64,000 bases of DNA from Mesorhizobium escarrei (GTDB lineage Bacteria > Pseudomonadota > Alphaproteobacteria > Rhizobiales > Rhizobiaceae): the NCBI RefSeq assembly GCF_935825525.1, contig NZ_CAKXZT010000136.1:80958-144957 (forward strand), given 5' to 3'. The translations under genes and the position numbers were made by a program. Numbering within the stretch: the first letter of the stretch is position 1; each line of letters starts with the position of its first letter. The notes beneath the pieces were generated by a model. The model searched no databases, was not told the DNA's origin, and saw only the letters and a program-made list of their open reading frames with translations. Positions 1 to 64,000 of the stretch are shown piece by piece.

Positions 1-317
1 CCATCCGCCGCCTGGGCGTCGAAGCCGCCGCCCAAGCAGCCGTTGGCCACCTGACGCGGGCGGAACTCGACGGCTTTTTCATCCATCTCGACGCCGATTG
101 TCTCGACGATGCGATCATGCCGGCGGTCGATTTCCGCGTACCGGGCGGGCTGTCGTGGGACGAGCTGTCGGCGGCGCTCCGCATCATCCTGGCGAGCGGA
201 AAGGCGGTCGGGATCGAGGTCACCATCTACAATCCGCGCCTCGACGAGGACGGCAGCGCCGGACGTGGCCTCACTGATGTCCTGGCCGCAGCGCTCGGCA
301 CAGCCGCGCCCGCTTAA
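1..317 (+). CDS. Arginase/agmatinase-family protein, C-terminal part
   Basis: The reading frame is open from the window edge to the TAA at 315-317, so only about the last 104 residues are visible. It reads HLDADCLDD at bases 84-110, which matches the D-x-D metal-binding signature of the arginase/agmatinase/formiminoglutamase family. It then has RVPGGLSWDEL, a typical post-active-site segment of that family, and VGIEVTIYNPRLDEDG, where the second conserved acidic cluster lies. Members hydrolyse guanidino or formimino groups with a binuclear Mn centre. The substrate cannot be told from this part. The start lies outside the window. The next gene begins about 165 bases downstream on the same strand. 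Confidence 0.8.
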   Translation, partial: IRRLGVEAAAQAAVGHLTRAELDGFFIHLDADCLDDAIMPAVDFRVPGGLSWDELSAALRIILASGKAVGIEVTIYNPRLDEDGSAGRGLTDVLAAALGTAAPA

Positions 318-482
318 GCGGACGGGAGCAATCTTGACCGTTGGGGCTTCGACTTCGCTGCAACACGCAATCACCTCCCCGAACGAGAATGCGCCGGGCC
401 ACTTAGTACCGTCGGCTGCAAACAAGGCTTGGGAGGGTCCGTCATTCGGTTCCTGCCGTGCCAGGACGCGGAGCTTGGAATT

Positions 483-1382
483 GTGACGGCACATGCGACC
501 ACCGAAGGATTTAGCGACTACAGGGATTACCGCACCTGGTATCGCGTAGTCGGAGATCTCAACTCGGGCAAGCTGCCTTTGGTCGTCGCTCACGGCGGGC
601 CGGGCTGCACCCACGACTATGTCGATTCATTCAAGGAGCTTGCCGATACCGGGCGGGCCGTCATCCACTACGATCAGATCGGCAACGGCAAATCGACCCA
701 TCTGCCCGACAAGGGCGGCGACTTCTGGACCGTCGATTTCTTTTTGGGCGAACTCGATGCGCTGCTCGCTCACATTGGCATTACCGAGCGTTACGCCCTG
801 CTCGGCCAGTCCTGGGGCGGCATACTTTCGGCCGAACATGCAGTGCGACGCCCCACCGGGCTCAAGGCATTGATCCTGGCCAACTCGCTGGCCTCGATGG
901 CGCTATGGGTGGAAGGCGCGCTGCAATTGCGCGCCGAGCTGCCGGCCGATGTTCGACTCGCGCTTGACCGGCACGAGGCAGCCGGGACCACCGATCACCC
1001 GGATTATGTTACGGCGACCAAGGCGTTCAATGGCCGCCACGTCTGCCGTGTCCTTCCAACGCCGCCGGAAGTAGCCCGGACATTCGCGGCAATCGACGCG
1101 GATCCGACGGTTTATCACACCATGAACGGACCCAATGAATTTCACGTCATCGGCACAATGCGGAACTGGACCATTGTCGACCGCCTGCATCTGATCGAGG
1201 CGCCGACCCTGGCGTTCCGCGGATTTTACGACGAAGCGACCGAAGCCTGCGTCCAGCCCTTTCTCGATCATATTCCCGACGTCGAAGGCATGGTCTTCCC
1301 GAATTCCAGCCATATGCCGCATGTCGAGGAGAAGGATGATTGCCTCGCCGCCGTCGGACGCTTTGTGGCCAAATACGATTGA
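483..1382 (+). CDS. Proline iminopeptidase-type alpha/beta hydrolase
   Basis: 299 residues from GTG 483. The frame is open from ATG 429, but GTG 483 has a GGAG at 470-473 with 9-base spacing, and the protein from there starts at the usual place for the family. The oxyanion-hole motif HGGPG and the nucleophile elbow GQSWGG are both present. The C-terminal acid and His lie around FYDEAT and SSHMPH. This combination is typical of S33 proline iminopeptidases and related aminopeptidases, which release N-terminal residues from small peptides or amides in the cytoplasm. No signal peptide is seen. The gene converges on the hydrolase that ends at 1431. The real substrate could be an amide rather than a peptide. 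Confidence 0.8.
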   Translation: MTAHATTEGFSDYRDYRTWYRVVGDLNSGKLPLVVAHGGPGCTHDYVDSFKELADTGRAVIHYDQIGNGKSTHLPDKGGDFWTVDFFLGELDALLAHIGITERYALLGQSWGGILSAEHAVRRPTGLKALILANSLASMALWVEGALQLRAELPADVRLALDRHEAAGTTDHPDYVTATKAFNGRHVCRVLPTPPEVARTFAAIDADPTVYHTMNGPNEFHVIGTMRNWTIVDRLHLIEAPTLAFRGFYDEATEACVQPFLDHIPDVEGMVFPNSSHMPHVEEKDDCLAAVGRFVAKYD

Positions 1383-1430
1383 GGCAGCCTGTTTTGCGTA
1401 GGCCTGTCGGTGCAGGGCCGGCTATCCCAT

Positions 1431-2291
1431 TCATCCTGATGCGTTACGTCGTTCCTTGAGCACCTGGGCCAGGAAATCCTTGACCGAATCGAGCACCGTG
1501 TCGCGTTCGTGGGCTACCCCGGGCAGCAAATCAAAGCGTACGCGCACACCTGCTTCCTCGAACGATCGACACAGCGTCCTGAGGCGTTCCGGCCGCGTCC
1601 GCCCGGCATCGTTGGCGCCCGGCATCCAATAGGTGCTGCCCTGGGCATGGGTGATTTCCCAAGTCTCCAGGTCGGCATCGCCGACGATCATCTGGACAGG
1701 CACTTTTGCCAGCGCCGCGGCATCGAAGGTGATGCCGAACTTCTCCGGCAGATCGCGAATGCCCACCCACCAGTCCCGCGCGGGATCGAGCAAGGTCACC
1801 GAGCCCGGCGCACCGATCGACGCCGCCCATAGCCTGTCGGGATGCAGGATGGCGAAGCGGTGTGTGAAATGCCCGCCGCCGGAAAATCCGAACATGGCGA
1901 AGCGGGTCCAGTCCTGACGGTATTTCGCCACGACTTCCTCGATGATGGCGAGCAGCACCTGATCGTAGCGGATGTCGCCCTCGATCATGTATTTGTATCC
2001 GCTGCGGGCATCGTCGCCGAGAGCGCCCATTGGAAACACCGGGCACAAAATGGCGCAGTCGTTCCAACGTCCGAACTCGGCGAACGCGTCGCGGAAGCCC
2101 AGGAACGAGGTGCGGCCGGTACCATGCACGGCCACCAGGAGGTCGACTTGGGCGCCTTCCCCAACCGCGGGCGGTACATACAGACAGTAATGGAAGCGTG
2201 GGTCCGATTTGGAAGCAAAGATGGCCGTCGCGCCAAAATCGTATGTAGCGCGACCGCGATCCGCAACGGATCCCGTGGCGATGCTCGTCAA
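1431..2291 (-). CDS. PHB-depolymerase-like alpha/beta hydrolase
   Basis: 286 residues. The start is TTG at 2291, supported by GAGGAG nine bases upstream; no ATG lies near the beginning of the fold. The protein has VAVHGTGRT as oxyanion-hole region, GFSGGG as nucleophile elbow around residue 157, and PGVAHERD near the end supplying the catalytic His. This resembles the esterase/poly(3-hydroxybutyrate)-depolymerase-like clade, whose members are often general carboxylesterases. There is no signal peptide, so an intracellular esterase is more likely than an extracellular depolymerase. Upstream on the same strand lies only a short broken frame (2304-2480), so it appears to be transcribed alone or with that remnant. 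Confidence 0.7.
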   Translation of the reverse strand: MTSIATGSVADRGRATYDFGATAIFASKSDPRFHYCLYVPPAVGEGAQVDLLVAVHGTGRTSFLGFRDAFAEFGRWNDCAILCPVFPMGALGDDARSGYKYMIEGDIRYDQVLLAIIEEVVAKYRQDWTRFAMFGFSGGGHFTHRFAILHPDRLWAASIGAPGSVTLLDPARDWWVGIRDLPEKFGITFDAAALAKVPVQMIVGDADLETWEITHAQGSTYWMPGANDAGRTRPERLRTLCRSFEEAGVRVRFDLLPGVAHERDTVLDSVKDFLAQVLKERRNASG

Positions 2292-2303
2292 GTCTACAAC
2301 TCC

Positions 2304-2480
2304 TCAGACAGCCTTGGCATTCATGTCTAGCGTATACTGGTCGGCCCGCGTCGTGAACTGGAAGGTCCTTTCGGGCAGCCACTGGGCGACATCCTAGCCC
2401 GAGCCGCCCATCGTATTTCCGCCGCCCTTGGCTTTCGCTCGCCGGCCAATGAGGCAGCGAGTTGAACCGGTGCCAAACAT
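2304..2480 (-). pseudogene. Possible C-terminal gene remnant
   Basis: Between the hydrolase and the cyclase the minus strand has one frame that reads like protein: GGGNTMGGSG, then an in-frame TAG at 2394-2396, then DVAQWLPERTFQFTTRADQY and a TGA at 2304-2306. The segment after the TAG looks like a natural protein C-terminus, but I cannot name its family. It could be the tail of a gene whose body was lost, or chance. It overlaps the cyclase stop by one base. Confidence 0.25.
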
Positions 2481-4402
2481 CATGCGACTTCCTCGGCGGA
2501 TTGCGACGAGGGGTGTATCTCCGGAACGGTGAAAACCGGCACCTCGCCCTTGAAGCCTTGGAGTTCAAAGGCGCCCGCCTGGACAACCGGCATCGATGCT
2601 CCTTGGGCAAATCCGGGACCAAGCACCAGGGGGATGCTCAGCTTTTTGGTCGTTGACTCGAGCCGTGCCGTGCGGTTCACCGGCGAGCCGATCGCGGTGT
2701 AATCGAAGCGCCGTTCGGAGCCGAAATTCCCTACGGAGCAGATGCCAGTCTCGATGGCGACGCCGATTTCGATAGGGGGGTGCCCGCGGGCGGTGAACGC
2801 GGCGTTTTCGCGCTTCACCCGTTCGATCAGGGCAAGCCCCGCTTCGAGCGCGCGCTCGCGATGATCTGGCTGGTCAAGCGGCGCGTTCCAGAAGGCTAGC
2901 ACGGCATCGCCCATGAACTTATCGATGGTCCCGTCGCGCTCGAGTATCTCATCGGTCGCAAGGCCGAGGAAGTGATTGACCACCTTTCCGATTTCCTGGG
3001 CATCGAGTTGTTCGCTCATCGTCGTGAAGCCGCGTATGTCACTCAGCAGGATTGTGATCTCGCGCTTCTCTCCGGACAGGATCGCTTCGGTATCCGAATT
3101 TGCGAGGCGTTGCACCACGGAGGGCGAAAGAAATTGCGAAAACTGCCGGGCCAGGGTGGACCGGCGCTGCTCGCTGCGCCTGTAGAGGGCATAGCCTTCG
3201 AAGCTAGCTACGAGGATCGTCGCAAGCGCCGGCTGCAGTGGGTCATAGAGCTTACCCTGCAGGCTGTATTCGAGAGCGCCGAACGCGAAGGGCGTGGCAG
3301 CCAGGAGCGCCAGAGCCAGGGCGCCAAGCATGACACGCTGGGCGAGAACTCCGGAGAGTCCGATGAAAACGATGCCACTGAGGACCAACCACAGCCGCTC
3401 CAGCGTACGCGCTTGCGTTGGCTCTACAAGATAGCGCGCGGCAAGCATCTGGTCGATTGCATCAGCATGGATGTCCACGCCTGGTCGCGCCGGACGCGCC
3501 GGGGTGGGCAGATACTGCGTCAATCCCACGGCTGACAGATCAACAATGGCGATCGCGTTCCGCAGCAGCGGATCGCCGCGACCCGAAAGGATACTATTGG
3601 CAGATATGCGCGGCGTATTGGTGTCGGTTTCCCAGAGGCGGATGCTGCCCTGCGGCTCGAGTGGCACAATGGTGCCGGCCATCCTGAGCGCGTCAAACCC
3701 GGTGGCATTCATCCGGGCCACGTAGCCGTTCTCTCCGGCGTAGAGGCGCAGGAGTTCGAGCGCGAAGGACGGCCAGAGCTGCGCGCCTTGAGCCGTATTT
3801 CGGAGCCAGAGCAGCGGCACATGGCGTAATACGCCGTCGGGATCGGGCAGAGTGCGAATTACGCCGAGGCCTGCAGCGGCGCTCGAGAAATCAGGAAGCG
3901 AGCCTATCAGACCGGTGAAGCCAGGAAGCGTCTCGGGTACTTGCCCGACAATCGACCAGCCGGCTTTGGGCTCTGCTTCTGATACGGTCGCCTCATTGCC
4001 TAGGCTGACGGCGAGCGCCGTTCGATTTTTCGCCAGTGCGCTGGCGAGGCGCTTGTCTCCGGCGATGCCATCAGGAGAGATGTCGGCCTCGGGCAGCACC
4101 AGCGCAAGCCCGATCACCGCGGCACCAGACTCGGCGACACCATCGACCAGATCGGCCAAAAGGCCACGGTTCCAAGGCCATCGCCCATATGCCTTAAGGC
4201 TCGCGTCGTCTATCGAGACTATGACAACAGGATTGCTGGTCGCCTCGCGCGGCGCGAGGAACTGGTAGAAGTCATACGTACGCTCGCGCAGGCGCGATAG
4301 CGGCCCGTCGAAAGCAAAATGGCAAGCGAGCAGCAAGAGTACGACCGCAAGACCAGGTATTTTCCGCCTGGCAGCCCGCCACCAATCAAGCGAGGGGCTC
4401 AT
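2480..4402 (-). CDS. CHASE2-domain adenylate/guanylate cyclase
   Basis: 640 residues. A membrane segment at about 15-32 (LAVVLLLLACHFAF) precedes a CHASE2 extracytoplasmic sensor of roughly 280 residues (VVIVSIDDASLKAYGRWPWNR marks its start). Two or three further membrane helices follow at about 340-410, then a class III nucleotide cyclase domain at about 440-620. The cyclase shows LLSDIRGFT and FMGDAVLAFW, which carry the two metal-binding aspartates. The protein would sense something outside the inner membrane and make cAMP or cGMP inside. It is the last gene of a three-gene minus-strand operon, 15 bases after a FecR-domain gene. Substrate (ATP or GTP) was not determined. Confidence 0.88.
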   Translation of the reverse strand: MSPSLDWWRAARRKIPGLAVVLLLLACHFAFDGPLSRLRERTYDFYQFLAPREATSNPVVIVSIDDASLKAYGRWPWNRGLLADLVDGVAESGAAVIGLALVLPEADISPDGIAGDKRLASALAKNRTALAVSLGNEATVSEAEPKAGWSIVGQVPETLPGFTGLIGSLPDFSSAAAGLGVIRTLPDPDGVLRHVPLLWLRNTAQGAQLWPSFALELLRLYAGENGYVARMNATGFDALRMAGTIVPLEPQGSIRLWETDTNTPRISANSILSGRGDPLLRNAIAIVDLSAVGLTQYLPTPARPARPGVDIHADAIDQMLAARYLVEPTQARTLERLWLVLSGIVFIGLSGVLAQRVMLGALALALLAATPFAFGALEYSLQGKLYDPLQPALATILVASFEGYALYRRSEQRRSTLARQFSQFLSPSVVQRLANSDTEAILSGEKREITILLSDIRGFTTMSEQLDAQEIGKVVNHFLGLATDEILERDGTIDKFMGDAVLAFWNAPLDQPDHRERALEAGLALIERVKRENAAFTARGHPPIEIGVAIETGICSVGNFGSERRFDYTAIGSPVNRTARLESTTKKLSIPLVLGPGFAQGASMPVVQAGAFELQGFKGEVPVFTVPEIHPSSQSAEEVA

Positions 4403-4417
4403 GCCGATCGGCCGGCC

Positions 4418-5218
4418 TTACCGGCAGTCGGGAAAGCAGTCATCATCCTCATCATCCACCCCGCTGCCTACAGGGGGCGTTGGGCTGTCAGGGAACTCCA
4501 TGGCCACGCCGGGCAATGCGCCGTCGGTGGACTTGCAGGCTTTGAGCGAATTGCCGAGTGCTGACGCACAAATCGCGCTTACGTTCAGCCCTGGACCCGG
4601 TTCGCCTGGCAGGCCGGTGCCGGCTATTCGATCGATGCTGTCCAATATCGGGAAGGCGTCGATACCGCCGTAGCCGGTCAGCAGTTTGTCATTGTCCGAC
4701 GTGCAGGCGTGGCCCGGGTTTGTGATCACGAGCTTGCGACCATTCATCATGCAGGTCATGCGGCCGGCGCGCAGTATGCCGACGGTCTGACCAGCTATCA
4801 CAAGCACTTCAATGATGCCACCTCTGGCTCCGAGCACCATGTGTGGCGTCGCAACTTGCATGTCGCCGCCTTTCGAAACCTGGCCGCCGTAGAAACGGGC
4901 CAGGCCGCTGTTCATCCTGATGTCGATCTTTCCTGATCGGGACCCCGGATTGTAGACGAATTCATCGATCGTCAGGCTGGTGTTCGGACCAATCTTGGCG
5001 CTCGACTCGTCCCGGAACACGAGCATTCCGAGACCGGTGATATTGCTGCGCAGCTGGTCGCCGAGTTCGACGCCCGCGCCGACGTTCATCGCCTCGCCGT
5101 CATTGCGGATGATGTTGGTCTGGTAGGCCGTCATGGACCCGACCGTTTCAGCGCCAGATGGTGCCGCAAAGGCAAGGCAGGCGATACAAGTGGCTATCTG
5201 ACGATACAGGGTCCTCAT
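4418..5218 (-). CDS. Exported FecR-domain protein
   Basis: 266 residues with an N-terminal signal peptide (CIACLAFAAPSGA, cleavage near residue 23). The mature part has a FecR-type beta-repeat domain: GDQLRSNITGLGMLVFRDES, then AKIGPNTSLTIDEFVY. FecR domains outside TonB systems are common in periplasmic partners of signalling proteins. The C-terminus is acidic and Cys-bearing (DDEDDDCFPDCR), which could form a disulfide in the periplasm. The start has an AGAGG five bases upstream. It lies 11 bases after the TPR/barrel gene and 15 bases before the CHASE2 cyclase, so all three are probably co-transcribed. I infer it is the periplasmic middle of a sensing chain; no direct evidence fixes the ligand. 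Confidence 0.82.
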   Translation of the reverse strand: MRTLYRQIATCIACLAFAAPSGAETVGSMTAYQTNIIRNDGEAMNVGAGVELGDQLRSNITGLGMLVFRDESSAKIGPNTSLTIDEFVYNPGSRSGKIDIRMNSGLARFYGGQVSKGGDMQVATPHMVLGARGGIIEVLVIAGQTVGILRAGRMTCMMNGRKLVITNPGHACTSDNDKLLTGYGGIDAFPILDSIDRIAGTGLPGEPGPGLNVSAICASALGNSLKACKSTDGALPGVAMEFPDSPTPPVGSGVDDEDDDCFPDCR

Positions 5219-5229
5219 CGCGGCCTCTT

Positions 5230-6504
5230 TCAGTTGAGCGTCAACGTGTAGCTCACGAGCAATTCGAATGAATTTCGGTCGCGGCTGGCGATCTCGAAGT
5301 CGGTTTCACGATAGGCGAGGTCGACACTGACCTTCTGCGACTCGGTGAGCTGAAAATCGCTTTCCGAGGCAATGCGCCAGAAGTCGCTCTCTATGTTTGT
5401 CCCGATGCCGAAGGACAAGTCGGGAGTGTCGCTGTGGCCGGCCGAGACGGCGACCTGGTGAGACCATACGAAAAGGTCCGGGACTTCCATTACCACGCCG
5501 CCATAGCGGACCTCTCCCAAGTAGGTGCTGCCGATTTCGCCAGCTCCGGAGGCGAAGTCAGTCGAGCCGACCAGGCGCAGTCCGAGTGCCTGGCCATTGC
5601 GGAAGCGGTAGCTGCCGCCTGCCTCATAGAAGACCCTGCTATCGGCGAAGATGCCTTTCGAGCCGCTTAGATCGATGTAGCCAGCACCTGCAAAAAGCGT
5701 CGTCTCGACGGTGGGGCGCACGAGGAGGCGCCCACTTAGACCGACGCCGGTCTCGTGGACGTCGCTGTCGAAACGATCTGTAACGGCGAACGCGGAAAGT
5801 AGCAGCCGTAGCGAATCGATCCCGCTGTTGGGCAGTCCCTTGTCCAAGGTAATGGCGGCGTTCCCGTGGATAAAAGTCTCCTCGGCACCGGGAACCGACA
5901 GGTCTTTGGTGAAAAAGCGCTCTGTCGCTGCCAGCGAGCCCGAGAGGACAAGTGCATCAGCACTTGGCGTGCCGAGATCCCATCGGATAAAGCCTTCCGC
6001 CCGCCCATAGGGCGAGACCAAGGTGCGGTCGTCTTCGGCCCCGCCCGGCTCAAAATCGTTGGATGCGCTGAACACGCCGCCAGTCAGAGCGATTTCCCAG
6101 GTGACGCCACGTAACGCGCGCTCGATGCGGGCGAGCAGGCGAACGGCTTCCTGCTGCTCATCCGCGGACAGGTCCCCGACCTCGAGGCCGTACTGCGCCT
6201 GCCGCCGGGCCAATTCATAGGAGCCGACATGATAATACAACCGGCTGGCCGAGAGCCGGGCGCGCGCATCGCGAGGATGTTTGATGAGATACTGCTCGAT
6301 CGACGAGATCGCCTGATCGTACTGCCCTGCGTTGACGGCAACTGTGACGAATTGAGCTAGCGCTCCGTTGTCGGTCGGATTGGTAATGCGGGCCGAAAAC
6401 GCATCGTCATAGGCCGGATAGAGACCTTGTGCGCCGGCCGGCAATATGCCGGTACAAAGCAGCGCCGCGGCGAAGCCGAGGATCATTGAAAACGAGGAAT
6501 GCAT
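5230..6504 (-). CDS. TPR plus outer-membrane beta-barrel protein
   Basis: 424 residues from ATG 6504; an in-frame TTG at 6522 is possible but less likely. A signal peptide (ILGFAAALLCTGILPAGAQG) is followed by a short TPR region at about 35-125 (YDQAISSIEQYLIKHPRDAR). The rest is rich in alternating aromatic and polar residues and ends in LLVSYTLTLN, typical of an outer-membrane beta barrel. It is first in the operon with the FecR-domain protein and CHASE2 cyclase. Similar TPR-barrel, FecR and CHASE2 triads occur in Proteobacteria. I infer an envelope-spanning sensor or surface export device; the function is unknown. Confidence 0.7.
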   Translation of the reverse strand: MHSSFSMILGFAAALLCTGILPAGAQGLYPAYDDAFSARITNPTDNGALAQFVTVAVNAGQYDQAISSIEQYLIKHPRDARARLSASRLYYHVGSYELARRQAQYGLEVGDLSADEQQEAVRLLARIERALRGVTWEIALTGGVFSASNDFEPGGAEDDRTLVSPYGRAEGFIRWDLGTPSADALVLSGSLAATERFFTKDLSVPGAEETFIHGNAAITLDKGLPNSGIDSLRLLLSAFAVTDRFDSDVHETGVGLSGRLLVRPTVETTLFAGAGYIDLSGSKGIFADSRVFYEAGGSYRFRNGQALGLRLVGSTDFASGAGEIGSTYLGEVRYGGVVMEVPDLFVWSHQVAVSAGHSDTPDLSFGIGTNIESDFWRIASESDFQLTESQKVSVDLAYRETDFEIASRDRNSFELLVSYTLTLN

Positions 6505-6815
6505 GCCGAGAACCCACCCCAACCCGACTAGTGCAGCGAATCTAGCACGCCTGCACGAAAAAAAGCGACAGAACTGTCAGGAAACCTCCGAGTCTTCAGC
6601 AGCTGTTGCAGCTGCGCAACAAACTATCGGGTTCATTCGCATTTCGCCTACGCTGGTTGGTCAAACATCTTCTCAGCGTTGCTGGGCTTCCAGCAAGTAT
6701 TCGCTACAAACGGCAACTAAGCCAAATCATAATCAGCCGTGGATTGCGCAGACGACAAGATCAATATTGTTTGCGAGATTCTCCAGGTATCTGGTCGCCG
6801 CACGACGCATCAGGG
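6505..6815. other. Intergenic stretch, no gene seen
   Basis: About 310 bases lie between the start of the TPR/barrel gene and the end of the cyclic-nucleotide-domain remnant. It should hold the promoter of the TPR-FecR-cyclase operon on the minus strand. It contains a short CAGCAGCTGTTGCAGCTGCG stretch near 6597-6616 with self-complementary CAGCTG units, but no convincing operator, terminator or coding frame. Confidence 0.5.
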
Positions 6816-6998
6816 TCACATGTAGCTCATCCGAAGGTCTTCCGCCGCGTTGCGCAAGCGCTCGGAGAGCTGGCGGGCGATGCTTCTCAGGACGGCCTGC
6901 GCGATGTGCGGCTTAGCCTTTGTTATCTTGTTGAACGCCGACGAGGTCAGCTCATAGGCAACAAAGTCCTCGTCCGCGATCACGTCCGTCGAGCGTGC
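6816..6998 (-). pseudogene. Remnant of a cyclic-nucleotide-binding domain
   Basis: Directly after the TAG stop of the MgtE gene, in the same frame, the minus strand continues for 60 sense codons before a TGA at 6816-6818. The translation runs ARSTDVIADEDFVAYEL, then HIAQAVLRSIARQLSERLRN. That matches the last beta strand and C-terminal helices of CRP/SulP-type cyclic-nucleotide-binding domains. The N-terminal beta roll and any start codon are absent. It is either a decayed gene whose 5' part was replaced by mgtE, or a former C-terminal extension cut off by a new stop. Recognition is by pattern only. Confidence 0.5.
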
Positions 6999-8186
6999 CT
7001 ACAGCACGAGCATGGTGGCCAGTCCCAGCATCAGGCCCATGCCTACAATATCGGTCACCGTCGTAAGGAAGATCGCGGAAGCCACGGCCGGATCGGCGCC
7101 GACACGCCGCAGGCCCAACGGGATCAGCACGCCGGAGATTCCGGACATGAGGCACGATCCGGACATGGCGAGCAGGATCACAAGTGCCAGCATGGGCGCC
7201 TGGGATGCCGACTCCGGCTGCCGTGAAGCGTAGAACCACATGGCCGCAGCCGCCACCAGACCGACGAGCAAGCCGTTGGCGATCCCGAGCGCTCCCTCCC
7301 TCAGCACCAGGTGCAGCTTCGGTCGTTTGTCCACATCCCCTAATGCGAGGCCACGCAGCGTAATAGCCAGCGCCTGGCAGCCGGTGTTTCCGCTCTGGCC
7401 GGCCAGCACCGGGAGGAACGCCGCCAAGGCGACGATCTTTTCGATCGTGCCTGTGAACGAGCCAACCACGAAAGCGGCTATGAAGGCCGTCAGCAGGTTG
7501 AGCTGCAGCCACGGATGACGTTTCAAGAAGGCTGAAACCAGCGGCGTGAAAGAACGCTCCTCCTTCTGGACACCCACCATCTGGCCAGGCTGGGCAGAAA
7601 TCTCGATGATTTGCTGTTCGAACAGCCGCCACCCGCGAACCTGCCCGAGCAGCCGGTTCTCCGCGTCCACCACGGGATAGACAGGGTAGTGACGGCGTAC
7701 CGCCGCCTTGCAGGCTTCGCCCAAAGGCATATCGACGTGAAGGGCGAACGGTTTCGGCAGCATGATCTGATCCACCGTGGCGGCCGGTTCGCTCAGCATC
7801 AGATCGCGCAGGACCACCAGGCCAACGAGTTTGTCGGCCTCGTCCGTGATGTAGAGGTAAGTCAACTCGGTCGGCACCTGGGCGCGTCTGACGGCCTCCA
7901 CCGCGGCGGTTACCGTCGTCCCGACAGGAACGCTGGCGGGGATCGGGTCCATCAACTCGACGACGGATCCGCGGACCGCGATATCCTTGCCGTCGCCATG
8001 AGGCATGATAGGCCTCATATCCGGAGGCAAATGCTCCGCCACCTTCCGGGCGTGCGTATCCGGCAACAACATTAATATGTCTCGGATGAACTCGGGAGAT
8101 TCTCGGGCAAGCAATTCAGCAGCGTCGTCAGGTGCTCGAGCACGCAACGTGCGCACCGACTTCTCAACGTCGTTCTCTTGCCTCAT
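6999..8186 (-). CDS. mgtE: MgtE-family magnesium transporter
   Basis: 395 residues from ATG 8186; TTG 8198 is an alternative. The order is a short MgtE N-domain of about 60 residues (DDAAELLARESPEFIRDILM), two CBS domains at about 70-195, then five membrane helices to the end. The pore region has LPVLAGQSGNTGCQA and GADPAVASAIFLTTVTDIVG, the conserved MgtE segments that include the Mg-binding aspartate. The N-domain is roughly half the length seen in well-studied MgtE proteins, so Mg-dependent gating may differ. No Mg riboswitch is recognised upstream. The gene stands alone and is followed in frame by a remnant of a nucleotide-binding domain. Confidence 0.9.
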   Translation of the reverse strand: MRQENDVEKSVRTLRARAPDDAAELLARESPEFIRDILMLLPDTHARKVAEHLPPDMRPIMPHGDGKDIAVRGSVVELMDPIPASVPVGTTVTAAVEAVRRAQVPTELTYLYITDEADKLVGLVVLRDLMLSEPAATVDQIMLPKPFALHVDMPLGEACKAAVRRHYPVYPVVDAENRLLGQVRGWRLFEQQIIEISAQPGQMVGVQKEERSFTPLVSAFLKRHPWLQLNLLTAFIAAFVVGSFTGTIEKIVALAAFLPVLAGQSGNTGCQALAITLRGLALGDVDKRPKLHLVLREGALGIANGLLVGLVAAAAMWFYASRQPESASQAPMLALVILLAMSGSCLMSGISGVLIPLGLRRVGADPAVASAIFLTTVTDIVGMGLMLGLATMLVL

Positions 8187-8198
8187 CTGTTCCCCCAA

Positions 8199-8530
8199 TC
8201 TCTAATGTTGCGCCTCTGAACGTGTAGACAGGAGCGGTTCGCCCTGCCCGCGCGCAGTGGCCCAGCGCCTCGATCCGGAAAATCTCGCCTTCTCAGGGCG
8301 CAGAGTAGACCGACCCCGAGAAGTCTGAGCCATTGCGTGGGTGCATACAGGCGGGCTGTAACGTCAGCGTGTCGCCAAGAGAATTGACGTGTTGCCGAAC
8401 TTCACCGTCGATTCCTGGGCTCTGCGAGCACGTCGCAACCCATCAACGAAGTAAGGTCGGCGATGGGCTGGCGTGGCCTGCTCATTGAGGTGCGCTCAGC
8501 CCGACAGTTCGCGGTGTGAACGGCCGCGAT
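8199..8530. other. Intergenic stretch, no gene seen
   Basis: About 330 bases separate mgtE from the SDR operon end. I read both strands and found no recognisable coding frame, RNA gene or strong hairpin. The mgtE promoter must lie here on the minus strand. A conserved Mg-sensing M-box pattern was looked for and not seen. Confidence 0.5.
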
Positions 8531-9343
8531 TCAACCTGGGAAGATGGTGAAACCACCATCGACGCGAATGACCTGCCCGTTGATGAACCGCGCGCGCGGA
8601 CCGGCGAGGAAGGCCACCGCTTCGGCGATCTCTTCAGGCTCGGCATAGCGATTCAGCGATTTTTTGCTCGAATCCATGCGCTCCGGATCGACCACGCGGC
8701 TCGCTTGAAACCGTGCCGTCTTGGTTGCGCCGGGGCTCACCGCATTGATGCGCACGCCATCGTCGATCAGTTCCTTGGCGAGGCAACGCGTATAATGGAC
8801 GACGGCCGCCTTAAGCGTCGAGTAGACCACCTCCGGCGAGCATCCGATATGCGCTGCCGCCGAGGCAATGTTGATCACCGAGCCTGAGCCGCGCTTGACC
8901 ATAGGCGGAATGAACGCCTGGCAGACCAGCATCGTGCCGATGAGATTGTTCTCGGTCAGAACCTTGATGTCATCATAGTCGATGTCGAGCGCGTTGTTGG
9001 GGCTGGGCTTTACCCCCTTGGCTCCGATGTCCCCGCCGGCGCAGTTGACCAGAACATGCACATCGCCGAGCTCCGCCTCGATCTTCCTCTTCATTTCGAC
9101 AACGGCTTGCCTGTCGCCGATGTTGCCGGTGACTGCTGTCACCCGTGTCCCATGTTTTTCCAAACCCCTAGCGGATTCGCCGAGGTCTGCGAATTCGCCA
9201 TACTGCGATGGCCGGGTCCAGTCGAGATCGTGGATGGCGACGTTCGCGCCGAGTTCGGCCAGGCGTTCGGCCATGACGCGGCCGAGGCCGCGTCCCGAGC
9301 CAGTCACGAAGGCAGTCAGGCCGCTGAGTTCTCGGGCAGTCAT
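8531..9343 (-). CDS. SDR-family oxidoreductase
   Basis: 270 residues, a classical short-chain dehydrogenase. It shows TGSGRGLG for cofactor binding, NCAGGD in place of the usual NNAG, and the catalytic YSTLK around residue 173, with DGGFTIFPG at the end. It uses NAD(P) to oxidise an alcohol or reduce a ketone; the substrate is not predictable. GGAG lies eight bases before the ATG. Its start overlaps the stop of the sugar isomerase gene by 4 bases (ATGA), so it is the last gene of the ABC/catabolic operon. By context it probably acts on a sugar, sugar acid or polyol brought in by the transporter. Confidence 0.85.
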   Translation of the reverse strand: MTARELSGLTAFVTGSGRGLGRVMAERLAELGANVAIHDLDWTRPSQYGEFADLGESARGLEKHGTRVTAVTGNIGDRQAVVEMKRKIEAELGDVHVLVNCAGGDIGAKGVKPSPNNALDIDYDDIKVLTENNLIGTMLVCQAFIPPMVKRGSGSVINIASAAAHIGCSPEVVYSTLKAAVVHYTRCLAKELIDDGVRINAVSPGATKTARFQASRVVDPERMDSSKKSLNRYAEPEEIAEAVAFLAGPRARFINGQVIRVDGGFTIFPG

Positions 9344-10341
9344 GCTGATTTCTCCATTGCAATGAAATCGAACTTCTTCATGTTGGCGGCGCTGCGCCGG
9401 ATCATGTCGAGCTCATACGAAACGAGCGCGCCGTCATCGTCGCGCTCCCAGGGCGTCCGGTAATCGGCGTCGTCCGCAAGGCGGTTTACGCGCGCGGCAC
9501 TCAGGCAGGCCGCGAAGTCGCGCGCGGATTTCGGCCCATATCCGTTCCACCAGTCGTCGCTGAGACAGCGAACGTGGCGGGCCTCCAGTGCGCCTGGCTC
9601 GAGCGCGGCCGTCAGCGTGTCGTGGTGCTCGGCGAGGATGGCTGCCAGTTCGGCGAATGGCACGGCGCCGTCGCCGATTGCGCAGCGGACCAGACGGTAG
9701 CCCTCATCGGTGAACTGCACGCGATAGTCCTTGAGGTGGACATGACAGACGTGCGGCGCAATCCGCCGCGTGAAGGCAAGTGGTGCCTCGCCGACAGGGA
9801 AGGTGTTGCCGGTGTCGTAGGTGATGCCGACACCGGCCCCGCCGAATTCGCAGAACGCGACCAGTTCGTCGCTGCCGAAATCCTGATGGTTCTCGATGCC
9901 GAGCACCCGGCCCTCGGCCGCCGCCCGCGGCCCCCATTCCGTCAGGGCAGCGCGGATCGCTGCGTTGAACTCGCTCCATTTCCCGCCCCACAGGTTGCGA
10001 TCGCCGCACAGGACGGGGGTCAGCGCGATACGGATCGTTGTCGCCTCGAGCAGGCGCGCCGCCCGAAACGCGTTGTCCAACGGACCTGCCACGAGAAGTC
10101 CGCCACTTACCACCGGGACGATATCAAGCGCGGTCAGACGCCTGCGCAGGTCGACGACCGCGGCATCCGGCAAGTCGGTCAACCATGGTTCGTAGATCTC
10201 GAGCGTGCGTGCGCCCAGTTCCTGCGCCAGCGCTATGAAGCCTTCCAGCCCCGTCCCGTCCGGATTGTGCCGCGGCGTACCGCGTCCCTGCAGGCCGAGA
10301 GTGTAGGTCAGTCCGTAAGGGTTGAGGCCGAGACGAAGCAT
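9340..10341 (-). CDS. Sugar phosphate isomerase/epimerase-like TIM barrel
   Basis: 333 residues from ATG 10341, which has AGGAA ten bases upstream; the open frame extends to 10398 but would then overlap the preceding SDR. The sequence looks like an AP-endonuclease-2/xylose-isomerase-like TIM barrel: LGARTLEIYEPW, GIENHQDFGSDE with metal-ligand Glu and Asp, GITYDTGN, and HVCHVHLKD with ligand histidines. Such enzymes isomerise or dehydrate sugars, inositol derivatives or hydroxypyruvate. It sits between two SDR genes in the ABC operon, so a role in catabolism of the imported sugar or polyol is inferred. The exact reaction is unknown. Confidence 0.8.
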   Translation of the reverse strand: MLRLGLNPYGLTYTLGLQGRGTPRHNPDGTGLEGFIALAQELGARTLEIYEPWLTDLPDAAVVDLRRRLTALDIVPVVSGGLLVAGPLDNAFRAARLLEATTIRIALTPVLCGDRNLWGGKWSEFNAAIRAALTEWGPRAAAEGRVLGIENHQDFGSDELVAFCEFGGAGVGITYDTGNTFPVGEAPLAFTRRIAPHVCHVHLKDYRVQFTDEGYRLVRCAIGDGAVPFAELAAILAEHHDTLTAALEPGALEARHVRCLSDDWWNGYGPKSARDFAACLSAARVNRLADDADYRTPWERDDDGALVSYELDMIRRSAANMKKFDFIAMEKSA

Positions 10342-10381
10342 CAGTTTGGCAGTTCCTTTGAAAGATGTGGAAGCGATCGCA

Positions 10382-11155
10382 TCAGCGCAGACCCGCATCG
10401 ACGGTGATGGACTGCTTCGTGATCATGCGGCTGTCGTCCGCTGCAAGGAAGAGCACGGTCCGTGCAATCTCCTCGCCCAGCAGGACGCGGCGGATCAATT
10501 GCCGCTGCACCGTCTGGTCGATTGCGTCCTGGGTCTTGAACCACAGTTGGCGCTGCCGCTCGGTGATGACAGCGCCGGGTTCGACTGCATTGACGCGGAT
10601 GTTGTCGGGTCCGAACGACCGCGCCAGTGCGCGCGTCAGCGCCACCACAGCCCCCTTGGCAGTGGCATAGGCCACCATCTGGTCCGCCCCGAAACGCCAA
10701 GCGATGGAAGAGAAGTTTATGATCGAGCCGAAGCCTGATTCCTTCATATGCGGATGCACCGCCTGCGCGGCGAAGAAGTGATGACGGAGATTGACGTCGA
10801 AGCTACGGTCCCAGTATTCGGCTGTCATGGCGTCAACAGGATGGCGCTGATCGTCGGCAGCGTTGTTGACCAGGACGGCGACCGGACCAAGCCGCGCGCG
10901 CACGGCTTCGACCGACGCCTGCAGCGCAGCGACGTCGGTCACATCGCAATGCAGGTACAACGGAGCCCACCTGACGGCACCGCCGAGCTCGCGCTCCAGT
11001 GCCTCCGCGGGTTCGTCCTGCACATCGAGAAAGCATACGCGGGCGCCATTCGAGGCAAAGGCGCGGACCATATCGGCGCCGATCCCGGAGGCGCCACCGG
11101 AGATCAGCACGACGCGATCGGTCAAGCTTGGATAGTTCGCGAATTGCATGGACAT
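10382..11155 (-). CDS. SDR-family oxidoreductase
   Basis: 257 residues. The glycine motif is SGGASGIG, followed by HCDVTD and VNNAADD, catalytic Ser in NFSSIAW and the YATAK active-site motif near residue 158; the end is SITVDAGLR. This resembles SDRs that oxidise aldoses to lactones, such as xylose or arabinose dehydrogenases, but I cannot separate that from other sugar or polyol dehydrogenases. It starts four bases after the stop of the ABC ATPase gene. A second SDR lies two genes downstream in the same operon, which suggests two successive oxidation steps around the TIM-barrel isomerase. Confidence 0.85.
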   Translation of the reverse strand: MSMQFANYPSLTDRVVLISGGASGIGADMVRAFASNGARVCFLDVQDEPAEALERELGGAVRWAPLYLHCDVTDVAALQASVEAVRARLGPVAVLVNNAADDQRHPVDAMTAEYWDRSFDVNLRHHFFAAQAVHPHMKESGFGSIINFSSIAWRFGADQMVAYATAKGAVVALTRALARSFGPDNIRVNAVEPGAVITERQRQLWFKTQDAIDQTVQRQLIRRVLLGEEIARTVLFLAADDSRMITKQSITVDAGLR

Positions 11156-11159
11156 CAGA

Positions 11160-12257
11160 TCACAGAAGCGCCTTGGTTGCTGGATCGAACAGACAGGCGC
11201 GCGACATGTCGATGCCGAGCGTTATCGTCTCGCCCATGATGGGAGCATCATCCGGCTCGAATCGACCGGTGATTTCCAGGTCGCCTAGCCTGAGGACAGC
11301 AAGCGTCTCGGCCCCGGTCGGCTCGACCAGTTCGACCGGCGCCTGTATGGGCTCGACAGCAGGTTTGCGCGACTTCAGGTCGGTCGTGAAGCGGTAGATG
11401 TGTTCCGGCCGAACACCGAGCACCACGTCTTTTGGCGCGCCGGCGGGCAAAGGCGCGGCAAGGGCAAGAGTAGCGTCGCTGCCGTCAGCGGCGCGTACCG
11501 CGATGCTGGTCGAGCCCGTAAGCCGGGCGGGGATGAAATTCATCGCCGGCGATCCCATGAAACCGGCCACGAACATGTTGGTTGGCCGGTCATAGATTCG
11601 CTTCGGCGTATCGAACTGCTGCACCGAGCCCTGGTTCATCACCGCAATGCGGGACGCGAGCGTCATCGCCTCAACCTGATCGTGGGTGACGTACACTGTC
11701 GTCTTACCGACGCGATGGTGAAGCTTCTTTATTTCGGTGCGCATATCCACGCGCAGCTTGGCGTCGAGGTTGGACAGAGGCTCATCGAACAGAAACAGCT
11801 TTGGGTCGCGTACCAGTGCGCGCCCCATCGCAACACGCTGCCGCTGGCCGCCCGACAGCTGGCCGGGCTTGCGGTTGAGCAACTGCTCGATCTGCAGGAG
11901 TGCGGCAACCCGCTTTACGGCTTCCGCCTGCTCCGCTTTGGGCACACCTCGGCTTTCCATGCCGAAGGTGATGTTCTGGCGCACCGTCATAGTCGGATAG
12001 AGGGCGTAGGACTGGAACACCATCGCTATGTCGCGGTCCTTGGGCTGCACGGAGTTCACCAGCCGGTCGCCGATCCAGATCTCGCCCGAGGTAACGGTCT
12101 CCAGGCCGGCGATCATGGCGAGCAAGGTTGATTTGCCGCAGCCGGAGGGGCCGACAAGGGCGACGAACTCACCGGTTCGCGCCTCGAGATTGATGCCGGC
12201 CAGGATCTCGAGCCCGCCATAGCTCTTGTGAAGGTCGCGGATCATCAGCGCGGACAT
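11160..12257 (-). CDS. Sugar ABC transporter ATP-binding protein (UgpC/MsmK type)
   Basis: 365 residues. The Walker A motif GPSGCGKST is at 36-44, the ABC signature [14 protein letters not shown] near 134, and Walker [14 protein letters not shown] near 155, followed by the switch His in VTHDQ. The C-terminal 120 residues form the OB-fold (MOI) domain typical of carbohydrate-importing CUT1 ATPases ([10 protein letters not shown]). It powers import by the two permeases encoded just upstream and lies in the same minus-strand operon, 25 bases after the second permease gene. Such ATPases can serve several sugar transporters, so substrate comes from the binding protein. Confidence 0.93.
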
Positions 12258-12267
12258 GGGCGATGTC

Positions 12268-12297
12268 TCATTTGATGGCGCCTCATTTGATGGCGCC
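12268..12297 (-). repeat. Tandem 15-bp duplication at the permease 3' end
   Basis: The 15-base unit TCATTTGATGGCGCC occurs twice back to back (12268-12282 and 12283-12297). On the minus strand it encodes GAIK plus the stop codon, so the permease ends GAIK-stop and the same five codons then follow untranslated. It looks like a recent slippage or replication duplication. No functional effect is expected unless the first stop is read through. Confidence 0.85.
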
Positions 12298-13185
12298 CTG
12301 TGTCAGGCCGCGCACGAAGTATTTTCCACCGAACAGGTAGATCATCAGCGGCGGCAGCGCGCCAATCAGCACGGCTGCGCTCATCACGTCGTAAGCGCGG
12401 GCGGTCGTGCCGCCGGCAGTAAGCGCGACCAGTGCAGCGGTAATCGGCTGCTGCTGGCCGGAGGTGAAGACAACGCCGAACAGATACTCGTTCCAGATGC
12501 CGGTGAATTGCCAGATGACGGTGACGATCAAAATCGGCGGCGACAGCGGCAGGATGATCTTCCGAAAAATCCGCCAGAAGCCGGCGCCGTCGATGCGTGC
12601 CGCCTTGATAAGGTCGTCCGGTATACTGACGTAGAAGTTGCGGCAGAACAGGGTGGTGAACGAGATGCCCTGGACGACGTGAATCAGGACCAACCCGTAT
12701 GTCGAATTGGTCAAGCCGAGCTTGCCGAGCAGGAACGCCCACGGCATCAGCGAGATCTGGCCGGGCATGAAGACGCCGAGCAGCATCAGATTGAACAGAA
12801 TTTCCGAGCCCTTGAAACGCCATTTCGACAGCACGTAGCCGTTCATGGCACCAAGGAGCGTGGAGATGAGCGTCGCGGGGATCGTCATCCAGAGCGAGTT
12901 GAAGAAATTGCGCTTCATGCCTTCGCAGGTGCCGCTGACGCAATAAGTGCCCCAGGCCTGCGCCCACGCGTCGAGGCGGAAGCTGCGCGGCAGCGAGATG
13001 AGGCCGTTGCGGGCAATGTCGGACTGCTCCCGCAACGAGTTGAAGACGACGACCAGCAGCGGTGCAAGGTAGATGACGGCGAAAAGCGTCAGCACCGCAT
13101 AGACAAGGAAGCGCGCCCAGAAATATCGCCGTGTCGCCGCGGCCGCTTCGGGATCATGCCGGGCGCTGAGAGCAATTTCAGCCAT
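12283..13185 (-). CDS. Carbohydrate ABC permease, MalG type
   Basis: 300 residues from ATG 13185. Six membrane helices are visible, beginning with [20 protein letters not shown] at about 20-40. The EAA-loop is [20 protein letters not shown], which contacts the ATPase. Its start overlaps the preceding permease stop by 8 bases (ATGGCTGA), a common sign of translational coupling. Unusual is the insertion around [14 protein letters not shown] between the first and second helix, with a Cys pair at the periplasmic side. It forms the CUT1-type membrane channel with the MalF-like partner. Confidence 0.92.
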
Positions 13186-14113
13186 TGCGGCCCTCCGCCC
13201 GCCTGCGCCAAACGATCCACAAGGAATAGGGCACCAGCACAACCGCGAGGGCCGCGAGCATCATCATCGCCGCGGCGGCACCCTCGCCGATCTGCCCGCG
13301 CTGGAACATCAGGTCGTAGACATAGATCGCCGGGAAGGTAGTCGACACACCTGGCCCACCCCGCGTCAACGCCGCCACCAAGTCGAACGTCTTGATGGCA
13401 AACTGGATCTGAATGACCGCCACCGCCAGAAAAATCGGGGCGATCGTCGGCAGGATGACCTTCCGATAGGTTCGGGAGACCGACGCACCGTCGATCTGCG
13501 CTGCTTTGACGAGATCCGGATCGACCGACCGCAGGCCAGCCAGGAAAAGCGCCATTGCGAAGCCGGACGACTGCCAGATACCGGTTATGATCACCGCATA
13601 GATTGCGGTGTTGCGGTTGGCGGTCAGGGCGAAGCTGAAGTCGGTCCAGCCGAGCCCCCGCACAAAGGCCTGGATGCCGTCGACGGGATTATAGAGCCAG
13701 CTCCACACCGTGCCGGTGACGATGAAGGACACCGCCAGCGGATAGAGGAAGATGGTGCGCCAGACCGCCTCGCCGCGAACGCGCTGGTCGATCAGGATCG
13801 CGAGAAGCAGTCCGATGGCCATCGAGCCGACGATATAGAAGCCGCTGAACAGGAAGAGGTTGGTATAGGCGATGTTCCAGCGGCGGTTCGCCCAGAGCGA
13901 AGCATAATTGTCCAGGCCGACCAAGCCATAGGTCGGCATCAGCGATGAACTGGAGAGCGAGAGATACAGCGTCCAGAGCGTGAAGACGAAGACGTAGATG
14001 AAACTCGCCGCAAGCGACGGCGCCAGCACCAGAATGGGCACCATCGTGCCCAGGCGCTGCCGCCACGGGGTTGCGGGAGCCGCAACCGGTACGGTCAGAT
14101 CATGCGTGGACAT
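13178..14113 (-). CDS. Carbohydrate ABC permease, MalF type
   Basis: 311 residues from ATG 14113, with GGAG about seven bases upstream; an open frame continues to 14197 but would overlap the next coding end. The protein has six predicted membrane helices, the first at about 24-45 (ILVLAPSLAASFIYVFVFTL). The EAA loop is KAAQIDGASVSRTYRKVILP near residue 212. It pairs with the MalG-like permease whose start overlaps its stop. Together with the binding protein (61 bases upstream) and the ATPase it forms a complete CUT1 sugar importer. Confidence 0.92.
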   Translation of the reverse strand: MSTHDLTVPVAAPATPWRQRLGTMVPILVLAPSLAASFIYVFVFTLWTLYLSLSSSSLMPTYGLVGLDNYASLWANRRWNIAYTNLFLFSGFYIVGSMAIGLLLAILIDQRVRGEAVWRTIFLYPLAVSFIVTGTVWSWLYNPVDGIQAFVRGLGWTDFSFALTANRNTAIYAVIITGIWQSSGFAMALFLAGLRSVDPDLVKAAQIDGASVSRTYRKVILPTIAPIFLAVAVIQIQFAIKTFDLVAALTRGGPGVSTTFPAIYVYDLMFQRGQIGEGAAAAMMMLAALAVVLVPYSLWIVWRRRAEGRNG

Positions 14114-14174
14114 CGGCTGCTCCGGCGAAACGAGGGCCGGGCGCGCCGCGCCAGGCCAATCATCGGCAGCGTCT

Positions 14175-15440
14175 TCACATCTGCGCTTCGGCCGCATCGG
14201 CCATGGCGCTGGCTGCGTCCTGCGCGGTCATGTCCGGCGTCGCCACGAATTCGGTGACGGTATCCATGATCGCGCCGCGCACCTTCTGCGGGATCGTCAT
14301 GTTATGCGCCATCGAACGGACAAGCGTGCCGCCATCGATCGACGCCTGCAGGTCCTTCTGGGAAAGCTGCTGGCAGGAATTGAAGCCGTTCGAGAGATCG
14401 ACGTCGAGACGGGCCGGGATCGAGCCCTTGGTCTGATTGAAAATCGTCTGGAACTCGGGCGACAGGATGGTGCTGGCGAGCAGTTTCTGCCCCTCGACGT
14501 AGTCCGGATCCTTCTGCTGGAAGAACACGACCGAGTCGGAATTCAGGATGAAGCCCGGTTTGCCCCAATCAGTCGGCGCCTGGGCGCAGACATAGTCGGC
14601 ACCCTCCTTGAAGCCGCCGGCCGTGAGCAGGCCGAGCGTCCAGTCGCCCATGATGTGGAAGGCGGCCTCGCCGCGTCCGACCAGATGCGACATGCTATCC
14701 CAGTCGCGCCCGTTCATGCCGGGGTCCATATATTTCGTCGTCATGGTGCGGAACTGTTCGAAGGCCTTGACCATGCCGTCGCTGCGCATCGCCTCGACGT
14801 CACCCTCGACGAAGGCCTTCTTGAAGAGATCGAGATCCATTCCGTAGACCACGACCTCGAAGACCGTCGAATCGGTCCAGTCGGCAGTCGAGTGCGAGAT
14901 GCAGATTTTGCCTGATGCCACGACCTTGTCGCAGGCGGCGTTGAAGTCCGCCCAGGTCTTCGGCACCTCGGCGACGCCTGCCTCCTGCATGACCTTCGGC
15001 GATGCCCACAGCCAGTTGATGCGATGGATATTCATCGGCGCCGCCACCCAGCTGCCGGTCGGCTTCATCACCGGCAGCAATTCGGGAGCGACGACCTTTT
15101 CCCAGCTTTCCGCAGTCGCCAGTTCATCGAGATTGGCGGTCATGCCGGTCTCGTTCCATTCGGCGATCTCGGGTCCCTTTAGCTGCACCGCGGGGGGTGC
15201 GTTGCCGGCGATGACGTCGGCGCGCAGTTTCGCCAGCGTGTTGGCGGTGTGGCCGGCGATGGAGGTCTGCTGCCAGGCACCACCCTTGGCGGTAAACATC
15301 TCGCCGAGCTTGGCGATAGCCTGGGCGTCCGATCCGGTCGCCCATTGATGCAACAGGTTGGTCTTGGGCTCTGCGAGCGCGGCTCCCGCAACAAAGCTGT
15401 ATGCCGCAGCGGCCGCAACGGCCGTCCTCAAATATTCCAT
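14175..15440 (-). CDS. Sugar ABC transporter substrate-binding protein
   Basis: 421 residues from ATG 15440, which has GGGAG eight bases upstream. A signal peptide at 1-23 (TAVAAAAAYSFVAGAALA) is followed by the two-lobed fold of family-1 extracellular solute-binding proteins: NLLHQWATGSDAQAIAKL at the mature start, PPAVQLKGPEIAEW, and GEAAFHIMGDWTLGLL near the middle. Tryptophans in SWVAAP and HRINWLW are likely sugar-stacking residues. It is the first gene of the uptake operon, divergent from the ROK regulator, whose putative operator lies 71 bases upstream of its start. The sugar is unknown. Confidence 0.92.
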   Translation of the reverse strand: MEYLRTAVAAAAAYSFVAGAALAEPKTNLLHQWATGSDAQAIAKLGEMFTAKGGAWQQTSIAGHTANTLAKLRADVIAGNAPPAVQLKGPEIAEWNETGMTANLDELATAESWEKVVAPELLPVMKPTGSWVAAPMNIHRINWLWASPKVMQEAGVAEVPKTWADFNAACDKVVASGKICISHSTADWTDSTVFEVVVYGMDLDLFKKAFVEGDVEAMRSDGMVKAFEQFRTMTTKYMDPGMNGRDWDSMSHLVGRGEAAFHIMGDWTLGLLTAGGFKEGADYVCAQAPTDWGKPGFILNSDSVVFFQQKDPDYVEGQKLLASTILSPEFQTIFNQTKGSIPARLDVDLSNGFNSCQQLSQKDLQASIDGGTLVRSMAHNMTIPQKVRGAIMDTVTEFVATPDMTAQDAASAMADAAEAQM

Positions 15441-15510
15441 CGTTTCACTCCCATAGGTGATGCACGGTTCGTATCGACCGCTTGTGGACGCAGTTTTGAG
15501 CTCGTCGCAG

Positions 15511-15531
15511 ACGGAGATGCAGTATCTCCGT
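15511..15531. promoter_or_regulatory. Perfect dyad, probable ROK operator
   Basis: ACGGAGAT-GCAGT-ATCTCCGT is an 8-bp perfect inverted repeat with a 5-base centre. It lies between the divergent sugar-transport operon (starting 15440, leftward) and the ROK regulator (rightward). Position and symmetry suit the binding site of a dimeric repressor that controls both directions. The regulator identity is inferred from adjacency only. Confidence 0.6.
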
Positions 15532-15583
15532 TCTTTCCAAGATGACATATTTGAGCTATCAGTCAACGTCCTTTGTGCTCATC

Positions 15584-16780
15584 ATGAACAAACCTTCGCT
15601 TAGAAACTGGCTGATCGACAAGCCCTCCGCATCACCGGAGAGCCTGATCGTACGATGCCTGCGTGAGCGCGGCGTGCTTTCGGCGTCGCAAATCACGCAT
15701 CTCACCGGTTTGGCGAGATCAACGGTCTCGACCGCGCTCAATGGCTTGAAAAAATCCGGAATGGTGATCGAATCGCCGGCCCATCATGCCGGGGCCAGGG
15801 GCATTGGCAGGCCTGCCGCGACCTTGACGCTCAATCCCGCTGCGGGCACCTGCGTCGGGATCCATCTGGGCCTCGACGAGATGCGGTGCATCGTCGCCGA
15901 CGTCTCGCATTCTGTCATTGCAGAACAAACTATCCCCCTGGGTCTGGACTACCAGCCACAACAGGCGGCCCAGCTCGCCAAGTCGGCAATTGCTCAATGC
16001 TACGAAGAGAACGGTCTGCCGATGGCGGGGCTCCTGGGGGTTGGGGTTTCCGTCTCGGGCCCTGTCAGCCGCGAAGGAGTGGTGCTGCGCGCGAGTATTG
16101 TGCCGACCTGGGCCGGGGTCAACATCCGCGATGTGTTCGGGCCGGTTCTCGAACAGCCGATTTTCGCCGATAACGAGAGCAACTGCTCGGCCATTGCCGA
16201 GCTGATGTGGGGCGCGGCCGTCGGCCAGGACGATTTCGTGCTGTTCAAGATCGATCTGGGCGTCGGCGGGGCCATAGTCCAGCATGGCCGGCTGGTGACG
16301 GGTATCGCCGGCGGCGCCGGCGAATTCGGGCATATCAGCATCGATCCCGGCGGCGATCTTTGCCGGTGCGGCAATCGCGGATGCCTGGAGCTTTATGCGA
16401 GTTTTGCCCGGCCGCTGGAGCAGATTTCGCGCATCGTGCGGCGGCCGGTCACGATGGACGACGTGATCATGATGGCTGAGCAGGGCGATGTCGGTGCGCT
16501 GCGGATGATCGGGGACACAGCAGAGTTCGCCGGCCGTGGTCTTGGTCTGATCAGCTCGGTGATCAATCCGCCGCTCATCATCATCGGTGGCCGGATGGCC
16601 TTGGCGGGCGACATTCTCCTGGCACCGCTGATCGCGTCATATGAACGCCACACGCTCATCAAGTCCCGCGATATCGCGCCCGCCCTGCGCACGCGGATAA
16701 TCGTTGGCAAGCACACGCAGAACGATGCATTGCTCGGCGCAGTTGGCCTGGTGCTGCGCCACAACAGCCGACTGCAATGA
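15584..16780 (+). CDS. ROK-family transcriptional regulator
   Basis: 398 residues from ATG 15584; the frame also has ATG 15542, and neither start has a clear ribosome-binding site. An N-terminal winged helix (SASQITHLTGLARSTVSTAL) is followed by the ROK sugar-kinase-like fold: GIHLGLDEMRCIVADVSH, DNESNCSAIAE, and GEFGHISIDPGG. The zinc motif CRCGNRGCLE is intact. ROK regulators of the NagC/XylR type repress sugar uptake operons and are released by the imported sugar or its phosphate. It is divergent from the ABC operon and next to a perfect dyad, so it most likely regulates that operon and itself. Confidence 0.88.
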   Translation: MNKPSLRNWLIDKPSASPESLIVRCLRERGVLSASQITHLTGLARSTVSTALNGLKKSGMVIESPAHHAGARGIGRPAATLTLNPAAGTCVGIHLGLDEMRCIVADVSHSVIAEQTIPLGLDYQPQQAAQLAKSAIAQCYEENGLPMAGLLGVGVSVSGPVSREGVVLRASIVPTWAGVNIRDVFGPVLEQPIFADNESNCSAIAELMWGAAVGQDDFVLFKIDLGVGGAIVQHGRLVTGIAGGAGEFGHISIDPGGDLCRCGNRGCLELYASFARPLEQISRIVRRPVTMDDVIMMAEQGDVGALRMIGDTAEFAGRGLGLISSVINPPLIIIGGRMALAGDILLAPLIASYERHTLIKSRDIAPALRTRIIVGKHTQNDALLGAVGLVLRHNSRLQ

Positions 16781-16912
16781 TTTGACTTTGCGCCAAGTGG
16801 GGCCGTTTCCCCAGGGCGATCGCTCGCGAAGAATATCGCTGAACACATCTCCGGCGAGCGGCCGCTCACGAAGCGCCCACCAAGTGGACGCAGTTGGGCG
16901 CTGCTTTGCGGC

Positions 16913-17656
16913 TCAGCGCCCACTGTCGATGATCGAGCCGCCGTCCGGCGTGAGGCTGGAGCCGGTAATGAACTGCGAATCCTTGCTCGCGAGGAACAAA
17001 ACGACGGGCGCTATGTCTTCCTCCGGCGTTCCGAAGCGGGCGAGTGCGTTGGTCGGCGGGGGCACGTCAGCCTCTTGGCCCCAGGTCTCTGCCAGCGGCA
17101 GGAGATTGTTCACGGTGATCTTGTCGGCACCCCACTCGCGCGCGGCGGTCCGCGTCAGGGCGCGCACTGCCTCCTTCGCCATGTTGTAGGGGCCATAGCC
17201 CACCAGGCCCATGACACCGGCCATCGAGCCGAAGTTGACGACGCGGCCCTCTCCGCTGGCCTTGAGGTGGGGATAGCAAGCCTGCATCGTTCTCAGGTAG
17301 GCGATCGGGCCGACCTCGAAATTGCGCTGCAACTGCTCCACCGACAGTTCGATGATGGACGAGAATGGCGCGGACGGATCAAATGCGTTGTTTACAAGGA
17401 CGTCGACTCCGCCATAGGCGGCGCCACCTTGTCCACCGCCGCCTTGATCTGATCGGGATTGCTGATGTCGCAAGACGACACCGAGCGCGGTGCCCCCGGC
17501 GGCCTCGATGTCGGCGACGACAGCGTCCACATTGGCGGGCGTGAGCGAAAGAACCGCCACCTTTGCGCCTTCCGCAGCGAACAGCTTCGCCGTGGCGCGG
17601 CCGATGCCGCGACCGGCGCCTGTAACGATGGCCACTTTTCCGTTAAGTCGACCCAT
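16913..17656 (-). CDS. SDR oxidoreductase with compensated frameshifts
   Basis: 247 residues from ATG 17656 (GGAG six bases upstream). It has TGAGRGIG, VNNAFDP, NFGSMAG and YNMAK, the classical SDR cofactor and catalytic motifs, and ends TPDGGSIIDSGR. Between about 17420 and 17482 the frame reads VLRHQQSRSDQGGGGQGG, which is not SDR-like. The neighbouring frame reads SCDISNPDQIKAAVDKVA, exactly the segment expected there. One extra base near 17480 and one missing base near 17421 would explain it. About 19 residues, including the Asp before the adenine pocket, are therefore scrambled. It converges with the ROK gene. Confidence 0.75.
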   Translation of the reverse strand: MGRLNGKVAIVTGAGRGIGRATAKLFAAEGAKVAVLSLTPANVDAVVADIEAAGGTALGVVLRHQQSRSDQGGGGQGGAAYGGVDVLVNNAFDPSAPFSSIIELSVEQLQRNFEVGPIAYLRTMQACYPHLKASGEGRVVNFGSMAGVMGLVGYGPYNMAKEAVRALTRTAAREWGADKITVNNLLPLAETWGQEADVPPPTNALARFGTPEEDIAPVVLFLASKDSQFITGSSLTPDGGSIIDSGR

Positions 17657-17698
17657 GTTCATCTCCATTCGATAGGGGTTATTGGAAGTTTCGCTGCG

Positions 17699-18088
17699 TC
17701 AAAGCAGCGCCGTCAGCACGTAAGGCGACGGCACTTCGCGAGCTGTGTTTTGCGTGAAGAAGGAGGCTGCCAACAGCGCGAGGCCTACGGCCGCCGGGAG
17801 AGCACCGCCGGGCTTGCGGACCCCGACGTGGGCCAAGCCGGACAGCAGCAGGTGATAGAACATCCCGGCGTAGGCGAGATCGCTGAGCGCAACGCTGAAG
17901 CGTGACAAGATGGCCGCCGCGCCCAGAACCTTCACGGCGATCATGACCGGCACAAGGTAGGCGGGATAGCCGAGGTCGGCGAGCGCCTGACGAACCCAGG
18001 CGCCCTTGGTCACGTACGCAATTGCGGAACTCAGATACAGCAGACTGAGAAGTGCCGTGCTGATCCAATATGTATAAGTTGCGGCCAT
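17699..18088 (-). CDS. DoxX-like membrane protein
   Basis: 129 residues with four hydrophobic helices. It matches the DoxX-like pattern: YWISTALLSLLYLSSAIAY, the LGYPAYLVPVMIAVKVLGAA motif after helix 1, and LAYAGMFYHLLLSGLAH. These small integral membrane proteins are often linked with redox stress; their biochemical role is unsettled. It is divergent from the HxlR-type regulator at 18241, a frequent arrangement in which the regulator controls the DoxX gene. GGAAG precedes the ATG by about five bases. Confidence 0.8.
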   Translation of the reverse strand: MAATYTYWISTALLSLLYLSSAIAYVTKGAWVRQALADLGYPAYLVPVMIAVKVLGAAAILSRFSVALSDLAYAGMFYHLLLSGLAHVGVRKPGGALPAAVGLALLAASFFTQNTAREVPSPYVLTALL

Positions 18089-18240
18089 GTGATCTTCCTA
18101 TTTGCCGCCCGGCAGCGACATCTCTTTCATCGACTTTCGCGCTTCCGGGTCGCAACTTCATACCTGCGCACCTGCAGCACAGATCGAAAATGTCGTCTAA
18201 GATTGATATTCGCAAGTAGGATGAATAACTTGCTGTTAGT

Positions 18241-18621
18241 ATGGAAGAACAGACTATGGCCGACAAAGAGATCAACATGCACGAGGAGATGCGGCGCGCA
18301 TTCGCGCTGTTCTCGGGCAAGTGGAAGCTGGAAATCATGTGGCTCCTCAATCAGCGAGTGTATCGCTTCGGTGAGCTGCGAAAAGCGATCCCGGGCATCA
18401 CCCAGCACATGCTGACGGCACAACTGCGCGAACTTGAAGCGGATGGGCTGGTCTCGCGCACCGTGTTCGCGGAAGTGCCGCCTCGCGTCGAGTATGCGAT
18501 CACGCCAAAGGCACGCGGGCTTGGCCCCACGATGGAAGCGCTCACCGACTGGTGGAACCAGTATGGAAAGAGCGTGCCGGCCAAGCCGGGCACGCGCGGC
18601 CGTAAAGCCAAAGGCGGCTGA
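18241..18621 (+). CDS. HxlR-family transcriptional regulator
   Basis: 126 residues from ATG 18241; ATG 18256 has a better ribosome-binding site (GGAAG, seven bases). The winged-helix core is clear: FALFSGKWKLEIMWLL, RFGELRKAIPGITQHMLTAQ, LEADGLVSRTVFAEVPPRVE, then LTDWWNQYG. HxlR regulators usually sense aldehydes, quinones or disulfide stress. No cysteine is present in this protein, so a thiol-based switch is unlikely. It is divergent from the DoxX-like gene and probably regulates it. It ends about 250 bases before the Wadjet operon. Confidence 0.88.
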   Translation: MEEQTMADKEINMHEEMRRAFALFSGKWKLEIMWLLNQRVYRFGELRKAIPGITQHMLTAQLRELEADGLVSRTVFAEVPPRVEYAITPKARGLGPTMEALTDWWNQYGKSVPAKPGTRGRKAKGG

Positions 18622-18655
18622 TTTCTTGGCTTCCCCAGTTTCTTGGCTTCCCCAG
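18622..18655. repeat. Tandem 17-bp repeat
   Basis: TTTCTTGGCTTCCCCAG occurs twice without spacing (18622-18638 and 18639-18655), immediately after the HxlR stop codon and upstream of the Wadjet operon. It could be a slippage duplication or a scar at the boundary of the defence operon. No inverted symmetry or terminator U-tract is evident. Confidence 0.8.
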
Positions 18656-18870
18656 ACAGCCGGTTTAGCAAACGAGCCGATGCGGCTACTGTCACAGGAT
18701 CGGTCCGACATTTGTTGGGCTGACCATCATCTGGCTTCTGACCGCTCTTCGTTTTCAGGCTGAGTGCACAGAAGCCCACAGGGATGTGCTCAACGGTCAA
18801 CGGCCGTCTTGACGGGGCGCAAGAACAAAGCGAAAACGCTCGAAGTGAGTCCGGGAGGCGGCGATTGCCC

Positions 18871-20391
18871 ATGCATATTGCGAATGACCCGGCGGACCTA
18901 TTCCGTCACGTGAGTGCCGAGAAGGCCGTGTTCTACCGCTGCATCATGGACGTCTTCGCGGCGGCCAAGCGGCAATACCGTTTGCAGCTGCGGCCCGACG
19001 AAGTGCTTGCCGATGCCCGATGGCCGAACAAGCCGCCGCGCATTGAGGACGTGAATACGGCGCTCACCCAGCTCACGGAATGGGGCAATCTCGAATCGCA
19101 CCCCGACACCGCGCGGGTTTCAAGCCTGAGCGACTTCTACCGTGCACGCTTCCTCTACCGGCTCTCGCAGGGCGGCGAGGCGGTGGAATCGGCCTTGGCG
19201 ACATTCGTACAGACTTTGCAGCGGCGCGCCGAGCTGCAAACCGTGGCGCTCGAGGACATAGCGAGCCGACTGCAGGCACTGCAGTCACTGGCGGAAGCAA
19301 CCCAACCCGACGTGGCCAAGATCCACGAAACACTGCGGGATCTTGTGCGCGTCTTCGAAGGTTTGGCCGAGAACGCGCAGGCGTTCATGGCCGGCGTCGC
19401 TCGCAGCATCGAGCTGCAGCAAGCCGAAGCAGGAGCGGTCGCAAACTACAAGAAGCGGCTAATCGACTATCTCGAACGCTTCATGGGCGATCTGGTACGC
19501 CGTTCCGACACCATCGCACGGCTCATCCTGGCGTTGGAGCCTGAGGTCGAGGCCCTGCTTCGACAGGTGGCCGAGCGCGAATCGCGGGACACGGCTCCAG
19601 GCGGCGCGCACGATCAGGCCGAGGCGCAGAGAGGCTATCTGCAAGCATGGCGAGAACGCTGGAAGGGTCTGCGCGGCTGGTTCCTCAGTACCGGCCATGA
19701 GCCGCCGCAAGCCGAACTGTTGCGGGCGCGGGCACGGTCGGCCATCCCGCAGCTTCTGTCCGCTATCGCTGCGCTGAATGAGCGGCGCAGCGGCCGCAGC
19801 GATCGCTCTGCCGACTTCCGCCTGCTCGCCGGCTGGTTTGCCGCTTGCGCAGACGACGGCGAGGCGCACCGACTTGCGCGGGCTGCCTTCGCTCTCAATC
19901 CGGCGCGGCATTTCTCGCTCAACGCCAGCGCGGACGCCGAGCTGCCGGCCAGCACCTCCTGGGCCGACGCCCCGCCGCTCAAGATTCACCCGCGTTTGCG
20001 CGAATATGGCGAAGCGGCCCCGCGCGGACCGCTGCCGCGCGTGCGCGACCGCGCCGAGGAGCGTGCGTTCCTGGCGCTTCAGCTCGCGGAGGAATCACAG
20101 CAAGTCGAAGCGGCGCGCAAGCGTCTCGCCACTAGCCGCCCGGCGCGGCTTTCGGATCTCGGGGAACTCGACAAGCACGCCTTCGGTCTGTTCCTGGGCC
20201 TGCTCGGGGAGACACTGGCCGAGCAAGCCGGGCCGGAGACGTCGGTGCAACGCCAGACCAGCGACGGCTTGCTGCACATCCACCTGAAGCCGCTTGCCCC
20301 CGACAGCCTCGCTACCATCGACACGCCACATGGCGTCTTTGCCGGGCGCGACCATCTGATCACCATCACCCCCTTGCAGGACGGTCGATGA
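18871..20391 (+). CDS. jetA: Wadjet JetA-like protein (DUF2397/TIGR02677)
   Basis: 506 residues from ATG 18871. TTG 18865 has better spacing (6 bases) from GGGAGG at 18853-18858 and may be the true start. The N-terminus DLFRHVSAEKAVFYRCIMDV followed by WPNKPPRIEDVNTALTQL, and SDFYRARFLYRLSQGGEAVE, resembles the DUF2397 proteins that act as kleisin-like subunits of Wadjet complexes. Long helical stretches follow. It is first of four genes with 4-bp overlaps. In Wadjet, JetABC is an SMC-type motor that extrudes plasmid DNA and JetD cuts it. Family assignment is from memory of the family pattern, not a search. Confidence 0.82.
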   Translation: MHIANDPADLFRHVSAEKAVFYRCIMDVFAAAKRQYRLQLRPDEVLADARWPNKPPRIEDVNTALTQLTEWGNLESHPDTARVSSLSDFYRARFLYRLSQGGEAVESALATFVQTLQRRAELQTVALEDIASRLQALQSLAEATQPDVAKIHETLRDLVRVFEGLAENAQAFMAGVARSIELQQAEAGAVANYKKRLIDYLERFMGDLVRRSDTIARLILALEPEVEALLRQVAERESRDTAPGGAHDQAEAQRGYLQAWRERWKGLRGWFLSTGHEPPQAELLRARARSAIPQLLSAIAALNERRSGRSDRSADFRLLAGWFAACADDGEAHRLARAAFALNPARHFSLNASADAELPASTSWADAPPLKIHPRLREYGEAAPRGPLPRVRDRAEERAFLALQLAEESQQVEAARKRLATSRPARLSDLGELDKHAFGLFLGLLGETLAEQAGPETSVQRQTSDGLLHIHLKPLAPDSLATIDTPHGVFAGRDHLITITPLQDGR

Positions 20392-21677
20392 AGGCGGCGA
20401 ACGGTTCCAACGGTGGTCGCGGCATTGGCCTGCTGCAGCAGCGCTTCCAGCGCGAGGAGTTTCGCGCCTGCGTGCGGGCCCTGCTGATGACGCCGTTGAT
20501 CGGCCCGGGGCATGAGGATTTCGCCGCCATACGCCGCCAGGCCGAAGCATTGCGCGAATGGTTTTCTCGCGAGACCGGCTGGATACTGCAGGTCGAGCGC
20601 GAGGGCGCGCGCCTCTACAAGCGGCCGGGAAATCTGACCGACGCCATGCGCGGCATTGCCGGCTACGATCGCCGGCGCTACGTGCTGCTTTGCCTCGCCT
20701 GCGCGGTGCTCGAACGCGCCGACCCGCAGATCACTTTGCGCCTGCTCGGCGAGAGGCTGCTGGAACTCGCCGCCGAGCCGACGCTCGACTTCACCTTCGC
20801 CCTCGAGGCGCAACACGAGCGGCGCGAACTCGTTTCGGTGTGCCGCACATTGCTGAGCCTCGGGGTGCTGCACCGCGTGGCCGGCGACGAGGAAACGTTC
20901 GTGCAGGCCGGAGGCGATCAGGCGGATGCGCTCTACGACGTGCAGCGCCGCATGCTGTCCGGCATGCTGGCGGCCGTGCGTGGCCCCTCCACCTGGACTG
21001 CGGAAGAGGCGCCGGCAACGCTCGAAGAGCGGCTGTGCGCGCTGGTCGGCGAACAAGTGGCGGACAGCGAGGAAGGTCGGCGCACGGCGCTGCGCCACCA
21101 GCTCGCACGCCGGCTTCTCGATGATCCGGTAGTCTATGTCGAGACGTTGGATCCGGAAGCCCGTGCGTACTTCCTCAACCAGCGCGGAGCGATGGCCGCC
21201 CGCCTGTGCGACGCTGCCGGCCTGGTGGCGGAACAGCGCGCAGAGGGGCTGGCGCTGGTCGACGAAGCCGGTCTGCTGACCGACGTGGCGATGCCTGCCG
21301 AAGGCACCGACGCCCATGTAACACTGCTTGTCGCCGAATATCTGGCCGCCGGGCAAAGGCAGCGGCGAGCCGATGGCGGCGACACGGCGCAGGCCTCCGC
21401 TCGGGATATCAATGAGCATGACATTGCCGGCTTCCTGCACGAGGCCAAGGCCCAGTACGGCCGTTACTGGCGTAAATCGGCGCGCGAGCCAGGCGCCGAA
21501 CGCGAACTCGCTGCCATCGCGATCGAGCGATTGGAAAAACTGCAGCTGGCGGTGCGGGAAGCCGGAGCCGTACATCCACTGCCGGCGCTGGCGCGCTTCG
21601 CGCTGGGCGAAGCCGAAATTCGCGAAACGCGCAAAGCGTCGGCAGCGGACGTCGGGTTTCGGTTCGAACCGACATGA
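20388..21677 (+). CDS. jetB: Wadjet JetB-like protein (DUF2398/TIGR02678)
   Basis: 429 residues, starting within the jetA stop (ATGA overlap). It looks like the DUF2398 family: LLQQRFQREEFRACVRALLM at the start, FAAIRRQAEALREWFSRETGW, RLYKRPGNL, RRRYVLLCLACAVLERADPQ, and the acidic winged-helix-like middle. In Wadjet complexes this subunit is the KITE-like partner that binds JetA and helps connect to the SMC-like ATPase. The ending overlaps jetC by four bases. No frameshift or premature stop is seen. Confidence 0.82.
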   Translation: MKAANGSNGGRGIGLLQQRFQREEFRACVRALLMTPLIGPGHEDFAAIRRQAEALREWFSRETGWILQVEREGARLYKRPGNLTDAMRGIAGYDRRRYVLLCLACAVLERADPQITLRLLGERLLELAAEPTLDFTFALEAQHERRELVSVCRTLLSLGVLHRVAGDEETFVQAGGDQADALYDVQRRMLSGMLAAVRGPSTWTAEEAPATLEERLCALVGEQVADSEEGRRTALRHQLARRLLDDPVVYVETLDPEARAYFLNQRGAMAARLCDAAGLVAEQRAEGLALVDEAGLLTDVAMPAEGTDAHVTLLVAEYLAAGQRQRRADGGDTAQASARDINEHDIAGFLHEAKAQYGRYWRKSAREPGAERELAAIAIERLEKLQLAVREAGAVHPLPALARFALGEAEIRETRKASAADVGFRFEPT

Positions 21678-24600
21678 ACGACCGCTTGGACCTGCTCGGC
21701 TTGACGCCGGAAAAACCGGCTTTGCCGATGCCCACTCGGCAGCGCTGGCAGCCTCTGCGCCTGGGCCTGGTGGAGCTCTTTCACTACGACAGCGAGGAAT
21801 TCTGGTTCCGCGACGGCCATCTGTTGCTGCGCGGCAATAACGGCACGGGCAAGTCCAAGGTTTTGTCGCTCACGCTGCCGCTGCTGTTCGACGCGCAGCT
21901 CAAGTCTTCGCGCGTCGAGCCCGACGGCGACGGCGGCAAGAAGATGGCCTGGAATCTGCTGATGAACAGCTACGACCGGCGCATCGGCTATGCGTGGATC
22001 GAGTTCGGTCGCGTTGCGGAAGACGGCAGGCCACGTTTTCTTTCGCTCGGCGCCGGCCTTTTTGCGACAGCAGCTCGGCCGCAGGTCGACAGTTGGTTCT
22101 TCCTGCTGGAAGACACCGACAACGCGCCGCGTATCAACCAGGATCTGTGGTTGACGAGTCCGCAGCAGGTAGTGCTGAACAAGGAGCGCCTGCGCGACGC
22201 AATCGATGGCCGTGGCCAGGTGTTCGACACCGCGGCCGGCTACCGTCGCGCCGTCGACGAGCGGCTGTTCCATCTGGGCACCAAGCGCTACGACGCGTTG
22301 ATGGACACGCTGATCCAGCTTCGCCAGCCGCAGCTTTCTAGAAAGCCGGACGAAACCGCGCTTTCGAATGCGCTGACCGAGGCCCTGCCGCCGCTAGCGC
22401 CCGAACTGCTCGGCGACGTTGCCGAAGCGCTCGGGCAGTTGGAGGAAGACCGCCGCCAGCTCGACGAATATCAAACACTGGCCAAGGCCGTCAGCCGTTT
22501 CGAGGAGCGTTATCGCGTCTACGCTGGCACGCAGACCCGCCGGCAGGCACGCTTGTTGCGCCAGGCCCAGACGGAGTTCGACAATGCCAGCCGCGCACGA
22601 GGTGAGGCCCAGGCTCGCTTCGACGAAACGCAAAGGCAGGAAGCGCTGGAGCGGACCGCTCATGATAGCGCCGAAATCGCGCTGGCGCGCGGGCGTGCGC
22701 GGCTCGACACCTTGCGCTCCGACCCGACGATGCAGGATGCCAACCGCCTCGAAAATGCCGAAAAGGAGAAGGCGGCGCGACTGCAAGCGATGCAGAGGGC
22801 GACATTGGCCGTCGAAGAGGCAGGCCGACGACTGGAGTTCAGCAGCGAAGAAACCGAACGCGCAACCCGGCGCGCGGAGCAGGCGGAACGCGCATTGGCC
22901 GATCTGCGCCGGGAAAGCGCTGTTCACGCCGATGCGGCGGGTATCGCCGGCCAGCACGACGGAAACCTCCTCGCCAAATTGGAGGCTTCCGCGCTGGCCT
23001 CACTGACACAGCATGCTTTCGATGGGGCCTGCGCCGAGCTTCGCAACCTCGTTGCCGGCCGGCGTGAACAGATCGCGTTGCTGCGTCGCCGCCACGGCGA
23101 GGTCGCTCAGGCCGAGGCCGCCTATATGCGGCGCCGCGAAATCCGGGATGAGCGGCAGGTCGAAGCCGAAGAGGCTGCCGAGCGTCGGACCCGAGCTGAC
23201 GCCGAGGTCGAACGACAAGGCCGGGACCTGGTGGAAAACTGGGACCGCCATTTCATCGGCCTGAAGCAATTGCAGATCGATCCCTACAGCAGGCCGGCGG
23301 CACTGACGGCCCTGGCGGAATGGACAGCGTCGCTGCAAGGCGACAACCCTGCCCGCCACCTTCTGCAATCGGCGTACCAGGGAGCCAGTCTGTCGCTGAC
23401 ACAGCGTCGCGTGGCGCTCGACGGCCAGCGACAGGCGCTGGAGATGGAATACGGACTCCTCGAAGGCGAACGGGGACGCCTCGAGGCCGGCGACGACATG
23501 GCGCCGCCCCTGCCCTACACGCGCGACGCCGCTGTCCGGGACACGCGTCAAGGTGCGCCGCTCTGGCAAGTGATCGATTTTCGCGGCGCAGTGGCTGCAC
23601 CGCAACGCGCCGGCCTTGAAGCCGCGCTTGAGGCAGCCGGGTTGCTCGACGCCTGGATATCGCCTGACGGACGCCTCCAGGCCGGCGACGGCGGCACCCT
23701 GCCTTACGACACCCAGCTGCTGGAACGGCAACAGCATTCTCCGTCGCTCGTCGACTGGCTGGAAGCCACCGTGCCTGCCGGCTGCGCCGTGCCGGCCAGT
23801 ATCGTCGAGCGGGTGCTGTCGGGCGTCGCCTCGGCGGATGAGGATCCGATCGATAGCGAGGCCTGGATCTCCACCGACGGCCGCTTCCGCCTCGGCGCGC
23901 TGTCCGGTGCGTGGGGCAAGCCGGAGGCGGTCTACATTGGCCACGCGGCCCGCGCCGCAGCCCGCGAGCGGCGGTTGGCCGAGATTGCTGGCCGCCTTGC
24001 GCAACTCTCCGATGAATTGACGGCCGTGCGGGCAAAAGCCGAGCAGCTCGGGCTGGATCGCGAACAGGCCGACGAGGAATGGCGCGTTGCGCCGTCCGAC
24101 GAGGTATTGCGGCGCGCTCATATGACCGCCAGCACCGCCGCCAACGCCGCGCGCCTGGCCAGCGAAAAACTGAACGAATCGGATACGCGCTGTCGCGAGG
24201 CCGAACAGGCGCTCAAGGCCTTGCGCGAACAGCTCGCCGCAGATGCCATGGACCTGCGCCTGCCGGCAACGCCCGACGCACTGCCCGCCGTCGAAGCGGC
24301 GCTGGATCATTACCGCGATGCACAGGTCCGGCTCGAGCAAGCAGCTCACGAGTTTTGCCTGGCACTGCCCGAGCAGCAACGGCAACGTGCCCGCCAGCGC
24401 GAGGCGCGCAGCGACGTGCAGCAGCGCGAAGAGGAACTCGTGGCTGCCCGCATTGAAACGGAAGACGCCACTGCCCGGCTCGAACTGCTGCGGGAAACGG
24501 TCGGCGCCAAGGTCGAGGAACTGCAGCGAAGGCTGACCGATGCCCGCCGCGCCGTCGAAACCGGCGAAGCCGAGCTGAAGCTCGCCGGCTATAGATTGCG

Positions 24601-25852
24601 CAAAGCGGGTGAGGCACGCGCGGTTGCCGGGCAACAGGCCGAGACGGCGAACGCCGTCGTTCAGGAACGCGGCGAAGCACGCGCCGAGGCGATCTCCAGA
24701 TTGCAGCAGTTTGCAGGCACCGGCCTGCTGTCTGCAGGGCTGCCGTATATCGAACTGCCTGACATCGGCAGCCCGTGGACGATCGACCCCGCTCTGACGC
24801 TGGCCAGACGCGCGGAACAGGAACTGTCGAACCTCAAGGATGACAACGAGGCGTGGGCGCGCGTCCAGCGGCAGATAGCCGAGGAACTGACCGAGTTGCA
24901 GCGCGCACTCGGCGCGCTGGGCCACCAGGCCCAGGCCGATCCCAGCGACTGGGGTTTCCGGGTGGATATCGTCTATCAAAACCGGCGCGAGCGGCCGGAC
25001 CGCCTCGCCATGCGGCTGGCCGAAGAGATCGCCCAGCGCGGCGAACTGCTCAGCGCCAACGAACGCGCCGTCCTGGAGAACCATCTGCAGGCCGAGATCG
25101 CGGCAGAGATCCAGCGCCTGTTGCAGGCTGCCGAACGCCAGGTCGATGCCATCAACGGCGAACTGCACAAGCGCCCGACCTCCACCGGCGTGCGCTATCG
25201 GCTGTTGTGGCAGCCGCTGTCCGAAGAGGAAGGCGCGCCGGTGGGCCTCGACGTGGCGCGCAAGCGCCTGCTCAACACCAGCGCGGACCTTTGGTCGGCA
25301 GACGACCGGCGCGTCGTCGGGGCGATGCTGCAGCAGCGCATCGCCGCCGAGCGGGAGCGCGCTGATGCCATCGGCGGAAAGGACAGCGGCGGCACCTTGC
25401 TCGACCAGCTCGCCCGCGCCCTCGATTATCGCCATTGGCACCGCTTCCGCGTCGAACGCTGGCAGGACGGCCATTGGCGCAAGCTATCCGGACCCGCTTC
25501 GAGCGGCGAGCGGGCGCTCGGCCTCACGGTGCCGCTCTTTGCCGCTGTCGCCAGCTTCTACAGCCAGAGCAGCTATGCCTTGGCCCCACGGCTGATGCTG
25601 CTCGACGAAGCCTTTGCCGGCATCGATGACGCAGCGCGAGCGCATTGCATGGCGCTGATCCGCGAGTTCGATCTGGACTTCGTCATCACCAGTGAGCGCG
25701 AGTGGGCCTGTTATGCCGAACTGCCGGGTGTCGCCATCTGCCAGTTGCAGCGGCGCGAAGGCATCGATGCCGTATTCGTCTCGCGATGGACTTGGGACGG
25801 ACGAGAGAAGAAGCCCGAGGCTGATCCCGATCGCAGATTTGCGCCGGCATGA
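21674..25852 (+). CDS. jetC: Wadjet JetC-like SMC ATPase (TIGR02680)
   Basis: 1392 residues. Walker A GNNGTGKS is at 54-61. Two long coiled-coil arms (about 250-580 and 780-1080, rich in EAER and QAE patterns) flank a globular hinge-like part at about 600-760. The ABC signature SSGERAL is at 1276-1282 and Walker B LMLLDEAFAGIDD at 1307-1319, with Asp1311 and Glu1312. This is the SbcC/SMC-like motor of the system, expected to bind and translocate DNA. All nucleotide-binding residues are intact, so the operon is probably functional. Its start overlaps jetB and its end overlaps jetD, each by four bases. Confidence 0.9.
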   Translation: MNDRLDLLGLTPEKPALPMPTRQRWQPLRLGLVELFHYDSEEFWFRDGHLLLRGNNGTGKSKVLSLTLPLLFDAQLKSSRVEPDGDGGKKMAWNLLMNSYDRRIGYAWIEFGRVAEDGRPRFLSLGAGLFATAARPQVDSWFFLLEDTDNAPRINQDLWLTSPQQVVLNKERLRDAIDGRGQVFDTAAGYRRAVDERLFHLGTKRYDALMDTLIQLRQPQLSRKPDETALSNALTEALPPLAPELLGDVAEALGQLEEDRRQLDEYQTLAKAVSRFEERYRVYAGTQTRRQARLLRQAQTEFDNASRARGEAQARFDETQRQEALERTAHDSAEIALARGRARLDTLRSDPTMQDANRLENAEKEKAARLQAMQRATLAVEEAGRRLEFSSEETERATRRAEQAERALADLRRESAVHADAAGIAGQHDGNLLAKLEASALASLTQHAFDGACAELRNLVAGRREQIALLRRRHGEVAQAEAAYMRRREIRDERQVEAEEAAERRTRADAEVERQGRDLVENWDRHFIGLKQLQIDPYSRPAALTALAEWTASLQGDNPARHLLQSAYQGASLSLTQRRVALDGQRQALEMEYGLLEGERGRLEAGDDMAPPLPYTRDAAVRDTRQGAPLWQVIDFRGAVAAPQRAGLEAALEAAGLLDAWISPDGRLQAGDGGTLPYDTQLLERQQHSPSLVDWLEATVPAGCAVPASIVERVLSGVASADEDPIDSEAWISTDGRFRLGALSGAWGKPEAVYIGHAARAAARERRLAEIAGRLAQLSDELTAVRAKAEQLGLDREQADEEWRVAPSDEVLRRAHMTASTAANAARLASEKLNESDTRCREAEQALKALREQLAADAMDLRLPATPDALPAVEAALDHYRDAQVRLEQAAHEFCLALPEQQRQRARQREARSDVQQREEELVAARIETEDATARLELLRETVGAKVEELQRRLTDARRAVETGEAELKLAGYRLRKAGEARAVAGQQAETANAVVQERGEARAEAISRLQQFAGTGLLSAGLPYIELPDIGSPWTIDPALTLARRAEQELSNLKDDNEAWARVQRQIAEELTELQRALGALGHQAQADPSDWGFRVDIVYQNRRERPDRLAMRLAEEIAQRGELLSANERAVLENHLQAEIAAEIQRLLQAAERQVDAINGELHKRPTSTGVRYRLLWQPLSEEEGAPVGLDVARKRLLNTSADLWSADDRRVVGAMLQQRIAAERERADAIGGKDSGGTLLDQLARALDYRHWHRFRVERWQDGHWRKLSGPASSGERALGLTVPLFAAVASFYSQSSYALAPRLMLLDEAFAGIDDAARAHCMALIREFDLDFVITSEREWACYAELPGVAICQLQRREGIDAVFVSRWTWDGREKKPEADPDRRFAPA

Positions 25853-27144
25853 GCGATCAAGTCGACCCGCGTCTTCAACGCCTGCTCGGTGGCGACCATC
25901 TTGCCTCGCTGCGCAAGCGGCTGCGCCAACGTTTCGAGCGCGCGCCGCTCGAAGGCGCCGTCGATCATATTCGCGTCGTCGGGCTCAGTGAAGAGGAGCA
26001 CGCGGCACTGGCGGCGCTGCTCGGCCGCCCGCAGCGCCGATCGAAGTCCCTGCAGATCGACGTGCGTCGCGTCGATGCCGACCTGCGGCGCGCCGGCATC
26101 GCCACATCGCTGTGCGAGGCGTTGGGAAGGCTTGACGGCTCCATCCTTCATCTCGCCGGAGCACGCCTTCGACAGCAAACATTGTGGTCGAGCGTAATGG
26201 ATGGTTGCAGCCATCCCGACCTGACCAGGCTGCTGCTGACGCCGGCAGGCATCGGCCTCGTCAAGCGGCTCGCTCGGCGGGATACGGTCGCGGCAGCGGA
26301 GCTTTGCCGGCGCGCCGAAGTGGTGCTGCGGCTCCTGCCGGCAAAAGGCATAACACGTTCGCAACTGGCGGCGGACGCGCTGGGCGATGCCCATGCGCTT
26401 GACAATGGCCGCGGCGCCGCGGCACTCGTGCTGGCGGTCCTGCGCCAGACCGCCAGGCCCGCTCCCGACGCCGCAGCTGCCGACGAAGATGGCGAGACGG
26501 TACAGGAACCGAGAGAGGACGTCGTTGCGGAACCGGCCGCCGGCGCGGAGCGGATACGCGAGACATGGGCCAGAGCAGGCGTTCTGGTCAACGAACTGGC
26601 ACGCCCGGCCCTCTTCCTGAACCTGCCGACAGACGCGACCGAAAGCGATCAGTTGCCCTTGGGAGAACCGGCCTATGCGTCGCTGCGATCGCTGCTGCGC
26701 TCGCCGCCCCGATGGGAGGTAGCCGGCCGCAACGTTTACGTCTGCGAAAATCCCAACCTGCTCGCCATTGCCGCGGACCGATGGGGGGCAGGCTGCGCGC
26801 CGCTTGTCTGTACCGACGGGATGCCGGCCGCCGCGCAACGATGCCTCCTGGCTCAACTCGCACTGGCGGGGGCGCGGCTTCGCTATCACGGCGATTTCGA
26901 CTGGCCCGGATTGCGTATCGGCAACCAGGTCATGCGAGAGCATGGTGCTGAGCCATGGCGCTTTGGCGCCGCGGACTATATTGCCGCCGTGCGGACGGCG
27001 CCGGGCCTGGCGCACCCGCTTGGAGGAAAGGTGGCCGAAGCGTCATGGGACGGAGCGCTGGCGCCCGCGATGCGTCAGCACCGCGTGGCCATCGCCGAAG
27101 AGGCCCTGGCCGCCTCGTTGTTGCCGGACCTCGACGATCGATGA
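25849..27144 (+). CDS. jetD: Wadjet JetD-like nuclease (DUF3323/DUF2399)
   Basis: 431 residues. The N-terminal half has the DUF3323 look (LRQRFERAPLEGAVDHIRVVG). The C-terminal half is a DUF2399 toprim-like domain: YVCENPNLLAIA with Glu300 and RYHGDFDWPGLRIGNQVM with Asp349 and Asp351. These acidic residues are the expected metal ligands of the nuclease that cleaves DNA looped by the SMC complex. The start overlaps jetC by four bases. Both acidic motifs being intact supports an active system. The next gene is an antitoxin 171 bases downstream. Confidence 0.85.
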   Translation: MSDQVDPRLQRLLGGDHLASLRKRLRQRFERAPLEGAVDHIRVVGLSEEEHAALAALLGRPQRRSKSLQIDVRRVDADLRRAGIATSLCEALGRLDGSILHLAGARLRQQTLWSSVMDGCSHPDLTRLLLTPAGIGLVKRLARRDTVAAAELCRRAEVVLRLLPAKGITRSQLAADALGDAHALDNGRGAAALVLAVLRQTARPAPDAAAADEDGETVQEPREDVVAEPAAGAERIRETWARAGVLVNELARPALFLNLPTDATESDQLPLGEPAYASLRSLLRSPPRWEVAGRNVYVCENPNLLAIAADRWGAGCAPLVCTDGMPAAAQRCLLAQLALAGARLRYHGDFDWPGLRIGNQVMREHGAEPWRFGAADYIAAVRTAPGLAHPLGGKVAEASWDGALAPAMRQHRVAIAEEALAASLLPDLDDR

Positions 27145-27225
27145 GGCTGCATTCTTCAAAGAAGGCCGCATTTTCAGCCCGACAGCAGCACTTCGGACAT
27201 GGCACGCTCGCAGACCAGGTCATAG

Positions 27226-27551
<326 letters not shown>

Positions 27552-27552
<1 letters not shown>

Positions 27553-27635
27553 TGCACTATCTCGACATGTCGCTGATCGTCGCCGCCCTTTCAAATGAAG
27601 CGATGACCAGGCAACGCGCCCGAGCGGACTGCTGA
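27552..27635 (+). pseudogene. Truncated PIN-domain (VapC) toxin
   Basis: ATG 27552 overlaps the antitoxin stop and begins MHYLDMSLIVAALSNEA, which matches the first strand and helix of PIN-domain toxins, with Asp5 at the first catalytic position. It then reads into TGA at 27633-27635 after only 27 residues. Downstream frames to 27700 show no PIN sequence, so the rest of the toxin is missing rather than frameshifted. The break point lies close to the end of the broken TetR gene. Confidence 0.7.
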
Positions 27636-27706
27636 GGAAGCGAGGCGCGGGAAGCCTACAGCACGACCAGCCAGGCAGCCCACCTTATCATCTGAGCACT
27701 CAGATA

Positions 27707-28352
27707 TCACTGGCCCCGCTGGCATGCGGCCTCGGCGGCGTCCAAAGCGGTCTCAACCGCGGTTAAGAATGATTCGTCGTCCGCCAATTCCGGAGTGTAT
27801 TGGCGAAGCGTATAGAACCCGAGAAGAGCAACGTAGACCGCTTTGGCCAACCGTCCGGCCAATGGCTGTGGAGCGCCCGCTAGAGCAAACTCTTTGGTCA
27901 AGTGATCGATACGAGCCGCATCGACTTCCCCCGCTGCAGCCCTGGGCATTGGATCCCGTGCAGCCCAAGCCCGCAAAGCTCACTCGGCCTGCGCAACGTC
28001 CACGGACCCCATTCGCTGAACCAAAGACACTTCTGCGAGTGCAACCAATCGTTCGCGCGCCGTCCCGGGTCTGGTCAATGAGCAGAGTGGTGAAATCCCG
28101 CATCCAAAACTCGATGATAGCCTTGAGGAGTTCGTCGCGATTCTTGAAACGCCAGTAGAAGGGTCCCTTGCTGACCCCGAGCGAGACAGCCAGGCGTTCA
28201 ATCCTGACCGACTCGATACCCCCTTCGATAAGGGCCGCCAGGCCAGCGCCCACCCATTCCTCTTTTGAGGGACCTGCCGCTGCGCCATGAAAGCTCCTCG
28301 TATTCGTCGGCTTGGCATTGTTGGGATGGGGAACTGTTGCTACGCTGATCAT
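27707..28352 (-). pseudogene. Broken TetR-family regulator
   Basis: The minus strand from ATG 28352 encodes a TetR helix-turn-helix region: GPSKEEWVGAGLAALIEGGI, RIERLAVSLGVSKGPFYWRF, KNRDELLKAIIEFW. Near 28051-28062, in a GCGCGCG run, the frame shifts and the sequence continues in another frame as RERLVALAEVSLVQRMGSVD. An in-frame TGA at 27980-27982 interrupts that, and the remainder (ALRAWAARDP to the stop at 27707) is a good ligand-domain C-terminus. A frameshift plus a nonsense codon make it a pseudogene unless these are sequence errors. It is divergent from the DUF2867 gene, its probable former target. Confidence 0.75.
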
Positions 28353-28430
28353 GCTGCCAAGCGGCTTTCCGCTACTCGTGCTTGTTCTGATCGGCCTGTG
28401 TCTTGGCGCGCGGCAGGGGACTAAAGCGCA

Positions 28431-28949
28431 ATGATGTGCATCGCCAGGCATCGCCCTCCGCGGCCGCAAGTTGTGGCGAAACCTTTTGCCAAGCCCTTTG
28501 CGCACGCTGACCGGCTTCTTCCCGGTGCAAACTTCGGCGACACTCATGTATTGGTTGTGACAGGTCTCGCCCTGGACGCTGTCGGCGTTTCGCAGCAGGT
28601 ATTCGGGCGGCAGCCAAGCTGGATCAAGTGGCTGCTGGCGTTGCGAAATGGCATTGTGGCGCCTTTCGGCTTGAAAACTGGACCGGAGCGGGGAAGTGGC
28701 CCCAATATTGGCTTCTTGCCAGTTGTCAGCCAGTCCACCAATTGTGTCGTGTTCGGTTTCGATGACTGGCATCTCGATTTCCGCGTGTTGTTGGAAGTCA
28801 GGGAGTGCACATCGACCGAGCATGAGATCTCGGTCTCGACCGCCGTCAAGACCCACAATTCGGTAGGCAGCAGCTATCTTGCGTTGGTGAAGCCATTTCA
28901 CCGTATCATCGTTCCTGCGATGCTGATGCAGGTGGTTTCCGGCCACTAG
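28431..28949 (+). CDS. DUF2867-family protein
   Basis: 172 residues. RLLPGANFGDTHVLVV near the start, WIKWLLALRNGIVAPFGLKT in the middle, FDDWHLDFRVLL, and YLALVKPFHRIIVPAML at the end match the DUF2867 family as I know it. The function is unknown; it is thought to be a SRPBCC-like binding fold often found near NAD-binding proteins. It is divergent from the broken TetR gene and converges with an NAD-binding protein gene. Start choice between the two adjacent ATGs at 28431 and 28434 is open. Confidence 0.75.
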   Translation: MMCIARHRPPRPQVVAKPFAKPFAHADRLLPGANFGDTHVLVVTGLALDAVGVSQQVFGRQPSWIKWLLALRNGIVAPFGLKTGPERGSGPNIGFLPVVSQSTNCVVFGFDDWHLDFRVLLEVRECTSTEHEISVSTAVKTHNSVGSSYLALVKPFHRIIVPAMLMQVVSGH

Positions 28950-29143
28950 CGTGGCCGAGTAAGGATGGGCCGCGATCGAGTCGAATGGCGCGCCGACACC
29001 ATTTCCACGAGGGGCCGGCACCGCCATGGTTGACCGCGCGGTCAGGGACGGTGATGAAGCCAGTGGCTTCCGACGCGCAGGTCCGCAAACAGGTCCGCGC
29101 AATCGACGATGGGACTGTCAGGCCGATCCGCCATCGCGATGCA

Positions 29144-30112
29144 TCACGAAATCAGCTGATGACTTTTCGCCCATCGCGTGATCGCATCTCGGGATGCAGG
29201 GGCGGGTCCAAAGAAGTGCTCCTGTTTCGAAATATTCGAGATATAGACGCCCTTCTTGAAGAACAGGAACATCTGCATCAGGTCGTAGCCAAGCTCGGAA
29301 AACAGCTTGACCGGGCGCGCCAGCAAGCGGAAAACCAGCCACGGCACAGCCCGAACCTTAAGACGTCTCTTCGTAATTTCGGAGATGATGTCGGCGATCT
29401 CCTGCTGGCTTTTGGGCCCATCGCGCCAGCCGACATCGATCGTTTGGTTGTTGATTTCGGCGCCGGGATAGGTCGCGGCTTTGGCAAGATATGAGGCAAG
29501 ATCATCGGTCAGCACATAGGACCACTTCGTGGTTTTATCGCCGACCGCCGGGAACCTGCCAGCTTTCACAGCTTTCGCAATATAGTCTGAGCTTTGATCG
29601 AGAAATGAGGGCGCGCGGACAAATACATATGGCACCCCGGAGGCCTTGATCAGATCCTCGGCCACTTTCTTGGCGTGGAAATGCGGTACTGCTGACGCCG
29701 CATCGCAGCTGACGATGCTGAGAAAGACAAATCGGCCAACATTGGCTCTTGCTGCGGCCTCTACAAGATTCTTGTTGCCCTGAAAATCCGTGTCGAGGCT
29801 TCCCTTCATGTAGCTGTTAGCCGAGCTGACAACGACGTCCACGCCCTGCAAAGCACGATCCAGTGACGCTGGATCCATCATGTCGCCGCGCACCCATTCG
29901 ACGTCGGCGCTGTCATTTGAGGGCGCGCCCTTGCGCGACATCGCAACGACGGCCACGTTCGCATCATGCGCCAGGTTGCGGAGAATCTTGGCTCCGAGGA
30001 ATCCTGTGGCGCCGACGAGCAGGACCTTTCTTGTCCCCGTCGCGCTTGAACTTGCGGTTTCGGCAAGTGCCTTCTTATCCGAGTCAGTTGAGGGATGCGG
30101 TGATTGAAACAA
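29144..30112 (-). CDS. NmrA-like NAD(P)H-binding atypical SDR
   Basis: 322 residues. The cofactor motif is GATGFLGAKIL around residue 34, preceded by a 28-residue Ser/Ala-rich leader. GVDVVVSSANSYMKG, FVFLSIVSCDAA and PYVFVRAPSF follow, as in NmrA/NAD(P)H-binding atypical SDRs, which act as redox sensors or reductases. The classical YxxxK is not seen. A C-terminal hydrophobic stretch near 250-275 suggests membrane association. It faces the DUF2867 gene in convergent orientation, and the two families often occur together. Confidence 0.78.
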   Translation of the reverse strand: MFQSPHPSTDSDKKALAETASSSATGTRKVLLVGATGFLGAKILRNLAHDANVAVVAMSRKGAPSNDSADVEWVRGDMMDPASLDRALQGVDVVVSSANSYMKGSLDTDFQGNKNLVEAAARANVGRFVFLSIVSCDAASAVPHFHAKKVAEDLIKASGVPYVFVRAPSFLDQSSDYIAKAVKAGRFPAVGDKTTKWSYVLTDDLASYLAKAATYPGAEINNQTIDVGWRDGPKSQQEIADIISEITKRRLKVRAVPWLVFRLLARPVKLFSELGYDLMQMFLFFKKGVYISNISKQEHFFGPAPASRDAITRWAKSHQLIS

Positions 30113-30293
30113 TCTAATCTCCTGTCACGAACTGGTATTGGTTCGGGCGCTCAGGGCGGCGTAATCGATGTAGCCTCGGGCAGTGCCACCGAAGCAGGTG
30201 AGTCTCCATTCGCTGGGGTCCCTTGTGCACCATTCCAATATTAGGATAAATCAGGTCTGGTAGAAATCATTTTTCCATCAATGGAACAATCGG

Positions 30294-31169
30294 TTGAACC
30301 ATTTGAACGACATGGCGCTGTTCGTGGAGGTGGCCAGAGCCAGGAGCTTTCGGAAGGCGGCGGAGGCGCTCGGCATGCCAAACTCCACTCTGTCGCGACG
30401 TATCAGCAAGTTGGAGAAGGCGATCGGCCTGAGACTGCTGCATCGCACGACGCGCAAGATCGAGCTCACCGAGGCCGGCCAGCTCTATTATGAGCGAAGC
30501 AAGCGAATCGTCGACGAAGCACGGCTCGCGCACGAGCAGCTCGGCGCGATGGTTGAGCGGCCGAGCGGCGTCCTGCGGGTTTCGCTCCCGGTCGACTTCG
30601 CCACGCTTTACCTCACGCCGATCATTGCCGACTTCGCGCGGCACTATCCCGGCATCACCTTCGAATTCGACCTGACCCCACGCCGCGTCGATCTGGTGGC
30701 CGAGCCGTTCGATGTGGCGATCCGCATCGGCAAACTGGAAGATTCCAGTCTGATCGCGCGCTTGATCGGGCGGCATTCGCGCCACCTCTATGCGTCTCCT
30801 GGCTATCTCGAAGCGTCAGGCGAGCCCGCGACACCGGCGGAGCTGGCGGAGCATGAATGCATCTGCATGCCGCGGACCCCGACCTGGACCTTGCACCAGG
30901 AGATGAACAAGGTCGATGTCGGCGTTCACGGCCGCTTCACGCTCAACAGCGTCGGGATGATCCGCGCCCTGGCGGTCGACCACCAGGGCATCGCCCTGCT
31001 CGCCGAGAAGATCGTCGCCGAAGACGTGGCCTCTGGCCGGCTCCGGCGCATCCTGCCCGAATGGCAGGGATCGTCGGTCAGCATTCACGCTGTCACCGAA
31101 ACTCGCCTTGTTCCAGCCAAGACCCAGCGCTTCGTCGAATTCCTGTCCTCCAGGCTGGCAGAGCCCTGA
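30294..31169 (+). CDS. LysR-family transcriptional regulator
   Basis: 291 residues. The start is TTG 30294; ATG 30312 would cut off MNHLND, which is normal in this group. The helix-turn-helix is SFRKAAEALGMPNSTLSRRI, and the effector domain runs from about 90 (GVLRVSLPVDFATLYLTPII) to 290. This is the CrgA/DsdC-like cluster of LysR proteins that often control SDR or reductase genes. It is divergent from the NmrA-like gene at 30112, which is the most likely target. Confidence 0.88.
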   Translation: MNHLNDMALFVEVARARSFRKAAEALGMPNSTLSRRISKLEKAIGLRLLHRTTRKIELTEAGQLYYERSKRIVDEARLAHEQLGAMVERPSGVLRVSLPVDFATLYLTPIIADFARHYPGITFEFDLTPRRVDLVAEPFDVAIRIGKLEDSSLIARLIGRHSRHLYASPGYLEASGEPATPAELAEHECICMPRTPTWTLHQEMNKVDVGVHGRFTLNSVGMIRALAVDHQGIALLAEKIVAEDVASGRLRRILPEWQGSSVSIHAVTETRLVPAKTQRFVEFLSSRLAEP

Positions 31170-31465
31170 ACATGCTATTGCCGCCGTTCCGCGCTACTCA
31201 ATCATTCGTAACGTACTTTCAGCGCAATTTTTTCTGCGCATAGCCAAGAACCGTCTCACCGATCCGTAAGAGATTTGCGCTCTTGATTTCGATTTCAAAG
31301 ACGAATTCCGGCGATCCGCGACTTGCCTGGTTCCAACCGCTATCGGCATCGATCGATCGATTTTCGACCTTCTTTAGACGCGCCTTCAACGATCATCATC
31401 GTTGGAAAAAGACCGTCACGGCCGTCGTTGGATAGACTCTCCTGGTTCGGTTGCCCGGTCGCGGC
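31170..31465. other. Intergenic stretch, no gene seen
   Basis: About 296 bases between the convergent LysR and RidA genes. It holds a short GCGCA...TGCGC hairpin around 31221-31239 with a T-run in the loop, which could terminate one of the two transcripts, but I see no coding frame. Confidence 0.4.
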
Positions 31466-31864
31466 CTACCCATCCACAACCGCGAACGCATCAACCTCGA
31501 TGAGATAACCAGGAGAAAGGGCTGTGACCCCCAGGAGGACGTCGGCAGGCTTGTGATCGCCGAACAGCACCACTCGAGCTTCTTCGATGATCGCCAGATG
31601 GCGATCGCGCTCGTAATCAACAACGTAGATCGTAATCTTTGCCACTTGTTCGGGCGAGGCGCCGGCGGCTGCAAGGGCTCGACCAAGATTGGCAAACACC
31701 TGGCGTGCTTGAACCGCGAGATCACCGGGGCCTACAAGCTTCCCGTCGACGTCTTCCGGTTCCTGACCAGCGACGAATATGAGCTTGGTCCCGCTTGCGA
31801 CAACGACTTGAGTATAGGTCGTTGGGATCGGTAGATCGCGCGGATTGATACACTCTAGCGTCAT
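31466..31864 (-). CDS. RidA-family protein
   Basis: 132 residues with the RidA (YjgF/YER057c) fold: YTQVVVASGTKLIFVAGQEP, QARQVFANLGRALAAAGASP, and ALSPGYLIEVDAFAVVDG. The usual catalytic Arg of canonical RidA (in the RSCVEV-like motif) is not evident here, the position reading VLLGVTAL. So it may belong to a RidA-like subfamily lacking imine deaminase activity. It lies nine bases after the SNF2-helicase stop on the same strand, although its function is probably unrelated. Confidence 0.8.
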   Translation of the reverse strand: MTLECINPRDLPIPTTYTQVVVASGTKLIFVAGQEPEDVDGKLVGPGDLAVQARQVFANLGRALAAAGASPEQVAKITIYVVDYERDRHLAIIEEARVVLFGDHKPADVLLGVTALSPGYLIEVDAFAVVDG

Positions 31865-31872
31865 CTTCTTCG

Positions 31873-34443
31873 CTACCCCTTTGATTGCTTCGTCGTTCCG
31901 CTGTTCGGGTCCCTGCGGTGAAGAGTACTCCGCGACGGTGCGTTCAGCCGCGGCTCGTCATGCAATCTTCCCCGCAAGCTGTCGGCGAGTGCAGAAAGCG
32001 TATCGGCAAGTTGTCTCGCGGCTTCGGGTGGCGGCAGCGGCATTTTTAGGCTTTGCGCGCCGGTGGCGGGATCGCGCTCAATCCATGGATGCGCCGGTGC
32101 GCTGGGATCGTTGGCCGACGCCAGCGCGGCGACAAACTGGGCGCCGACCTGCAGCAGGGCGCGCCAGGGATCGGCGCCCGTATCGCTCGCTCCGGCCGCA
32201 TCAGTTCGCGCGGTCGCCGTCTCGCCCGCGCCAGTGTCTACATCCGCATTTACATCTTCCGCGGAACCGGCCGCATCTGCAGCGGCGATGTTCCTCACTT
32301 CCTCGGCCGGTGTTACGGCCTCGCCCTCACCCATGCTCCCGGTGACATTTTCCACGTCCTTCATGAAGCGGTTGAGACGCGAACCGCCGAGCGAAATCTC
32401 GCCGCTGGCGCCATCGAGAATTCCCGCCGACAAAGAGCGTTTGAACGCCAGCACCGAAAGCATGCCTTCCTCGATGGTGCCCTTGGCCACGAAATTGATG
32501 ACCCGCACCGGCCGTCTCTGACCCATGCGATGAATGCGCGCGATGCGCTGTTCGAGGATCGCCGGGTTCCACGGCAAGTCCATGTTCACCAGGGTCGAAG
32601 CATGCTGCAGATTGAGCCCCGTGCTGCCGGCATCGGTCGACAGAAACACGCGGCAGGCGGGATCGTTGCGAAACCGCTCAACCAGTTCCGGCCGCTTCTC
32701 CGACGGCACGCCGCCGTGAAAGCTGACGTAGCCCAGCTTACGCGCTTCGAGGCGGCGGATGACGATGTCGTGGGTCCGCGTCCATTGCGAAAACACCACC
32801 GCCTTGGCGTCGGGCTCGGCGAACAAATCCTCGAACAGCGCCGCCAGTTCATCGGCCTTGACGCCATGATCGGTTTCCTGGTCCAGCAGGTAGGTGCTGT
32901 TGCACGACATGCGCATGTTCTGTAGCGCACAGGTCAGCCGGCGCTGATCCTTGTCCGACAGAAACCTGGTCTTGCGCCAGCGCTGGACGATTTTCGCCAC
33001 CACGTCAGCGTTTTCCTGATGATAGAGCATTTGCGTCTCGGTCATCGGCACCAGCAGATTCTGGTCGGTCCGGCTGGGCAGTTGCCGCAGCACCTCGGGT
33101 TTGCGCCGGCGGATCATGACCGGCGCCAGCGTTTGGCTGACCTTCTCCAGCCCGGTATAGCCGGTGACGCGCCCGGCATCGTCCTTGACCTGATGCTCGT
33201 GCAGCAGCTTCCAGGTCGGGCCCAGCCGGTGCTGATCGACAAACTGGACGATGGACACCAGTTCCTCCAGCTTGTTTTCCAACGGCGTCCCGGTAAGCAC
33301 GATCGCATAGGAGCTATCGATGCGTTTCAAGGCGCGCGCGGCAATTGTGTTCCAGTTCTTGACCCTTTGCGCTTCATCGACGATGACCAGTTCGGGTCCC
33401 CACGCGGCGATCAGGTCGAGATCGGGCTTGAGTTTCTCATAATTTGTGATCTTGCAGAAATCGTCAAAGGCGTAGTCCTTCTGCCGCTGCGCCCGACCGC
33501 CATTGATCACGCGTGCCGCATTTTCACCTTCCCGCCCCGAGAAACGCATAATCTCGCTTTGCCACTGGTATTTGAGCGAGGTCGGGCAGACCACCAGCAC
33601 TTTCGAAACGCCAAAGTGTCGCGCCAGTATTTCAGCTGCGGCGATTGCCTGTATGGTCTTGCCCAATCCCATATCGTCGGCGATCAATGCCCGGCCGGTT
33701 CGCACGGCAAACAGCGCGCCTTCGGCCTGATAGGGATAGAGCGGTACCTTCAGAAGTCCCAGCAGCTTGGGATCGGCGGCGCCGTGCTGGAACAATTGTT
33801 CAAGCCTTGCGGCGCGCCGATCCGCATCGCGCCTTCCCGCGATGAAATCGAGCGCATCGTCATAGGCCCGCAACTCATGGCCGCACTTCGACACCAAGGT
33901 CATGAAGCGCTCCAATTCGCCAAACCGCTCGTCCGGCAGAATCCCGTCGCGTTCGGCATCGAACAAACCTTTGGCAACCTCGACCACCGCCGGCGGGCAG
34001 TCAGTTCCGGCGCGAAAATAGACGCAACGCTTGCCTTCATTGCGTAGATACAGCTCGGAAAATGCCGGCTGATAACCGCGCGCAAACGCTGTCCTGGCGC
34101 CACGCTTTTTCTTCAACCGGGCAAGTGTGAATTCGAGGTGCTTGCAGGTCCCCAATTCGCTGGTGGCATAATCGGGGCATGAACAGAAATTGCCACCCGG
34201 CCCCAGGCCTCGGATCGCCACGCGGTAGCTGGACTTCGAAGCAGGATTGCTGACCCGAAATTCAGAGAAAAACGGTTCGCTGGTCAGATTCTCAAGTCCG
34301 AAGTCCTGCTCGCGTCCGAACTGGCGGCGCAAGCCGCGTTGCCAGTCCACCGGCGAAAGATCCGCAGGCGGGTGGGTGCGCGAGAGCTTAGGCTCCCTGT
34401 TCGGCTTGATGGCGGAATTCAGGCTTTGGCGCTTGGATTTCAT
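31873..34443 (-). CDS. SWIM-SNF2 helicase-like ATPase
   Basis: 856 residues. A SWIM zinc finger is at 87-102: CSCPDYATSELGTCKH, with Cys87, Cys89, Cys100 and His102. The SNF2 motor follows, with Walker A DDMGLGKT (Lys262) and a DEAQ box at 356-359. Helicase C-terminal motifs include DAGSTGLNLQHAST and RIARIHRMGQRRPV. A Ser/Ala/Glu-rich tail of about 190 residues follows the motor. Such proteins remodel or translocate on DNA-protein complexes. No methylase, nuclease or DISARM partner lies next to it, so a defence role is unproven. It shares the strand with the RidA gene. Confidence 0.88.
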   Translation of the reverse strand: MKSKRQSLNSAIKPNREPKLSRTHPPADLSPVDWQRGLRRQFGREQDFGLENLTSEPFFSEFRVSNPASKSSYRVAIRGLGPGGNFCSCPDYATSELGTCKHLEFTLARLKKKRGARTAFARGYQPAFSELYLRNEGKRCVYFRAGTDCPPAVVEVAKGLFDAERDGILPDERFGELERFMTLVSKCGHELRAYDDALDFIAGRRDADRRAARLEQLFQHGAADPKLLGLLKVPLYPYQAEGALFAVRTGRALIADDMGLGKTIQAIAAAEILARHFGVSKVLVVCPTSLKYQWQSEIMRFSGREGENAARVINGGRAQRQKDYAFDDFCKITNYEKLKPDLDLIAAWGPELVIVDEAQRVKNWNTIAARALKRIDSSYAIVLTGTPLENKLEELVSIVQFVDQHRLGPTWKLLHEHQVKDDAGRVTGYTGLEKVSQTLAPVMIRRRKPEVLRQLPSRTDQNLLVPMTETQMLYHQENADVVAKIVQRWRKTRFLSDKDQRRLTCALQNMRMSCNSTYLLDQETDHGVKADELAALFEDLFAEPDAKAVVFSQWTRTHDIVIRRLEARKLGYVSFHGGVPSEKRPELVERFRNDPACRVFLSTDAGSTGLNLQHASTLVNMDLPWNPAILEQRIARIHRMGQRRPVRVINFVAKGTIEEGMLSVLAFKRSLSAGILDGASGEISLGGSRLNRFMKDVENVTGSMGEGEAVTPAEEVRNIAAADAAGSAEDVNADVDTGAGETATARTDAAGASDTGADPWRALLQVGAQFVAALASANDPSAPAHPWIERDPATGAQSLKMPLPPPEAARQLADTLSALADSLRGRLHDEPRLNAPSRSTLHRRDPNSGTTKQSKG

Positions 34444-34500
34444 CGAAGCATAATCCGTTCAGAAAAATTTCTCACCAGACGATAATCGTAGATGCGGGCG

Positions 34501-34523
34501 ACTCCCCCCTATTCCCACTCGAT
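34501..34523 (-). repeat. guaA-end-like repeat, left copy
   Basis: The 23 bases ACTCCCCCCTATTCCCACTC plus GAT match 37795-37817 at 18 of 23 positions. On the minus strand it reads IEWE-stop, as at the 3' end of GMP synthase genes, a known integration site for mobile elements in rhizobia. The reading is suggestive only. Confidence 0.35.
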
Positions 34524-34654
34524 TCTTCGAGGTCACGCCAACCATTTGAATTCGTTCGCGAAAATAAATTTCCGTTCAAATACTACCGGCCCGTGGCCCG
34601 TCAGAAAACTACAGAACTGATTTCGTTGAAAATTTCCGACGGTCTCCGCAAGCC

Positions 34655-34672
34655 ATCTATCGACTACTATCG
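34655..34672 (+). repeat. 18-bp direct repeat, left copy
   Basis: ATCTATCGACTACTATCG recurs at 37725-37742 with a single difference (G for A at base 12). The repeats flank a 3-kb cassette with a LysR, an SDR and an F420-reductase-like gene and lie in the same orientation. They might be recombination arm sites or scars. Confidence 0.5.
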
Positions 34673-34851
34673 GCTCCCAGCACGCCATCCCGGGTCCGGC
34701 ATCCGAGTTGCGACCGCAGCCAAAAGTACCGTCAGCGTTGGCCTTCAACGTGCGACACACACGCGACCAGGCAAGGTTGGGGCTGCATCAAACATCCAAG
34801 GAGGATACACATGACCAAGAAGTCGAGCCGCGTGCGCGTCCTGATGATGCC

Positions 34852-35781
34852 CTATCCGGATGACAGCGACAAATGCCCCGTGGGATACTCCGCCATCGGC
34901 GACAGCCCCGCGAGAAGCGGCGCGTACGCGGCGAGCCTGCGGGATACGAACTCAGTGAAGAGCCGCACGCGCTTCGTCTTGCGTGTCTCCCCCTGTGTGA
35001 GAAGCCAGAGCGTTCCGTACATGTGCAGGTCGGTGCCCGGCACCCTCACCAGTAGGGGGTCGGCATCTCCGACGAAGCTCGGCAGTGTCGTGATCCCGAG
35101 CCCTTGCCGTACAGCAACGATCTGCGCCTCACCGTCCGTGGTCCTGAACGGAACCCCCGTGGTACGAACCTCACCCTCGCGGGCCCAGTCCGGAATTCCA
35201 TGAATGCTTATGACGATCCACCGGATGGGATCAGGCGCGCCCGCACGCCATGCGGCTAGTCGATCCCGGGACATGTAGACGCCGCCGAACAGCTCCGGTC
35301 CCTTCAGGCCGTGAAGATTGAGCGGCAGGGTTTTGCGGTCGTAGACGACGCGGATCGCCACGTCGGCCTCTCGGTTGGTCAGATTTGCCAGCTCGCCGGA
35401 CGACAAGATGTCCATCTCGATGTCCGGATGCAGACGCGCGAAATCGGCGAAGTCCGGCATGAGCAGGTGTGTCGCTAGGGTCGGAGCCAACGTCACCCGC
35501 AAAAGCCCGCGCACGCTCTGGTCGCGCCCGAAGATTCGCGTCTCCAGCTGGTGCGACGACGCTTCCATCTCGTTCGCGAGCTCGAGGACCTCCTCGCCCG
35601 CAGCCGTCAGGCGGTAGCCCGAAGGCAGCTTTTCGAACATCTGCGCCCCGAGGCGCTCCTCGAGCTGAGCGATGCGTCGCAGCACGGTCGAGTGATACAC
35701 CCCGAGGCCCTCGGCGGCAGCCCGCACTGAGCCTCCGCGCGCGACGGCAAGAAAGTAGCGAATGTCATCCCAGTCGATCAT
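34852..35781 (-). CDS. LysR-family transcriptional regulator
   Basis: 309 residues from ATG 35781; the frame is open to 35859 but LysR proteins of this group start MIDWDDIRYFLAVA. The helix-turn-helix is SVRAAAEGLGVYHSTVLRRI and an effector-binding domain follows from about 90. This is the AlsR/PtxR-like one-helix-variant cluster with HSTVLRRI in the recognition helix. It is divergent from the SDR gene at 36050, its probable target. The 3' end overlaps the start-like sequence at 34811, suggesting that the gene was brought in next to an older one. Confidence 0.85.
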   Translation of the reverse strand: MIDWDDIRYFLAVARGGSVRAAAEGLGVYHSTVLRRIAQLEERLGAQMFEKLPSGYRLTAAGEEVLELANEMEASSHQLETRIFGRDQSVRGLLRVTLAPTLATHLLMPDFADFARLHPDIEMDILSSGELANLTNREADVAIRVVYDRKTLPLNLHGLKGPELFGGVYMSRDRLAAWRAGAPDPIRWIVISIHGIPDWAREGEVRTTGVPFRTTDGEAQIVAVRQGLGITTLPSFVGDADPLLVRVPGTDLHMYGTLWLLTQGETRKTKRVRLFTEFVSRRLAAYAPLLAGLSPMAEYPTGHLSLSSG

Positions 35782-36049
35782 GGTGCAATCCGGCACCGCG
35801 CGGTGCGCCTTCCAAAGCCTGTATCTAACGCATCGAACAGCAGTACGGGCGGTCATCATAGCCTATTTCTACGAGCGCGGCCCAATTCCGAACGGCGACA
35901 TCGATCGCCGAGGCTGGCGTCAGTCGTCCAGCCGGATCGATTTTGCACCACCGATGTGCGCGCTTCCGCACTCAACAACTGACGCCGGCGGACCCATTTC
36001 GAGGTTCTCGGAGGCAGATGCTGTCCCGACACCACGAAAAGGAGAAGTC

Positions 36050-36784
36050 ATGGGAAAGCTTGAGGGTAAGGTTGCCGTCATCACGGGTGGATCGAGCGGC
36101 ATGGCGCTGGCGAGCGCCAAGCGGTTCGTTGAAGAAGGCGCCTATGTTTTCATCACGGGCCGTCGGCAGGAAGCGCTCGACGAGGCCGTCAAGCTGATTG
36201 GCCGGAACGTGACCGGCGTGCGCGGCGACGCGGCCAATCTCGACGACCTCGACCGCCTGTTCGATACGGTCAAGCGGGTAAAGGGCAAGATCGACGTCCT
36301 GTACGCGAGCGCTGGCAGGGGCGAAGCCGTACCACTGGGCGAGATTACCGAGCAGCACTTCGATGCGGCCTTCGGCCTGAATGCGCGCGGCACGCTCTTT
36401 ACGGTTCAGAAGGCGTTGCCGCTGTTCAGCGATGGCGGATCGATCTTCATGACCGGGTCAGTTGCCTCGATCAAAGGTTTTCCTGGTTACAGCGTGTATG
36501 CGGCGAGCAAGGCGACGCTGCACGCATTCGCACGCGGTTGGCTCAACGAACTGAAGGGCAGGAATATCAGGGTGAACGTGCTGCACCCGGGGCCGACCGC
36601 CACACCGATGCAGGACCAAGTTCTCACCGAGGAGGCGAAGCAGATGTTCGAATCCCTGATCCCGCGGGGAAAGATGGGGCGTTCTGAGGAAATTGCCGCC
36701 GTCGCGCTGTTTCTTGCTTCAGACGATTCGAGCTTCGTGAATGGGGTGGAGTTGTCTGTCGACGGCGGCTTCTCGGCCATCTGA
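36050..36784 (+). CDS. SDR-family oxidoreductase
   Basis: 244 residues from ATG 36050, with AAAGGAG about eight bases upstream. Motifs are TGGSSGMALA in place of the usual GxxxGIG, YASAGRG, GSVASIKGFPGYSVYAASK for the active site, and DGGFSAI at the end. The Met in the glycine-rich loop is unusual but common in the SDRs often annotated as oxidoreductases next to LysR regulators. It is probably controlled by the divergent LysR gene. Substrate unknown. Confidence 0.88.
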   Translation: MGKLEGKVAVITGGSSGMALASAKRFVEEGAYVFITGRRQEALDEAVKLIGRNVTGVRGDAANLDDLDRLFDTVKRVKGKIDVLYASAGRGEAVPLGEITEQHFDAAFGLNARGTLFTVQKALPLFSDGGSIFMTGSVASIKGFPGYSVYAASKATLHAFARGWLNELKGRNIRVNVLHPGPTATPMQDQVLTEEAKQMFESLIPRGKMGRSEEIAAVALFLASDDSSFVNGVELSVDGGFSAI

Positions 36785-36938
36785 ATTCGCGCCGGATCGC
36801 CGGAAGCGGCTGACTGTCCGGCCGCGCCGAAGCCGTTCGCGGCGGGACGTCTACGCAAAGGTCGCCACACAGCAGAACGGATAACCCATCGCCGTTGAGG
36901 GCCAGGGAATCAATATCAACACGGATCGGAGAAATATT

Positions 36939-37541
36939 ATGAGCTATGCGATTATAGGATTCGGTGCGGTAGGCCAGGCTCTCGCCCACGCCTTCGCCCG
37001 TAAAAACATCGACGTGGCCGTCGCGAGTCGCCGTCCGCCCGAGGCGTTGGCGCCGCAGGCTCGGGCGATTAAACCCACGGTCGTCGCCAAGTCTCTGCGG
37101 GATGCAGTCGAGGCCGACACGATCATCCTGGCGGTCCCGTTCTGGGAGCACCGCGAGGTGGCGAAGGCCCTGCCGAGCTGGGGAGGCAAGACAGTCATCG
37201 ACGCAACGAACACGTTTGGAGTTCTCCCTGAAGAGCTGGACGGCCTCCCGTCCTCCGCCTTCGTCGCGAAGGCGTTCACCGGCGCCAAGCTCGTCAAAGG
37301 GTTCAATCACCTGGTTGCGGCCACCCTGGCTGCCGATCCGATCGTCGAGGGCGGCCACCGGGTCGTCTTTCTGTCGAGCGACGACGAGGACGCGATCGCT
37401 CCCGTGGCGGCCTTGGCCAAACAACTCGGGTTCGCACCCGTCAAGCTGGGAAAGCTCAATGAGGGTGGCGCGCTGGTGCACGCACGCGGCCGCACTTGGG
37501 GCCAGCTGATCTTCCAGGACCTGTTCAAGAAGGAGCAGTAA
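36939..37541 (+). CDS. F420-NADP-reductase-like NAD(P)-binding protein
   Basis: 200 residues. YAIIGFGAVGQALAHAFARK is the Rossmann motif of the NADP oxidoreductase/F420-dependent family; ILAVPFWEHREVAKALPSW and DATNTFG follow, and RTWGQLIFQDL forms the end. Most bacterial homologues are NAD(P)-binding reductases without F420. An in-frame TAA ends the gene at 37539-37541, but the same frame stays open for 37 more codons with protein-like content (see the next entry). It follows the SDR gene on the same strand by 154 bases. Confidence 0.82.
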   Translation: MSYAIIGFGAVGQALAHAFARKNIDVAVASRRPPEALAPQARAIKPTVVAKSLRDAVEADTIILAVPFWEHREVAKALPSWGGKTVIDATNTFGVLPEELDGLPSSAFVAKAFTGAKLVKGFNHLVAATLAADPIVEGGHRVVFLSSDDEDAIAPVAALAKQLGFAPVKLGKLNEGGALVHARGRTWGQLIFQDLFKKEQ

Positions 37542-37655
37542 TCGATCTACGACCGTGTGATCGAGGCCGAGAACTGGTCGCGCGCCAACTTCTTCGAGCA
37601 GCGCGCGACCGAATATTTGAAGGCCACAAAGTCGCGAGGGTTGGGGTGGGCCTGA
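37542..37655 (+). pseudogene. C-terminal remnant of an unknown gene
   Basis: After the stop of the F420-reductase-like gene the same frame reads YDRVIEAENWSRANFFEQRA, then TEYLKATKSRGLGWA and TGA at 37653-37655. The composition is that of a real protein C-terminus, but no start codon or upstream part is present. I cannot assign a family. It may be the 3' end of a gene that was displaced by the LysR/SDR cassette. Confidence 0.4.
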
Positions 37656-37724
37656 CGGCGTATGGGCGCCGTTCGAAGAGCGGGGAGACGCCCGACAGAG
37701 CGGCATATCTGCGGGTCGCCTAGG

Positions 37725-37742
37725 ATCTATCGACTGCTATCG
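37725..37742 (+). repeat. 18-bp direct repeat, right copy
   Basis: ATCTATCGACTGCTATCG, one mismatch from the copy at 34655-34672, same orientation. It marks the right end of the LysR/SDR cassette and is followed by a palindromic AT-containing stretch (ATCGATGGCCTAGG). Confidence 0.5.
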
Positions 37743-37794
37743 ATGGCCTAGGATTCGCTCGAGTGTCCTCTGCTATCCGATACTACTCCACGGC

Positions 37795-37817
37795 ACTCCC
37801 CTTCACTCCCACTCCAT
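37795..37817 (-). repeat. guaA-end-like repeat, right copy
   Basis: ACTCCCCTTCACTCCCACTC plus CAT; 18 of 23 positions match the left copy at 34501. The complement reads ATGGAGTGGGAGTGA, which gives MEWE-stop, again close to the GMP-synthase C-terminus. It lies about 45 bases before the end of the aromatic-acid operon. Confidence 0.35.
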
Positions 37818-37861
37818 CATACCCTAGCAACTTAAAATATTGAATTTAAACAGGAATAATT

Positions 37862-38419
37862 TTACTTGCGAGTTTGGAGCGTCGCTTCCGCCGGCCCTTC
37901 GGAAGGGCGCGCAAGCTCGACGAACTCGATCGTGACGCCGTCCGGACCGCGAACATAAATCACACGTCGCCCCGCCCATGGCCCCTCCGGCACCGTTTGC
38001 GGATTTCCGAGCGGAACCCAACCATACGGGCGGGCGCGGTCAACAAGCGCGTCGAGACCGTCCACAATCAGGGCGATGTGCGCGGCGCCCGTGTCGCAAG
38101 CGCGATACCTCAGGTCCCGGCGGTCGCTGGGTCTGGTGTATTCAAGAAGCTCGATGATCTGTCCGGCGCCAGCCACCATGGCGACCGATATCTCGGCGTC
38201 GGCCACGCCTGTAACTTGTTCAACAAAATCAGGCCGCTTCAACGTGTCTGTTCCCACCAATTCGAATCCGAGGACGTCGGTCCAGAACGGAAGAGATTGC
38301 AACAGCGAGGCTACAGTGAATCCGGTGTGGTGCACATGTGTGACAGTGATCAAACGGCTTGGCGCGTCCTTCGGCGCCCGGCCGGGTGCGTGGCCTGCAG
38401 GATGAAGTGCATCAGGCAT
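37862..38419 (-). CDS. VOC-family (glyoxalase/extradiol-like) protein
   Basis: 185 residues from ATG 38419, overlapping the dioxygenase stop by 8 bases. ITVTHVHHTGFTVASLLQSL is the first beta-alpha-beta unit of the vicinal oxygen chelate fold. HIALIVDGLDALVDRARPYG and RRVIYVRGPDGVTIEFVELA are the second unit, with His and Glu as metal ligands (H in VHHTGF, E in IEFVEL). The last residues are Lys-rich. Members include glyoxalases and ring-cleaving dioxygenases. As the last gene of the gentisate operon it may act on a side intermediate; the substrate is unknown. Confidence 0.8.
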   Translation of the reverse strand: MPDALHPAGHAPGRAPKDAPSRLITVTHVHHTGFTVASLLQSLPFWTDVLGFELVGTDTLKRPDFVEQVTGVADAEISVAMVAGAGQIIELLEYTRPSDRRDLRYRACDTGAAHIALIVDGLDALVDRARPYGWVPLGNPQTVPEGPWAGRRVIYVRGPDGVTIEFVELARPSEGPAEATLQTRK

Positions 38420-39473
38420 TTCCGCGATCCTCGCGGTACAGATAGAGTGCCTCTTGGATTGGCCGGTCCGAGAAGGAGAACAGGACGCTGTCCTCGTCGC
38501 TCTCGTGCCGGACACGGTGCCAGGACGGAACGACGAAGATGTCCCGTTTACCCCACTCCACCACGAAATCGTCGCCGATCCGCGTACGCCCCTTCCCCTC
38601 GATCGGCACGAACACCGTCGCATCCGTCGAGCGGTAGGCAGCTGTGGAAAAGCCCTTCGACAACAACTGGACGAAGGTTCCGATCGTCGCCATAGCGTGG
38701 TTGCCGGTGATCGGATTGGTGTAGCGCATCTTGAGCCCGTGGCAGGGATCCCAGGCGTTGGCGCTTCGCATCCGCTCCAGCGCATCGCGGGTGCGCGCAT
38801 AGGGATAGTTGAACACCGGCGACGTGCCTCCGCGGGTGTCATGATCGACCGGAAGCAGATTGGCGCCATAGCGGGCGTCGCTGTCGCCTGTGGGACGGGT
38901 GAGTTTCTGCTGGTCCTCGCCGAGATGTTCAGCGAAGGAGGCGTCGAGAAACTGAACAACGGGAATATCCAGTCCGTCGAGCCAGAAGATCGGTTCGTCG
39001 CTTTCGTTGCCATGGTCATGCCACGCCATCGGCGGCGTGATAATGAAGTCGCCTTCGTTCATGATGGTGCGTTCGCCGTTGACCGAGGTGTGGGCGCCGC
39101 CGCCTTCCAGCACGAACCGCAGTGCGCTTTGCGTGTGCCGGTGGGCTGGCGCGACCTCGCCGGGAAGAACCAGTTGCACGCCGGCATAGAGGTCCGTCGT
39201 GATCTTCGACTGGCCGCGCAGTCCGGGATTTTCCAGCACCAGCACTCGCCGCTCGGCTTCCTTGGCGGTGATGAGGTCGCCGGCCTCGACCATCGCCGCG
39301 CGGATATCGGTAAAGCGCCAGTTCGCCGGGCGGCAGTGGCTGCGCGGCTCGGGCGTTACCAGATCGGCGAGCGAGGTCCACAGAGGTGCCAGGTTCTTCT
39401 CGCTGATCCGGTCGTAGAATTCACGCCGGGCAGAAGTGTCCGCCACGGCGGCCATGAAATCCTCCTTAGTCAT
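38412..39473 (-). CDS. Gentisate 1,2-dioxygenase-like bicupin
   Basis: 353 residues from ATG 39473 with GGGAGG just upstream, matching the family's usual 340-370. The first cupin is at about 95-165, with ligands His111, His113 and His152 in PAHRHTQSALRF and WHDHGNE. The second cupin is at about 265-340. The protein opens gentisate (2,5-dihydroxybenzoate) to maleylpyruvate with Fe(II). This fits the isomerase and hydrolase that follow. It overlaps the MFS gene (ATGA) and the VOC gene (8 bases). Close paralogues act on salicylate or 1-hydroxy-2-naphthoate, so substrate specificity is inferred from the neighbours. Confidence 0.85.
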   Translation of the reverse strand: MTKEDFMAAVADTSARREFYDRISEKNLAPLWTSLADLVTPEPRSHCRPANWRFTDIRAAMVEAGDLITAKEAERRVLVLENPGLRGQSKITTDLYAGVQLVLPGEVAPAHRHTQSALRFVLEGGGAHTSVNGERTIMNEGDFIITPPMAWHDHGNESDEPIFWLDGLDIPVVQFLDASFAEHLGEDQQKLTRPTGDSDARYGANLLPVDHDTRGGTSPVFNYPYARTRDALERMRSANAWDPCHGLKMRYTNPITGNHAMATIGTFVQLLSKGFSTAAYRSTDATVFVPIEGKGRTRIGDDFVVEWGKRDIFVVPSWHRVRHESDEDSVLFSFSDRPIQEALYLYREDRGNA

Positions 39474-40761
39474 GATTCCCTCCCTGGGCCAGTGCTGCAG
39501 CTGGGGCGGCGCGAAGCCGGATCGGAGCGGTCTCTTTGAGCAGTATGATGACAGCGACGCTTGCACCAAGCGCCCAGAGCGGCATGGTCACGGCATGCTC
39601 AATTCCGAAATTCTTGGCGATGTAGCCGGCGAGCGCCGGCGCGAGACCGCCGCCGAAAATCTCACCAATACCGATGACCATTCCCGTTCCTGTCGCCATG
39701 AGCTTTGCCGGGACTGATTCAGCGGTGATCGGTCCGACCGTGAGCGTCAGCAGGGCATAAAGGCACCCCATCGCGACCATCAGAGACAGGAACAGTACGG
39801 TCGTGTTCGCACCGGCTTCCAGGAATGTCCAAAAGGCAGCAAACGCAAGGAGTGCCGACAACAGCATGACCGGCTTGCGGCCGATGCGATCTGACAGTGC
39901 TGGCAGAAACAGGGCCCCGATGGCGCCGCCAAAGCCCATTGAGGACAGGATGAAGCCCATCTGGTCCATCGGAAGTTTAAGGTAGTCGACAAGATAGCTC
40001 GGGAAGAGCGCGGCGACGACGATGATGCACGTAAGCCAGAAGAGCTGGCACAGCACCGCGAGGGGAACGTTCCGGTATTTGAACACTTCGTACCAGCGAT
40101 GATCGCCCGCGTCGTGCGTTACGCTGTGCACGGCGCTCTCCTCTGCGGTCGGCTGGCGCAGGACCTTGTGTGCGAGCAAAGCGATGATTACGCCCGGCAG
40201 CGCCACCAACAGGAATATCCAAGGCCAATCCATGACCTTGAGAAGCTGTGTCACTGCGATTGGCGCCAAGCCAAGGCCGAGCAGCGCGGGCATTGTCTGC
40301 TGAATGCCGACGTTCAGGCCATGGCGTTTCGGCGGCGATGCATCCATCGTCGCGATGATGCTGGCGGGCGTGAAAGCCCCTTCGGCAAGGCCCATCGCGG
40401 CTCGAACGATGATCAAGGTGCCTACACCGGTGGCCAGACCGCTGAGGCCCGCGATCACCGAGAAGGCAAGCAGCGCGGGCACCAGCACGCGCTTGAAGCC
40501 GAAGCGGTCGGAAAGATTGCCGGTGAAGAGTGAGGATAGGCCCCAAGCGATCGCCAGCGCCCCGGTGATGATGCCGAGATCCTGATAGTCGAGATTGAGA
40601 TCGCGCTGCAGCACAGGCATGAGCGGCACGATAATAAAGCGATCGATGCCGACCAGGCCTAGGCCTAGCGACATCAATGTAACCGCCTTCCATTCGTAGC
40701 CCTTGGGTCGATCGATGTCCGGCGCGGCCGCTGCCGCGACCTTGGGTGGAAGGGTAATCAT
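39466..40761 (-). CDS. MFS transporter, aromatic-acid type
   Basis: 431 residues, twelve predicted membrane helices. The first cytoplasmic loop has the MFS signature GNLSDRFGFKRV and the sixth-to-seventh loop the second copy SDRIGRKPVM. It opens with a soluble N-terminus of about 25 residues (IDRPKGYEWKAV). This is the aromatic acid:H+ symporter/benzoate-transporter-like group. Its position between the dioxygenase and the isomerase points to uptake of the operon's substrate such as gentisate or a hydroxybenzoate. It overlaps both neighbours by 4 or 8 bases. Confidence 0.88.
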   Translation of the reverse strand: MITLPPKVAAAAAPDIDRPKGYEWKAVTLMSLGLGLVGIDRFIIVPLMPVLQRDLNLDYQDLGIITGALAIAWGLSSLFTGNLSDRFGFKRVLVPALLAFSVIAGLSGLATGVGTLIIVRAAMGLAEGAFTPASIIATMDASPPKRHGLNVGIQQTMPALLGLGLAPIAVTQLLKVMDWPWIFLLVALPGVIIALLAHKVLRQPTAEESAVHSVTHDAGDHRWYEVFKYRNVPLAVLCQLFWLTCIIVVAALFPSYLVDYLKLPMDQMGFILSSMGFGGAIGALFLPALSDRIGRKPVMLLSALLAFAAFWTFLEAGANTTVLFLSLMVAMGCLYALLTLTVGPITAESVPAKLMATGTGMVIGIGEIFGGGLAPALAGYIAKNFGIEHAVTMPLWALGASVAVIILLKETAPIRLRAAPAAALAQGGNHD

Positions 40762-41408
40762 TCGGCGTCCTCCTGGTTGGTGGGAAGCGCACGCTCGAAC
40801 GCCGGCAAAGCCAGGGCCGCGTCGCAGATGCGCTTCAAGATTGGGTAAGTGGAAAGGTCGAGGTCGAAGTTTCGTGCATTGACGAGCTGCGGCACGAGGC
40901 AGATGTCGGCCATGGTGACAGTGTCGCCATGGCAGAACAGGCCAGTGTCGGAGCTCGCCTCGAGCATGGCTTCGATTGCTGCGAAGCCTTCCGCGATCCA
41001 GTGGTTGTACCAGGCCTTCACCGCCGCATCGGGCTGGCTCAGCGGTCCGCGCAGATAGTTGAGGACGCGCAGATTGTCGATCGGGTGAATGTCGCTGGCG
41101 ACGATCTGAGCGAGCGCTCGAACACGCGCGCGACCGGCCGGATCGGTCGGAAGCAGCGGCGGCTGCGGCCGCGTCTCATCGAGGTAGTCCAGGATCGCCA
41201 GTGACTGGACGAGTAACTTTCCATCGATTTCCAGCGATGGCACGAGCCCCTGCGGGTTGACCCGAAGATAGTCCGGCGCGCGCTGCTCGCCGCGCCGCAG
41301 ATGATGAAAGACATTCGTACAGGCGATGCCCTTTAGGCTTAGGGCAATCCGGACTCGAAACGACGCCGACGAGCGGTAGTAGCCGTGGAGGATGACGAGC
41401 GTGGTCAT
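40758..41408 (-). CDS. Maleylpyruvate/maleylacetoacetate isomerase (zeta GST)
   Basis: 216 residues from ATG 41408 (overlapping the hydrolase stop, ATGA). It has the zeta-class glutathione transferase start with YYRSSASFRVRIAL, NPQGLVPSLEIDG, then QSLAILDYLDE for glutathione binding. In the gentisate route this enzyme converts maleylpyruvate to fumarylpyruvate with glutathione. The tail is helical with HPIDNLRVLNYL. Between this and maleylacetoacetate isomerase (homogentisate route) sequence alone does not decide, but the neighbouring gentisate dioxygenase favours maleylpyruvate. Confidence 0.86.
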   Translation of the reverse strand: MTTLVILHGYYRSSASFRVRIALSLKGIACTNVFHHLRRGEQRAPDYLRVNPQGLVPSLEIDGKLLVQSLAILDYLDETRPQPPLLPTDPAGRARVRALAQIVASDIHPIDNLRVLNYLRGPLSQPDAAVKAWYNHWIAEGFAAIEAMLEASSDTGLFCHGDTVTMADICLVPQLVNARNFDLDLSTYPILKRICDAALALPAFERALPTNQEDAE

Positions 41409-42094
41409 GAGATCGACACCGTCAGCGAGGGAAGCCCGTCGATGCGCGCCTCCAGCCGATCGCCGGCCACGACCGCCCCGACGCCGTCTGGCGTGCCGGT
41501 GTAGATAAGGTCGCCCGGCGCCAGATCGACATAGCGCGACAGCCAGTGGATGATTTCGTCGACGCTCCAGATCAGATTGGCGATCGCATTTTTCTGTCGG
41601 GCGGCTCCGTTGACCTCGAGCGTGATCGCGGCGGCAGCAATGCCGGCCGCCTGCGCGACCGGCACGATCGTTCCGCAGGGCGCTGAGCGGTCGAAGGCCT
41701 TGCCCATGTCCCACGGCCGGCCTTTTTCGCGCGCCGCGATCTGGACGTCGCGCCGGGTCATGTCGAGCCCGACCGCGTAGCCGAAGACATGCGCGCCGGC
41801 ATCGGCGACAGCGATGTCGCTGCCGCCGATGCCGATCGCTACCACCAGCTCCACCTCATAGTGGTAGTTTTCGGTCATGCGCGGATAAGAAATCACCGCG
41901 CCGTCGGGCTCGATGGCGTCTGCTGGCTTAAGAAAGAAGAACGGCTCCTCGCGATCGACTTCGAAGCCCATCTCCTTGGCGTGCGCCTCGTAGTTGCGGC
42001 CGGCGCAATAGATCCTGCGCACGGGAAACTCACCGCCGCCGAGCACCGGCACAACTACCGTCGGCGATGGGGCGACCACGAAATTCCGGCTCAT
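41405..42094 (-). CDS. Fumarylpyruvate hydrolase (FAH family)
   Basis: 229 residues from ATG 42094, with GGGAG eight bases upstream. The FAH family features are the start RIYCAGRNYEAHAKEMG, ENYHYEVELVVAIG with Glu metal ligands, FGYAVGLDMTRRDVQ and YTGTPDGVGAVVAGD. It would hydrolyse fumarylpyruvate to fumarate and pyruvate as the last step of gentisate breakdown. The gene lies first among the enzymes of the operon core, 62 bases after the SDR gene. This short form is the usual one of the fumarylpyruvate-hydrolase type. Confidence 0.88.
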   Translation of the reverse strand: MSRNFVVAPSPTVVVPVLGGGEFPVRRIYCAGRNYEAHAKEMGFEVDREEPFFFLKPADAIEPDGAVISYPRMTENYHYEVELVVAIGIGGSDIAVADAGAHVFGYAVGLDMTRRDVQIAAREKGRPWDMGKAFDRSAPCGTIVPVAQAAGIAAAAITLEVNGAARQKNAIANLIWSVDEIIHWLSRYVDLAPGDLIYTGTPDGVGAVVAGDRLEARIDGLPSLTVSIS

Positions 42095-42156
42095 CTTGAT
42101 GTCTCCCAATGTGCGGTTCCGCGCCGCTCTTGCTCGGCGCGGCTGCTCCGGTTCGT

Positions 42157-42921
42157 TCACCAGGCCGTCAGGCCGCCGTCGATTTTCAGGTCGACGCCCG
42201 TGACCCAGCTGGCTTCGTCGGAAGCCAGGTAGACGATCCCCCAGGCGACATCCTCGGGCTTGCCGTGCCGGCCGAGCATGGTGTTGGCGCGCATGCCGTC
42301 CTCGAAGCCGGGCAGATTGTCGAAGGCGAACTGCGCCGCCGGCGTGTGGATGATCCCCGGTGAGACGGAGTTGGCGCGGATTTTGTGCGGCGCGCCTTCG
42401 TAGGCCATCTGGCGGGTCATCGAGACCACGCCACCCTTGCCGGTCGAGTGGGCGACGGCGCCCATGCTCCTCGTCGCGCCCCATGCCGAGATGGAGCCGA
42501 AATTGATGATTGAGCCGCCGCCGCGCCCGATCATGTGCGGCCATGCGGCGCGGACCGGCAGGAACACGATGTCGAGCTCGCCCTTGAGCGTCCGGTGCCA
42601 TTGTTCCAACGTCATCTCGGGAACCGACGCGAACTCCACGAAGCCGGCGGCGGTGACGAGCGTATCGATCCCGCCATGCTTTTCGACGACATGGGCCATC
42701 AGCTTCGACACTCCGTCCTCGCTGGTGAGATCGTAGGAGACGGGGTCGATCGGAAAGCCGTTCTTCCTCGAAGCCTCGACGGTTTCCTGCAGCCCCTTGG
42801 CGTTGAGGTCGACGGCGACGACGGTGGCGCCTTCCCTGGCGAACAGCAGCGCCGTGCCTTGTCCGATGCCGCTGCCGGCGCCGGTGATGATGGCAACCTT
42901 GCCCTTCAAACGACTAGCCAT
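42157..42921 (-). CDS. SDR-family oxidoreductase
   Basis: 254 residues from ATG 42921 with GGGAG eight bases upstream. TGAGSGIGQG is the cofactor loop, NFGSISAWGATRSMGAVAHS brings the catalytic Ser, and HSTGKGG replaces the usual YxxxK with His in place of Tyr. The Tyr-to-His change at the active site is striking; it may alter or abolish classical SDR catalysis. DGGLTAW is the end. It belongs to the aromatic operon but not to the core gentisate route, so it may act on a ring precursor. Confidence 0.8.
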   Translation of the reverse strand: MASRLKGKVAIITGAGSGIGQGTALLFAREGATVVAVDLNAKGLQETVEASRKNGFPIDPVSYDLTSEDGVSKLMAHVVEKHGGIDTLVTAAGFVEFASVPEMTLEQWHRTLKGELDIVFLPVRAAWPHMIGRGGGSIINFGSISAWGATRSMGAVAHSTGKGGVVSMTRQMAYEGAPHKIRANSVSPGIIHTPAAQFAFDNLPGFEDGMRANTMLGRHGKPEDVAWGIVYLASDEASWVTGVDLKIDGGLTAW

Positions 42922-43036
42922 GGTCTTTCTCCCTTTGGCAATTGGTTGATCGATGGCGGTCTTCGGCCAGCCAAGAGCTGGCCGCGGGCGGCACTTCACG
43001 CATCGCCCTGTGGTGTTGATTTCTGTCTTGACGAGG

Positions 43037-43987
43037 TCAGGCCGTCAGTCGCGGCCTGTGCTCTGGACTGCCGCTTGCGACAGCCTTTGGCGGTTCGGGC
43101 GCGCGCGCCGATCGGTCGCGTGCCAGGAATTCTAGAATGAGATCGGCGACCGCGTCGGCGCGCTCGATGTTGGGACAATGGCCGCAATCGGCGAGCACCG
43201 CTGCCTCGCCGTTCGCAATGCGGGCAGCGAGTTCGGGCGCGAAGCCCGGGAAACGCAACCGGTCGCGATCGCCGGCAATCACCAGCGTAGGTACCACAAT
43301 CAGCTCGTAAGGCGTGTGGTCGGCCTGGCCAAATTCGGCTCGGGACGGCGCCTGGGGAGAGCGGAACCGCGCCGCAGCCACGGCCTCCCACGCGCCCGGC
43401 GCATTGCTGAGCGCATGCCGGCGACGCACATAGTCAGGATCGAGATGCCAGACCGGCTGCTCGAACATCGCGGCCAGCAGATCGGCCATCGCCTCTTCCG
43501 TGCCGTCGTAGTCGATGAGGCGCCGGCGCTCCTCGTTCTCCGGCATGAAGCCGCCGCCGCTGATGGCCACAAGCCGGTCGATCGGCAGTGCGCAGGGCTG
43601 GCCGGACGCCATCTGCAGGAGAAAGGTCGCGCCCATCGAATTGCCGACGAAATGCGCCCGATCGATCGCCATCACCTCCACGAATCGCGCCATGTGCGAC
43701 AGCATGCGGGCCCGCTTACCGTCGAAATCGTGAATCTTGGCTGTCTTGCCAAAGCCGAGCCAGTCGGGCGCAATGACGCGGAAATGCGGCGCGAGCTTCG
43801 GAATGAGATACTCCCAGCTCAGCTCGGCGCAGCCGCCGAACTCGCCGCTGTGAAGCAGCACCAGCGGCGGCCCTTCGCCGGCCTCCAGATAATGCGTGCG
43901 CATGCCATCCACCGAGATGAAACGGCTGCGATGGACCGTTTCCACTGGCGGGACGCGCGGCGCGGTAGCAAGCTTGCCGGAGGCCAT
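43037..43987 (-). CDS. Alpha/beta hydrolase, meta-cleavage-hydrolase-like
   Basis: 316 residues from ATG 43987, which shares one base with the stop of the MIP18-family gene (TGATG). LLHSGEFGG is the oxyanion-hole region, GNSMGATF the nucleophile elbow and DCGHCPNIERAD the catalytic His. This resembles MhpC/BphD hydrolases that split C-C bonds of ring-cleavage products or esters. It may release the aromatic acid from an ester or amide precursor or act after another ring cleavage. C-terminal residues are Pro/Arg-rich and probably disordered. Confidence 0.8.
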   Translation of the reverse strand: MASGKLATAPRVPPVETVHRSRFISVDGMRTHYLEAGEGPPLVLLHSGEFGGCAELSWEYLIPKLAPHFRVIAPDWLGFGKTAKIHDFDGKRARMLSHMARFVEVMAIDRAHFVGNSMGATFLLQMASGQPCALPIDRLVAISGGGFMPENEERRRLIDYDGTEEAMADLLAAMFEQPVWHLDPDYVRRRHALSNAPGAWEAVAAARFRSPQAPSRAEFGQADHTPYELIVVPTLVIAGDRDRLRFPGFAPELAARIANGEAAVLADCGHCPNIERADAVADLILEFLARDRSARAPEPPKAVASGSPEHRPRLTA

Positions 43988-44325
43988 CACGCCACCGCAC
44001 CCGCAACCGGTCGGAGCCGGCGCAGCCTGGCTTGTGCAAGTGGATTCATCATGGCGGGCAGCCATTCGGCGCGCGCATTCACCGCGCAGGTTACCGATGT
44101 CACGCCTGGCACTTCACCCACCACCTGCTCTACCTTAGCGATGATGTTGGCCGCCTGCCAGCAGATCGGGCTGGTCAGCCGCAGCGTAACGCGCACCGCG
44201 CCATCTGCCTCGGTCACCTCCAGCACCATTCCCATGTCGGCGAGGCTGATCGGCACACCAGTCGCGATCGAGCACGGGTCGACGACCCGGCCCAGCGCTT
44301 CGTGAATGATATCGAGGTCAAGCAT
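43987..44325 (-). CDS. MIP18-family (DUF59/PaaD-like) protein
   Basis: 112 residues from ATG 44325, overlapping the amidohydrolase stop by 8 bases. LDLDIIHEALGRVVDPCSIATG followed by ISLADMGMV and LRLTSPICWQ is the MIP18 fold with the conserved D-P-C and the T-S-P-x-C cysteine motif. Such proteins help load iron-sulfur clusters; PaaD serves the phenylacetyl-CoA oxygenase. Its presence inside an aromatic operon suggests it matures an Fe-S oxygenase subunit. No such oxygenase is visible here, which is odd. It may supply an enzyme encoded elsewhere. Confidence 0.8.
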   Translation of the reverse strand: MLDLDIIHEALGRVVDPCSIATGVPISLADMGMVLEVTEADGAVRVTLRLTSPICWQAANIIAKVEQVVGEVPGVTSVTCAVNARAEWLPAMMNPLAQARLRRLRPVAGAVA

Positions 44326-45394
44326 CTGCCATCTCCCGCATGGTCGAGAACGGCGCTGCGGGCCCATTGGCGCGGCGGCGCGCGAAATCATCGCTTTCGA
44401 TCGCGTTAAGCCGCGGCTTGAGGTCCAGGCCGGTCATTCGCGCATAGTTGTCGAACAGGATCTTGCGCTTGGCCTCGCGGTCGATCTGCGGTAGGCCGGC
44501 GCCATCGACCAGCTCCTGCGGAAAGGCGAAATCCCGCACGAAAGTTTCCAGCAACGGCTGCGGATGAAAAGCCATTGCGCCAGTACCCCAGACGAGGCGA
44601 TCGATCGCGCCGGAACCGCCGGGCCCGATCAACGACGCCATGGTCTGCAGGAACGCCGCCGGCCGCGATGCAGCGAGCGCGCAGGTGATTTCCAGATTGA
44701 CGTAGACGTTCGGGAAGCGCGCCAGCTGCCAGGCGGTCTCTTCGGCAAAGGCTATGCCGCCATGGATGACTTCAAAGTTGAGGTCGGGAAAGGCCATGCA
44801 AGCGCGGTCGATATCGTCGACGCGATAATGCTCGAGAGGAACCGGGCCGAGCGGCAATGCCTTGTGGATTGCGACCACCTTGATGCCAAGAGCCTGCGCG
44901 CGCTCGAACAGCGGAAAGGCGACCTCCGGATCGTCCATCTTCCAGCCGCGGATTTCCTGACCAACCCAACTGTTGGGATAGAGCTTCAATCCGACGGGTT
45001 TGAGAATCTCCACCTGCCGTTCGAGCTCGTCCAGCGCCGCCTTTCCGGTGAGCGGATCGACGCCGCAATAGGTGATCATCCGGTCCGGCCAGCGCTGCTG
45101 CGCCTCGACCGCCTTATCGAAGCTGCATAGGCCGTCCTTGAACGAGTAGATGGGCAACGCGTGATAAACAGCGAGGTCCGTGTCGCTTTCGACAAAGACC
45201 TGATCGACGGTCTCCTCGATCGACCAGTCGCGGTAAAATTGCGCCTCGGTCGGGGCATATCCCGGCCGGGCGGTGGCGATCACCGACTGATAGACGAGGT
45301 CGGCGAGCGGCTTGGCGAAGCGGTTCGCAAAATTGGAGGCATCCATATTGTAAGCGTGAATGACCGCATCAATTACAGGAAGGCCATCAATCAT
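44318..45394 (-). CDS. Amidohydrolase-2 family (decarboxylase-like) protein
   Basis: 358 residues. The amidohydrolase-2 fold is seen: IDAVIHAYNMD at the start, GLKLYPNSWV, KVVAIHKALPLG, EVIHGGIAFAEE, and LVWGTGAMAFHP near the end. This family holds metal-dependent decarboxylases of aromatic acids such as gamma-resorcylate decarboxylase and hydrolases of ring lactones. The operon position (first gene of the enzyme series, 65 bases after the LysR gene) suggests it makes the ring compound that enters the gentisate route. The exact reaction is unknown. Confidence 0.78.
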   Translation of the reverse strand: MIDGLPVIDAVIHAYNMDASNFANRFAKPLADLVYQSVIATARPGYAPTEAQFYRDWSIEETVDQVFVESDTDLAVYHALPIYSFKDGLCSFDKAVEAQQRWPDRMITYCGVDPLTGKAALDELERQVEILKPVGLKLYPNSWVGQEIRGWKMDDPEVAFPLFERAQALGIKVVAIHKALPLGPVPLEHYRVDDIDRACMAFPDLNFEVIHGGIAFAEETAWQLARFPNVYVNLEITCALAASRPAAFLQTMASLIGPGGSGAIDRLVWGTGAMAFHPQPLLETFVRDFAFPQELVDGAGLPQIDREAKRKILFDNYARMTGLDLKPRLNAIESDDFARRRANGPAAPFSTMREMADA

Positions 45395-45459
45395 TTACTT
45401 CCTCCACTTGTTTTCTATTTCTCGAAACTATGTCTTCGATGACGATCTCTGTCTAACGA

Positions 45460-46431
45460 TTAATAATGACCACGTGATCTCGTTTCGAGATTACTGTCGC
45501 CGATCTTTACTAGTGCCCCCGGCTGGATGCTTTGCGGAATCTTTTTGCCGGCAACCGTGGTCGCAATTTCACGAAACGCCGCGATCGCCGGATTGTCGGG
45601 AGCGGCCTTCCAGGCAGTCAGCAATTCGTAGGGCGTCAGATGATCTTCGACGCGTGAGTAGGCAACGCCAGGGTGCTGGGTACGGGCGACCCATTCGGGC
45701 ACCAGCGTTGCGCCGAGGCCGGCGCTGACAAGCGCCAACAGGGTGTGCAACTGCTCGGCCTCCTGCGCCACTTTCGGAGCGAATCCCGCCGTGGCGAACG
45801 CCGCGACCATGATGTCGAGGATCCGGCTGCCCATCTTCCTCGGGAAGAGCACGAAGGGTTCGTCGGCCAGCGCCGCCAGTGCCAGTGACGGTGTTCCGGC
45901 AAGACGGTGGCCGTCGGGGAGCGCTATGACCAGCGGCGCCTCGACGAGGAGCGCAGTCTCGATGCCGTGGCCGGGCGGCGGGGACGGAATGATTCCGATA
46001 TCGATGACGGATCCGCGAAGTCCCTCGATCTGAGCCGTTCGATCGAGTGGATAGAGCGTCAGCTCGACCTCCGGCCACCGCGCCCGGAAAACCTGCAGCA
46101 TCGGCGGAAGCAGCGACCACAGCACGTTGTCCACAAACCCGATGGCGAGCCGGCCTATCGACCCGTCGGCGGAAGCGCGCGCGCGATGTGTTGCCTCCTC
46201 GATGCGTCGGAGAATATCGCGCGCCTCCGGCAGGAACACCTCTCCGGGAAGCGTCAGTCTTACCTTCTGCCGCGAACGCTCGAGCAGCGGGAAGCCGAGT
46301 TCCTCTTCGAGCAGCTTGACCTGCTGACTGACCGCGGACTGGACGACATGCATGCGTTCGGCAGCGCGGCCGAAATGCAGTTCTTCGGCGACGGCGGTGA
46401 AGTAGCGGAGCCGGCGCAGGTCCACGATCAT
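45460..46431 (-). CDS. LysR-family transcriptional regulator of the aromatic operon
   Basis: 323 residues from ATG 46431; the frame continues upstream without meaning. The N-terminal domain is LRRLRYFTAVAEELHFGRAA with HVVQSAVSQQVKLLEEELGF, typical of the benzoate/catechol branch (BenM-like). The effector domain has RLAIGFVDNVLWSLLPPML. It is read in the same direction as the enzymes, directly before the amidohydrolase, so it probably activates that operon in response to an aromatic acid or intermediate. The last 30 residues are Ser/Arg/Gly-rich and atypical. Confidence 0.85.
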   Translation of the reverse strand: MIVDLRRLRYFTAVAEELHFGRAAERMHVVQSAVSQQVKLLEEELGFPLLERSRQKVRLTLPGEVFLPEARDILRRIEEATHRARASADGSIGRLAIGFVDNVLWSLLPPMLQVFRARWPEVELTLYPLDRTAQIEGLRGSVIDIGIIPSPPPGHGIETALLVEAPLVIALPDGHRLAGTPSLALAALADEPFVLFPRKMGSRILDIMVAAFATAGFAPKVAQEAEQLHTLLALVSAGLGATLVPEWVARTQHPGVAYSRVEDHLTPYELLTAWKAAPDNPAIAAFREIATTVAGKKIPQSIQPGALVKIGDSNLETRSRGHY

Positions 46432-46454
46432 TGCTCCAGGGCTCGGCTCGCCGC

Positions 46455-47225
46455 TCAGATCACCGAGAGCAGGCCGCCGTCGACCAGGAGGCCGATGCCG
46501 GTGACGTAACTTGACAGGTCTGACCCCAGCCAGGCGACGGCGTCGCCGATCTCCGACGGCTTGCCGAGACGCCGCAGCGGTGTGCGTTTGCGAAAACCCT
46601 CGGAGGCCTCGGCGATGGCCGGCGTCGTGCGCAGCAGATGCGTATCGATCGTACCGGGGCAGACGGCGTTCACGCGGATGCCGTCGGGACCGAGCGCGTC
46701 GGCGAGCGCCTTGGCCATGAGCACGACGCCGCCCTTGCTGGTGGAATAGGCCACGGTTATGCCCGCGCCGGCGATCCCCCCCATGCTGCCCATCAAAACG
46801 ATGCTGCCGGCCTTTTCGTGCGCCTTCATCTGGCGGGCTGCTGCCTGCGCGCCGAACAGCACGCCATCGAGATTGACCGACATCAGGCGGTGAAAATCGT
46901 CTTCGGTCACGTCGGCGCCATCCGCGCGCAACGTTATGCCGGCGTTGCAAACCATCACGTCGACGCCCCCGAACTCGGTGGCCGCATCGATGAGAGCGTC
47001 GTTTTCGGCCTTCTTTGACACATCGGTCGGGACGAACCGAGTTGGGACACCAAGCGTCTCAATCTCGGTCGTTGTCGGCTCGCCACCTTCCTTTGGCGTT
47101 TCGACAACATCGGAGACGATGACCGCCTTGGCGCCATGCTGCGCCGCCCCGATTGCGATTGCACGGCCGATGCCACTGGCCGCGCCCGTCACGATCACCA
47201 CCTTGTCTTTCAGGATGTCGCTCAT
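46455..47225 (-). CDS. SDR-family oxidoreductase
   Basis: 256 residues. TGAASGIGRAIAI, MVCNAGITLR, GSMGGIAGAGITVAYSTSKG with Tyr/Lys active site, and DGGLLSVI at the end. It lies 23 bases upstream of the LysR gene with the same strand. It may be a dehydrogenase for a dihydrodiol or alcohol in the aromatic pathway, but position alone supports this. Substrate unknown. Confidence 0.85.
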   Translation of the reverse strand: MSDILKDKVVIVTGAASGIGRAIAIGAAQHGAKAVIVSDVVETPKEGGEPTTTEIETLGVPTRFVPTDVSKKAENDALIDAATEFGGVDVMVCNAGITLRADGADVTEDDFHRLMSVNLDGVLFGAQAAARQMKAHEKAGSIVLMGSMGGIAGAGITVAYSTSKGGVVLMAKALADALGPDGIRVNAVCPGTIDTHLLRTTPAIAEASEGFRKRTPLRRLGKPSEIGDAVAWLGSDLSSYVTGIGLLVDGGLLSVI

Positions 47226-47294
47226 TGTCGTCTCCTCACGGGTTCTAGTCGATTGAACGGATCTCGATCGGCAAAGGCAGAGTTCAGATTCGGC

Positions 47295-48248
47295 TCAGGG
47301 CACGAGGATGGGATTTGGGCCAATCTTCCGCGCGATGTAGTCCGCATGCGCTTGTCCCGCATCGGCAAGGCGGTAGCGCTGAAGTTCTATCTCCCCGAAG
47401 ATGCCGTCTCTCCACTGATCAAAGACCTCGGTCGCAGCCTGGGCGAGCATGGCGTCCTTCACGGTTCCAGCGGCGCTGGCGTGGCTGACTTTCAGACGGC
47501 GTTCGGCGAGTAGTTCCCCATCGATTTCAGGGGAACCCGAAGCCGCGCCGATGGTGAAAATGGCGCCGCCATCTCGGACGTTTTGAACAGAGGCGGCAAA
47601 CGTCGCCTTGCCGACGAACTCGTAAACAACGTCCACGCCTTGCGGCGCGACGGCGCGTATGCGGTCGGCAAGGCTGGCCTGATCGGAGGCAAGGACATGA
47701 TCGGCGTCGGCCGAAATACGCGCAAGTTTGGAACTCGAACCCACCGCAACCACAGTCGCACCCAGCGCCTTGGCCCAACGTACAACCAACGAGCCGACGC
47801 CGCCGGTCGCGCCCTGAACCAGAACCCTGTCACCAGCCTTGATCTCGTGCAGTTTTCTGACTGCCAGCCATGCTGTCACGCCTTTGGTCAGAAGGCCTGC
47901 GGCAATCTCGGACGGCACATCGTCTGGCAAATGCACAAGCGGAGCAACGTCGATAATCCGCTCTTCCGCATAGGCTCCTGGCGCGAAGAAATAGGCAATA
48001 CGATCGCCGACGGCAAAACCCTCGGTGTTCGCGCCAGTCTCGGTAATCACGCCCGAGGCTTCGACTCCGGTCACAAACGGCAGATTGGCGTTGAAGGCGC
48101 CTGAACGGAACATCGCGTCGATGTAGTTTACGCCGATGGCCTCCTGGCGAAGCTTGACCTGACTTCGACCAGGCGAGCCGACGACCTCTTCCTCGAGAAC
48201 AAGAACCGATGGGTCACCGGTACGGCGCATGCGAACGACGGCAGACAT
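47295..48248 (-). CDS. NADPH:quinone oxidoreductase-like MDR protein
   Basis: 317 residues, medium-chain dehydrogenase/reductase without zinc ligands. The N-terminal catalytic part has VNYIDAMFRSG and PFVTGVEASGVI, the Rossmann part VLVQGATGGVGSLVV and VDVVYEFVGKATF. This matches quinone oxidoreductase (QOR) proteins that reduce quinones or act as zeta-crystallins with NADPH. It is followed on the same strand by a SnoaL-like gene 28 bases away, so both may be co-expressed. Confidence 0.88.
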   Translation of the reverse strand: MSAVVRMRRTGDPSVLVLEEEVVGSPGRSQVKLRQEAIGVNYIDAMFRSGAFNANLPFVTGVEASGVITETGANTEGFAVGDRIAYFFAPGAYAEERIIDVAPLVHLPDDVPSEIAAGLLTKGVTAWLAVRKLHEIKAGDRVLVQGATGGVGSLVVRWAKALGATVVAVGSSSKLARISADADHVLASDQASLADRIRAVAPQGVDVVYEFVGKATFAASVQNVRDGGAIFTIGAASGSPEIDGELLAERRLKVSHASAAGTVKDAMLAQAATEVFDQWRDGIFGEIELQRYRLADAGQAHADYIARKIGPNPILVP

Positions 48249-48275
48249 GGTGCTTATCCTTATGACCTTGATTGC

Positions 48276-48752
48276 CTATCGAGAGAGGTGGCCCAGTTCA
48301 CTCAGGCCGGTCATCCAGTCCTCGGTGTGCCAGGTGCGGGCAATCTTGCCATTCTCGATTTCATGGATGTCGACTGCCTGAATTTTCATGGATCGACCGG
48401 TTGCGGGCAGACCGGCAAAGGCATTTCGTTGTGTTCCAGTGATGGTCGACCGCACGACAACCTTGCGCCCATCCTGGAGGATATCTTCGATCCGGATATC
48501 GAAATCGGGAAAGGCGCCTACGAGCATTGCCATCGCCGCTTTCGCACCTTCGGGACCATGTGGAACGGTCGGTGGCGAAGGGATGTCTATCCAAGTGGGC
48601 GCCAGAATCTTCTCAAGCAGTTCGGCGTCATGGCTTGCAAAGGCCTCGTACCATTGCGACGCGATCTGTTTCGGATCGTTCGCCGCCGCTGGCGTGGCGC
48701 TCGCCTGCAAAGCGAGCAATGAACCGGCGATCAATGTGATGAGCGACTTCAT
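48276..48752 (-). CDS. Exported SnoaL-like ester-cyclase-family protein
   Basis: 158 residues from ATG 48752. A signal peptide (SLITLIAGSLLALQASATPAAA) precedes a SnoaL/NTF2-like fold: QIASQWYEAFASHDAELLEK, FPDFDIRIEDILQDGRKVVV, MKIQAVDIHEIENGKIART and HTEDWMTGL. Most proteins of this class are cytoplasmic; a secretion signal is unusual. Function unknown. It lies 12 bases after a second SnoaL-like gene without a signal peptide, so the two look like diverged duplicates. Confidence 0.82.
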   Translation of the reverse strand: MKSLITLIAGSLLALQASATPAAANDPKQIASQWYEAFASHDAELLEKILAPTWIDIPSPPTVPHGPEGAKAAMAMLVGAFPDFDIRIEDILQDGRKVVVRSTITGTQRNAFAGLPATGRSMKIQAVDIHEIENGKIARTWHTEDWMTGLSELGHLSR

Positions 48753-48763
48753 GACCGCCGACC

Positions 48764-49201
48764 TCAAGCCTTGGACAGAGGCGCGATAGCGCCCAGCTGC
48801 TGCATGACCGAGAAGAGGTTCGCCACGCCCCAGTGCTCGGTGATCCTGCCGTCGACGACGCGCATCGCGTCGACGGTCTCGAAGCTGACCTTGATCCCCG
48901 TGCCAGCGACACCGAGGAAATTCCCCTGATGCGTGCCGTGATAGGTTTTGTAGGTGGTGACCACGTCGCCATCGGCGCGCTGCCAATGAACCTCCGGCGT
49001 GAAATCCGGAAAGGCTTCGCGCAGACGCTTGTAGAGGACGAGGACGCTGGCCTTGTCGCGACCGCCTCCGGGCTGGGGCGTATGATCGAAGAAATTGTCT
49101 GCAAACAGCTCGTCGAACAGGGCCCAGTTTCCGCCGCCCTGCACGTCTTCAGTGTTGCGGCGAATGACGGCCTTGGCCGTTTCACTAACGCTAGTGGTCA
49201 T
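48764..49201 (-). CDS. SnoaL-like ester-cyclase-family protein
   Basis: 145 residues. VIRRNTEDVQGGGNWALFDE, FDHTPQPGGGRDKASVLVLY, RLREAFPDFTPEVHW and MRVVDGRITEHWGVANLF match the NTF2-like SnoaL polyketide-cyclase family, whose small alpha+beta cone binds hydrophobic molecules. It is first of a three-gene minus-strand run with the exported SnoaL homologue and the quinone reductase. A TCGA-N6-TCGA sequence lies about 160 bases upstream at 49361-49374. Confidence 0.82.
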   Translation of the reverse strand: MTTSVSETAKAVIRRNTEDVQGGGNWALFDELFADNFFDHTPQPGGGRDKASVLVLYKRLREAFPDFTPEVHWQRADGDVVTTYKTYHGTHQGNFLGVAGTGIKVSFETVDAMRVVDGRITEHWGVANLFSVMQQLGAIAPLSKA

Positions 49202-49418
49202 GGATTCAACCTTTCATGGTTCCGCCGATGGCCAGGTCAGTATCGACGTCAGTTTTGTGATCGAAGAGTGGCTTGCGACGCCAAAGTTCGGTCATACGAC
49301 GGCAGGACGTTTTTGCGCCGCTGCATTGGCAACATGCCGGGTCCACCGGTTTTTGGTAATTCGAATAATATCGAGCGATATGTTCGATCAGCTCGACAAG
49401 CTGCGACTAGGCAATGGT

Positions 49419-50324
49419 TCACGCCGCGCGCGGAACCTCAGCAAGTGGGATGAACTCGCTATCTCCTGGCACGCCGGGAAAGCGTCGGGCACGCCAGTCG
49501 TCGGCGGCCTGTTCAATCCTCTCCTTGCGGCTTGAGACAAAGTTCCAAAAGATGTGGCGCTTGCCCTCCAGCGGTTCGCCGCCGAGCAGCATCAAGCGGG
49601 TTGCGCCCCGGGCGTGAACGATGATCTCGCTGCCCGGACGAAAGATGACCAACTGATCCTTCAAAAAGTGACCACTCTGACCAGAGATCTCGATCTCCCC
49701 TTCGACGACATAGGCGGCCCGTTCGATATGGTCGCTTTCGACCTTGAAGCGGGCACCAGCAGCCAAGCTGACATCTGCATAGAGCGTCTCGGAGAAAATG
49801 CGCGTCGGCGAATGTGCGCCGCCGAGGCTCCCCGCGAGGAGCCGCGCGTCGACGCCTGCATCCGATAACCGGGGAAGCGCGGTCGCATCGATATGCTGGA
49901 AGCCAGGATCGGTCTCCTCCAGCGCCAGCGGCAAGGCGAGCCAGGCCTGGAAGCCAAACATCGTTCCACCATCGGCGCGCCATTCAGAACCGCTGCGCTC
50001 GGAATGAACGATGCCGCGGCCGGCGGTCATCAGATTTACCTCGCCCGGTCTGATCGTCTGGACATAGCCCTCGCTGTCTCGATGCACCATCTCGCCATCG
50101 ATCAAATACGTGACGGTCGCCAAGCCGATATGCGGATGGGGGCGGGTATCGATTCCCTGACCGGCGCGGATCACTGTCGGACCAAAACTGTCGAGAAAGA
50201 TGAATGGGCCGACCATCCGGCGAAGTGGCGATGGCAGTGCGCGCCGAACAGCAAAGTCGCCGAGGTCACGAACCGCAGGCAGGAGTACCTGCTCCACCGG
50301 CACTGTGTTGGATTGAAGGGTCAT
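49419..50324 (-). CDS. Pirin-family bicupin protein
   Basis: 301 residues from ATG 50324; longer frames upstream are not supported. The N-terminal cupin has [16 protein letters not shown] with the pirin metal-binding histidines and [11 protein letters not shown] for the second cluster. The C-terminal cupin begins near 185. Pirins have been described as quercetinases or redox sensors. It is divergent from a LysR gene at 50439, the usual regulator arrangement. The upstream region holds the dyad TCGAGGAATTCGA next to the LysR start. Confidence 0.88.
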
Positions 50325-50424
50325 GATTTGGTGCCTCGCCGATCCGGGCCTGGGCGGTTGTTTCGACGAGAAACCTATGCGTGCTGGACACCCTAGAAAA
50401 CCGGCATAAAATAGGTCGTTATAT

Positions 50425-50437
50425 TCGAGGAATTCGA
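50425..50437. promoter_or_regulatory. TCGA-N5-TCGA dyad at the LysR start
   Basis: TCGA-GGAAT-TCGA ends two bases before the ATG of the LysR gene at 50439 and overlaps its ribosome-binding site. A matching TCGA-GATAA-TCGA occurs 103 bases before the DoxX gene, and a decayed version precedes the paralogous LysR gene. It may be an autoregulatory site; with such short elements chance is possible. Confidence 0.35.
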
Positions 50438-50438
50438 T

Positions 50439-51353
50439 ATGACTTCCGAGCCCGGCACCCCGACTCTCGATCAGCTGAGAGTCCTGTTGACGGTCGTCGA
50501 AGCCGGGAGCTTCGCCGGCGCGGCGCGCAAGCTCAACCGCGCAACGTCGGTGATCAGCTATTCGATCGCCAATCTCGAGTCGCAACTGGGCATGACCCTG
50601 TTTGACAGGGAATCGACGCGAAAGCCCCAACTGACCGAGGCTGGCCGGATGGTGCTCGCCGAAGCGCGGACGGTTGCCAGCGGCATCGACGGTCTGAGGG
50701 CGAAGGTCAAGGGCATGCTGCAGGGCCTCGAGGCAGAACTACACCTCGTGCTCGACGTTCTTCTACCCGAAGAGCGTGTGGTCGATGCCTTGACGAGCTT
50801 TCGCGAGCAGTTTCCGACTGTGTCACTGCATCTGCATATCGAGACCCTCGGTGCCGTCACCAAGCTCGTCCTAGATCGGGTCGCTTCCATCGGCGTCAGC
50901 GGTCCGCTCGATGGCAAAAGAGCGGAGATCGAACGGATATCGATCGGCAGCGTGAAAATGATCCCGGTCGCTGCGCCGGGCCATCCTCTTGCGCTTTCCG
51001 GACACAACGCGCCGGGCGCGAGCCGCGAGCACATTCAGCTGGTGCTCACCGATCGGTCGCCACTCACACAGGGACGCGATTTTGCTGTGGTGAGCAGCCG
51101 CACGTGGCGTCTGGCTGACCTCGGGTCGAAGCACATGCTGCTGAAAGCTGGGATTGGCTGGGGGAACATGCCGGTGCCGATGATCAGCGAGGACCTCAAG
51201 TCCAGCAGGCTCGTTCACCTGCATATGCCTGATGCACCGGGAGGCGACTATACGCTTGACGCGATCTACCGGTCGGATACCCCGCCTGGGCCCGCTGCGT
51301 CATGGCTGATCAAACGGTTCGAGGCGCAGGCCAAAGCCGACGTGGCACGTTGA
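50439..51353 (+). CDS. LysR-family regulator, paralogue 1
   Basis: 304 residues. The start is [20 protein letters not shown], the helix-turn-helix [20 protein letters not shown]. The effector domain has [18 protein letters not shown] and [14 protein letters not shown]. It is nearly a sister of the LysR gene at 51540-52520, which shares [27 protein letters not shown] and the whole frame. It is divergent from the pirin gene and likely controls it. The paired paralogues point to a local duplication with the pirin/SDR/DoxX genes as shared targets. Confidence 0.87.
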
Positions 51354-51539
51354 GATCACGGCAAACGCACAGACGGACAACGGGCGATCTGACCTATTTC
51401 GATCCTGCGGGCTGTTCAACCAAGTCAATCTAGGATGCGGCACGAAGACCTGGAGCTGAAGTACAAGCACCGGCCATTGGCTTTCCGGGTGAGCACTTTC
51501 CCTGTTGAATCTTAACGGGGCCACCTCGCGTAGACAACG

Positions 51540-52520
51540 CTAGCCTCCACCTTGCATGGCATCACGAAGATGAATTGGAGAAGCGGCGGCAGTCGGAGCG
51601 AAGGCCCGCAAAATACCACCGTCCATGCCATGCGATTGGCGCAAGAACTGATTGATCAGGAACGACGCAGCGGGGCCGGGAGGCATGTCCGTTCGGTGAA
51701 TCGCAAAGAAGCGATAGTGACCGCCCTTGAAATCCGGCAGGTCCAACAGCACAAGCTTGCCCGACGCGAGGTCCTCCTGGATCATGGGTTCCGGCATCGT
51801 CCCCCAGCCGATGCCTTCTCGAAGCAGCATGTGCTTGGTTGCGAGGTCCGCTACTCGCCAAGTGTGGGTGCCCATCACCCCAAGGTCCGAACCTGCGGCA
51901 GGCGGTGATCGGTCGGTCAATACCAGCTGAACGTGATGACGCCCCGCGCCAAGCTCGTTCACGCTGCTTGCCAGGGGATGGGAGGGCGCCGCGACCGGAA
52001 CAAGGTGGACGCTACCAACGCCGATGCGTTCCAGACCGTCGATTTCGATGTCGGGCGGACCGCGAACGCCAATCATCGAAGTCCGATCAAGGACCAGCTG
52101 GGTCACAGCGCCTAGCGCCTCAGCTCTCAGCCGAAGCGGGACAGTCGGAAACTTATCCTGGAAATTCCGCAGAGCTTCGACCACGCGAGCGGCGGGCAGC
52201 ATCTCGTCGAAAGCGAGGTGGACTTCGGATTCGATGCCTTGATGAAGCCCCTTGGCCTTCGCACGCAAGCGGTTGAAACCCAACGCCACGTTGCGCGCCT
52301 CCGTCAGCAAGGCGCGCCCTTCGCCGCTGAGTTGGGGGCGGCGGGTGGAATCCCGCTCGAAAAGCGTGACACCCAACTGCGCTTCCAGATTGGCAATCGT
52401 GTAGCTGATGACCGAAGTCGCTCGGTTGAGCTGACGCGCCGCGCCGGCGAAGCTGCCAACATCGACGACCGCGAGAAACACCCGCAATTGGTCGAACGTT
52501 GGCGTACCTGGATCAGACAT
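51540..52520 (-). CDS. LysR-family regulator, paralogue 2
   Basis: 326 residues from ATG 52520, with AGGA seven bases upstream; the open frame extends to 52568. SDPGTPTFDQLRVFLAVVDV and [20 protein letters not shown] match the other LysR gene at 50439 almost residue for residue. The C-terminal 25 residues (FAPTAAASPIHLRDAMQGGG) are not shared. It converges with paralogue 1 and is divergent from the frameshifted SDR gene at 52765, so it may once have regulated that gene. Two closely related regulators in 2 kb suggest duplication. Confidence 0.86.
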   Translation of the reverse strand: MSDPGTPTFDQLRVFLAVVDVGSFAGAARQLNRATSVISYTIANLEAQLGVTLFERDSTRRPQLSGEGRALLTEARNVALGFNRLRAKAKGLHQGIESEVHLAFDEMLPAARVVEALRNFQDKFPTVPLRLRAEALGAVTQLVLDRTSMIGVRGPPDIEIDGLERIGVGSVHLVPVAAPSHPLASSVNELGAGRHHVQLVLTDRSPPAAGSDLGVMGTHTWRVADLATKHMLLREGIGWGTMPEPMIQEDLASGKLVLLDLPDFKGGHYRFFAIHRTDMPPGPAASFLINQFLRQSHGMDGGILRAFAPTAAASPIHLRDAMQGGG

Positions 52521-52764
52521 ACCGATTTCCTCGAAGGCGAGATTATTCAGGTTTCGGCGACATGTCATTAGCTCTACGAACGGGGCGATGCGTCGCGCGC
52601 CACATGCCTATTCGCTCGAACGTCCTGATCGACCGAATCCGGCTGGAAGCGAAGGACTCATTTGGGACAGGTTTCCATCAGTTGAGCAACCACCGGCGAG
52701 CAGATCAGGCAGAGGCGGCGCGAGCCCTGCCAATACGGGTCTCCGTTGCAGCGAGGAGGCGCGC

Positions 52765-53540
52765 ATGATGCTGAACGATTTCGATGGCAAGGTGATCCTG
52801 GTTACTGGTGCCGGCTCGGGCATCGGACGCGAAGCGGCTTTGGCGTTTGCTGCTCGCGGGGTCTTGTTTTCGGCGCAGATCTGAACGAGCAGGGTCTTGG
52901 GGAGACTGAGCACCTTATCGCGCAGGCTGGCGGCAGGGCGCACATAGGCCGCGTTGATGTTTCCTCTGAGGAGGATGTTTCAGCCTTTCTCTCGCGCATC
53001 GACGCTGAGGCGGGTCGTCTGGATGTCGCCTTCAACAATGCAGGAATCACCGGTGGCGCGCATCGGATCGAGGACTATCCAACGGATGAATTCGACGGGG
53101 TTTTGCGCATCAATCTGCGCAGCGTCTTTCTGTGCATGAAGCACGAGGTTCCGCTCATGAAGCGGAGCGGTGGCGGTGCCATCTGCAACACTGCATCGGT
53201 TGCCGCTCTCACTGGCCCCGGCGGCATGTGCGCCTACGCGGCATCAAAACACGGCATTCATGGTTTGACGCGGGTCGCGGCAATGGAGAACGCTGCCCAT
53301 GGGATTCGGGTGAACGCCCTCGCACCGGGCTGGACCGAGACCCCGATGGTCATCACAGCCAGCGCTCAGAATCCTTCCTTCGCCGCCCAGACGACCAACG
53401 CCATTCCCGCCAAGCGGGGCGGCCAGCCAAGCGAAATCGCCCAAGCCGCGCTTTGGTTGTGCTCAAGCGCATCAAGCTACGTCTTTGGGCAAATGCTGGT
53501 CGTTGATGGAGGCATGACCATCGGCGGATTCGAGTTCTGA
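52765..53540 (+). pseudogene. SDR oxidoreductase with a frameshift
   Basis: GAGGAGG precedes ATG 52765, and the frame begins MMLNDFDGKVILVTGAGSGI and GREAALAFAARG, a good SDR start. At about 52861 the next codons run into a stop (VLFSAQI), while the neighbouring frame continues LVFGADLNEQGLGETEHLIA to DGGMTIGGFEF at 53540, with VNNAG as FNNAGITGG and YAASK at the active site. A single missing base near 52861-52863 explains the break. It is a pseudogene or a sequencing error. Divergent from LysR paralogue 2. Confidence 0.8.
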
Positions 53541-53632
53541 GAACGGAGATGGGCGACACCATCCGATCATACCTGCTTGCGTCGAATCGAGTCCGCGCCG
53601 GAGAGCCGCAGGTTTTTTGCCTATCTCTCTAT

Positions 53633-53645
53633 TCGAGATAATCGA
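53633..53645. promoter_or_regulatory. TCGA-N5-TCGA dyad upstream of doxX
   Basis: TCGA-GATAA-TCGA lies in ATTCGAGATAATCGAT at 53631-53646, 103 bases before the DoxX start. It resembles the sequence just before LysR paralogue 1 (14 of 17 surrounding bases). It may be a LysR binding site shared by these genes. Confidence 0.35.
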
Positions 53646-53748
53646 TGATAATCTATGAACTTATCCAGCTATTTTGTCTGATCGATCGATGGCATCGTCA
53701 AATCATCGAGGCGGCCACGGTGACTGCCTCTCTGACAGGAGCACCACA

Positions 53749-54183
53749 ATGTCCACCTCTGCCACCGTTGCCCAACGCATCGAAAGGCTCTCCACGTCTC
53801 CACTCTTTGAGGGCATTCTGCCGCTCGGCGGCCGTATCCTCATCAGCGCGATCTTTCTTCTCTCCGGCTTCAGCAAGCTCGCCGATCCAGCCGGCACGAT
53901 CGGCTACATCCAGATGGTCGGCCTGCCTTTCGCGCCCCTGGCCTATGGCACAGCAGTTATCGTCGAGGTCCTCGGCGGCCTTGCGCTCATCGTCGGGTAT
54001 CGGACCCGTCTGGTGGCGTTCGGTCTCGCCCTGTTCAGCGTGGCAACGGCATTGAGCTTTCACACCAATCTCGCCGACCTCAACGAGTTCATCCATTTCT
54101 TCAAGAACATCGCCATGGCCGGAGGCTTGCTGCAGGTCGCCGCCTTCGGGGCCGGCCGCTACAGCCTGGACGCGCGACGTTGA
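53749..54183 (+). CDS. DoxX-family membrane protein
   Basis: 144 residues from ATG 53749, with AGGAG about eight bases upstream. Four helices are visible: LGGRILISAIFLLSGFSKLA, APLAYGTAVIVEVLGGLALI, and FGLALFSVATALSFHTNL. GRIL...SG..K and the H-T-N-x-x-x-x-x-E-F motif match DoxX, a family of small redox-linked membrane proteins. It follows the frameshifted SDR gene by about 210 bases. A dyad at 53633-53645 suggests regulation by the nearby LysR proteins. Confidence 0.87.
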   Translation: MSTSATVAQRIERLSTSPLFEGILPLGGRILISAIFLLSGFSKLADPAGTIGYIQMVGLPFAPLAYGTAVIVEVLGGLALIVGYRTRLVAFGLALFSVATALSFHTNLADLNEFIHFFKNIAMAGGLLQVAAFGAGRYSLDARR

Positions 54184-54289
54184 TTTGCGTCGGTTCCCAG
54201 CCATCAATGCTCGGGTTACATAAGCCCGAGCATTTCTTCTGAGCCGCAGCAGATGAGCCGGCCACGGATTTCCGACCGTGGGTCCCGAT

Positions 54290-54828
54290 TTACAAATTCT
54301 CAGACCTGAACTGCCTTCGAAAGTCGACCTCCCTTCCCGCCACCATGAAGGATCCCTGGCCGCGATTGTGGAGTGTCCGCGGTGTATCGATTTGCGCCAC
54401 ATGCGCTTTGACGCTCCCCTATGAAGAAGCCGTACTCGTCCACCATGCGATCGTCGAAGAGACGACACTCGAAGCTGGCGTAGCCATTCGTCGATGAGCG
54501 GCGCCGTGGCCGCTGGGCTTTGCCGGGAGTGAGACCCGTCGCCGCGAATGTGTCGCCCTGCTCGGCATGACTGTTGCCGATTGCAACCACTTGATCGAGG
54601 TGGGCACGTTGATCACGCATCGCGGCTTTCGCCGATGGCAGAATGGCTACGGTGCCGTCCCAGATGTAGCAGCCAAGCAGCGCTGGCGAGAACTGCATCA
54701 TCGTGTGCCAACCCATCGTCATGATTGTTGGAGTAGCCCTTATGATGGGACGCCATGAGGACGATCGGTCCGGTCTCCAGATGCTCCCGGACCCTGATCA
54801 GCGGGAAATCCTTCTTTTCTAGGCGCAT
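54290..54828 (-). pseudogene. Flavin reductase-like gene with several frameshifts
   Basis: The minus strand from ATG 54828 reads RLEKKDFPLIRVREHLETGP and VLMASHHKGYSN, then shifts frame to MTMGWHTMMQFSPALLGCYI. Next come SHSAIGESR and VINVPTS in other frames, then LDQVVAIGN, ATGLTPGKAQ and CRLFDDRMVDEYGFF, and finally, in yet another frame, VKAHVAQIDTPRTLHNRGQG up to a TAA at 54290-54292. In order this is a whole flavin-reductase/FMN-binding protein of about 180 residues. At least three frame changes make it a pseudogene. It would have bound FMN and reduced it with NADH. Confidence 0.75.
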
Positions 54829-54845
54829 CGTCCTGCTCCTTGTTG

Positions 54846-54878
54846 GTACAGCGGCCCCGCGACGCGGGGCCGCTGTAC
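54846..54878. terminator. Perfect 15-bp hairpin
   Basis: GTACAGCGGCCCCGC-GAC-GCGGGGCCGCTGTAC is a perfect 15-bp inverted repeat with a 3-base loop, 18 bases upstream of the flavin-reductase pseudogene start. No T-run follows on either strand, so a simple terminator is doubtful. It could be a regulatory hairpin, a REP-like element or the scar of a transposon end. Confidence 0.6.
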
Positions 54879-55135
54879 AGGGTCAGCCAATCGCCAAGCT
54901 CAAGCGCGTGAGCTTGGCCTCGGCGTCCGCCGCCTGCCGCGTCAGCCCGATGATTCGGACCTTTGGGCCAAGTTGCTCCGCCGGAGTGCGAGACAGGCGA
55001 TCACGAAGCGGTGACGGCTGTAACGAGGACCGGGTGGGCTGCGAAGACTGGACGTGAGCGCCGCGCAACACATTGCGGCGCGTCTCGGCCGAAATTTCGG
55101 CACGAAACGACCAACCTCTCAAGGAATCCAGGATC

Positions 55136-55909
55136 ATGATGAATAGGCGTACTTTCTCTACCGCGCTCGCCGCTGGGGTGGCTACGAGCATATTGGCCGG
55201 CTCAGACAAGACGCGAGCGCAGACGAGCCCCAAGGCTCGCAATGTCGTCCTGGTCCATGGCGCATATGCGGATGGCTCGTGCTGGTCGGAAGTGGTTGGC
55301 CGGCTGCAGCAGGCCGACTTCAAGGCAACCGTCGTCCAGCACCCGCTGACCACGCTGGAGGCGGGCGTCGAGGCGACGCGCCGTGCGATCGCTCTCCAGG
55401 ATGGACCGACGATTCTTGTCGGACACTCCTTTGCCGGCATGATCGTCAGCCAGGCAGGGATGGATCCGAAGGTTTCCTCGCTCGTCTATGTCGCGGCGCG
55501 TGCGCCGGATGCTGGTGAAGACTACACGGCGCTCGCCAAGACTTTTGCGCCGCCGCCCGCCTCCGCCGGGCTTGTTTGGTCCCAAGGCTACGGCAAGCTC
55601 AGCGAAGAGGCCTTCTTGCGGGATTTCGCCGGCGGCATTCCTCGTGAGAAGGCGCGCATCCTCTATACCGTCCAGGGGCCGATCTCCGACAAGCTGTTCA
55701 CCGGAAAGACAACGCAGGCGGCCTGGCGCTCGAAGCCAAGCTGGTATGCAGTCTCGACCGAGGATCGCACGATCAACCCGGATCTCGAGCGCTTCATGGC
55801 AAAGCGCATGAAGGCAAAGACCATCGAGGTGAAGGCGAGCCATCTGTCACTGATCTCTCACCCGCACGAGATCGCCGGGCTGATCTCGCAAGCCGGACAG
55901 CTCAGCTAG
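55136..55909 (+). CDS. Exported alpha/beta hydrolase, Tat-like signal
   Basis: 257 residues from ATG 55136. NRRTFSTALAAGVATSILAG is a Tat-like signal, with the twin Arg pair but without the full consensus. VVLVHGAYADGSCW is the oxyanion-hole part, VGHSFAGM the nucleophile elbow and KASHLSLISHP the catalytic His end. Homologues are salicylate-esterase-like (SABP2-type) hydrolases without a signal. The protein is probably periplasmic and acts on a small ester. A hairpin 170 bases downstream may end the transcript. Confidence 0.82.
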   Translation: MMNRRTFSTALAAGVATSILAGSDKTRAQTSPKARNVVLVHGAYADGSCWSEVVGRLQQADFKATVVQHPLTTLEAGVEATRRAIALQDGPTILVGHSFAGMIVSQAGMDPKVSSLVYVAARAPDAGEDYTALAKTFAPPPASAGLVWSQGYGKLSEEAFLRDFAGGIPREKARILYTVQGPISDKLFTGKTTQAAWRSKPSWYAVSTEDRTINPDLERFMAKRMKAKTIEVKASHLSLISHPHEIAGLISQAGQLS

Positions 55910-56453
55910 CGGCTATGGCCAGCTCTGGGGCGGCATGGAATTCAGCCGCCTCAGGAGCAGCGCCGACAGACATACCTGGCCGGACGCGCGAAGCTTGCTC
56001 CTGGCCCTGACCTCCGTCAGCGGAAAGTCCGGCCGGTGAAAGCGCAGCAGCCGGATATTTAGTAAAGGCAGCCAGAAGCTATCGCGCCATGTTCAAGCGC
56101 GATAGTTTCGGGCATTAACTGAGCTTGGCCAACGAGACAGATCTGCAATCGGCTCCGATTGTTGGGAGACGGGCAAATTGTTACAAAACCTCGGATATTA
56201 GGCAAGCATGATCCGAGAAATGATAAAGTTGTCACAGTGGTTGCGACCTAGAGATATTTCTCTCAATGGCCGCATTTCTGTTGACTTCGCCCCAGCTCCA
56301 GATGGCAAATTATGCCGCTTTGACCCATCTCGGTCGGCAACTTCGCGCCATGAGCCGACCTTGGATACCGTGATCCTCGACGATTTGTCTCACCTCGATA
56401 GCGGACGAGATCATTGTTGATTGCCGCGAGCCCGGATTACGACCGCGAAGCGG
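55910..56453. other. Intergenic stretch with one hairpin, no gene seen
   Basis: About 540 bases between two convergent genes. I read both strands and saw no recognisable coding frame. It holds the CTATCGCGC hairpin at 56079-56105. A frame at 56208-56420 of 70 codons starts with ATG but lacks a ribosome-binding site and any family resemblance. Confidence 0.5.
56079..56105 (+). terminator. Hairpin, possible terminator
   Basis: CTATCGCGC-CATGTTCAA-GCGCGATAG is a perfect 9-bp stem with a 9-base loop followed by TTT. It lies 170 bases after the exported hydrolase and could end its transcript. The T-run is short. Confidence 0.5.
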
Positions 56454-58097
56454 TCAAAAATCCAAATCCATATCGTGATGATGATGCTCGTGACCGGGAA
56501 GCTCCGGCGGCGGCGGGCCAGGCACTTCGGCCACCATGGCCTCCGTCATGATGAGGAGGCCTGCCACCGAGGCTGCGCCCTGGAGCGCCGTTCGCACCAC
56601 CTTGGCCGGGTCGATGATGCCCTTTGACACCAGATCACCGTACACGCCCGATTGGGCATCGTAGCCATAGGCGTTGTCGTCGTTTTCGAGGATCCCGGCG
56701 ATGACGACCGAGCCTTCCAGGCCGGCATTGATCGCGATTTGCCGAGCCGGCCAGGTGATCGCCTTCCTGACGATCGCGATACCGACCTGCTGGTCCTCGT
56801 TGCTGCCCTTGAGCTTCTTGAGCGCCCTGCCGGCGCGCAGCAAGGCGACCCCGCCGCCGGGGAGAATGCCCTCTGCAACCGCGGCTCTTGTCGCGTTCAT
56901 CGCGTCATCGATGCGGTCCTTCTTCTCCCTGACCTCGACTTCGGTTGCACCGCCGACCCGGATAACGGCGACGCCACCGGCGAGCCTGGCCAGCCGCTCC
57001 TGGAGGTTCTCGCGGTCGAAATCGGAGGTGGTTTCCGCAAGCTCGAGCTTGATCTCGGCGATGCGGGCCTCGATTCTTTCCCGCTTGCCGGCGCCGCCGA
57101 CGATCGTGGTGTTTGCCTTGTCGATCATCGCCTTCTTGGTGCGCCCGAGCATATCGAGGGAAGCATGCTCGAGCTTGATGCCCAAATCCTCCGAGATCAC
57201 TGTTCCGCCGGTCATCAGCGCGAGATCCTGCAGCATCGCCTTGCGGCGATTTCCGTAGGCCGGCGCCTTCACGGCTGCAACCTTGAGAGCGCCGCGCAAC
57301 TTGTTGACCACCAGCGCCGCCATCACCTCACTCTCGACATCCTCGGCGATGATGAGCAGCGGCTTGCCGGCCTGCACCACCTTCTCCAGCAGCGGCAGTA
57401 TTTCGTTCAGACTGGACAGCTTCGTCTCGCTAATGAGGACATAGGCATCCTGCATCTCGACCCGCATCTTTGCGCGATTGGTGATGAAATGGGGCGAGAT
57501 ATAGCCGCGGTCGAACTGCATGCCCTCGGCGAATTCGACTTCGGTTTCGAGCGACGTCCCGTCCTCGACAGTGATCACGCCGTCATTGCCGACCCTCTTC
57601 ATCGCGTCGGCGAGGCAACGGCCGATCTCCCTGTCGCCGTTGGCCGAGATGGTGCCGACTTGCGCAATCTCGACGTTCGAGGTGACCTTCGTGGCGTTGT
57701 TTTTGAGTTCCGCGACGACGGCTTCGACCGCGAGATCGATGCCGCGCTTCAGGTCCATGGGATTCATGCCGGCGGCCACCGCCTTGGCGCCCTCCCGGGC
57801 GATCGCATGCGCAAGCACGACGGCGGTGGTCGTGCCGTCGCCGGCCTGATAGGAGGTTTTTGTTGCTATCTCGCGCACCATCTGGGCGCCCATATTCTCA
57901 AACTTGTTGTCGAGTTCAATTTCCCTGGCGACGGTCACGCCGTCCTTCGTGACCCGCGGCGCGCCGTGCTCCCTGCCGATCGCGACGTTGCGCCCCCGCG
58001 GGCCAAGCGTGACGCTCACCGCATTCGCCAGGGTGTCAATGCCGCGCAGCATTCTGTCGCGAGCCTCGAACGAAAACATGATCTCCTTGGCAGCCAT
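56454..58097 (-). CDS. groEL: GroEL-type chaperonin with His-rich tail
   Basis: 547 residues, the usual GroEL length. The chaperonin motifs are [34 protein letters not shown] at about 86, and [11 protein letters not shown] near 413. The C-terminus is not the normal Gly-Gly-Met repeat; it reads [20 protein letters not shown], an acidic and His-rich tail that could bind metal. No groES is next to it. The gene is 55 bases after hemA on the same strand, with AGGA eight bases upstream. Rhizobia have several groEL copies; this one may fold heme- or copper-enzyme parts of the neighbouring respiratory genes. Confidence 0.93.
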
Positions 58098-58152
58098 TTC
58101 CTTGATCCTTAAGACCTAATCTTCGGGGAACGGCGAAGCTTCATTCGGCCGC

Positions 58153-59511
58153 TCAGGCGAGATTGTCCCGTGGCAGCCCGAGCCGATTCCAGATATCGAA
58201 CAAAGCTGCCGCGAGCCGATCAATCATGATGTCCTCATGACAGGGTGTCGGCGTGATGCGCAGCCGCTCAGTTCCCTTCGCCACGGTCGGATAATTGATC
58301 GGCTGGATATAGATGTCGTGATCGCTCAGCAGCAGGTCGCTCGCCGCTTTGCAATGCGCCGGATCGCCGACTGCCACCGGAACAATATGGGTGTCGCTCA
58401 GGATGACCGGCAGCGCAGCGGCACCCAGCGCCGCCTTGACCCGCCGGACGCGGTCCTGCTGGCGCTTGCGCTCCCACTGCGAGGTTTTCAGATGCCGGAT
58501 CGCCGCTGTGGCCGCGGCGCAGATCGCCGGCGGCAACGCGGTGGTGAAGATGAAACCCGGAGCATAGGACCGAACCGCATCGATCAGCACAGCACTTCCC
58601 GTGATATAGCCGCCGAGGCAGCCGAAGGCCTTGGCGAGCGTGCCTTCGATCACATCGATCCGGTTCATGGCGCCGTCGCGCGCGGCGATGCCGGCGCCGC
58701 GAGGGCCGTACATGCCCACAGCATGGACCTCGTCGAGATAGGTCATTGCGCCGTAACGATCGGCGATTTCGCAAATGCGATTGATTGGCGCGACGTCGCC
58801 GTCCATCGAATAGAGACTTTCGAAGACGATGAGTTTTGGCCGATCCGGACCCGCTGCCTTCAACAATTCCTCGAGATGATCGACGTCGTTGTGGCGGAAA
58901 ATGCTCTTCTCCGTGCCGGACTGGCGGATGCCCTCGATCATCGAATTGTGGTTGAGCGCATCGGACAGGATCAGACAACCGGGGATCAGCTTGGCGATGG
59001 TCGAGATGCCAGTCTGGTTCGAAACATAGCCGGACGTAAAGACCAGTGCCGCTTCTTTGCCGTGGAGATCGGCAAGCTCGCTCTCGAGCTCTAGGAGCGG
59101 ATGGCTGGTGCCGGAGATATTGCGCGTCCCGCCGGCCCCCGTTCCCAGGCGGGTAGCAGTCTCCACCATGGCGGCGACCACTTTTGGGTGTTGTCCCATC
59201 CCGAGGTAGTCGTTGGAGCACCAGATCACGACGTCCTTCGGTCCATGCGGGGAATGCCACACGGCTTTGGGAAAGCGTCCGGCGATGCGCTCAAGGTCCG
59301 CGAACACACGGTAGCGCCGTTCCTCCTGCAGACGCGCGATCGCATCTGCAAAGAAACCGTCATAACTCGTATTGCCTGGCTCCAAGATACGGCGTTGCCC
59401 ATCGGCCATATCGCCCGCATCTCCGGTCATCGGAGGTCCAAATCGCCGCGGCGCAATGACGTTCTTTACGCCGCCAGATTTGCCGGTGTGCAACGCTGTG
59501 GGTTCCGCCAT
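58153..59511 (-). CDS. hemA: 5-aminolevulinate synthase
   Basis: 452 residues. [70 protein letters not shown] and [14 protein letters not shown] mark the PLP-dependent ALA synthase; Lys294 is the Schiff-base lysine. It condenses glycine with succinyl-CoA to make 5-aminolevulinate, the first step of heme synthesis in alphaproteobacteria. A 48-residue N-terminal extension precedes the usual start ([14 protein letters not shown]), and start codon choice is therefore uncertain (internal Met around 28 or 35). It lies in one direction with SCO, the small unknown gene and groEL, suggesting extra heme for the oxidase genes. Confidence 0.93.
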
Positions 59512-59582
59512 CGCCCGATTCCCCTGCTTGCATACGAATTATGTCGAAGAGCGATGCGCGCCGATCCCGCTCGCATCGTTCC

Positions 59583-59825
59583 TCACGACCCGCGTTCAGA
59601 AAGGTCGAAATTGAGCTGCAACATTCGCGCTATATTTATCAGAATTGTCTCGCAGACCTTATCTTGATTAGGATCCAGATATTTGACAGTCCAGTTTGCC
59701 CCGTTCTCCTTGGTTTCGAGCCGCTGAATCACGAAATCAGTGACGTGCTCGCATCCCGGCTCCTTATGAAGATCCGCGAGGATCAATGCCTTAAGCTCCG
59801 ATGCTTCCTTTATATGTCTTTGCAT
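59583..59825 (-). CDS. Conserved-looking hypothetical protein
   Basis: 80 residues from ATG 59825, with AGGAG about seven bases upstream. QRHIKEASELKALILADLHK and GCEHVTDFVIQRLETKEN, then WTVKYLDPNQDKVCETILIN. It has no signal peptide and no membrane helix. Two cysteines (in GCEH and VCET) might bind a metal or form a disulfide. I do not recognise a family. It is placed between SCO and hemA in the same strand, so a role in oxidase or heme function is possible. Confidence 0.7.
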   Translation of the reverse strand: MQRHIKEASELKALILADLHKEPGCEHVTDFVIQRLETKENGANWTVKYLDPNQDKVCETILINIARMLQLNFDLSERGS

Positions 59826-59905
59826 GGTCGCTCTCCTTCCGGATGACAACTTTCTATGGATCGATCAACTGCATAATCGTGATGTCCGTCATCCCAGGGC
59901 TCGTA

Positions 59906-60508
59906 TCATCGCACCAGTTCACCCAACGTAGCGGCAATGCCGCTGCTTGGTGTGTCAGAGTCTAGCCCCTCCACGAATTGCCCCTGTGGGTTCATGATGT
60001 AGATGTGGGTGCCGTGATCCATTAGGTAGTCGTCACCGCCCGCCTCGCCCTGGCGCGCCACACCGTAGGCGCCATATGCCTCCGAAACCTCAGCGATCTG
60101 TTGCGGGCTGCCCGTCAGTCCCACGATGCGCGGATCGAAGGCCGCGGTAAAGCTTCCCATCACCTCAGGCGTGTCGCGTTCGGGATCGACAGTGATGAAG
60201 AGCGGTTGCAGTTTTGCGGCGTCGGGGCCGAGTTCCTCAATCGCCGCGGCGATTGATGACAGCGTCGTCGGACAGATGTCGGGACAAGAAGTATAGCCGA
60301 AGAAAACCAGCAGCCATTTGCCGCGATAAGTCTCATCGGTGACTGTCGTTCCGTCCGGCGCCGTAAGCGTGAATGAGCCGCCGACCGTCACGGATGTGTC
60401 ACTCCGCGCGAGCGGTTGGCAGATCGACAGGGCCGCTGCGAATATGATGCAGAAGCGGGATATGGGGGACCGTAGGCCCGGAGCGAGGAGTTCATGCCGT
60501 CGGCTCAT
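59906..60508 (-). CDS. SCO1/SenC-family copper chaperone
   Basis: 200 residues from ATG 60508 (GGAGG six bases upstream). A signal anchor at about 17-35 (RFCIIFAAALSICQPLARSD) precedes a thioredoxin-like domain with the copper-binding motif TSCPDICP, Cys75 and Cys79, and the third ligand His165 in DHGTHIYIMNPQG. It delivers copper to the Cu centres of heme-copper oxidases in the periplasm. The gene is divergent from the cupredoxin-like and oxidase genes at 60684 onward, across a region with a GTTTGC-N5-GCAAAC dyad. Confidence 0.92.
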   Translation of the reverse strand: MSRRHELLAPGLRSPISRFCIIFAAALSICQPLARSDTSVTVGGSFTLTAPDGTTVTDETYRGKWLLVFFGYTSCPDICPTTLSSIAAAIEELGPDAAKLQPLFITVDPERDTPEVMGSFTAAFDPRIVGLTGSPQQIAEVSEAYGAYGVARQGEAGGDDYLMDHGTHIYIMNPQGQFVEGLDSDTPSSGIAATLGELVR

Positions 60509-60554
60509 CAAGTACCTCCGGTACCTCGAGAAAGACGCTCCAAAACCCCGCAAC

Positions 60555-60571
60555 GTTTGCAACTAGCAAAC
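60555..60571. promoter_or_regulatory. Inverted repeat in the divergent promoter region
   Basis: GTTTGC-AACTA-GCAAAC is a perfect 6-bp inverted repeat with a 5-base centre, between the SCO gene (start 60508) and the cupredoxin-like gene (start 60684). It could be an operator common to both directions. No FNR/FixK-type TTGAT-N4-ATCAA box is seen nearby. Confidence 0.45.
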
Positions 60572-60683
60572 TCGCCTAAACTGCCGAACCTTATCATATT
60601 TTTTTGCTGAATGGCTAGACATGGTGCTGGTTTGGCCCTATTTTTAAAAGTTGCCCCTCACCCTAATGAAGGAGGTGGCGTCC

Positions 60684-61400
60684 ATGACCATTCGCGAATT
60701 GATTAGCGGGCTGGCGGTGATCGCTGTCGTTGCGATGATGTCCGCGCCTGCGCAAGCCTACGAAGTGGGTCCGGTCACGGGAGGCGGAACGATCGAGGGT
60801 ACGATCGTCTACCGCGGCGACGTGCCGACAACAAAGATCATCCCCACCAAGGATATCGAGGTGTGCGGCGAGCCCCGCGAGGAGCCGCTGATCGAAGTCG
60901 GCAGCGATCAGGCCGTGCTGAACGCGGCGGTGCAGCTGGTCGACGTGGCACAGGGAAAGGCCTGGCCGGAGCCCGGAAAGCCGCCTGAGCTTAACAACCT
61001 CAAATGTCGCTTTGAGCCCGCGGTTCAGATGATACCCGCCGGTTCGCTGGAGGTGGTCAACAGCGACCCAATGCTCCACAACACCCACGGGTATTATGGC
61101 AAGCGCACCGCCTTCAACCTGGCGCTGCCTAATAAGGGCCAGCGCATACCCGTCGAACTGAAGCGGGCCGGCACTGTCCGCGTCGACTGCGACGCGCATG
61201 GCTGGATGGAAGGCTGGGTCTATGTGGTGGACAATCCCTACTACGCTGTCACCGGCGTCGACGGCAAATTCAGCATAACCGATGTTCCGCCTGGGGACTA
61301 CAAGCTCGTGGCGATCCACCCCTTCACCGGGCCCATCGAGCAGCCCGTAACGGTAGAGGAGAATAAGGCCACCAGTCTGACGATTGAACTGAAAAAATAA
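60684..61400 (+). CDS. Exported cupredoxin-like, carboxypeptidase-regulatory-like protein
   Basis: 238 residues from ATG 60684 (GGAGG eight bases upstream). A signal peptide (GLAVIAVVAMMSAPAQA) is at 1-25. The middle is a cupredoxin-like domain with possible type-1 copper ligands: His132 and His135 in LHNTHGYY, then Cys169, His172 and Met175 in DCDAHGWMEGWVYV. The end is a carboxypeptidase-regulatory-like beta domain (GVDGKFSITDVPPGDYKLVA). It heads the plus-strand run to the oxidase. It may shuttle electrons or copper to the oxidase. The copper site is inferred from sequence. Confidence 0.8.
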   Translation: MTIRELISGLAVIAVVAMMSAPAQAYEVGPVTGGGTIEGTIVYRGDVPTTKIIPTKDIEVCGEPREEPLIEVGSDQAVLNAAVQLVDVAQGKAWPEPGKPPELNNLKCRFEPAVQMIPAGSLEVVNSDPMLHNTHGYYGKRTAFNLALPNKGQRIPVELKRAGTVRVDCDAHGWMEGWVYVVDNPYYAVTGVDGKFSITDVPPGDYKLVAIHPFTGPIEQPVTVEENKATSLTIELKK

Positions 61401-61408
61401 GAAAATGG

Positions 61409-61434
61409 GCGACCCACTGATTCAACAGGGTCGC
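61409..61434 (+). terminator. Intergenic hairpin
   Basis: GCGACCC-ACTGATTCAACA-GGGTCGC has a perfect 7-bp stem, nine bases after the cupredoxin-like stop and 57 bases before the phosphoesterase start. No T-run follows. It may attenuate transcription or protect the upstream messenger, setting a higher level of the cupredoxin-like protein. Confidence 0.45.
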
Positions 61435-61490
61435 GCTCCTGCGAGAAGACCGACGCTTTAAGAAACGGTCTGCACTGAGGAGGAACCGTG

Positions 61491-62636
61491 ATGTCTGACG
61501 AGCTTGACCGCATTCGGCGCGAAATGCATGCGGTGCTGCAGCCGCCTGGAGTACGGCCCGACGACTCGCTCCAAATCACCCGCCGCACCTTCATTCACAG
61601 ATCGCTGCTGTTCGGCGCTGCTTCCGTCGGCCAGACCTTCGCGTGGTGGCCGCTGCTCAACACTATCGACGTCGCTCACGCCGCCGAAGCGCCCTTCAAG
61701 TTTGCCTGGATTTCGGACACCCATCTCTACGAGAGATCCCTCAACACGCGCTTCGTCGACAAGGTGGTGCGCGCCGTGCAAGAGGTCCAGGCCATGGATC
61801 CGCCGGCCGACTTCCTGATCTTCGGCGGCGACCTGGCCCAGCTCGGAAAGATCGAGGAACTTGAGCTTGGCGTTGAGCTCCTCAAGGATCTGAAGATCAA
61901 GAAGTACTACATCCCGGGCGAGCATGACTGGTATCTGGATATGGGCAAGAAGTGGGGCGAGTTGTTCGGCCAACCCAACTGGACCTTCGATCACAAAGGC
62001 GTGCGCTTCATCGGGCTCGATACGGTCAGCCGGGGACCGGACTACTGGACAGCGAAGAAGATGACGCCAGAGGAGCGCATGGGCCACATGGCTACCCTCG
62101 ACGGTACGGTTGCCGGCGCGTGGGCCGGCGTCGGCCGCGAGCAACTCGACTGGATGCAGAAGACACTCGCCGACTGGGATAAGTCCAAGCCGATCGTCAT
62201 CTTCAGCCATAATCCGCTGTACGAGTACTACCCGCCCTGGAATTTCTGGGTACGCGACTGGCGCGAAGTGAATGACGTGCTGAAGCCTTATACTAAGGTC
62301 ACCAACATCCACGGTCACGTTCACCAGGTGCTCTACAACGAGATCGGCAGCATGCGCTCGATCGGCATGCTGGCGACCTCCTGGCCGTGGCCGTATGCGC
62401 CGGAAGGCGTGCCAAAGCTGACCAAGCCGATGATCCGTGTCGATCCGGGCGATCACTTCGACGGGGTCGGTTGGGAAACCGTGAACGTCAACGCCGACGA
62501 CAAGGTCGATGTCGAGTACATCATGTGGGGGCGCAAGGAGGTGTTCGTCCAGACGCCGGAGGACCACGACAAGAGCATTGAGGAGGTCATACGGCCACGC
62601 ATCGCCGACAATCAGTACCCGTGGGCAAATCCATAA
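61491..62636 (+). CDS. Tat-exported metallophosphoesterase
   Basis: 381 residues from ATG 61491 (GAGGAGG seven bases upstream; GTG 61488 is also possible). TRRTFIHRSLLFGAASVGQT at about 30-50 is a Tat signal. The calcineurin-like motifs are DTH at 76-78, GGDLAQ at 112-117, GEHD at 143-146 in place of GNHD, SHNPLYEY and GHVHQVL. The Asn-to-Glu change in GNHD is unusual and may alter metal use. Neighbours are a cupredoxin-like protein and a c-type cytochrome, so it may act in periplasmic maturation of the respiratory chain. The substrate is unknown. Confidence 0.85.
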   Translation: MSDELDRIRREMHAVLQPPGVRPDDSLQITRRTFIHRSLLFGAASVGQTFAWWPLLNTIDVAHAAEAPFKFAWISDTHLYERSLNTRFVDKVVRAVQEVQAMDPPADFLIFGGDLAQLGKIEELELGVELLKDLKIKKYYIPGEHDWYLDMGKKWGELFGQPNWTFDHKGVRFIGLDTVSRGPDYWTAKKMTPEERMGHMATLDGTVAGAWAGVGREQLDWMQKTLADWDKSKPIVIFSHNPLYEYYPPWNFWVRDWREVNDVLKPYTKVTNIHGHVHQVLYNEIGSMRSIGMLATSWPWPYAPEGVPKLTKPMIRVDPGDHFDGVGWETVNVNADDKVDVEYIMWGRKEVFVQTPEDHDKSIEEVIRPRIADNQYPWANP

Positions 62637-62647
62637 AGGGGGTGGCT

Positions 62648-63112
62648 ATGATAAACACATCGACATTCCTCTGCATTCTGAGGCGTTCCACCGTCGCTGG
62701 AGCGATCGTCGCAGCTGCCGTCGTCGTCGGGCCGGCCAGTGCCAACAAGGATCCGGTGACGCCAAAGCAGCTGAAACTCTATCAAGAGGCGTTCATGGAG
62801 GAGGTCAGGAAGGGAGACCTCCTGTTCCACGGTGATGCGGCGATGGCGGAGCAGTTGGGCGTGAAGCTGTCGACCACCGGGTGGGCCTGCGCCATGTGCC
62901 ATCCGATGGCCTCCGATACCCACCCGCATGCGTTCCCCAAGTTCCAGCAGTCGATGGCCAAATTCGCGACACTGCGCGACATGATCAACTGGTGCATCGA
63001 GAAACCGAACCAGGGCGAGAAGATCGATCCCGAATCGGAGGCGATGAAGGCGCTCGAGGCGTACATCACCTGGTCGAACACCGGCTCGGTGTTGGTGCCA
63101 GGCAAGTACTAG
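62648..63112 (+). CDS. Periplasmic c-type cytochrome
   Basis: 154 residues from ATG 62648, with an AAGGGGG just upstream. A signal peptide (STVAGAIVAAAVVVGPASA) is at about 14-32. One heme-binding CAMCH motif is at 81-85, and the likely distal ligand Met87 follows in HPMASD. The rest is helical (FPKFQQSMAKFATLRDMINW, EAMKALEAYITW). It is probably an electron carrier for the oxidase encoded next. It follows the phosphoesterase by 11 bases and precedes the oxidase by about 110. Confidence 0.88.
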   Translation: MINTSTFLCILRRSTVAGAIVAAAVVVGPASANKDPVTPKQLKLYQEAFMEEVRKGDLLFHGDAAMAEQLGVKLSTTGWACAMCHPMASDTHPHAFPKFQQSMAKFATLRDMINWCIEKPNQGEKIDPESEAMKALEAYITWSNTGSVLVPGKY

Positions 63113-63223
63113 TCTCGTCGATAGCCGGGCACCGGCTTCACGGGAGCGCGAAGCGAGTCCCATCGGGAAGGGTGGGCTTGAAGCAGTGGTGCGGCCCGGG
63201 AACCGCGCGGGGAGGTCTATGCG

Positions 63224-64000
63224 TTGGCAGAGACTGGGATGGAGCTGCGCGGCAAGTTCGCGAATGTGGACCTGGATGCGCTGGTCGACAACCGGGTCGT
63301 GCGGACCTGGCTTTATTTCGGCATGTTCTGGCTGATGGTGACGCCATCCGTCGGCGTCCTGATATCGAGCACCTTCAACTACCCCGACTATCTTGGATCG
63401 GGAAACCTAGAGCTCACCTTCGGCCGGCTGCGGCCGGTCCACGTCAACGGTGTCATCTTCGGCGCCTTCTCGACGCTTTTCATCGGCCTTTGCTATTATC
63501 TCGTGCCGCGTCTGTCGGGGGTGCGGGTGATATGGTCGGAGTGGTCGGTTCTCCTCGCATGGGTCTGGAACGTCGCAACGCTTGCCGGTTTGGTCGGCTT
63601 GCTGTTCGGCGACAGTGACGGTTTGGAAGCCGGAGAATTTCCGCTCTATGCGAAGGTCGCATTCTTCATCGTAGTGGCTGTTGCTACCGCGCAATTCCTG
63701 ATCACGATCAGTCGAAGGCTCGAGCCGGCGATCTATGTCGCGCTATGGTACTTGATCGCCACTTTCGTGTGGACGACGATGAACTTCGTGCTTGGAAGCT
63801 TCATCCTGCCGTACACGATCTCGGGCATCAACAGCGCAGCCTTCCATGGCCTCTATCTCCACTACATCGTCGGCCTGTGGCTAACGCCCGCGGGCTACGT
63901 AATCATCTACTATTTCCTGCCGATCAGCGCGCGAAATCCGCTCTATGCCCATAAGCTCTCGCTGGTAGGCTTTTGGTCCCTGGCATTGTTCTACCCGTTC
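63224..64000 (+). CDS. Divergent cbb3-like (CcoN-type) oxidase subunit, partial
   Basis: The frame runs open from TTG 63224 (GGGGAGG eight bases upstream; ATG 63239 possible) to the window end, 259 residues. It is a polytopic protein. RLRPVHVNGVIFGAFSTLF has the conserved RPxH of CcoN with His73 as likely heme ligand. LHYIVGLWLTPAGYVIIYYF matches the CcoN helix with the copper ligand His213. Typical CcoN has G-H-N-A-V-G-F there and this one reads L-H-Y-I-V-G-L, so it is divergent. FWSLALFYPF lies where the crosslinked Tyr of cbb3 oxidases occurs. The next His pair and the remaining helices lie outside. NO-reductase-like alternatives cannot be excluded. Confidence 0.82.
   Translation, partial: MAETGMELRGKFANVDLDALVDNRVVRTWLYFGMFWLMVTPSVGVLISSTFNYPDYLGSGNLELTFGRLRPVHVNGVIFGAFSTLFIGLCYYLVPRLSGVRVIWSEWSVLLAWVWNVATLAGLVGLLFGDSDGLEAGEFPLYAKVAFFIVVAVATAQFLITISRRLEPAIYVALWYLIATFVWTTMNFVLGSFILPYTISGINSAAFHGLYLHYIVGLWLTPAGYVIIYYFLPISARNPLYAHKLSLVGFWSLALFYPF

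Follow-up and report, generated by a model that had tools for sequence, protein, structure and literature searches.

The window, the whole 64,000-nucleotide stretch of DNA that was analyzed, closes with eight genes arranged leftward and rightward of a divergent start. The gene content and placement read from the letters in an earlier note were confirmed. Every gene lies at the position first assigned, with Pfam and NCBIfam profile matches for all except an 88-residue open reading frame, for which a Pfam scan matched no family. The features are as follows.

56454..58097, minus strand: GroEL with a His-rich C terminus (Pfam Cpn60; TIGR02348, 780 bits, above cut-off)
58153..59511, minus strand: 5-aminolevulinate (ALA) synthase (TIGR01821, 677 bits, above cut-off)
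59583..59849, minus strand: 88-residue protein (open reading frame)
59906..60562, minus strand: SCO1/SenC copper chaperone, divergent from the cupredoxin gene (PF02630, E 4e-50)
60651..61400, plus strand: cupredoxin with a predicted type-1 copper site and a C-terminal carboxypeptidase-regulatory-like domain (CarboxypepD_reg; model)
61488..62636, plus strand: metallophosphoesterase with a twin-arginine signal and a GEHD motif (PF00149, E 6e-13)
62621..63112, plus strand: SoxA/TsdA-type monoheme c-type cytochrome (PF21342, E 1e-9)
63224..64000, plus strand: CcoN-like subunit I, N-terminal 259 of 485 residues (COX1, E 7e-28 for this part)
To window-equivalent 64681, plus strand: the whole CcoN-like subunit I (L003 5225-6682; COX1, E 1e-71)

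The window edge falls inside the CcoN-like gene, and the full 485-residue subunit is seen at locus L003, where the neighborhood reaches window-equivalent 72.5 kb or beyond (L003 14473). The gene 3' of subunit I joins CcoO with two additional c-heme domains; farther along come genes for small membrane proteins, a DsbD-like protein, and a copper ATPase. An ordinary fixNOQP set sits elsewhere in the same Mesorhizobium genome (L004). The window's GroEL has the His-rich tail that the earlier note had pointed out, and so, with some variation, do 27 of 29 GroEL copies listed close to oxidase relatives; the copies that lack it are a short open reading frame in L048 and a Nitrospinaceae copy in L085.

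Judged from its sequence, the CcoN-like protein belongs to a C-family (cbb3-type) heme-copper oxidase. The predicted structure of subunit I finds its best solved match in 3mk7 (Z 50.0, rmsd 2.1, 444 residues aligned), and five cbb3 entries match at Z 48.9–50.0, compared with 42.3 and 44.9 for cNOR and 37.1 or less for A-type oxidases. The NCBIfam equivalog for canonical CcoN, TIGR00780, scores 225 bits, below its cut-off of 583, whereas the genome's own FixN reaches 776. Each of the six His ligands of heme b, heme b3, and CuB is kept in 78 of 78 branch members, the heme b His of TM2 lying within one of the two search patterns used to collect them. A Tyr on TM7 (Tyr251), not TM6, is likewise found in 78 of 78, and it too was part of a search pattern. 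In cbb3 oxidases this Tyr is cross-linked to a CuB His.

The motif L-H-Y-I-V-G that had drawn attention to this gene is present at Leu212–Gly217, in a gap-free aligned stretch. In the alignment, however, the standout change, above the motif itself, is Trp203 to Gly (Pseudomonas stutzeri numbering), four residues ahead of the CuB His. Position 203 is Gly in all 78 members (76 distinct sequences), and Trp in 20 of 20 other CcoN and in all 49 further rows outside the Gly203 groups (47 distinct). Many of these rows are closely related, and their counts cannot be taken as independent; L080 and L096, being too short, were left out of the census. Gln323 and Gly243 also seemed specific to the family when set against the first 20 CcoN; they were dropped as signatures with the wider set, in which 42 of 49 Trp203 rows carry Gln at 323 with Gly, Ala, or Ser at 243.

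The earlier note had proposed an incompletely described branch of heme-copper oxidases. The trees set the protein apart from the sampled Trp-bearing CcoN; the branch is nevertheless one of C-family oxidases, and its oddity was published in 2013. In the second tree, the Gly203 rows group together with support of 98/85 and the Trp203 rows with 96/85, and rows of nitric oxide reductase (NOR) form their own clade at 100/100. The split between Trp203 and Gly203 has an SH-aLRT of 97 without NOR sequences, and the Trp203 rows remain one side of a branch in a quick tree with the motif columns removed. Support for the window's family alone is 95/89 in the first tree, 96/59 in the second, and 92 and 57 in quick trees. 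The first tree was made after removal of 25 of 107 rows, mostly near-copies; the second combined 62 new rows with some kept from before (24 of the family, 13 of the 20 other CcoN, and 6 of the 7 NOR), and 28 of those 107 rows were then left out. When NOR was kept in and the motif columns were taken out, the Gly203 rows were not one side of the quick tree: a second Gly203 group (L189, L190, and L266) joined NOR through long branches. Because this group is drawn to NOR, it is unsure where the C family is rooted and whether the two Gly203 groups are one. Members of the branch are scattered among bacteria that include root-nodule symbionts and oxidizers of manganese and of nitrite, and in four genomes (Manganitrophus, Nitrospira CR1.2, and two Nitrospinaceae) the branch member is the sole PF00115 protein found.

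Read past position 64000, subunit I lies outside the sampled ordinary CcoN, but CcoO- and CcoP-type hemes adjoin it, so one half of the outcome that the earlier note had named as refuting its idea is seen. The adjoining gene carries a FixO domain (PF02433, E 2e-43), and a CcoO homologue is present at 79 of 79 loci. This second subunit is a single fused protein, with the CcoO domain followed by two cytochrome c domains, and three CXXCH motifs are found in 76 of 80. Three heme motifs is the total carried by CcoO and CcoP together. A putative FixP_N-like helix on a separate small membrane protein scores below cut-off, and two relatives gave no match; none of four small open reading frames scanned matched FixQ. 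Sub-cut-off matches suggest a FixS-like protein and, as a separate small membrane protein, a counterpart of the CcoP N-terminal helix. The operon also encodes a CcoI-like copper ATPase. With canonical CcoNOQP/FixNOQP (L004; 3mk7) the window's enzyme shares the fold, six His, Tyr251, CcoO, c hemes, and CcoI-type ATPase. It differs in its 30% identity to canonical CcoN, in W203 to G and N208 to Y, and in having the heme-bearing portion of CcoP joined to CcoO, with a lone, putative FixP_N-like helix.

Upstream of the oxidase, the cupredoxin, Tat metallophosphoesterase, and SoxA/TsdA-like cytochrome are collinear at 49 of 79 loci. The cupredoxin had been a guess from sequence and is now backed by an AlphaFold2 model (pLDDT 93.6), whose best solved matches are amicyanin (E 4e-6) and plastocyanin. 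His132, Cys169, His172, and Met175 are invariant in 22 of 22 copies, and model and residues support a type-1 copper cupredoxin with a predicted copper site. The Tat assignment of the phosphoesterase held as well: the twin-arginine RRTF occupies residues 31–34 of the L054 copy, 11 homologues are 57–88% identical to that copy, and both Arg residues and GEHD occur in 12 of 12. The cytochrome has a CAMCH heme motif and an invariant Cys in NWC; all 16 aligned rows, among them the diheme protein of L013, have CxxCH and this Cys. Its open reading frame contains an internal ATG start 27 bases in.

Among 150 relatives, the phosphoesterase occurs in exactly the 7 Mesorhizobium genomes that bear the oxidase, and in Mesorhizobium the accessory genes and the oxidase are present or absent together. 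At 12 fully fused loci, no phosphoesterase was found within the flanks examined, some of them short, nor in the 8 of their genomes searched, which places the cassette outside the catalytic core. The phosphoesterase–cytochrome pair also adjoins particulate methane monooxygenase genes, indicating that it is not oxidase-specific. At two such loci (G345 and G768; Pfam AmoC, AMO, and Monooxygenase_B) the phosphoesterase is distant (~40% identical), as is the cytochrome (~37–40%); a CcoN-like gene of the window's family was not seen there, and MauG/MbnH-like diheme proteins replace the cupredoxin. The term metallophosphoesterase was not found in literature searched for it with cbb3, cupredoxin, or SoxA, or with pmoCAB, Methylocystis, or MauG. 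Our guess is that the phosphoesterase could help to mature or protect a copper or heme site in the periplasm. The cassette adds a strongly conserved phosphoesterase to respiratory copper and heme biology.

The unusual active-site residues have a precedent. Lücker et al. (2013; PMC3578206) report them for Nitrospina gracilis and for Sinorhizobium, including strain SM11, whose copy is 96.4% identical to the window's. The fused N. gracilis cbb3 described there has the same His202, Gly203, and Tyr208 and likewise fuses CcoO- and CcoP-type hemes, but all three subunits form one 954-residue protein, whereas the window's branch member has a separate subunit I and carries the cassette. Our dataset covers two Nitrospinaceae loci, with fusions of 941 and 939 residues, but not N. 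gracilis. The literature connects the conserved CuB-proximal Trp with the step in which heme b3 passes electrons to CuB. Since Trp203 is lost, the step that it serves would be done differently in this branch, and a natural branch without the Trp, yet with every metal ligand and the Tyr, offers a ready comparison for the role of that residue. Ducluzeau et al. (2008), as quoted in PMC8788666 and PMC7029218, named two cbb3 subtrees, proximal and distal. These are also C-family. The sampled Trp203 groups branch together, apart from the window's family, and we infer that two of them may be these subtrees. Papers on Manganitrophaceae and Nitrospirales label the cbb3 oxidases of those groups canonical, and the Nitrospira marina enzyme is rated by its own authors as highly similar to that of one other organism. 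With this label, and with a branch member as the sole heme-copper oxidase found in some manganese- and nitrite-oxidizer genomes, the O2 affinity and proton pumping inferred for these groups may rest on the wrong model enzyme. To judge from our literature searches, three things are new: how deep and widespread the branch is, the second Gly203 group, and the helper cassette. No biochemistry on any branch member was found in the literature searched.

We favor, at roughly three chances in four, the reading that the window holds the start of an operon for a distinct-branch C-family (cbb3-like) cytochrome c oxidase without Trp203. The enzyme probably reduces O2. Electrons would enter from periplasmic carriers, most likely the upstream-encoded cupredoxin and SoxA/TsdA-like cytochrome, and pass through three c hemes to heme b and then to the heme b3–CuB site, where O2 would be reduced to water at low O2. 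SCO, the copper ATPase, and the DsbD-like protein would provide copper handling and thiol/heme maturation. In rhizobia, ALA synthase could supply heme and GroEL could assist folding; judging by the flavocytochrome c and SoxYZ genes alongside, reduced sulfur may be among the electron sources there.

That sulfur link could be taken further, with the enzyme as a dedicated terminal oxidase of sulfur oxidation fed by flavocytochrome c, SoxYZ, and the SoxA/TsdA-like cytochrome. Flavocytochrome c (FCSD) lies near 31, SoxY near 32, and SoxZ near 33 of the 79 loci, also at SAR324 locus L057, and the cytochrome Cys is shared with a diheme SoxA/TsdA-domain protein ahead of another, Trp-bearing CcoN in G143. 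However, the sulfur genes sit mainly at rhizobial-type loci; most nonrhizobial loci show no Sox genes of the kinds sought (SoxY and SoxZ) in the DNA examined, and the phosphoesterase–cytochrome pair also stands beside pmo. We regard a dedicated role in sulfur oxidation as unlikely. That the enzyme acts on nitric oxide, as a reductase or in detoxification, and does not reduce O2 would fit the closeness of the C-family and NOR folds (cNOR Z of 42.3 and 44.9) and a Trp change that alters a helix bearing a CuB ligand. We consider it very unlikely, given that the TM7 Tyr of all 78 members is Thr or Ser in 7 NOR rows, that the branch has CcoO homology and usually three c hemes, and that the split from NOR rows stands at 100/100, with only the second Gly203 group drawn to NOR, in one quick tree. 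The protein might instead be an ordinary cbb3 paralogue whose odd residues reflect neutral drift after horizontal transfer among rhizobia. The Ensifer copies are 97–98% identical to the window's, and the gene is carried on many Sinorhizobium plasmids, which makes recent transfer likely. Drift is nonetheless disfavored, and is the least probable of these readings, because the same changes are fixed across the branch in members only 44–60% identical, including genomes in which no other heme-copper oxidase was found.

Returning to the distinct-branch oxidase, a wider proposal can be made only tentatively, at somewhat less than even odds. The branch would be a third deep C-family lineage without the near-universal active-site Trp, present in numerous phyla, and some genomes of metal and nitrite oxidizers would have no other heme-copper oxidase. 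One large sub-branch would have a new periplasmic input module of blue copper protein, Tat phosphoesterase, and SoxA/TsdA-like cytochrome, and components of this module would also work with particulate methane monooxygenase.

In L003, FixK/FNR-like boxes (TTGA-N6-TCAA, one mismatch) number 4 against 4.3 expected, giving no evidence for FixK/FNR-like control, and the window holds 33 sigma-54-like promoters against 30.5 expected. Conservation of the eight-gene neighborhood, which the earlier note had proposed to test, was borne out in part: the rightward genes recur across phyla, whereas the leftward genes are mostly rhizobial. Of the 79 loci, 30 have GroEL nearby, 25 ALA synthase, 33 SCO, and 12 the 88-residue gene, the last at loci that are all from Mesorhizobium or Ensifer/Sinorhizobium. 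In Sinorhizobium SM11 the leftward genes are rearranged.

The CcoN-like gene that the window end breaks off at residue 259 of 485 encodes a subunit I that belongs to the C-family but is not a canonical CcoN: it scores 225 bits, where 583 is the cut-off. The observation made in the window (G000:C136:80958-144957, in a genome of 7.71 Mb) is real, and all eight genes listed there by the earlier note are present. An AlphaFold2 model of subunit I, built from a 30-row alignment (pLDDT 81.9, pTM 0.86), matches five solved cbb3 structures at Z 48.9-50.0, compared with 44.9 and 42.3 for two cNORs and at most 37.1 for A-type oxidases.

Scanning genome contigs with a six-sequence profile produced 405 pattern matches, among them 329 relatives; the best 80 of these correspond to 79 different loci with 44-100% identity. 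An alignment of 78 members, the window and 77 of the 79 loci, numbered after P. stutzeri through alignment with the cbb3 structure 3mk7, contains the six His ligands and Tyr251 in every member; conservation of Tyr251 and the heme b His is partly due to selection because both fall within the search patterns. Positions 202, 203, and 208 lie outside those patterns. Here, Trp203 is replaced by Gly in 78 of 78 members, His occupies 202 in 77, and Asn208 is replaced by Tyr in 76. Trp203 and Asn208 are both found in 20 of 20 other CcoN from the same and related genomes, and in both rows of the L013 type. A wider set added 62 C-family rows, of which 60 are distinct and some duplicate genes used before. 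It splits into 10 members of this Gly203 oxidase family, 3 of a second Gly203 group (L189, L190, and L266; motif T-G-x-[WF]-I-H-D, position 205 being Trp or Phe and position 208 Asp), and 49 others, all with Trp203. Gln at 323 and a small residue at 243 were rejected as family signatures, being common elsewhere in the 62-row set.

The phylogeny of CcoN/NorB-type subunits proposed by the earlier note sets the window family apart from the sampled Trp203-bearing CcoN. The family forms one clade in a first tree of 82 rows (support 95/89). In a wider tree of 79 rows it stands by itself at 96/59, the two Gly203 groups are joined at 98/85 (starred), and 42 Trp203 rows at 96/85 (starred). Quick trees built without residues 196-232 still separate the Trp203 rows from the rest by a single branch (SH-aLRT 96 with NOR, 97 without), but inclusion of NOR pulls the small second Gly203 group toward it through long branches. 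Thus, within the sampled rows, the split of the Gly203 oxidase family from Trp203 CcoN is robust, whereas neither the rooting of the C-family nor the grouping of the two Gly203 sets as one is.

Lücker et al. 2013 (PMC3578206) reported His202, Gly203, and Tyr208 for the fused N. gracilis oxidase and for Sinorhizobium genomes, SM11 among them; the SM11 copy belongs to the Gly203 oxidase family. Other papers term cbb3 oxidases of Nitrospirales (PMC10579370) and Manganitrophaceae (PMC9040806) canonical, describe that of Nitrospira marina as highly similar to that of an "N." species, and, in work on iron oxidizers, adopt the proximal and distal CcoN of Ducluzeau 2008 (PMC8788666, PMC7029218, PMC10734462). 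The only cbb3 found in the Manganitrophus GAC4 genome is of the Gly203 oxidase family. We found no name for the Gly203 branch or its gene cassette in the literature searched, which largely excludes subscription journals.

Extension past position 64000 shows that genes in the same direction continue on L003, the contig stretch that runs on from the window.

Next after subunit I, same direction: 554-aa protein, FixO/CcoO domain plus two more cytochrome c domains
Same direction: 74-aa protein, weak FixS likeness (E 0.16), outranked by a DUF5316 match that is just as weak
Same direction: 80-aa protein, weak FixP_N likeness (E 0.06, below cut-off)
Same direction as the oxidase: DsbD_2-domain protein
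Same direction as the oxidase: copper-type P-type ATPase
Beyond the ATPase, opposite strand: flavocytochrome c flavoprotein, small cytochrome c, SoxZ, and SoxY-like protein

Relatives of the 80-aa protein match FixP_N at E 0.0006 (Manganitrophus) and 0.003 (Kutchimonas), both below cut-off, and two others have no match; scanning gave no trustworthy family for two further ORFs of 59 and 40 aa in the same direction. An ordinary fixNOQP-GHI set, named from sequence, lies on a separate contig of the same genome (C101, L004); its subunit I is above the ccoN cut-off and 30% identical to that of the window family.

Among the 79 loci, the best 80 of 329 relatives, a CcoO-type protein is a neighbor in 79 and a FixP_N-like protein in 70, followed by cupredoxin (59), DsbD-like protein (53), SoxA/TsdA-like cytochrome (52), Cu-ATPase (52), and Tat metallophosphoesterase (50), all lower bounds because many loci are short. 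Conservation of the eight-gene neighborhood, which the earlier note proposed to test, holds for the cassette of cupredoxin, phosphoesterase, and cytochrome, complete in 49 of the 79 and collinear in all 49, but less so for SCO (33), GroEL (30), and ALA synthase (25). The cassette mostly lies directly upstream of subunit I; in two Nitrospirota (L086, L092) it lies on the downstream side, and in other loci it is 2-7 kb off, six of these having it on the opposite strand. The His-rich end of the window GroEL (56454-58097) recurs, with some variation, in 27 of 29 copies close to oxidase relatives.

Subunit I and the c-heme parts form a single protein of 864-1034 aa in 12 of these 79 loci. The phosphoesterase is absent from the sequenced neighborhood of all 12; L083 alone among them shows a weak cupredoxin match. 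Twenty genomes, picked mainly for having no phosphoesterase seen near the oxidase, were searched whole: it was found in three, of which two were positive controls and the third has a locus truncated by a contig end, and in none of the eight fused-type genomes among the twenty. Among 150 related genomes, eight carry the oxidase at ≥69% identity; the phosphoesterase (E ≤1e-30) occurs in exactly the seven that are Mesorhizobium and is absent from the eighth (G126, of another family). We infer that the Gly203 enzyme works like a cbb3 oxidase, and any account of its catalysis, electron donors, and the phosphoesterase role is likewise inferred.

The cupredoxin model (pLDDT 93.6) matches amicyanin and plastocyanin, and its C-x2-H-x2-M spacing is that of amicyanin. 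The phosphoesterase copies share 57-88% identity with that of locus L054, and 12 of 12 have GEHD in place of the usual GNHD. The cytochrome carries a single CxxCH motif and, in 16 of 16 rows, an invariant Cys that it has in common with a diheme SoxA/TsdA-domain protein. In G143 (L013), a SoxA/TsdA-domain diheme cytochrome (231-1142) lies immediately before a different, Trp203-bearing CcoN (1261-2832) with CcoO.

The phosphoesterase also occurs away from the oxidase. Of 349 Pseudomonadota genomes, two match the oxidase; both have the phosphoesterase, as does G345, far more weakly (285 versus 730 bits). The phosphoesterase-cytochrome pair adjoins pmoCAB in G345 (L200 4358-12658) and G768 (L206 8414-17978), where Pfam names AmoC, AMO, and Monooxygenase_B in the former and AmoC in the latter, with two MauG/MbnH-like diheme proteins nearby; the G345 locus additionally has CopC, CopD, and PCuAC. 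The phosphoesterase is present in 4 of 119 genomes of that taxonomic family, including G802, where its contig begins within a pmoC fragment, and G735, where 14.5 kb around it contain no pmo. Plasmid records with the phosphoesterase number 43 (40 rhizobial, 3 Methylocystis), and pmo was not found within 12 kb in the two Methylocystis plasmid regions examined.

The Gly203 oxidase family is patchily distributed. The window oxidase is 100% identical to copies in Mesorhizobium ventifaucium and M. muleiense, and on this basis the window is assigned to Mesorhizobium. Hosts among the best 80 of 329 relatives, with phyla read from record titles and the tree, include rhizobia, other Alpha-, Beta-, and Gammaproteobacteria, Gallionellaceae, SAR324, Myxococcota, Binatota, Rokubacteria, Acidobacteria, Gemmatimonadota, Nitrospirota including Candidatus Manganitrophus, Nitrospinota, and Sericytochromatia. 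Single host labels may be binning errors because many of the loci sit on lone contigs from metagenome bins and a few placements are odd, such as L077 (Deltaproteobacteria) beside the almost identical L078 (Binatia) and L052 (Gammaproteobacteria) amid rhizobia. Fifteen of 198 Nitrospirota genomes exceed the threshold, 10 strongly (671-772 bits); G623 and G655 fall in the second Gly203 group, G569 and G577 are Trp203-bearing, and in G670 the family is readable in two overlapping frames. In Manganitrophus L083, Nitrospira CR1.2 L087, and Nitrospinaceae L085 and L103, whose assemblies may be incomplete, it is the sole PF00115 protein found (E ≤1e-10).

Plasmids also carry the oxidase (44 records at E ≤1e-60), and the 38 records at ≥60% identity belong to Sinorhizobium, Rhizobium, and Phyllobacterium. 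S. meliloti SM11 pSmeSM11c (L209) is a mosaic: the oxidase-to-ATPase block is 91-96% identical to the window, except for a 59-aa ORF (83%), the flanking accessory genes are 54-87% identical and rearranged, and a 40-aa leftover cytochrome fragment adjoins subunit I.

Elsewhere in the window, DUF2397, DUF2398, and MukB-like ATPase genes (18784-25852) have an ORF beside them that, as the next one scanned, gave no JetD match; their own best PADLOC matches are JetA, JetB, and JetC of the type II Wadjet anti-plasmid system.
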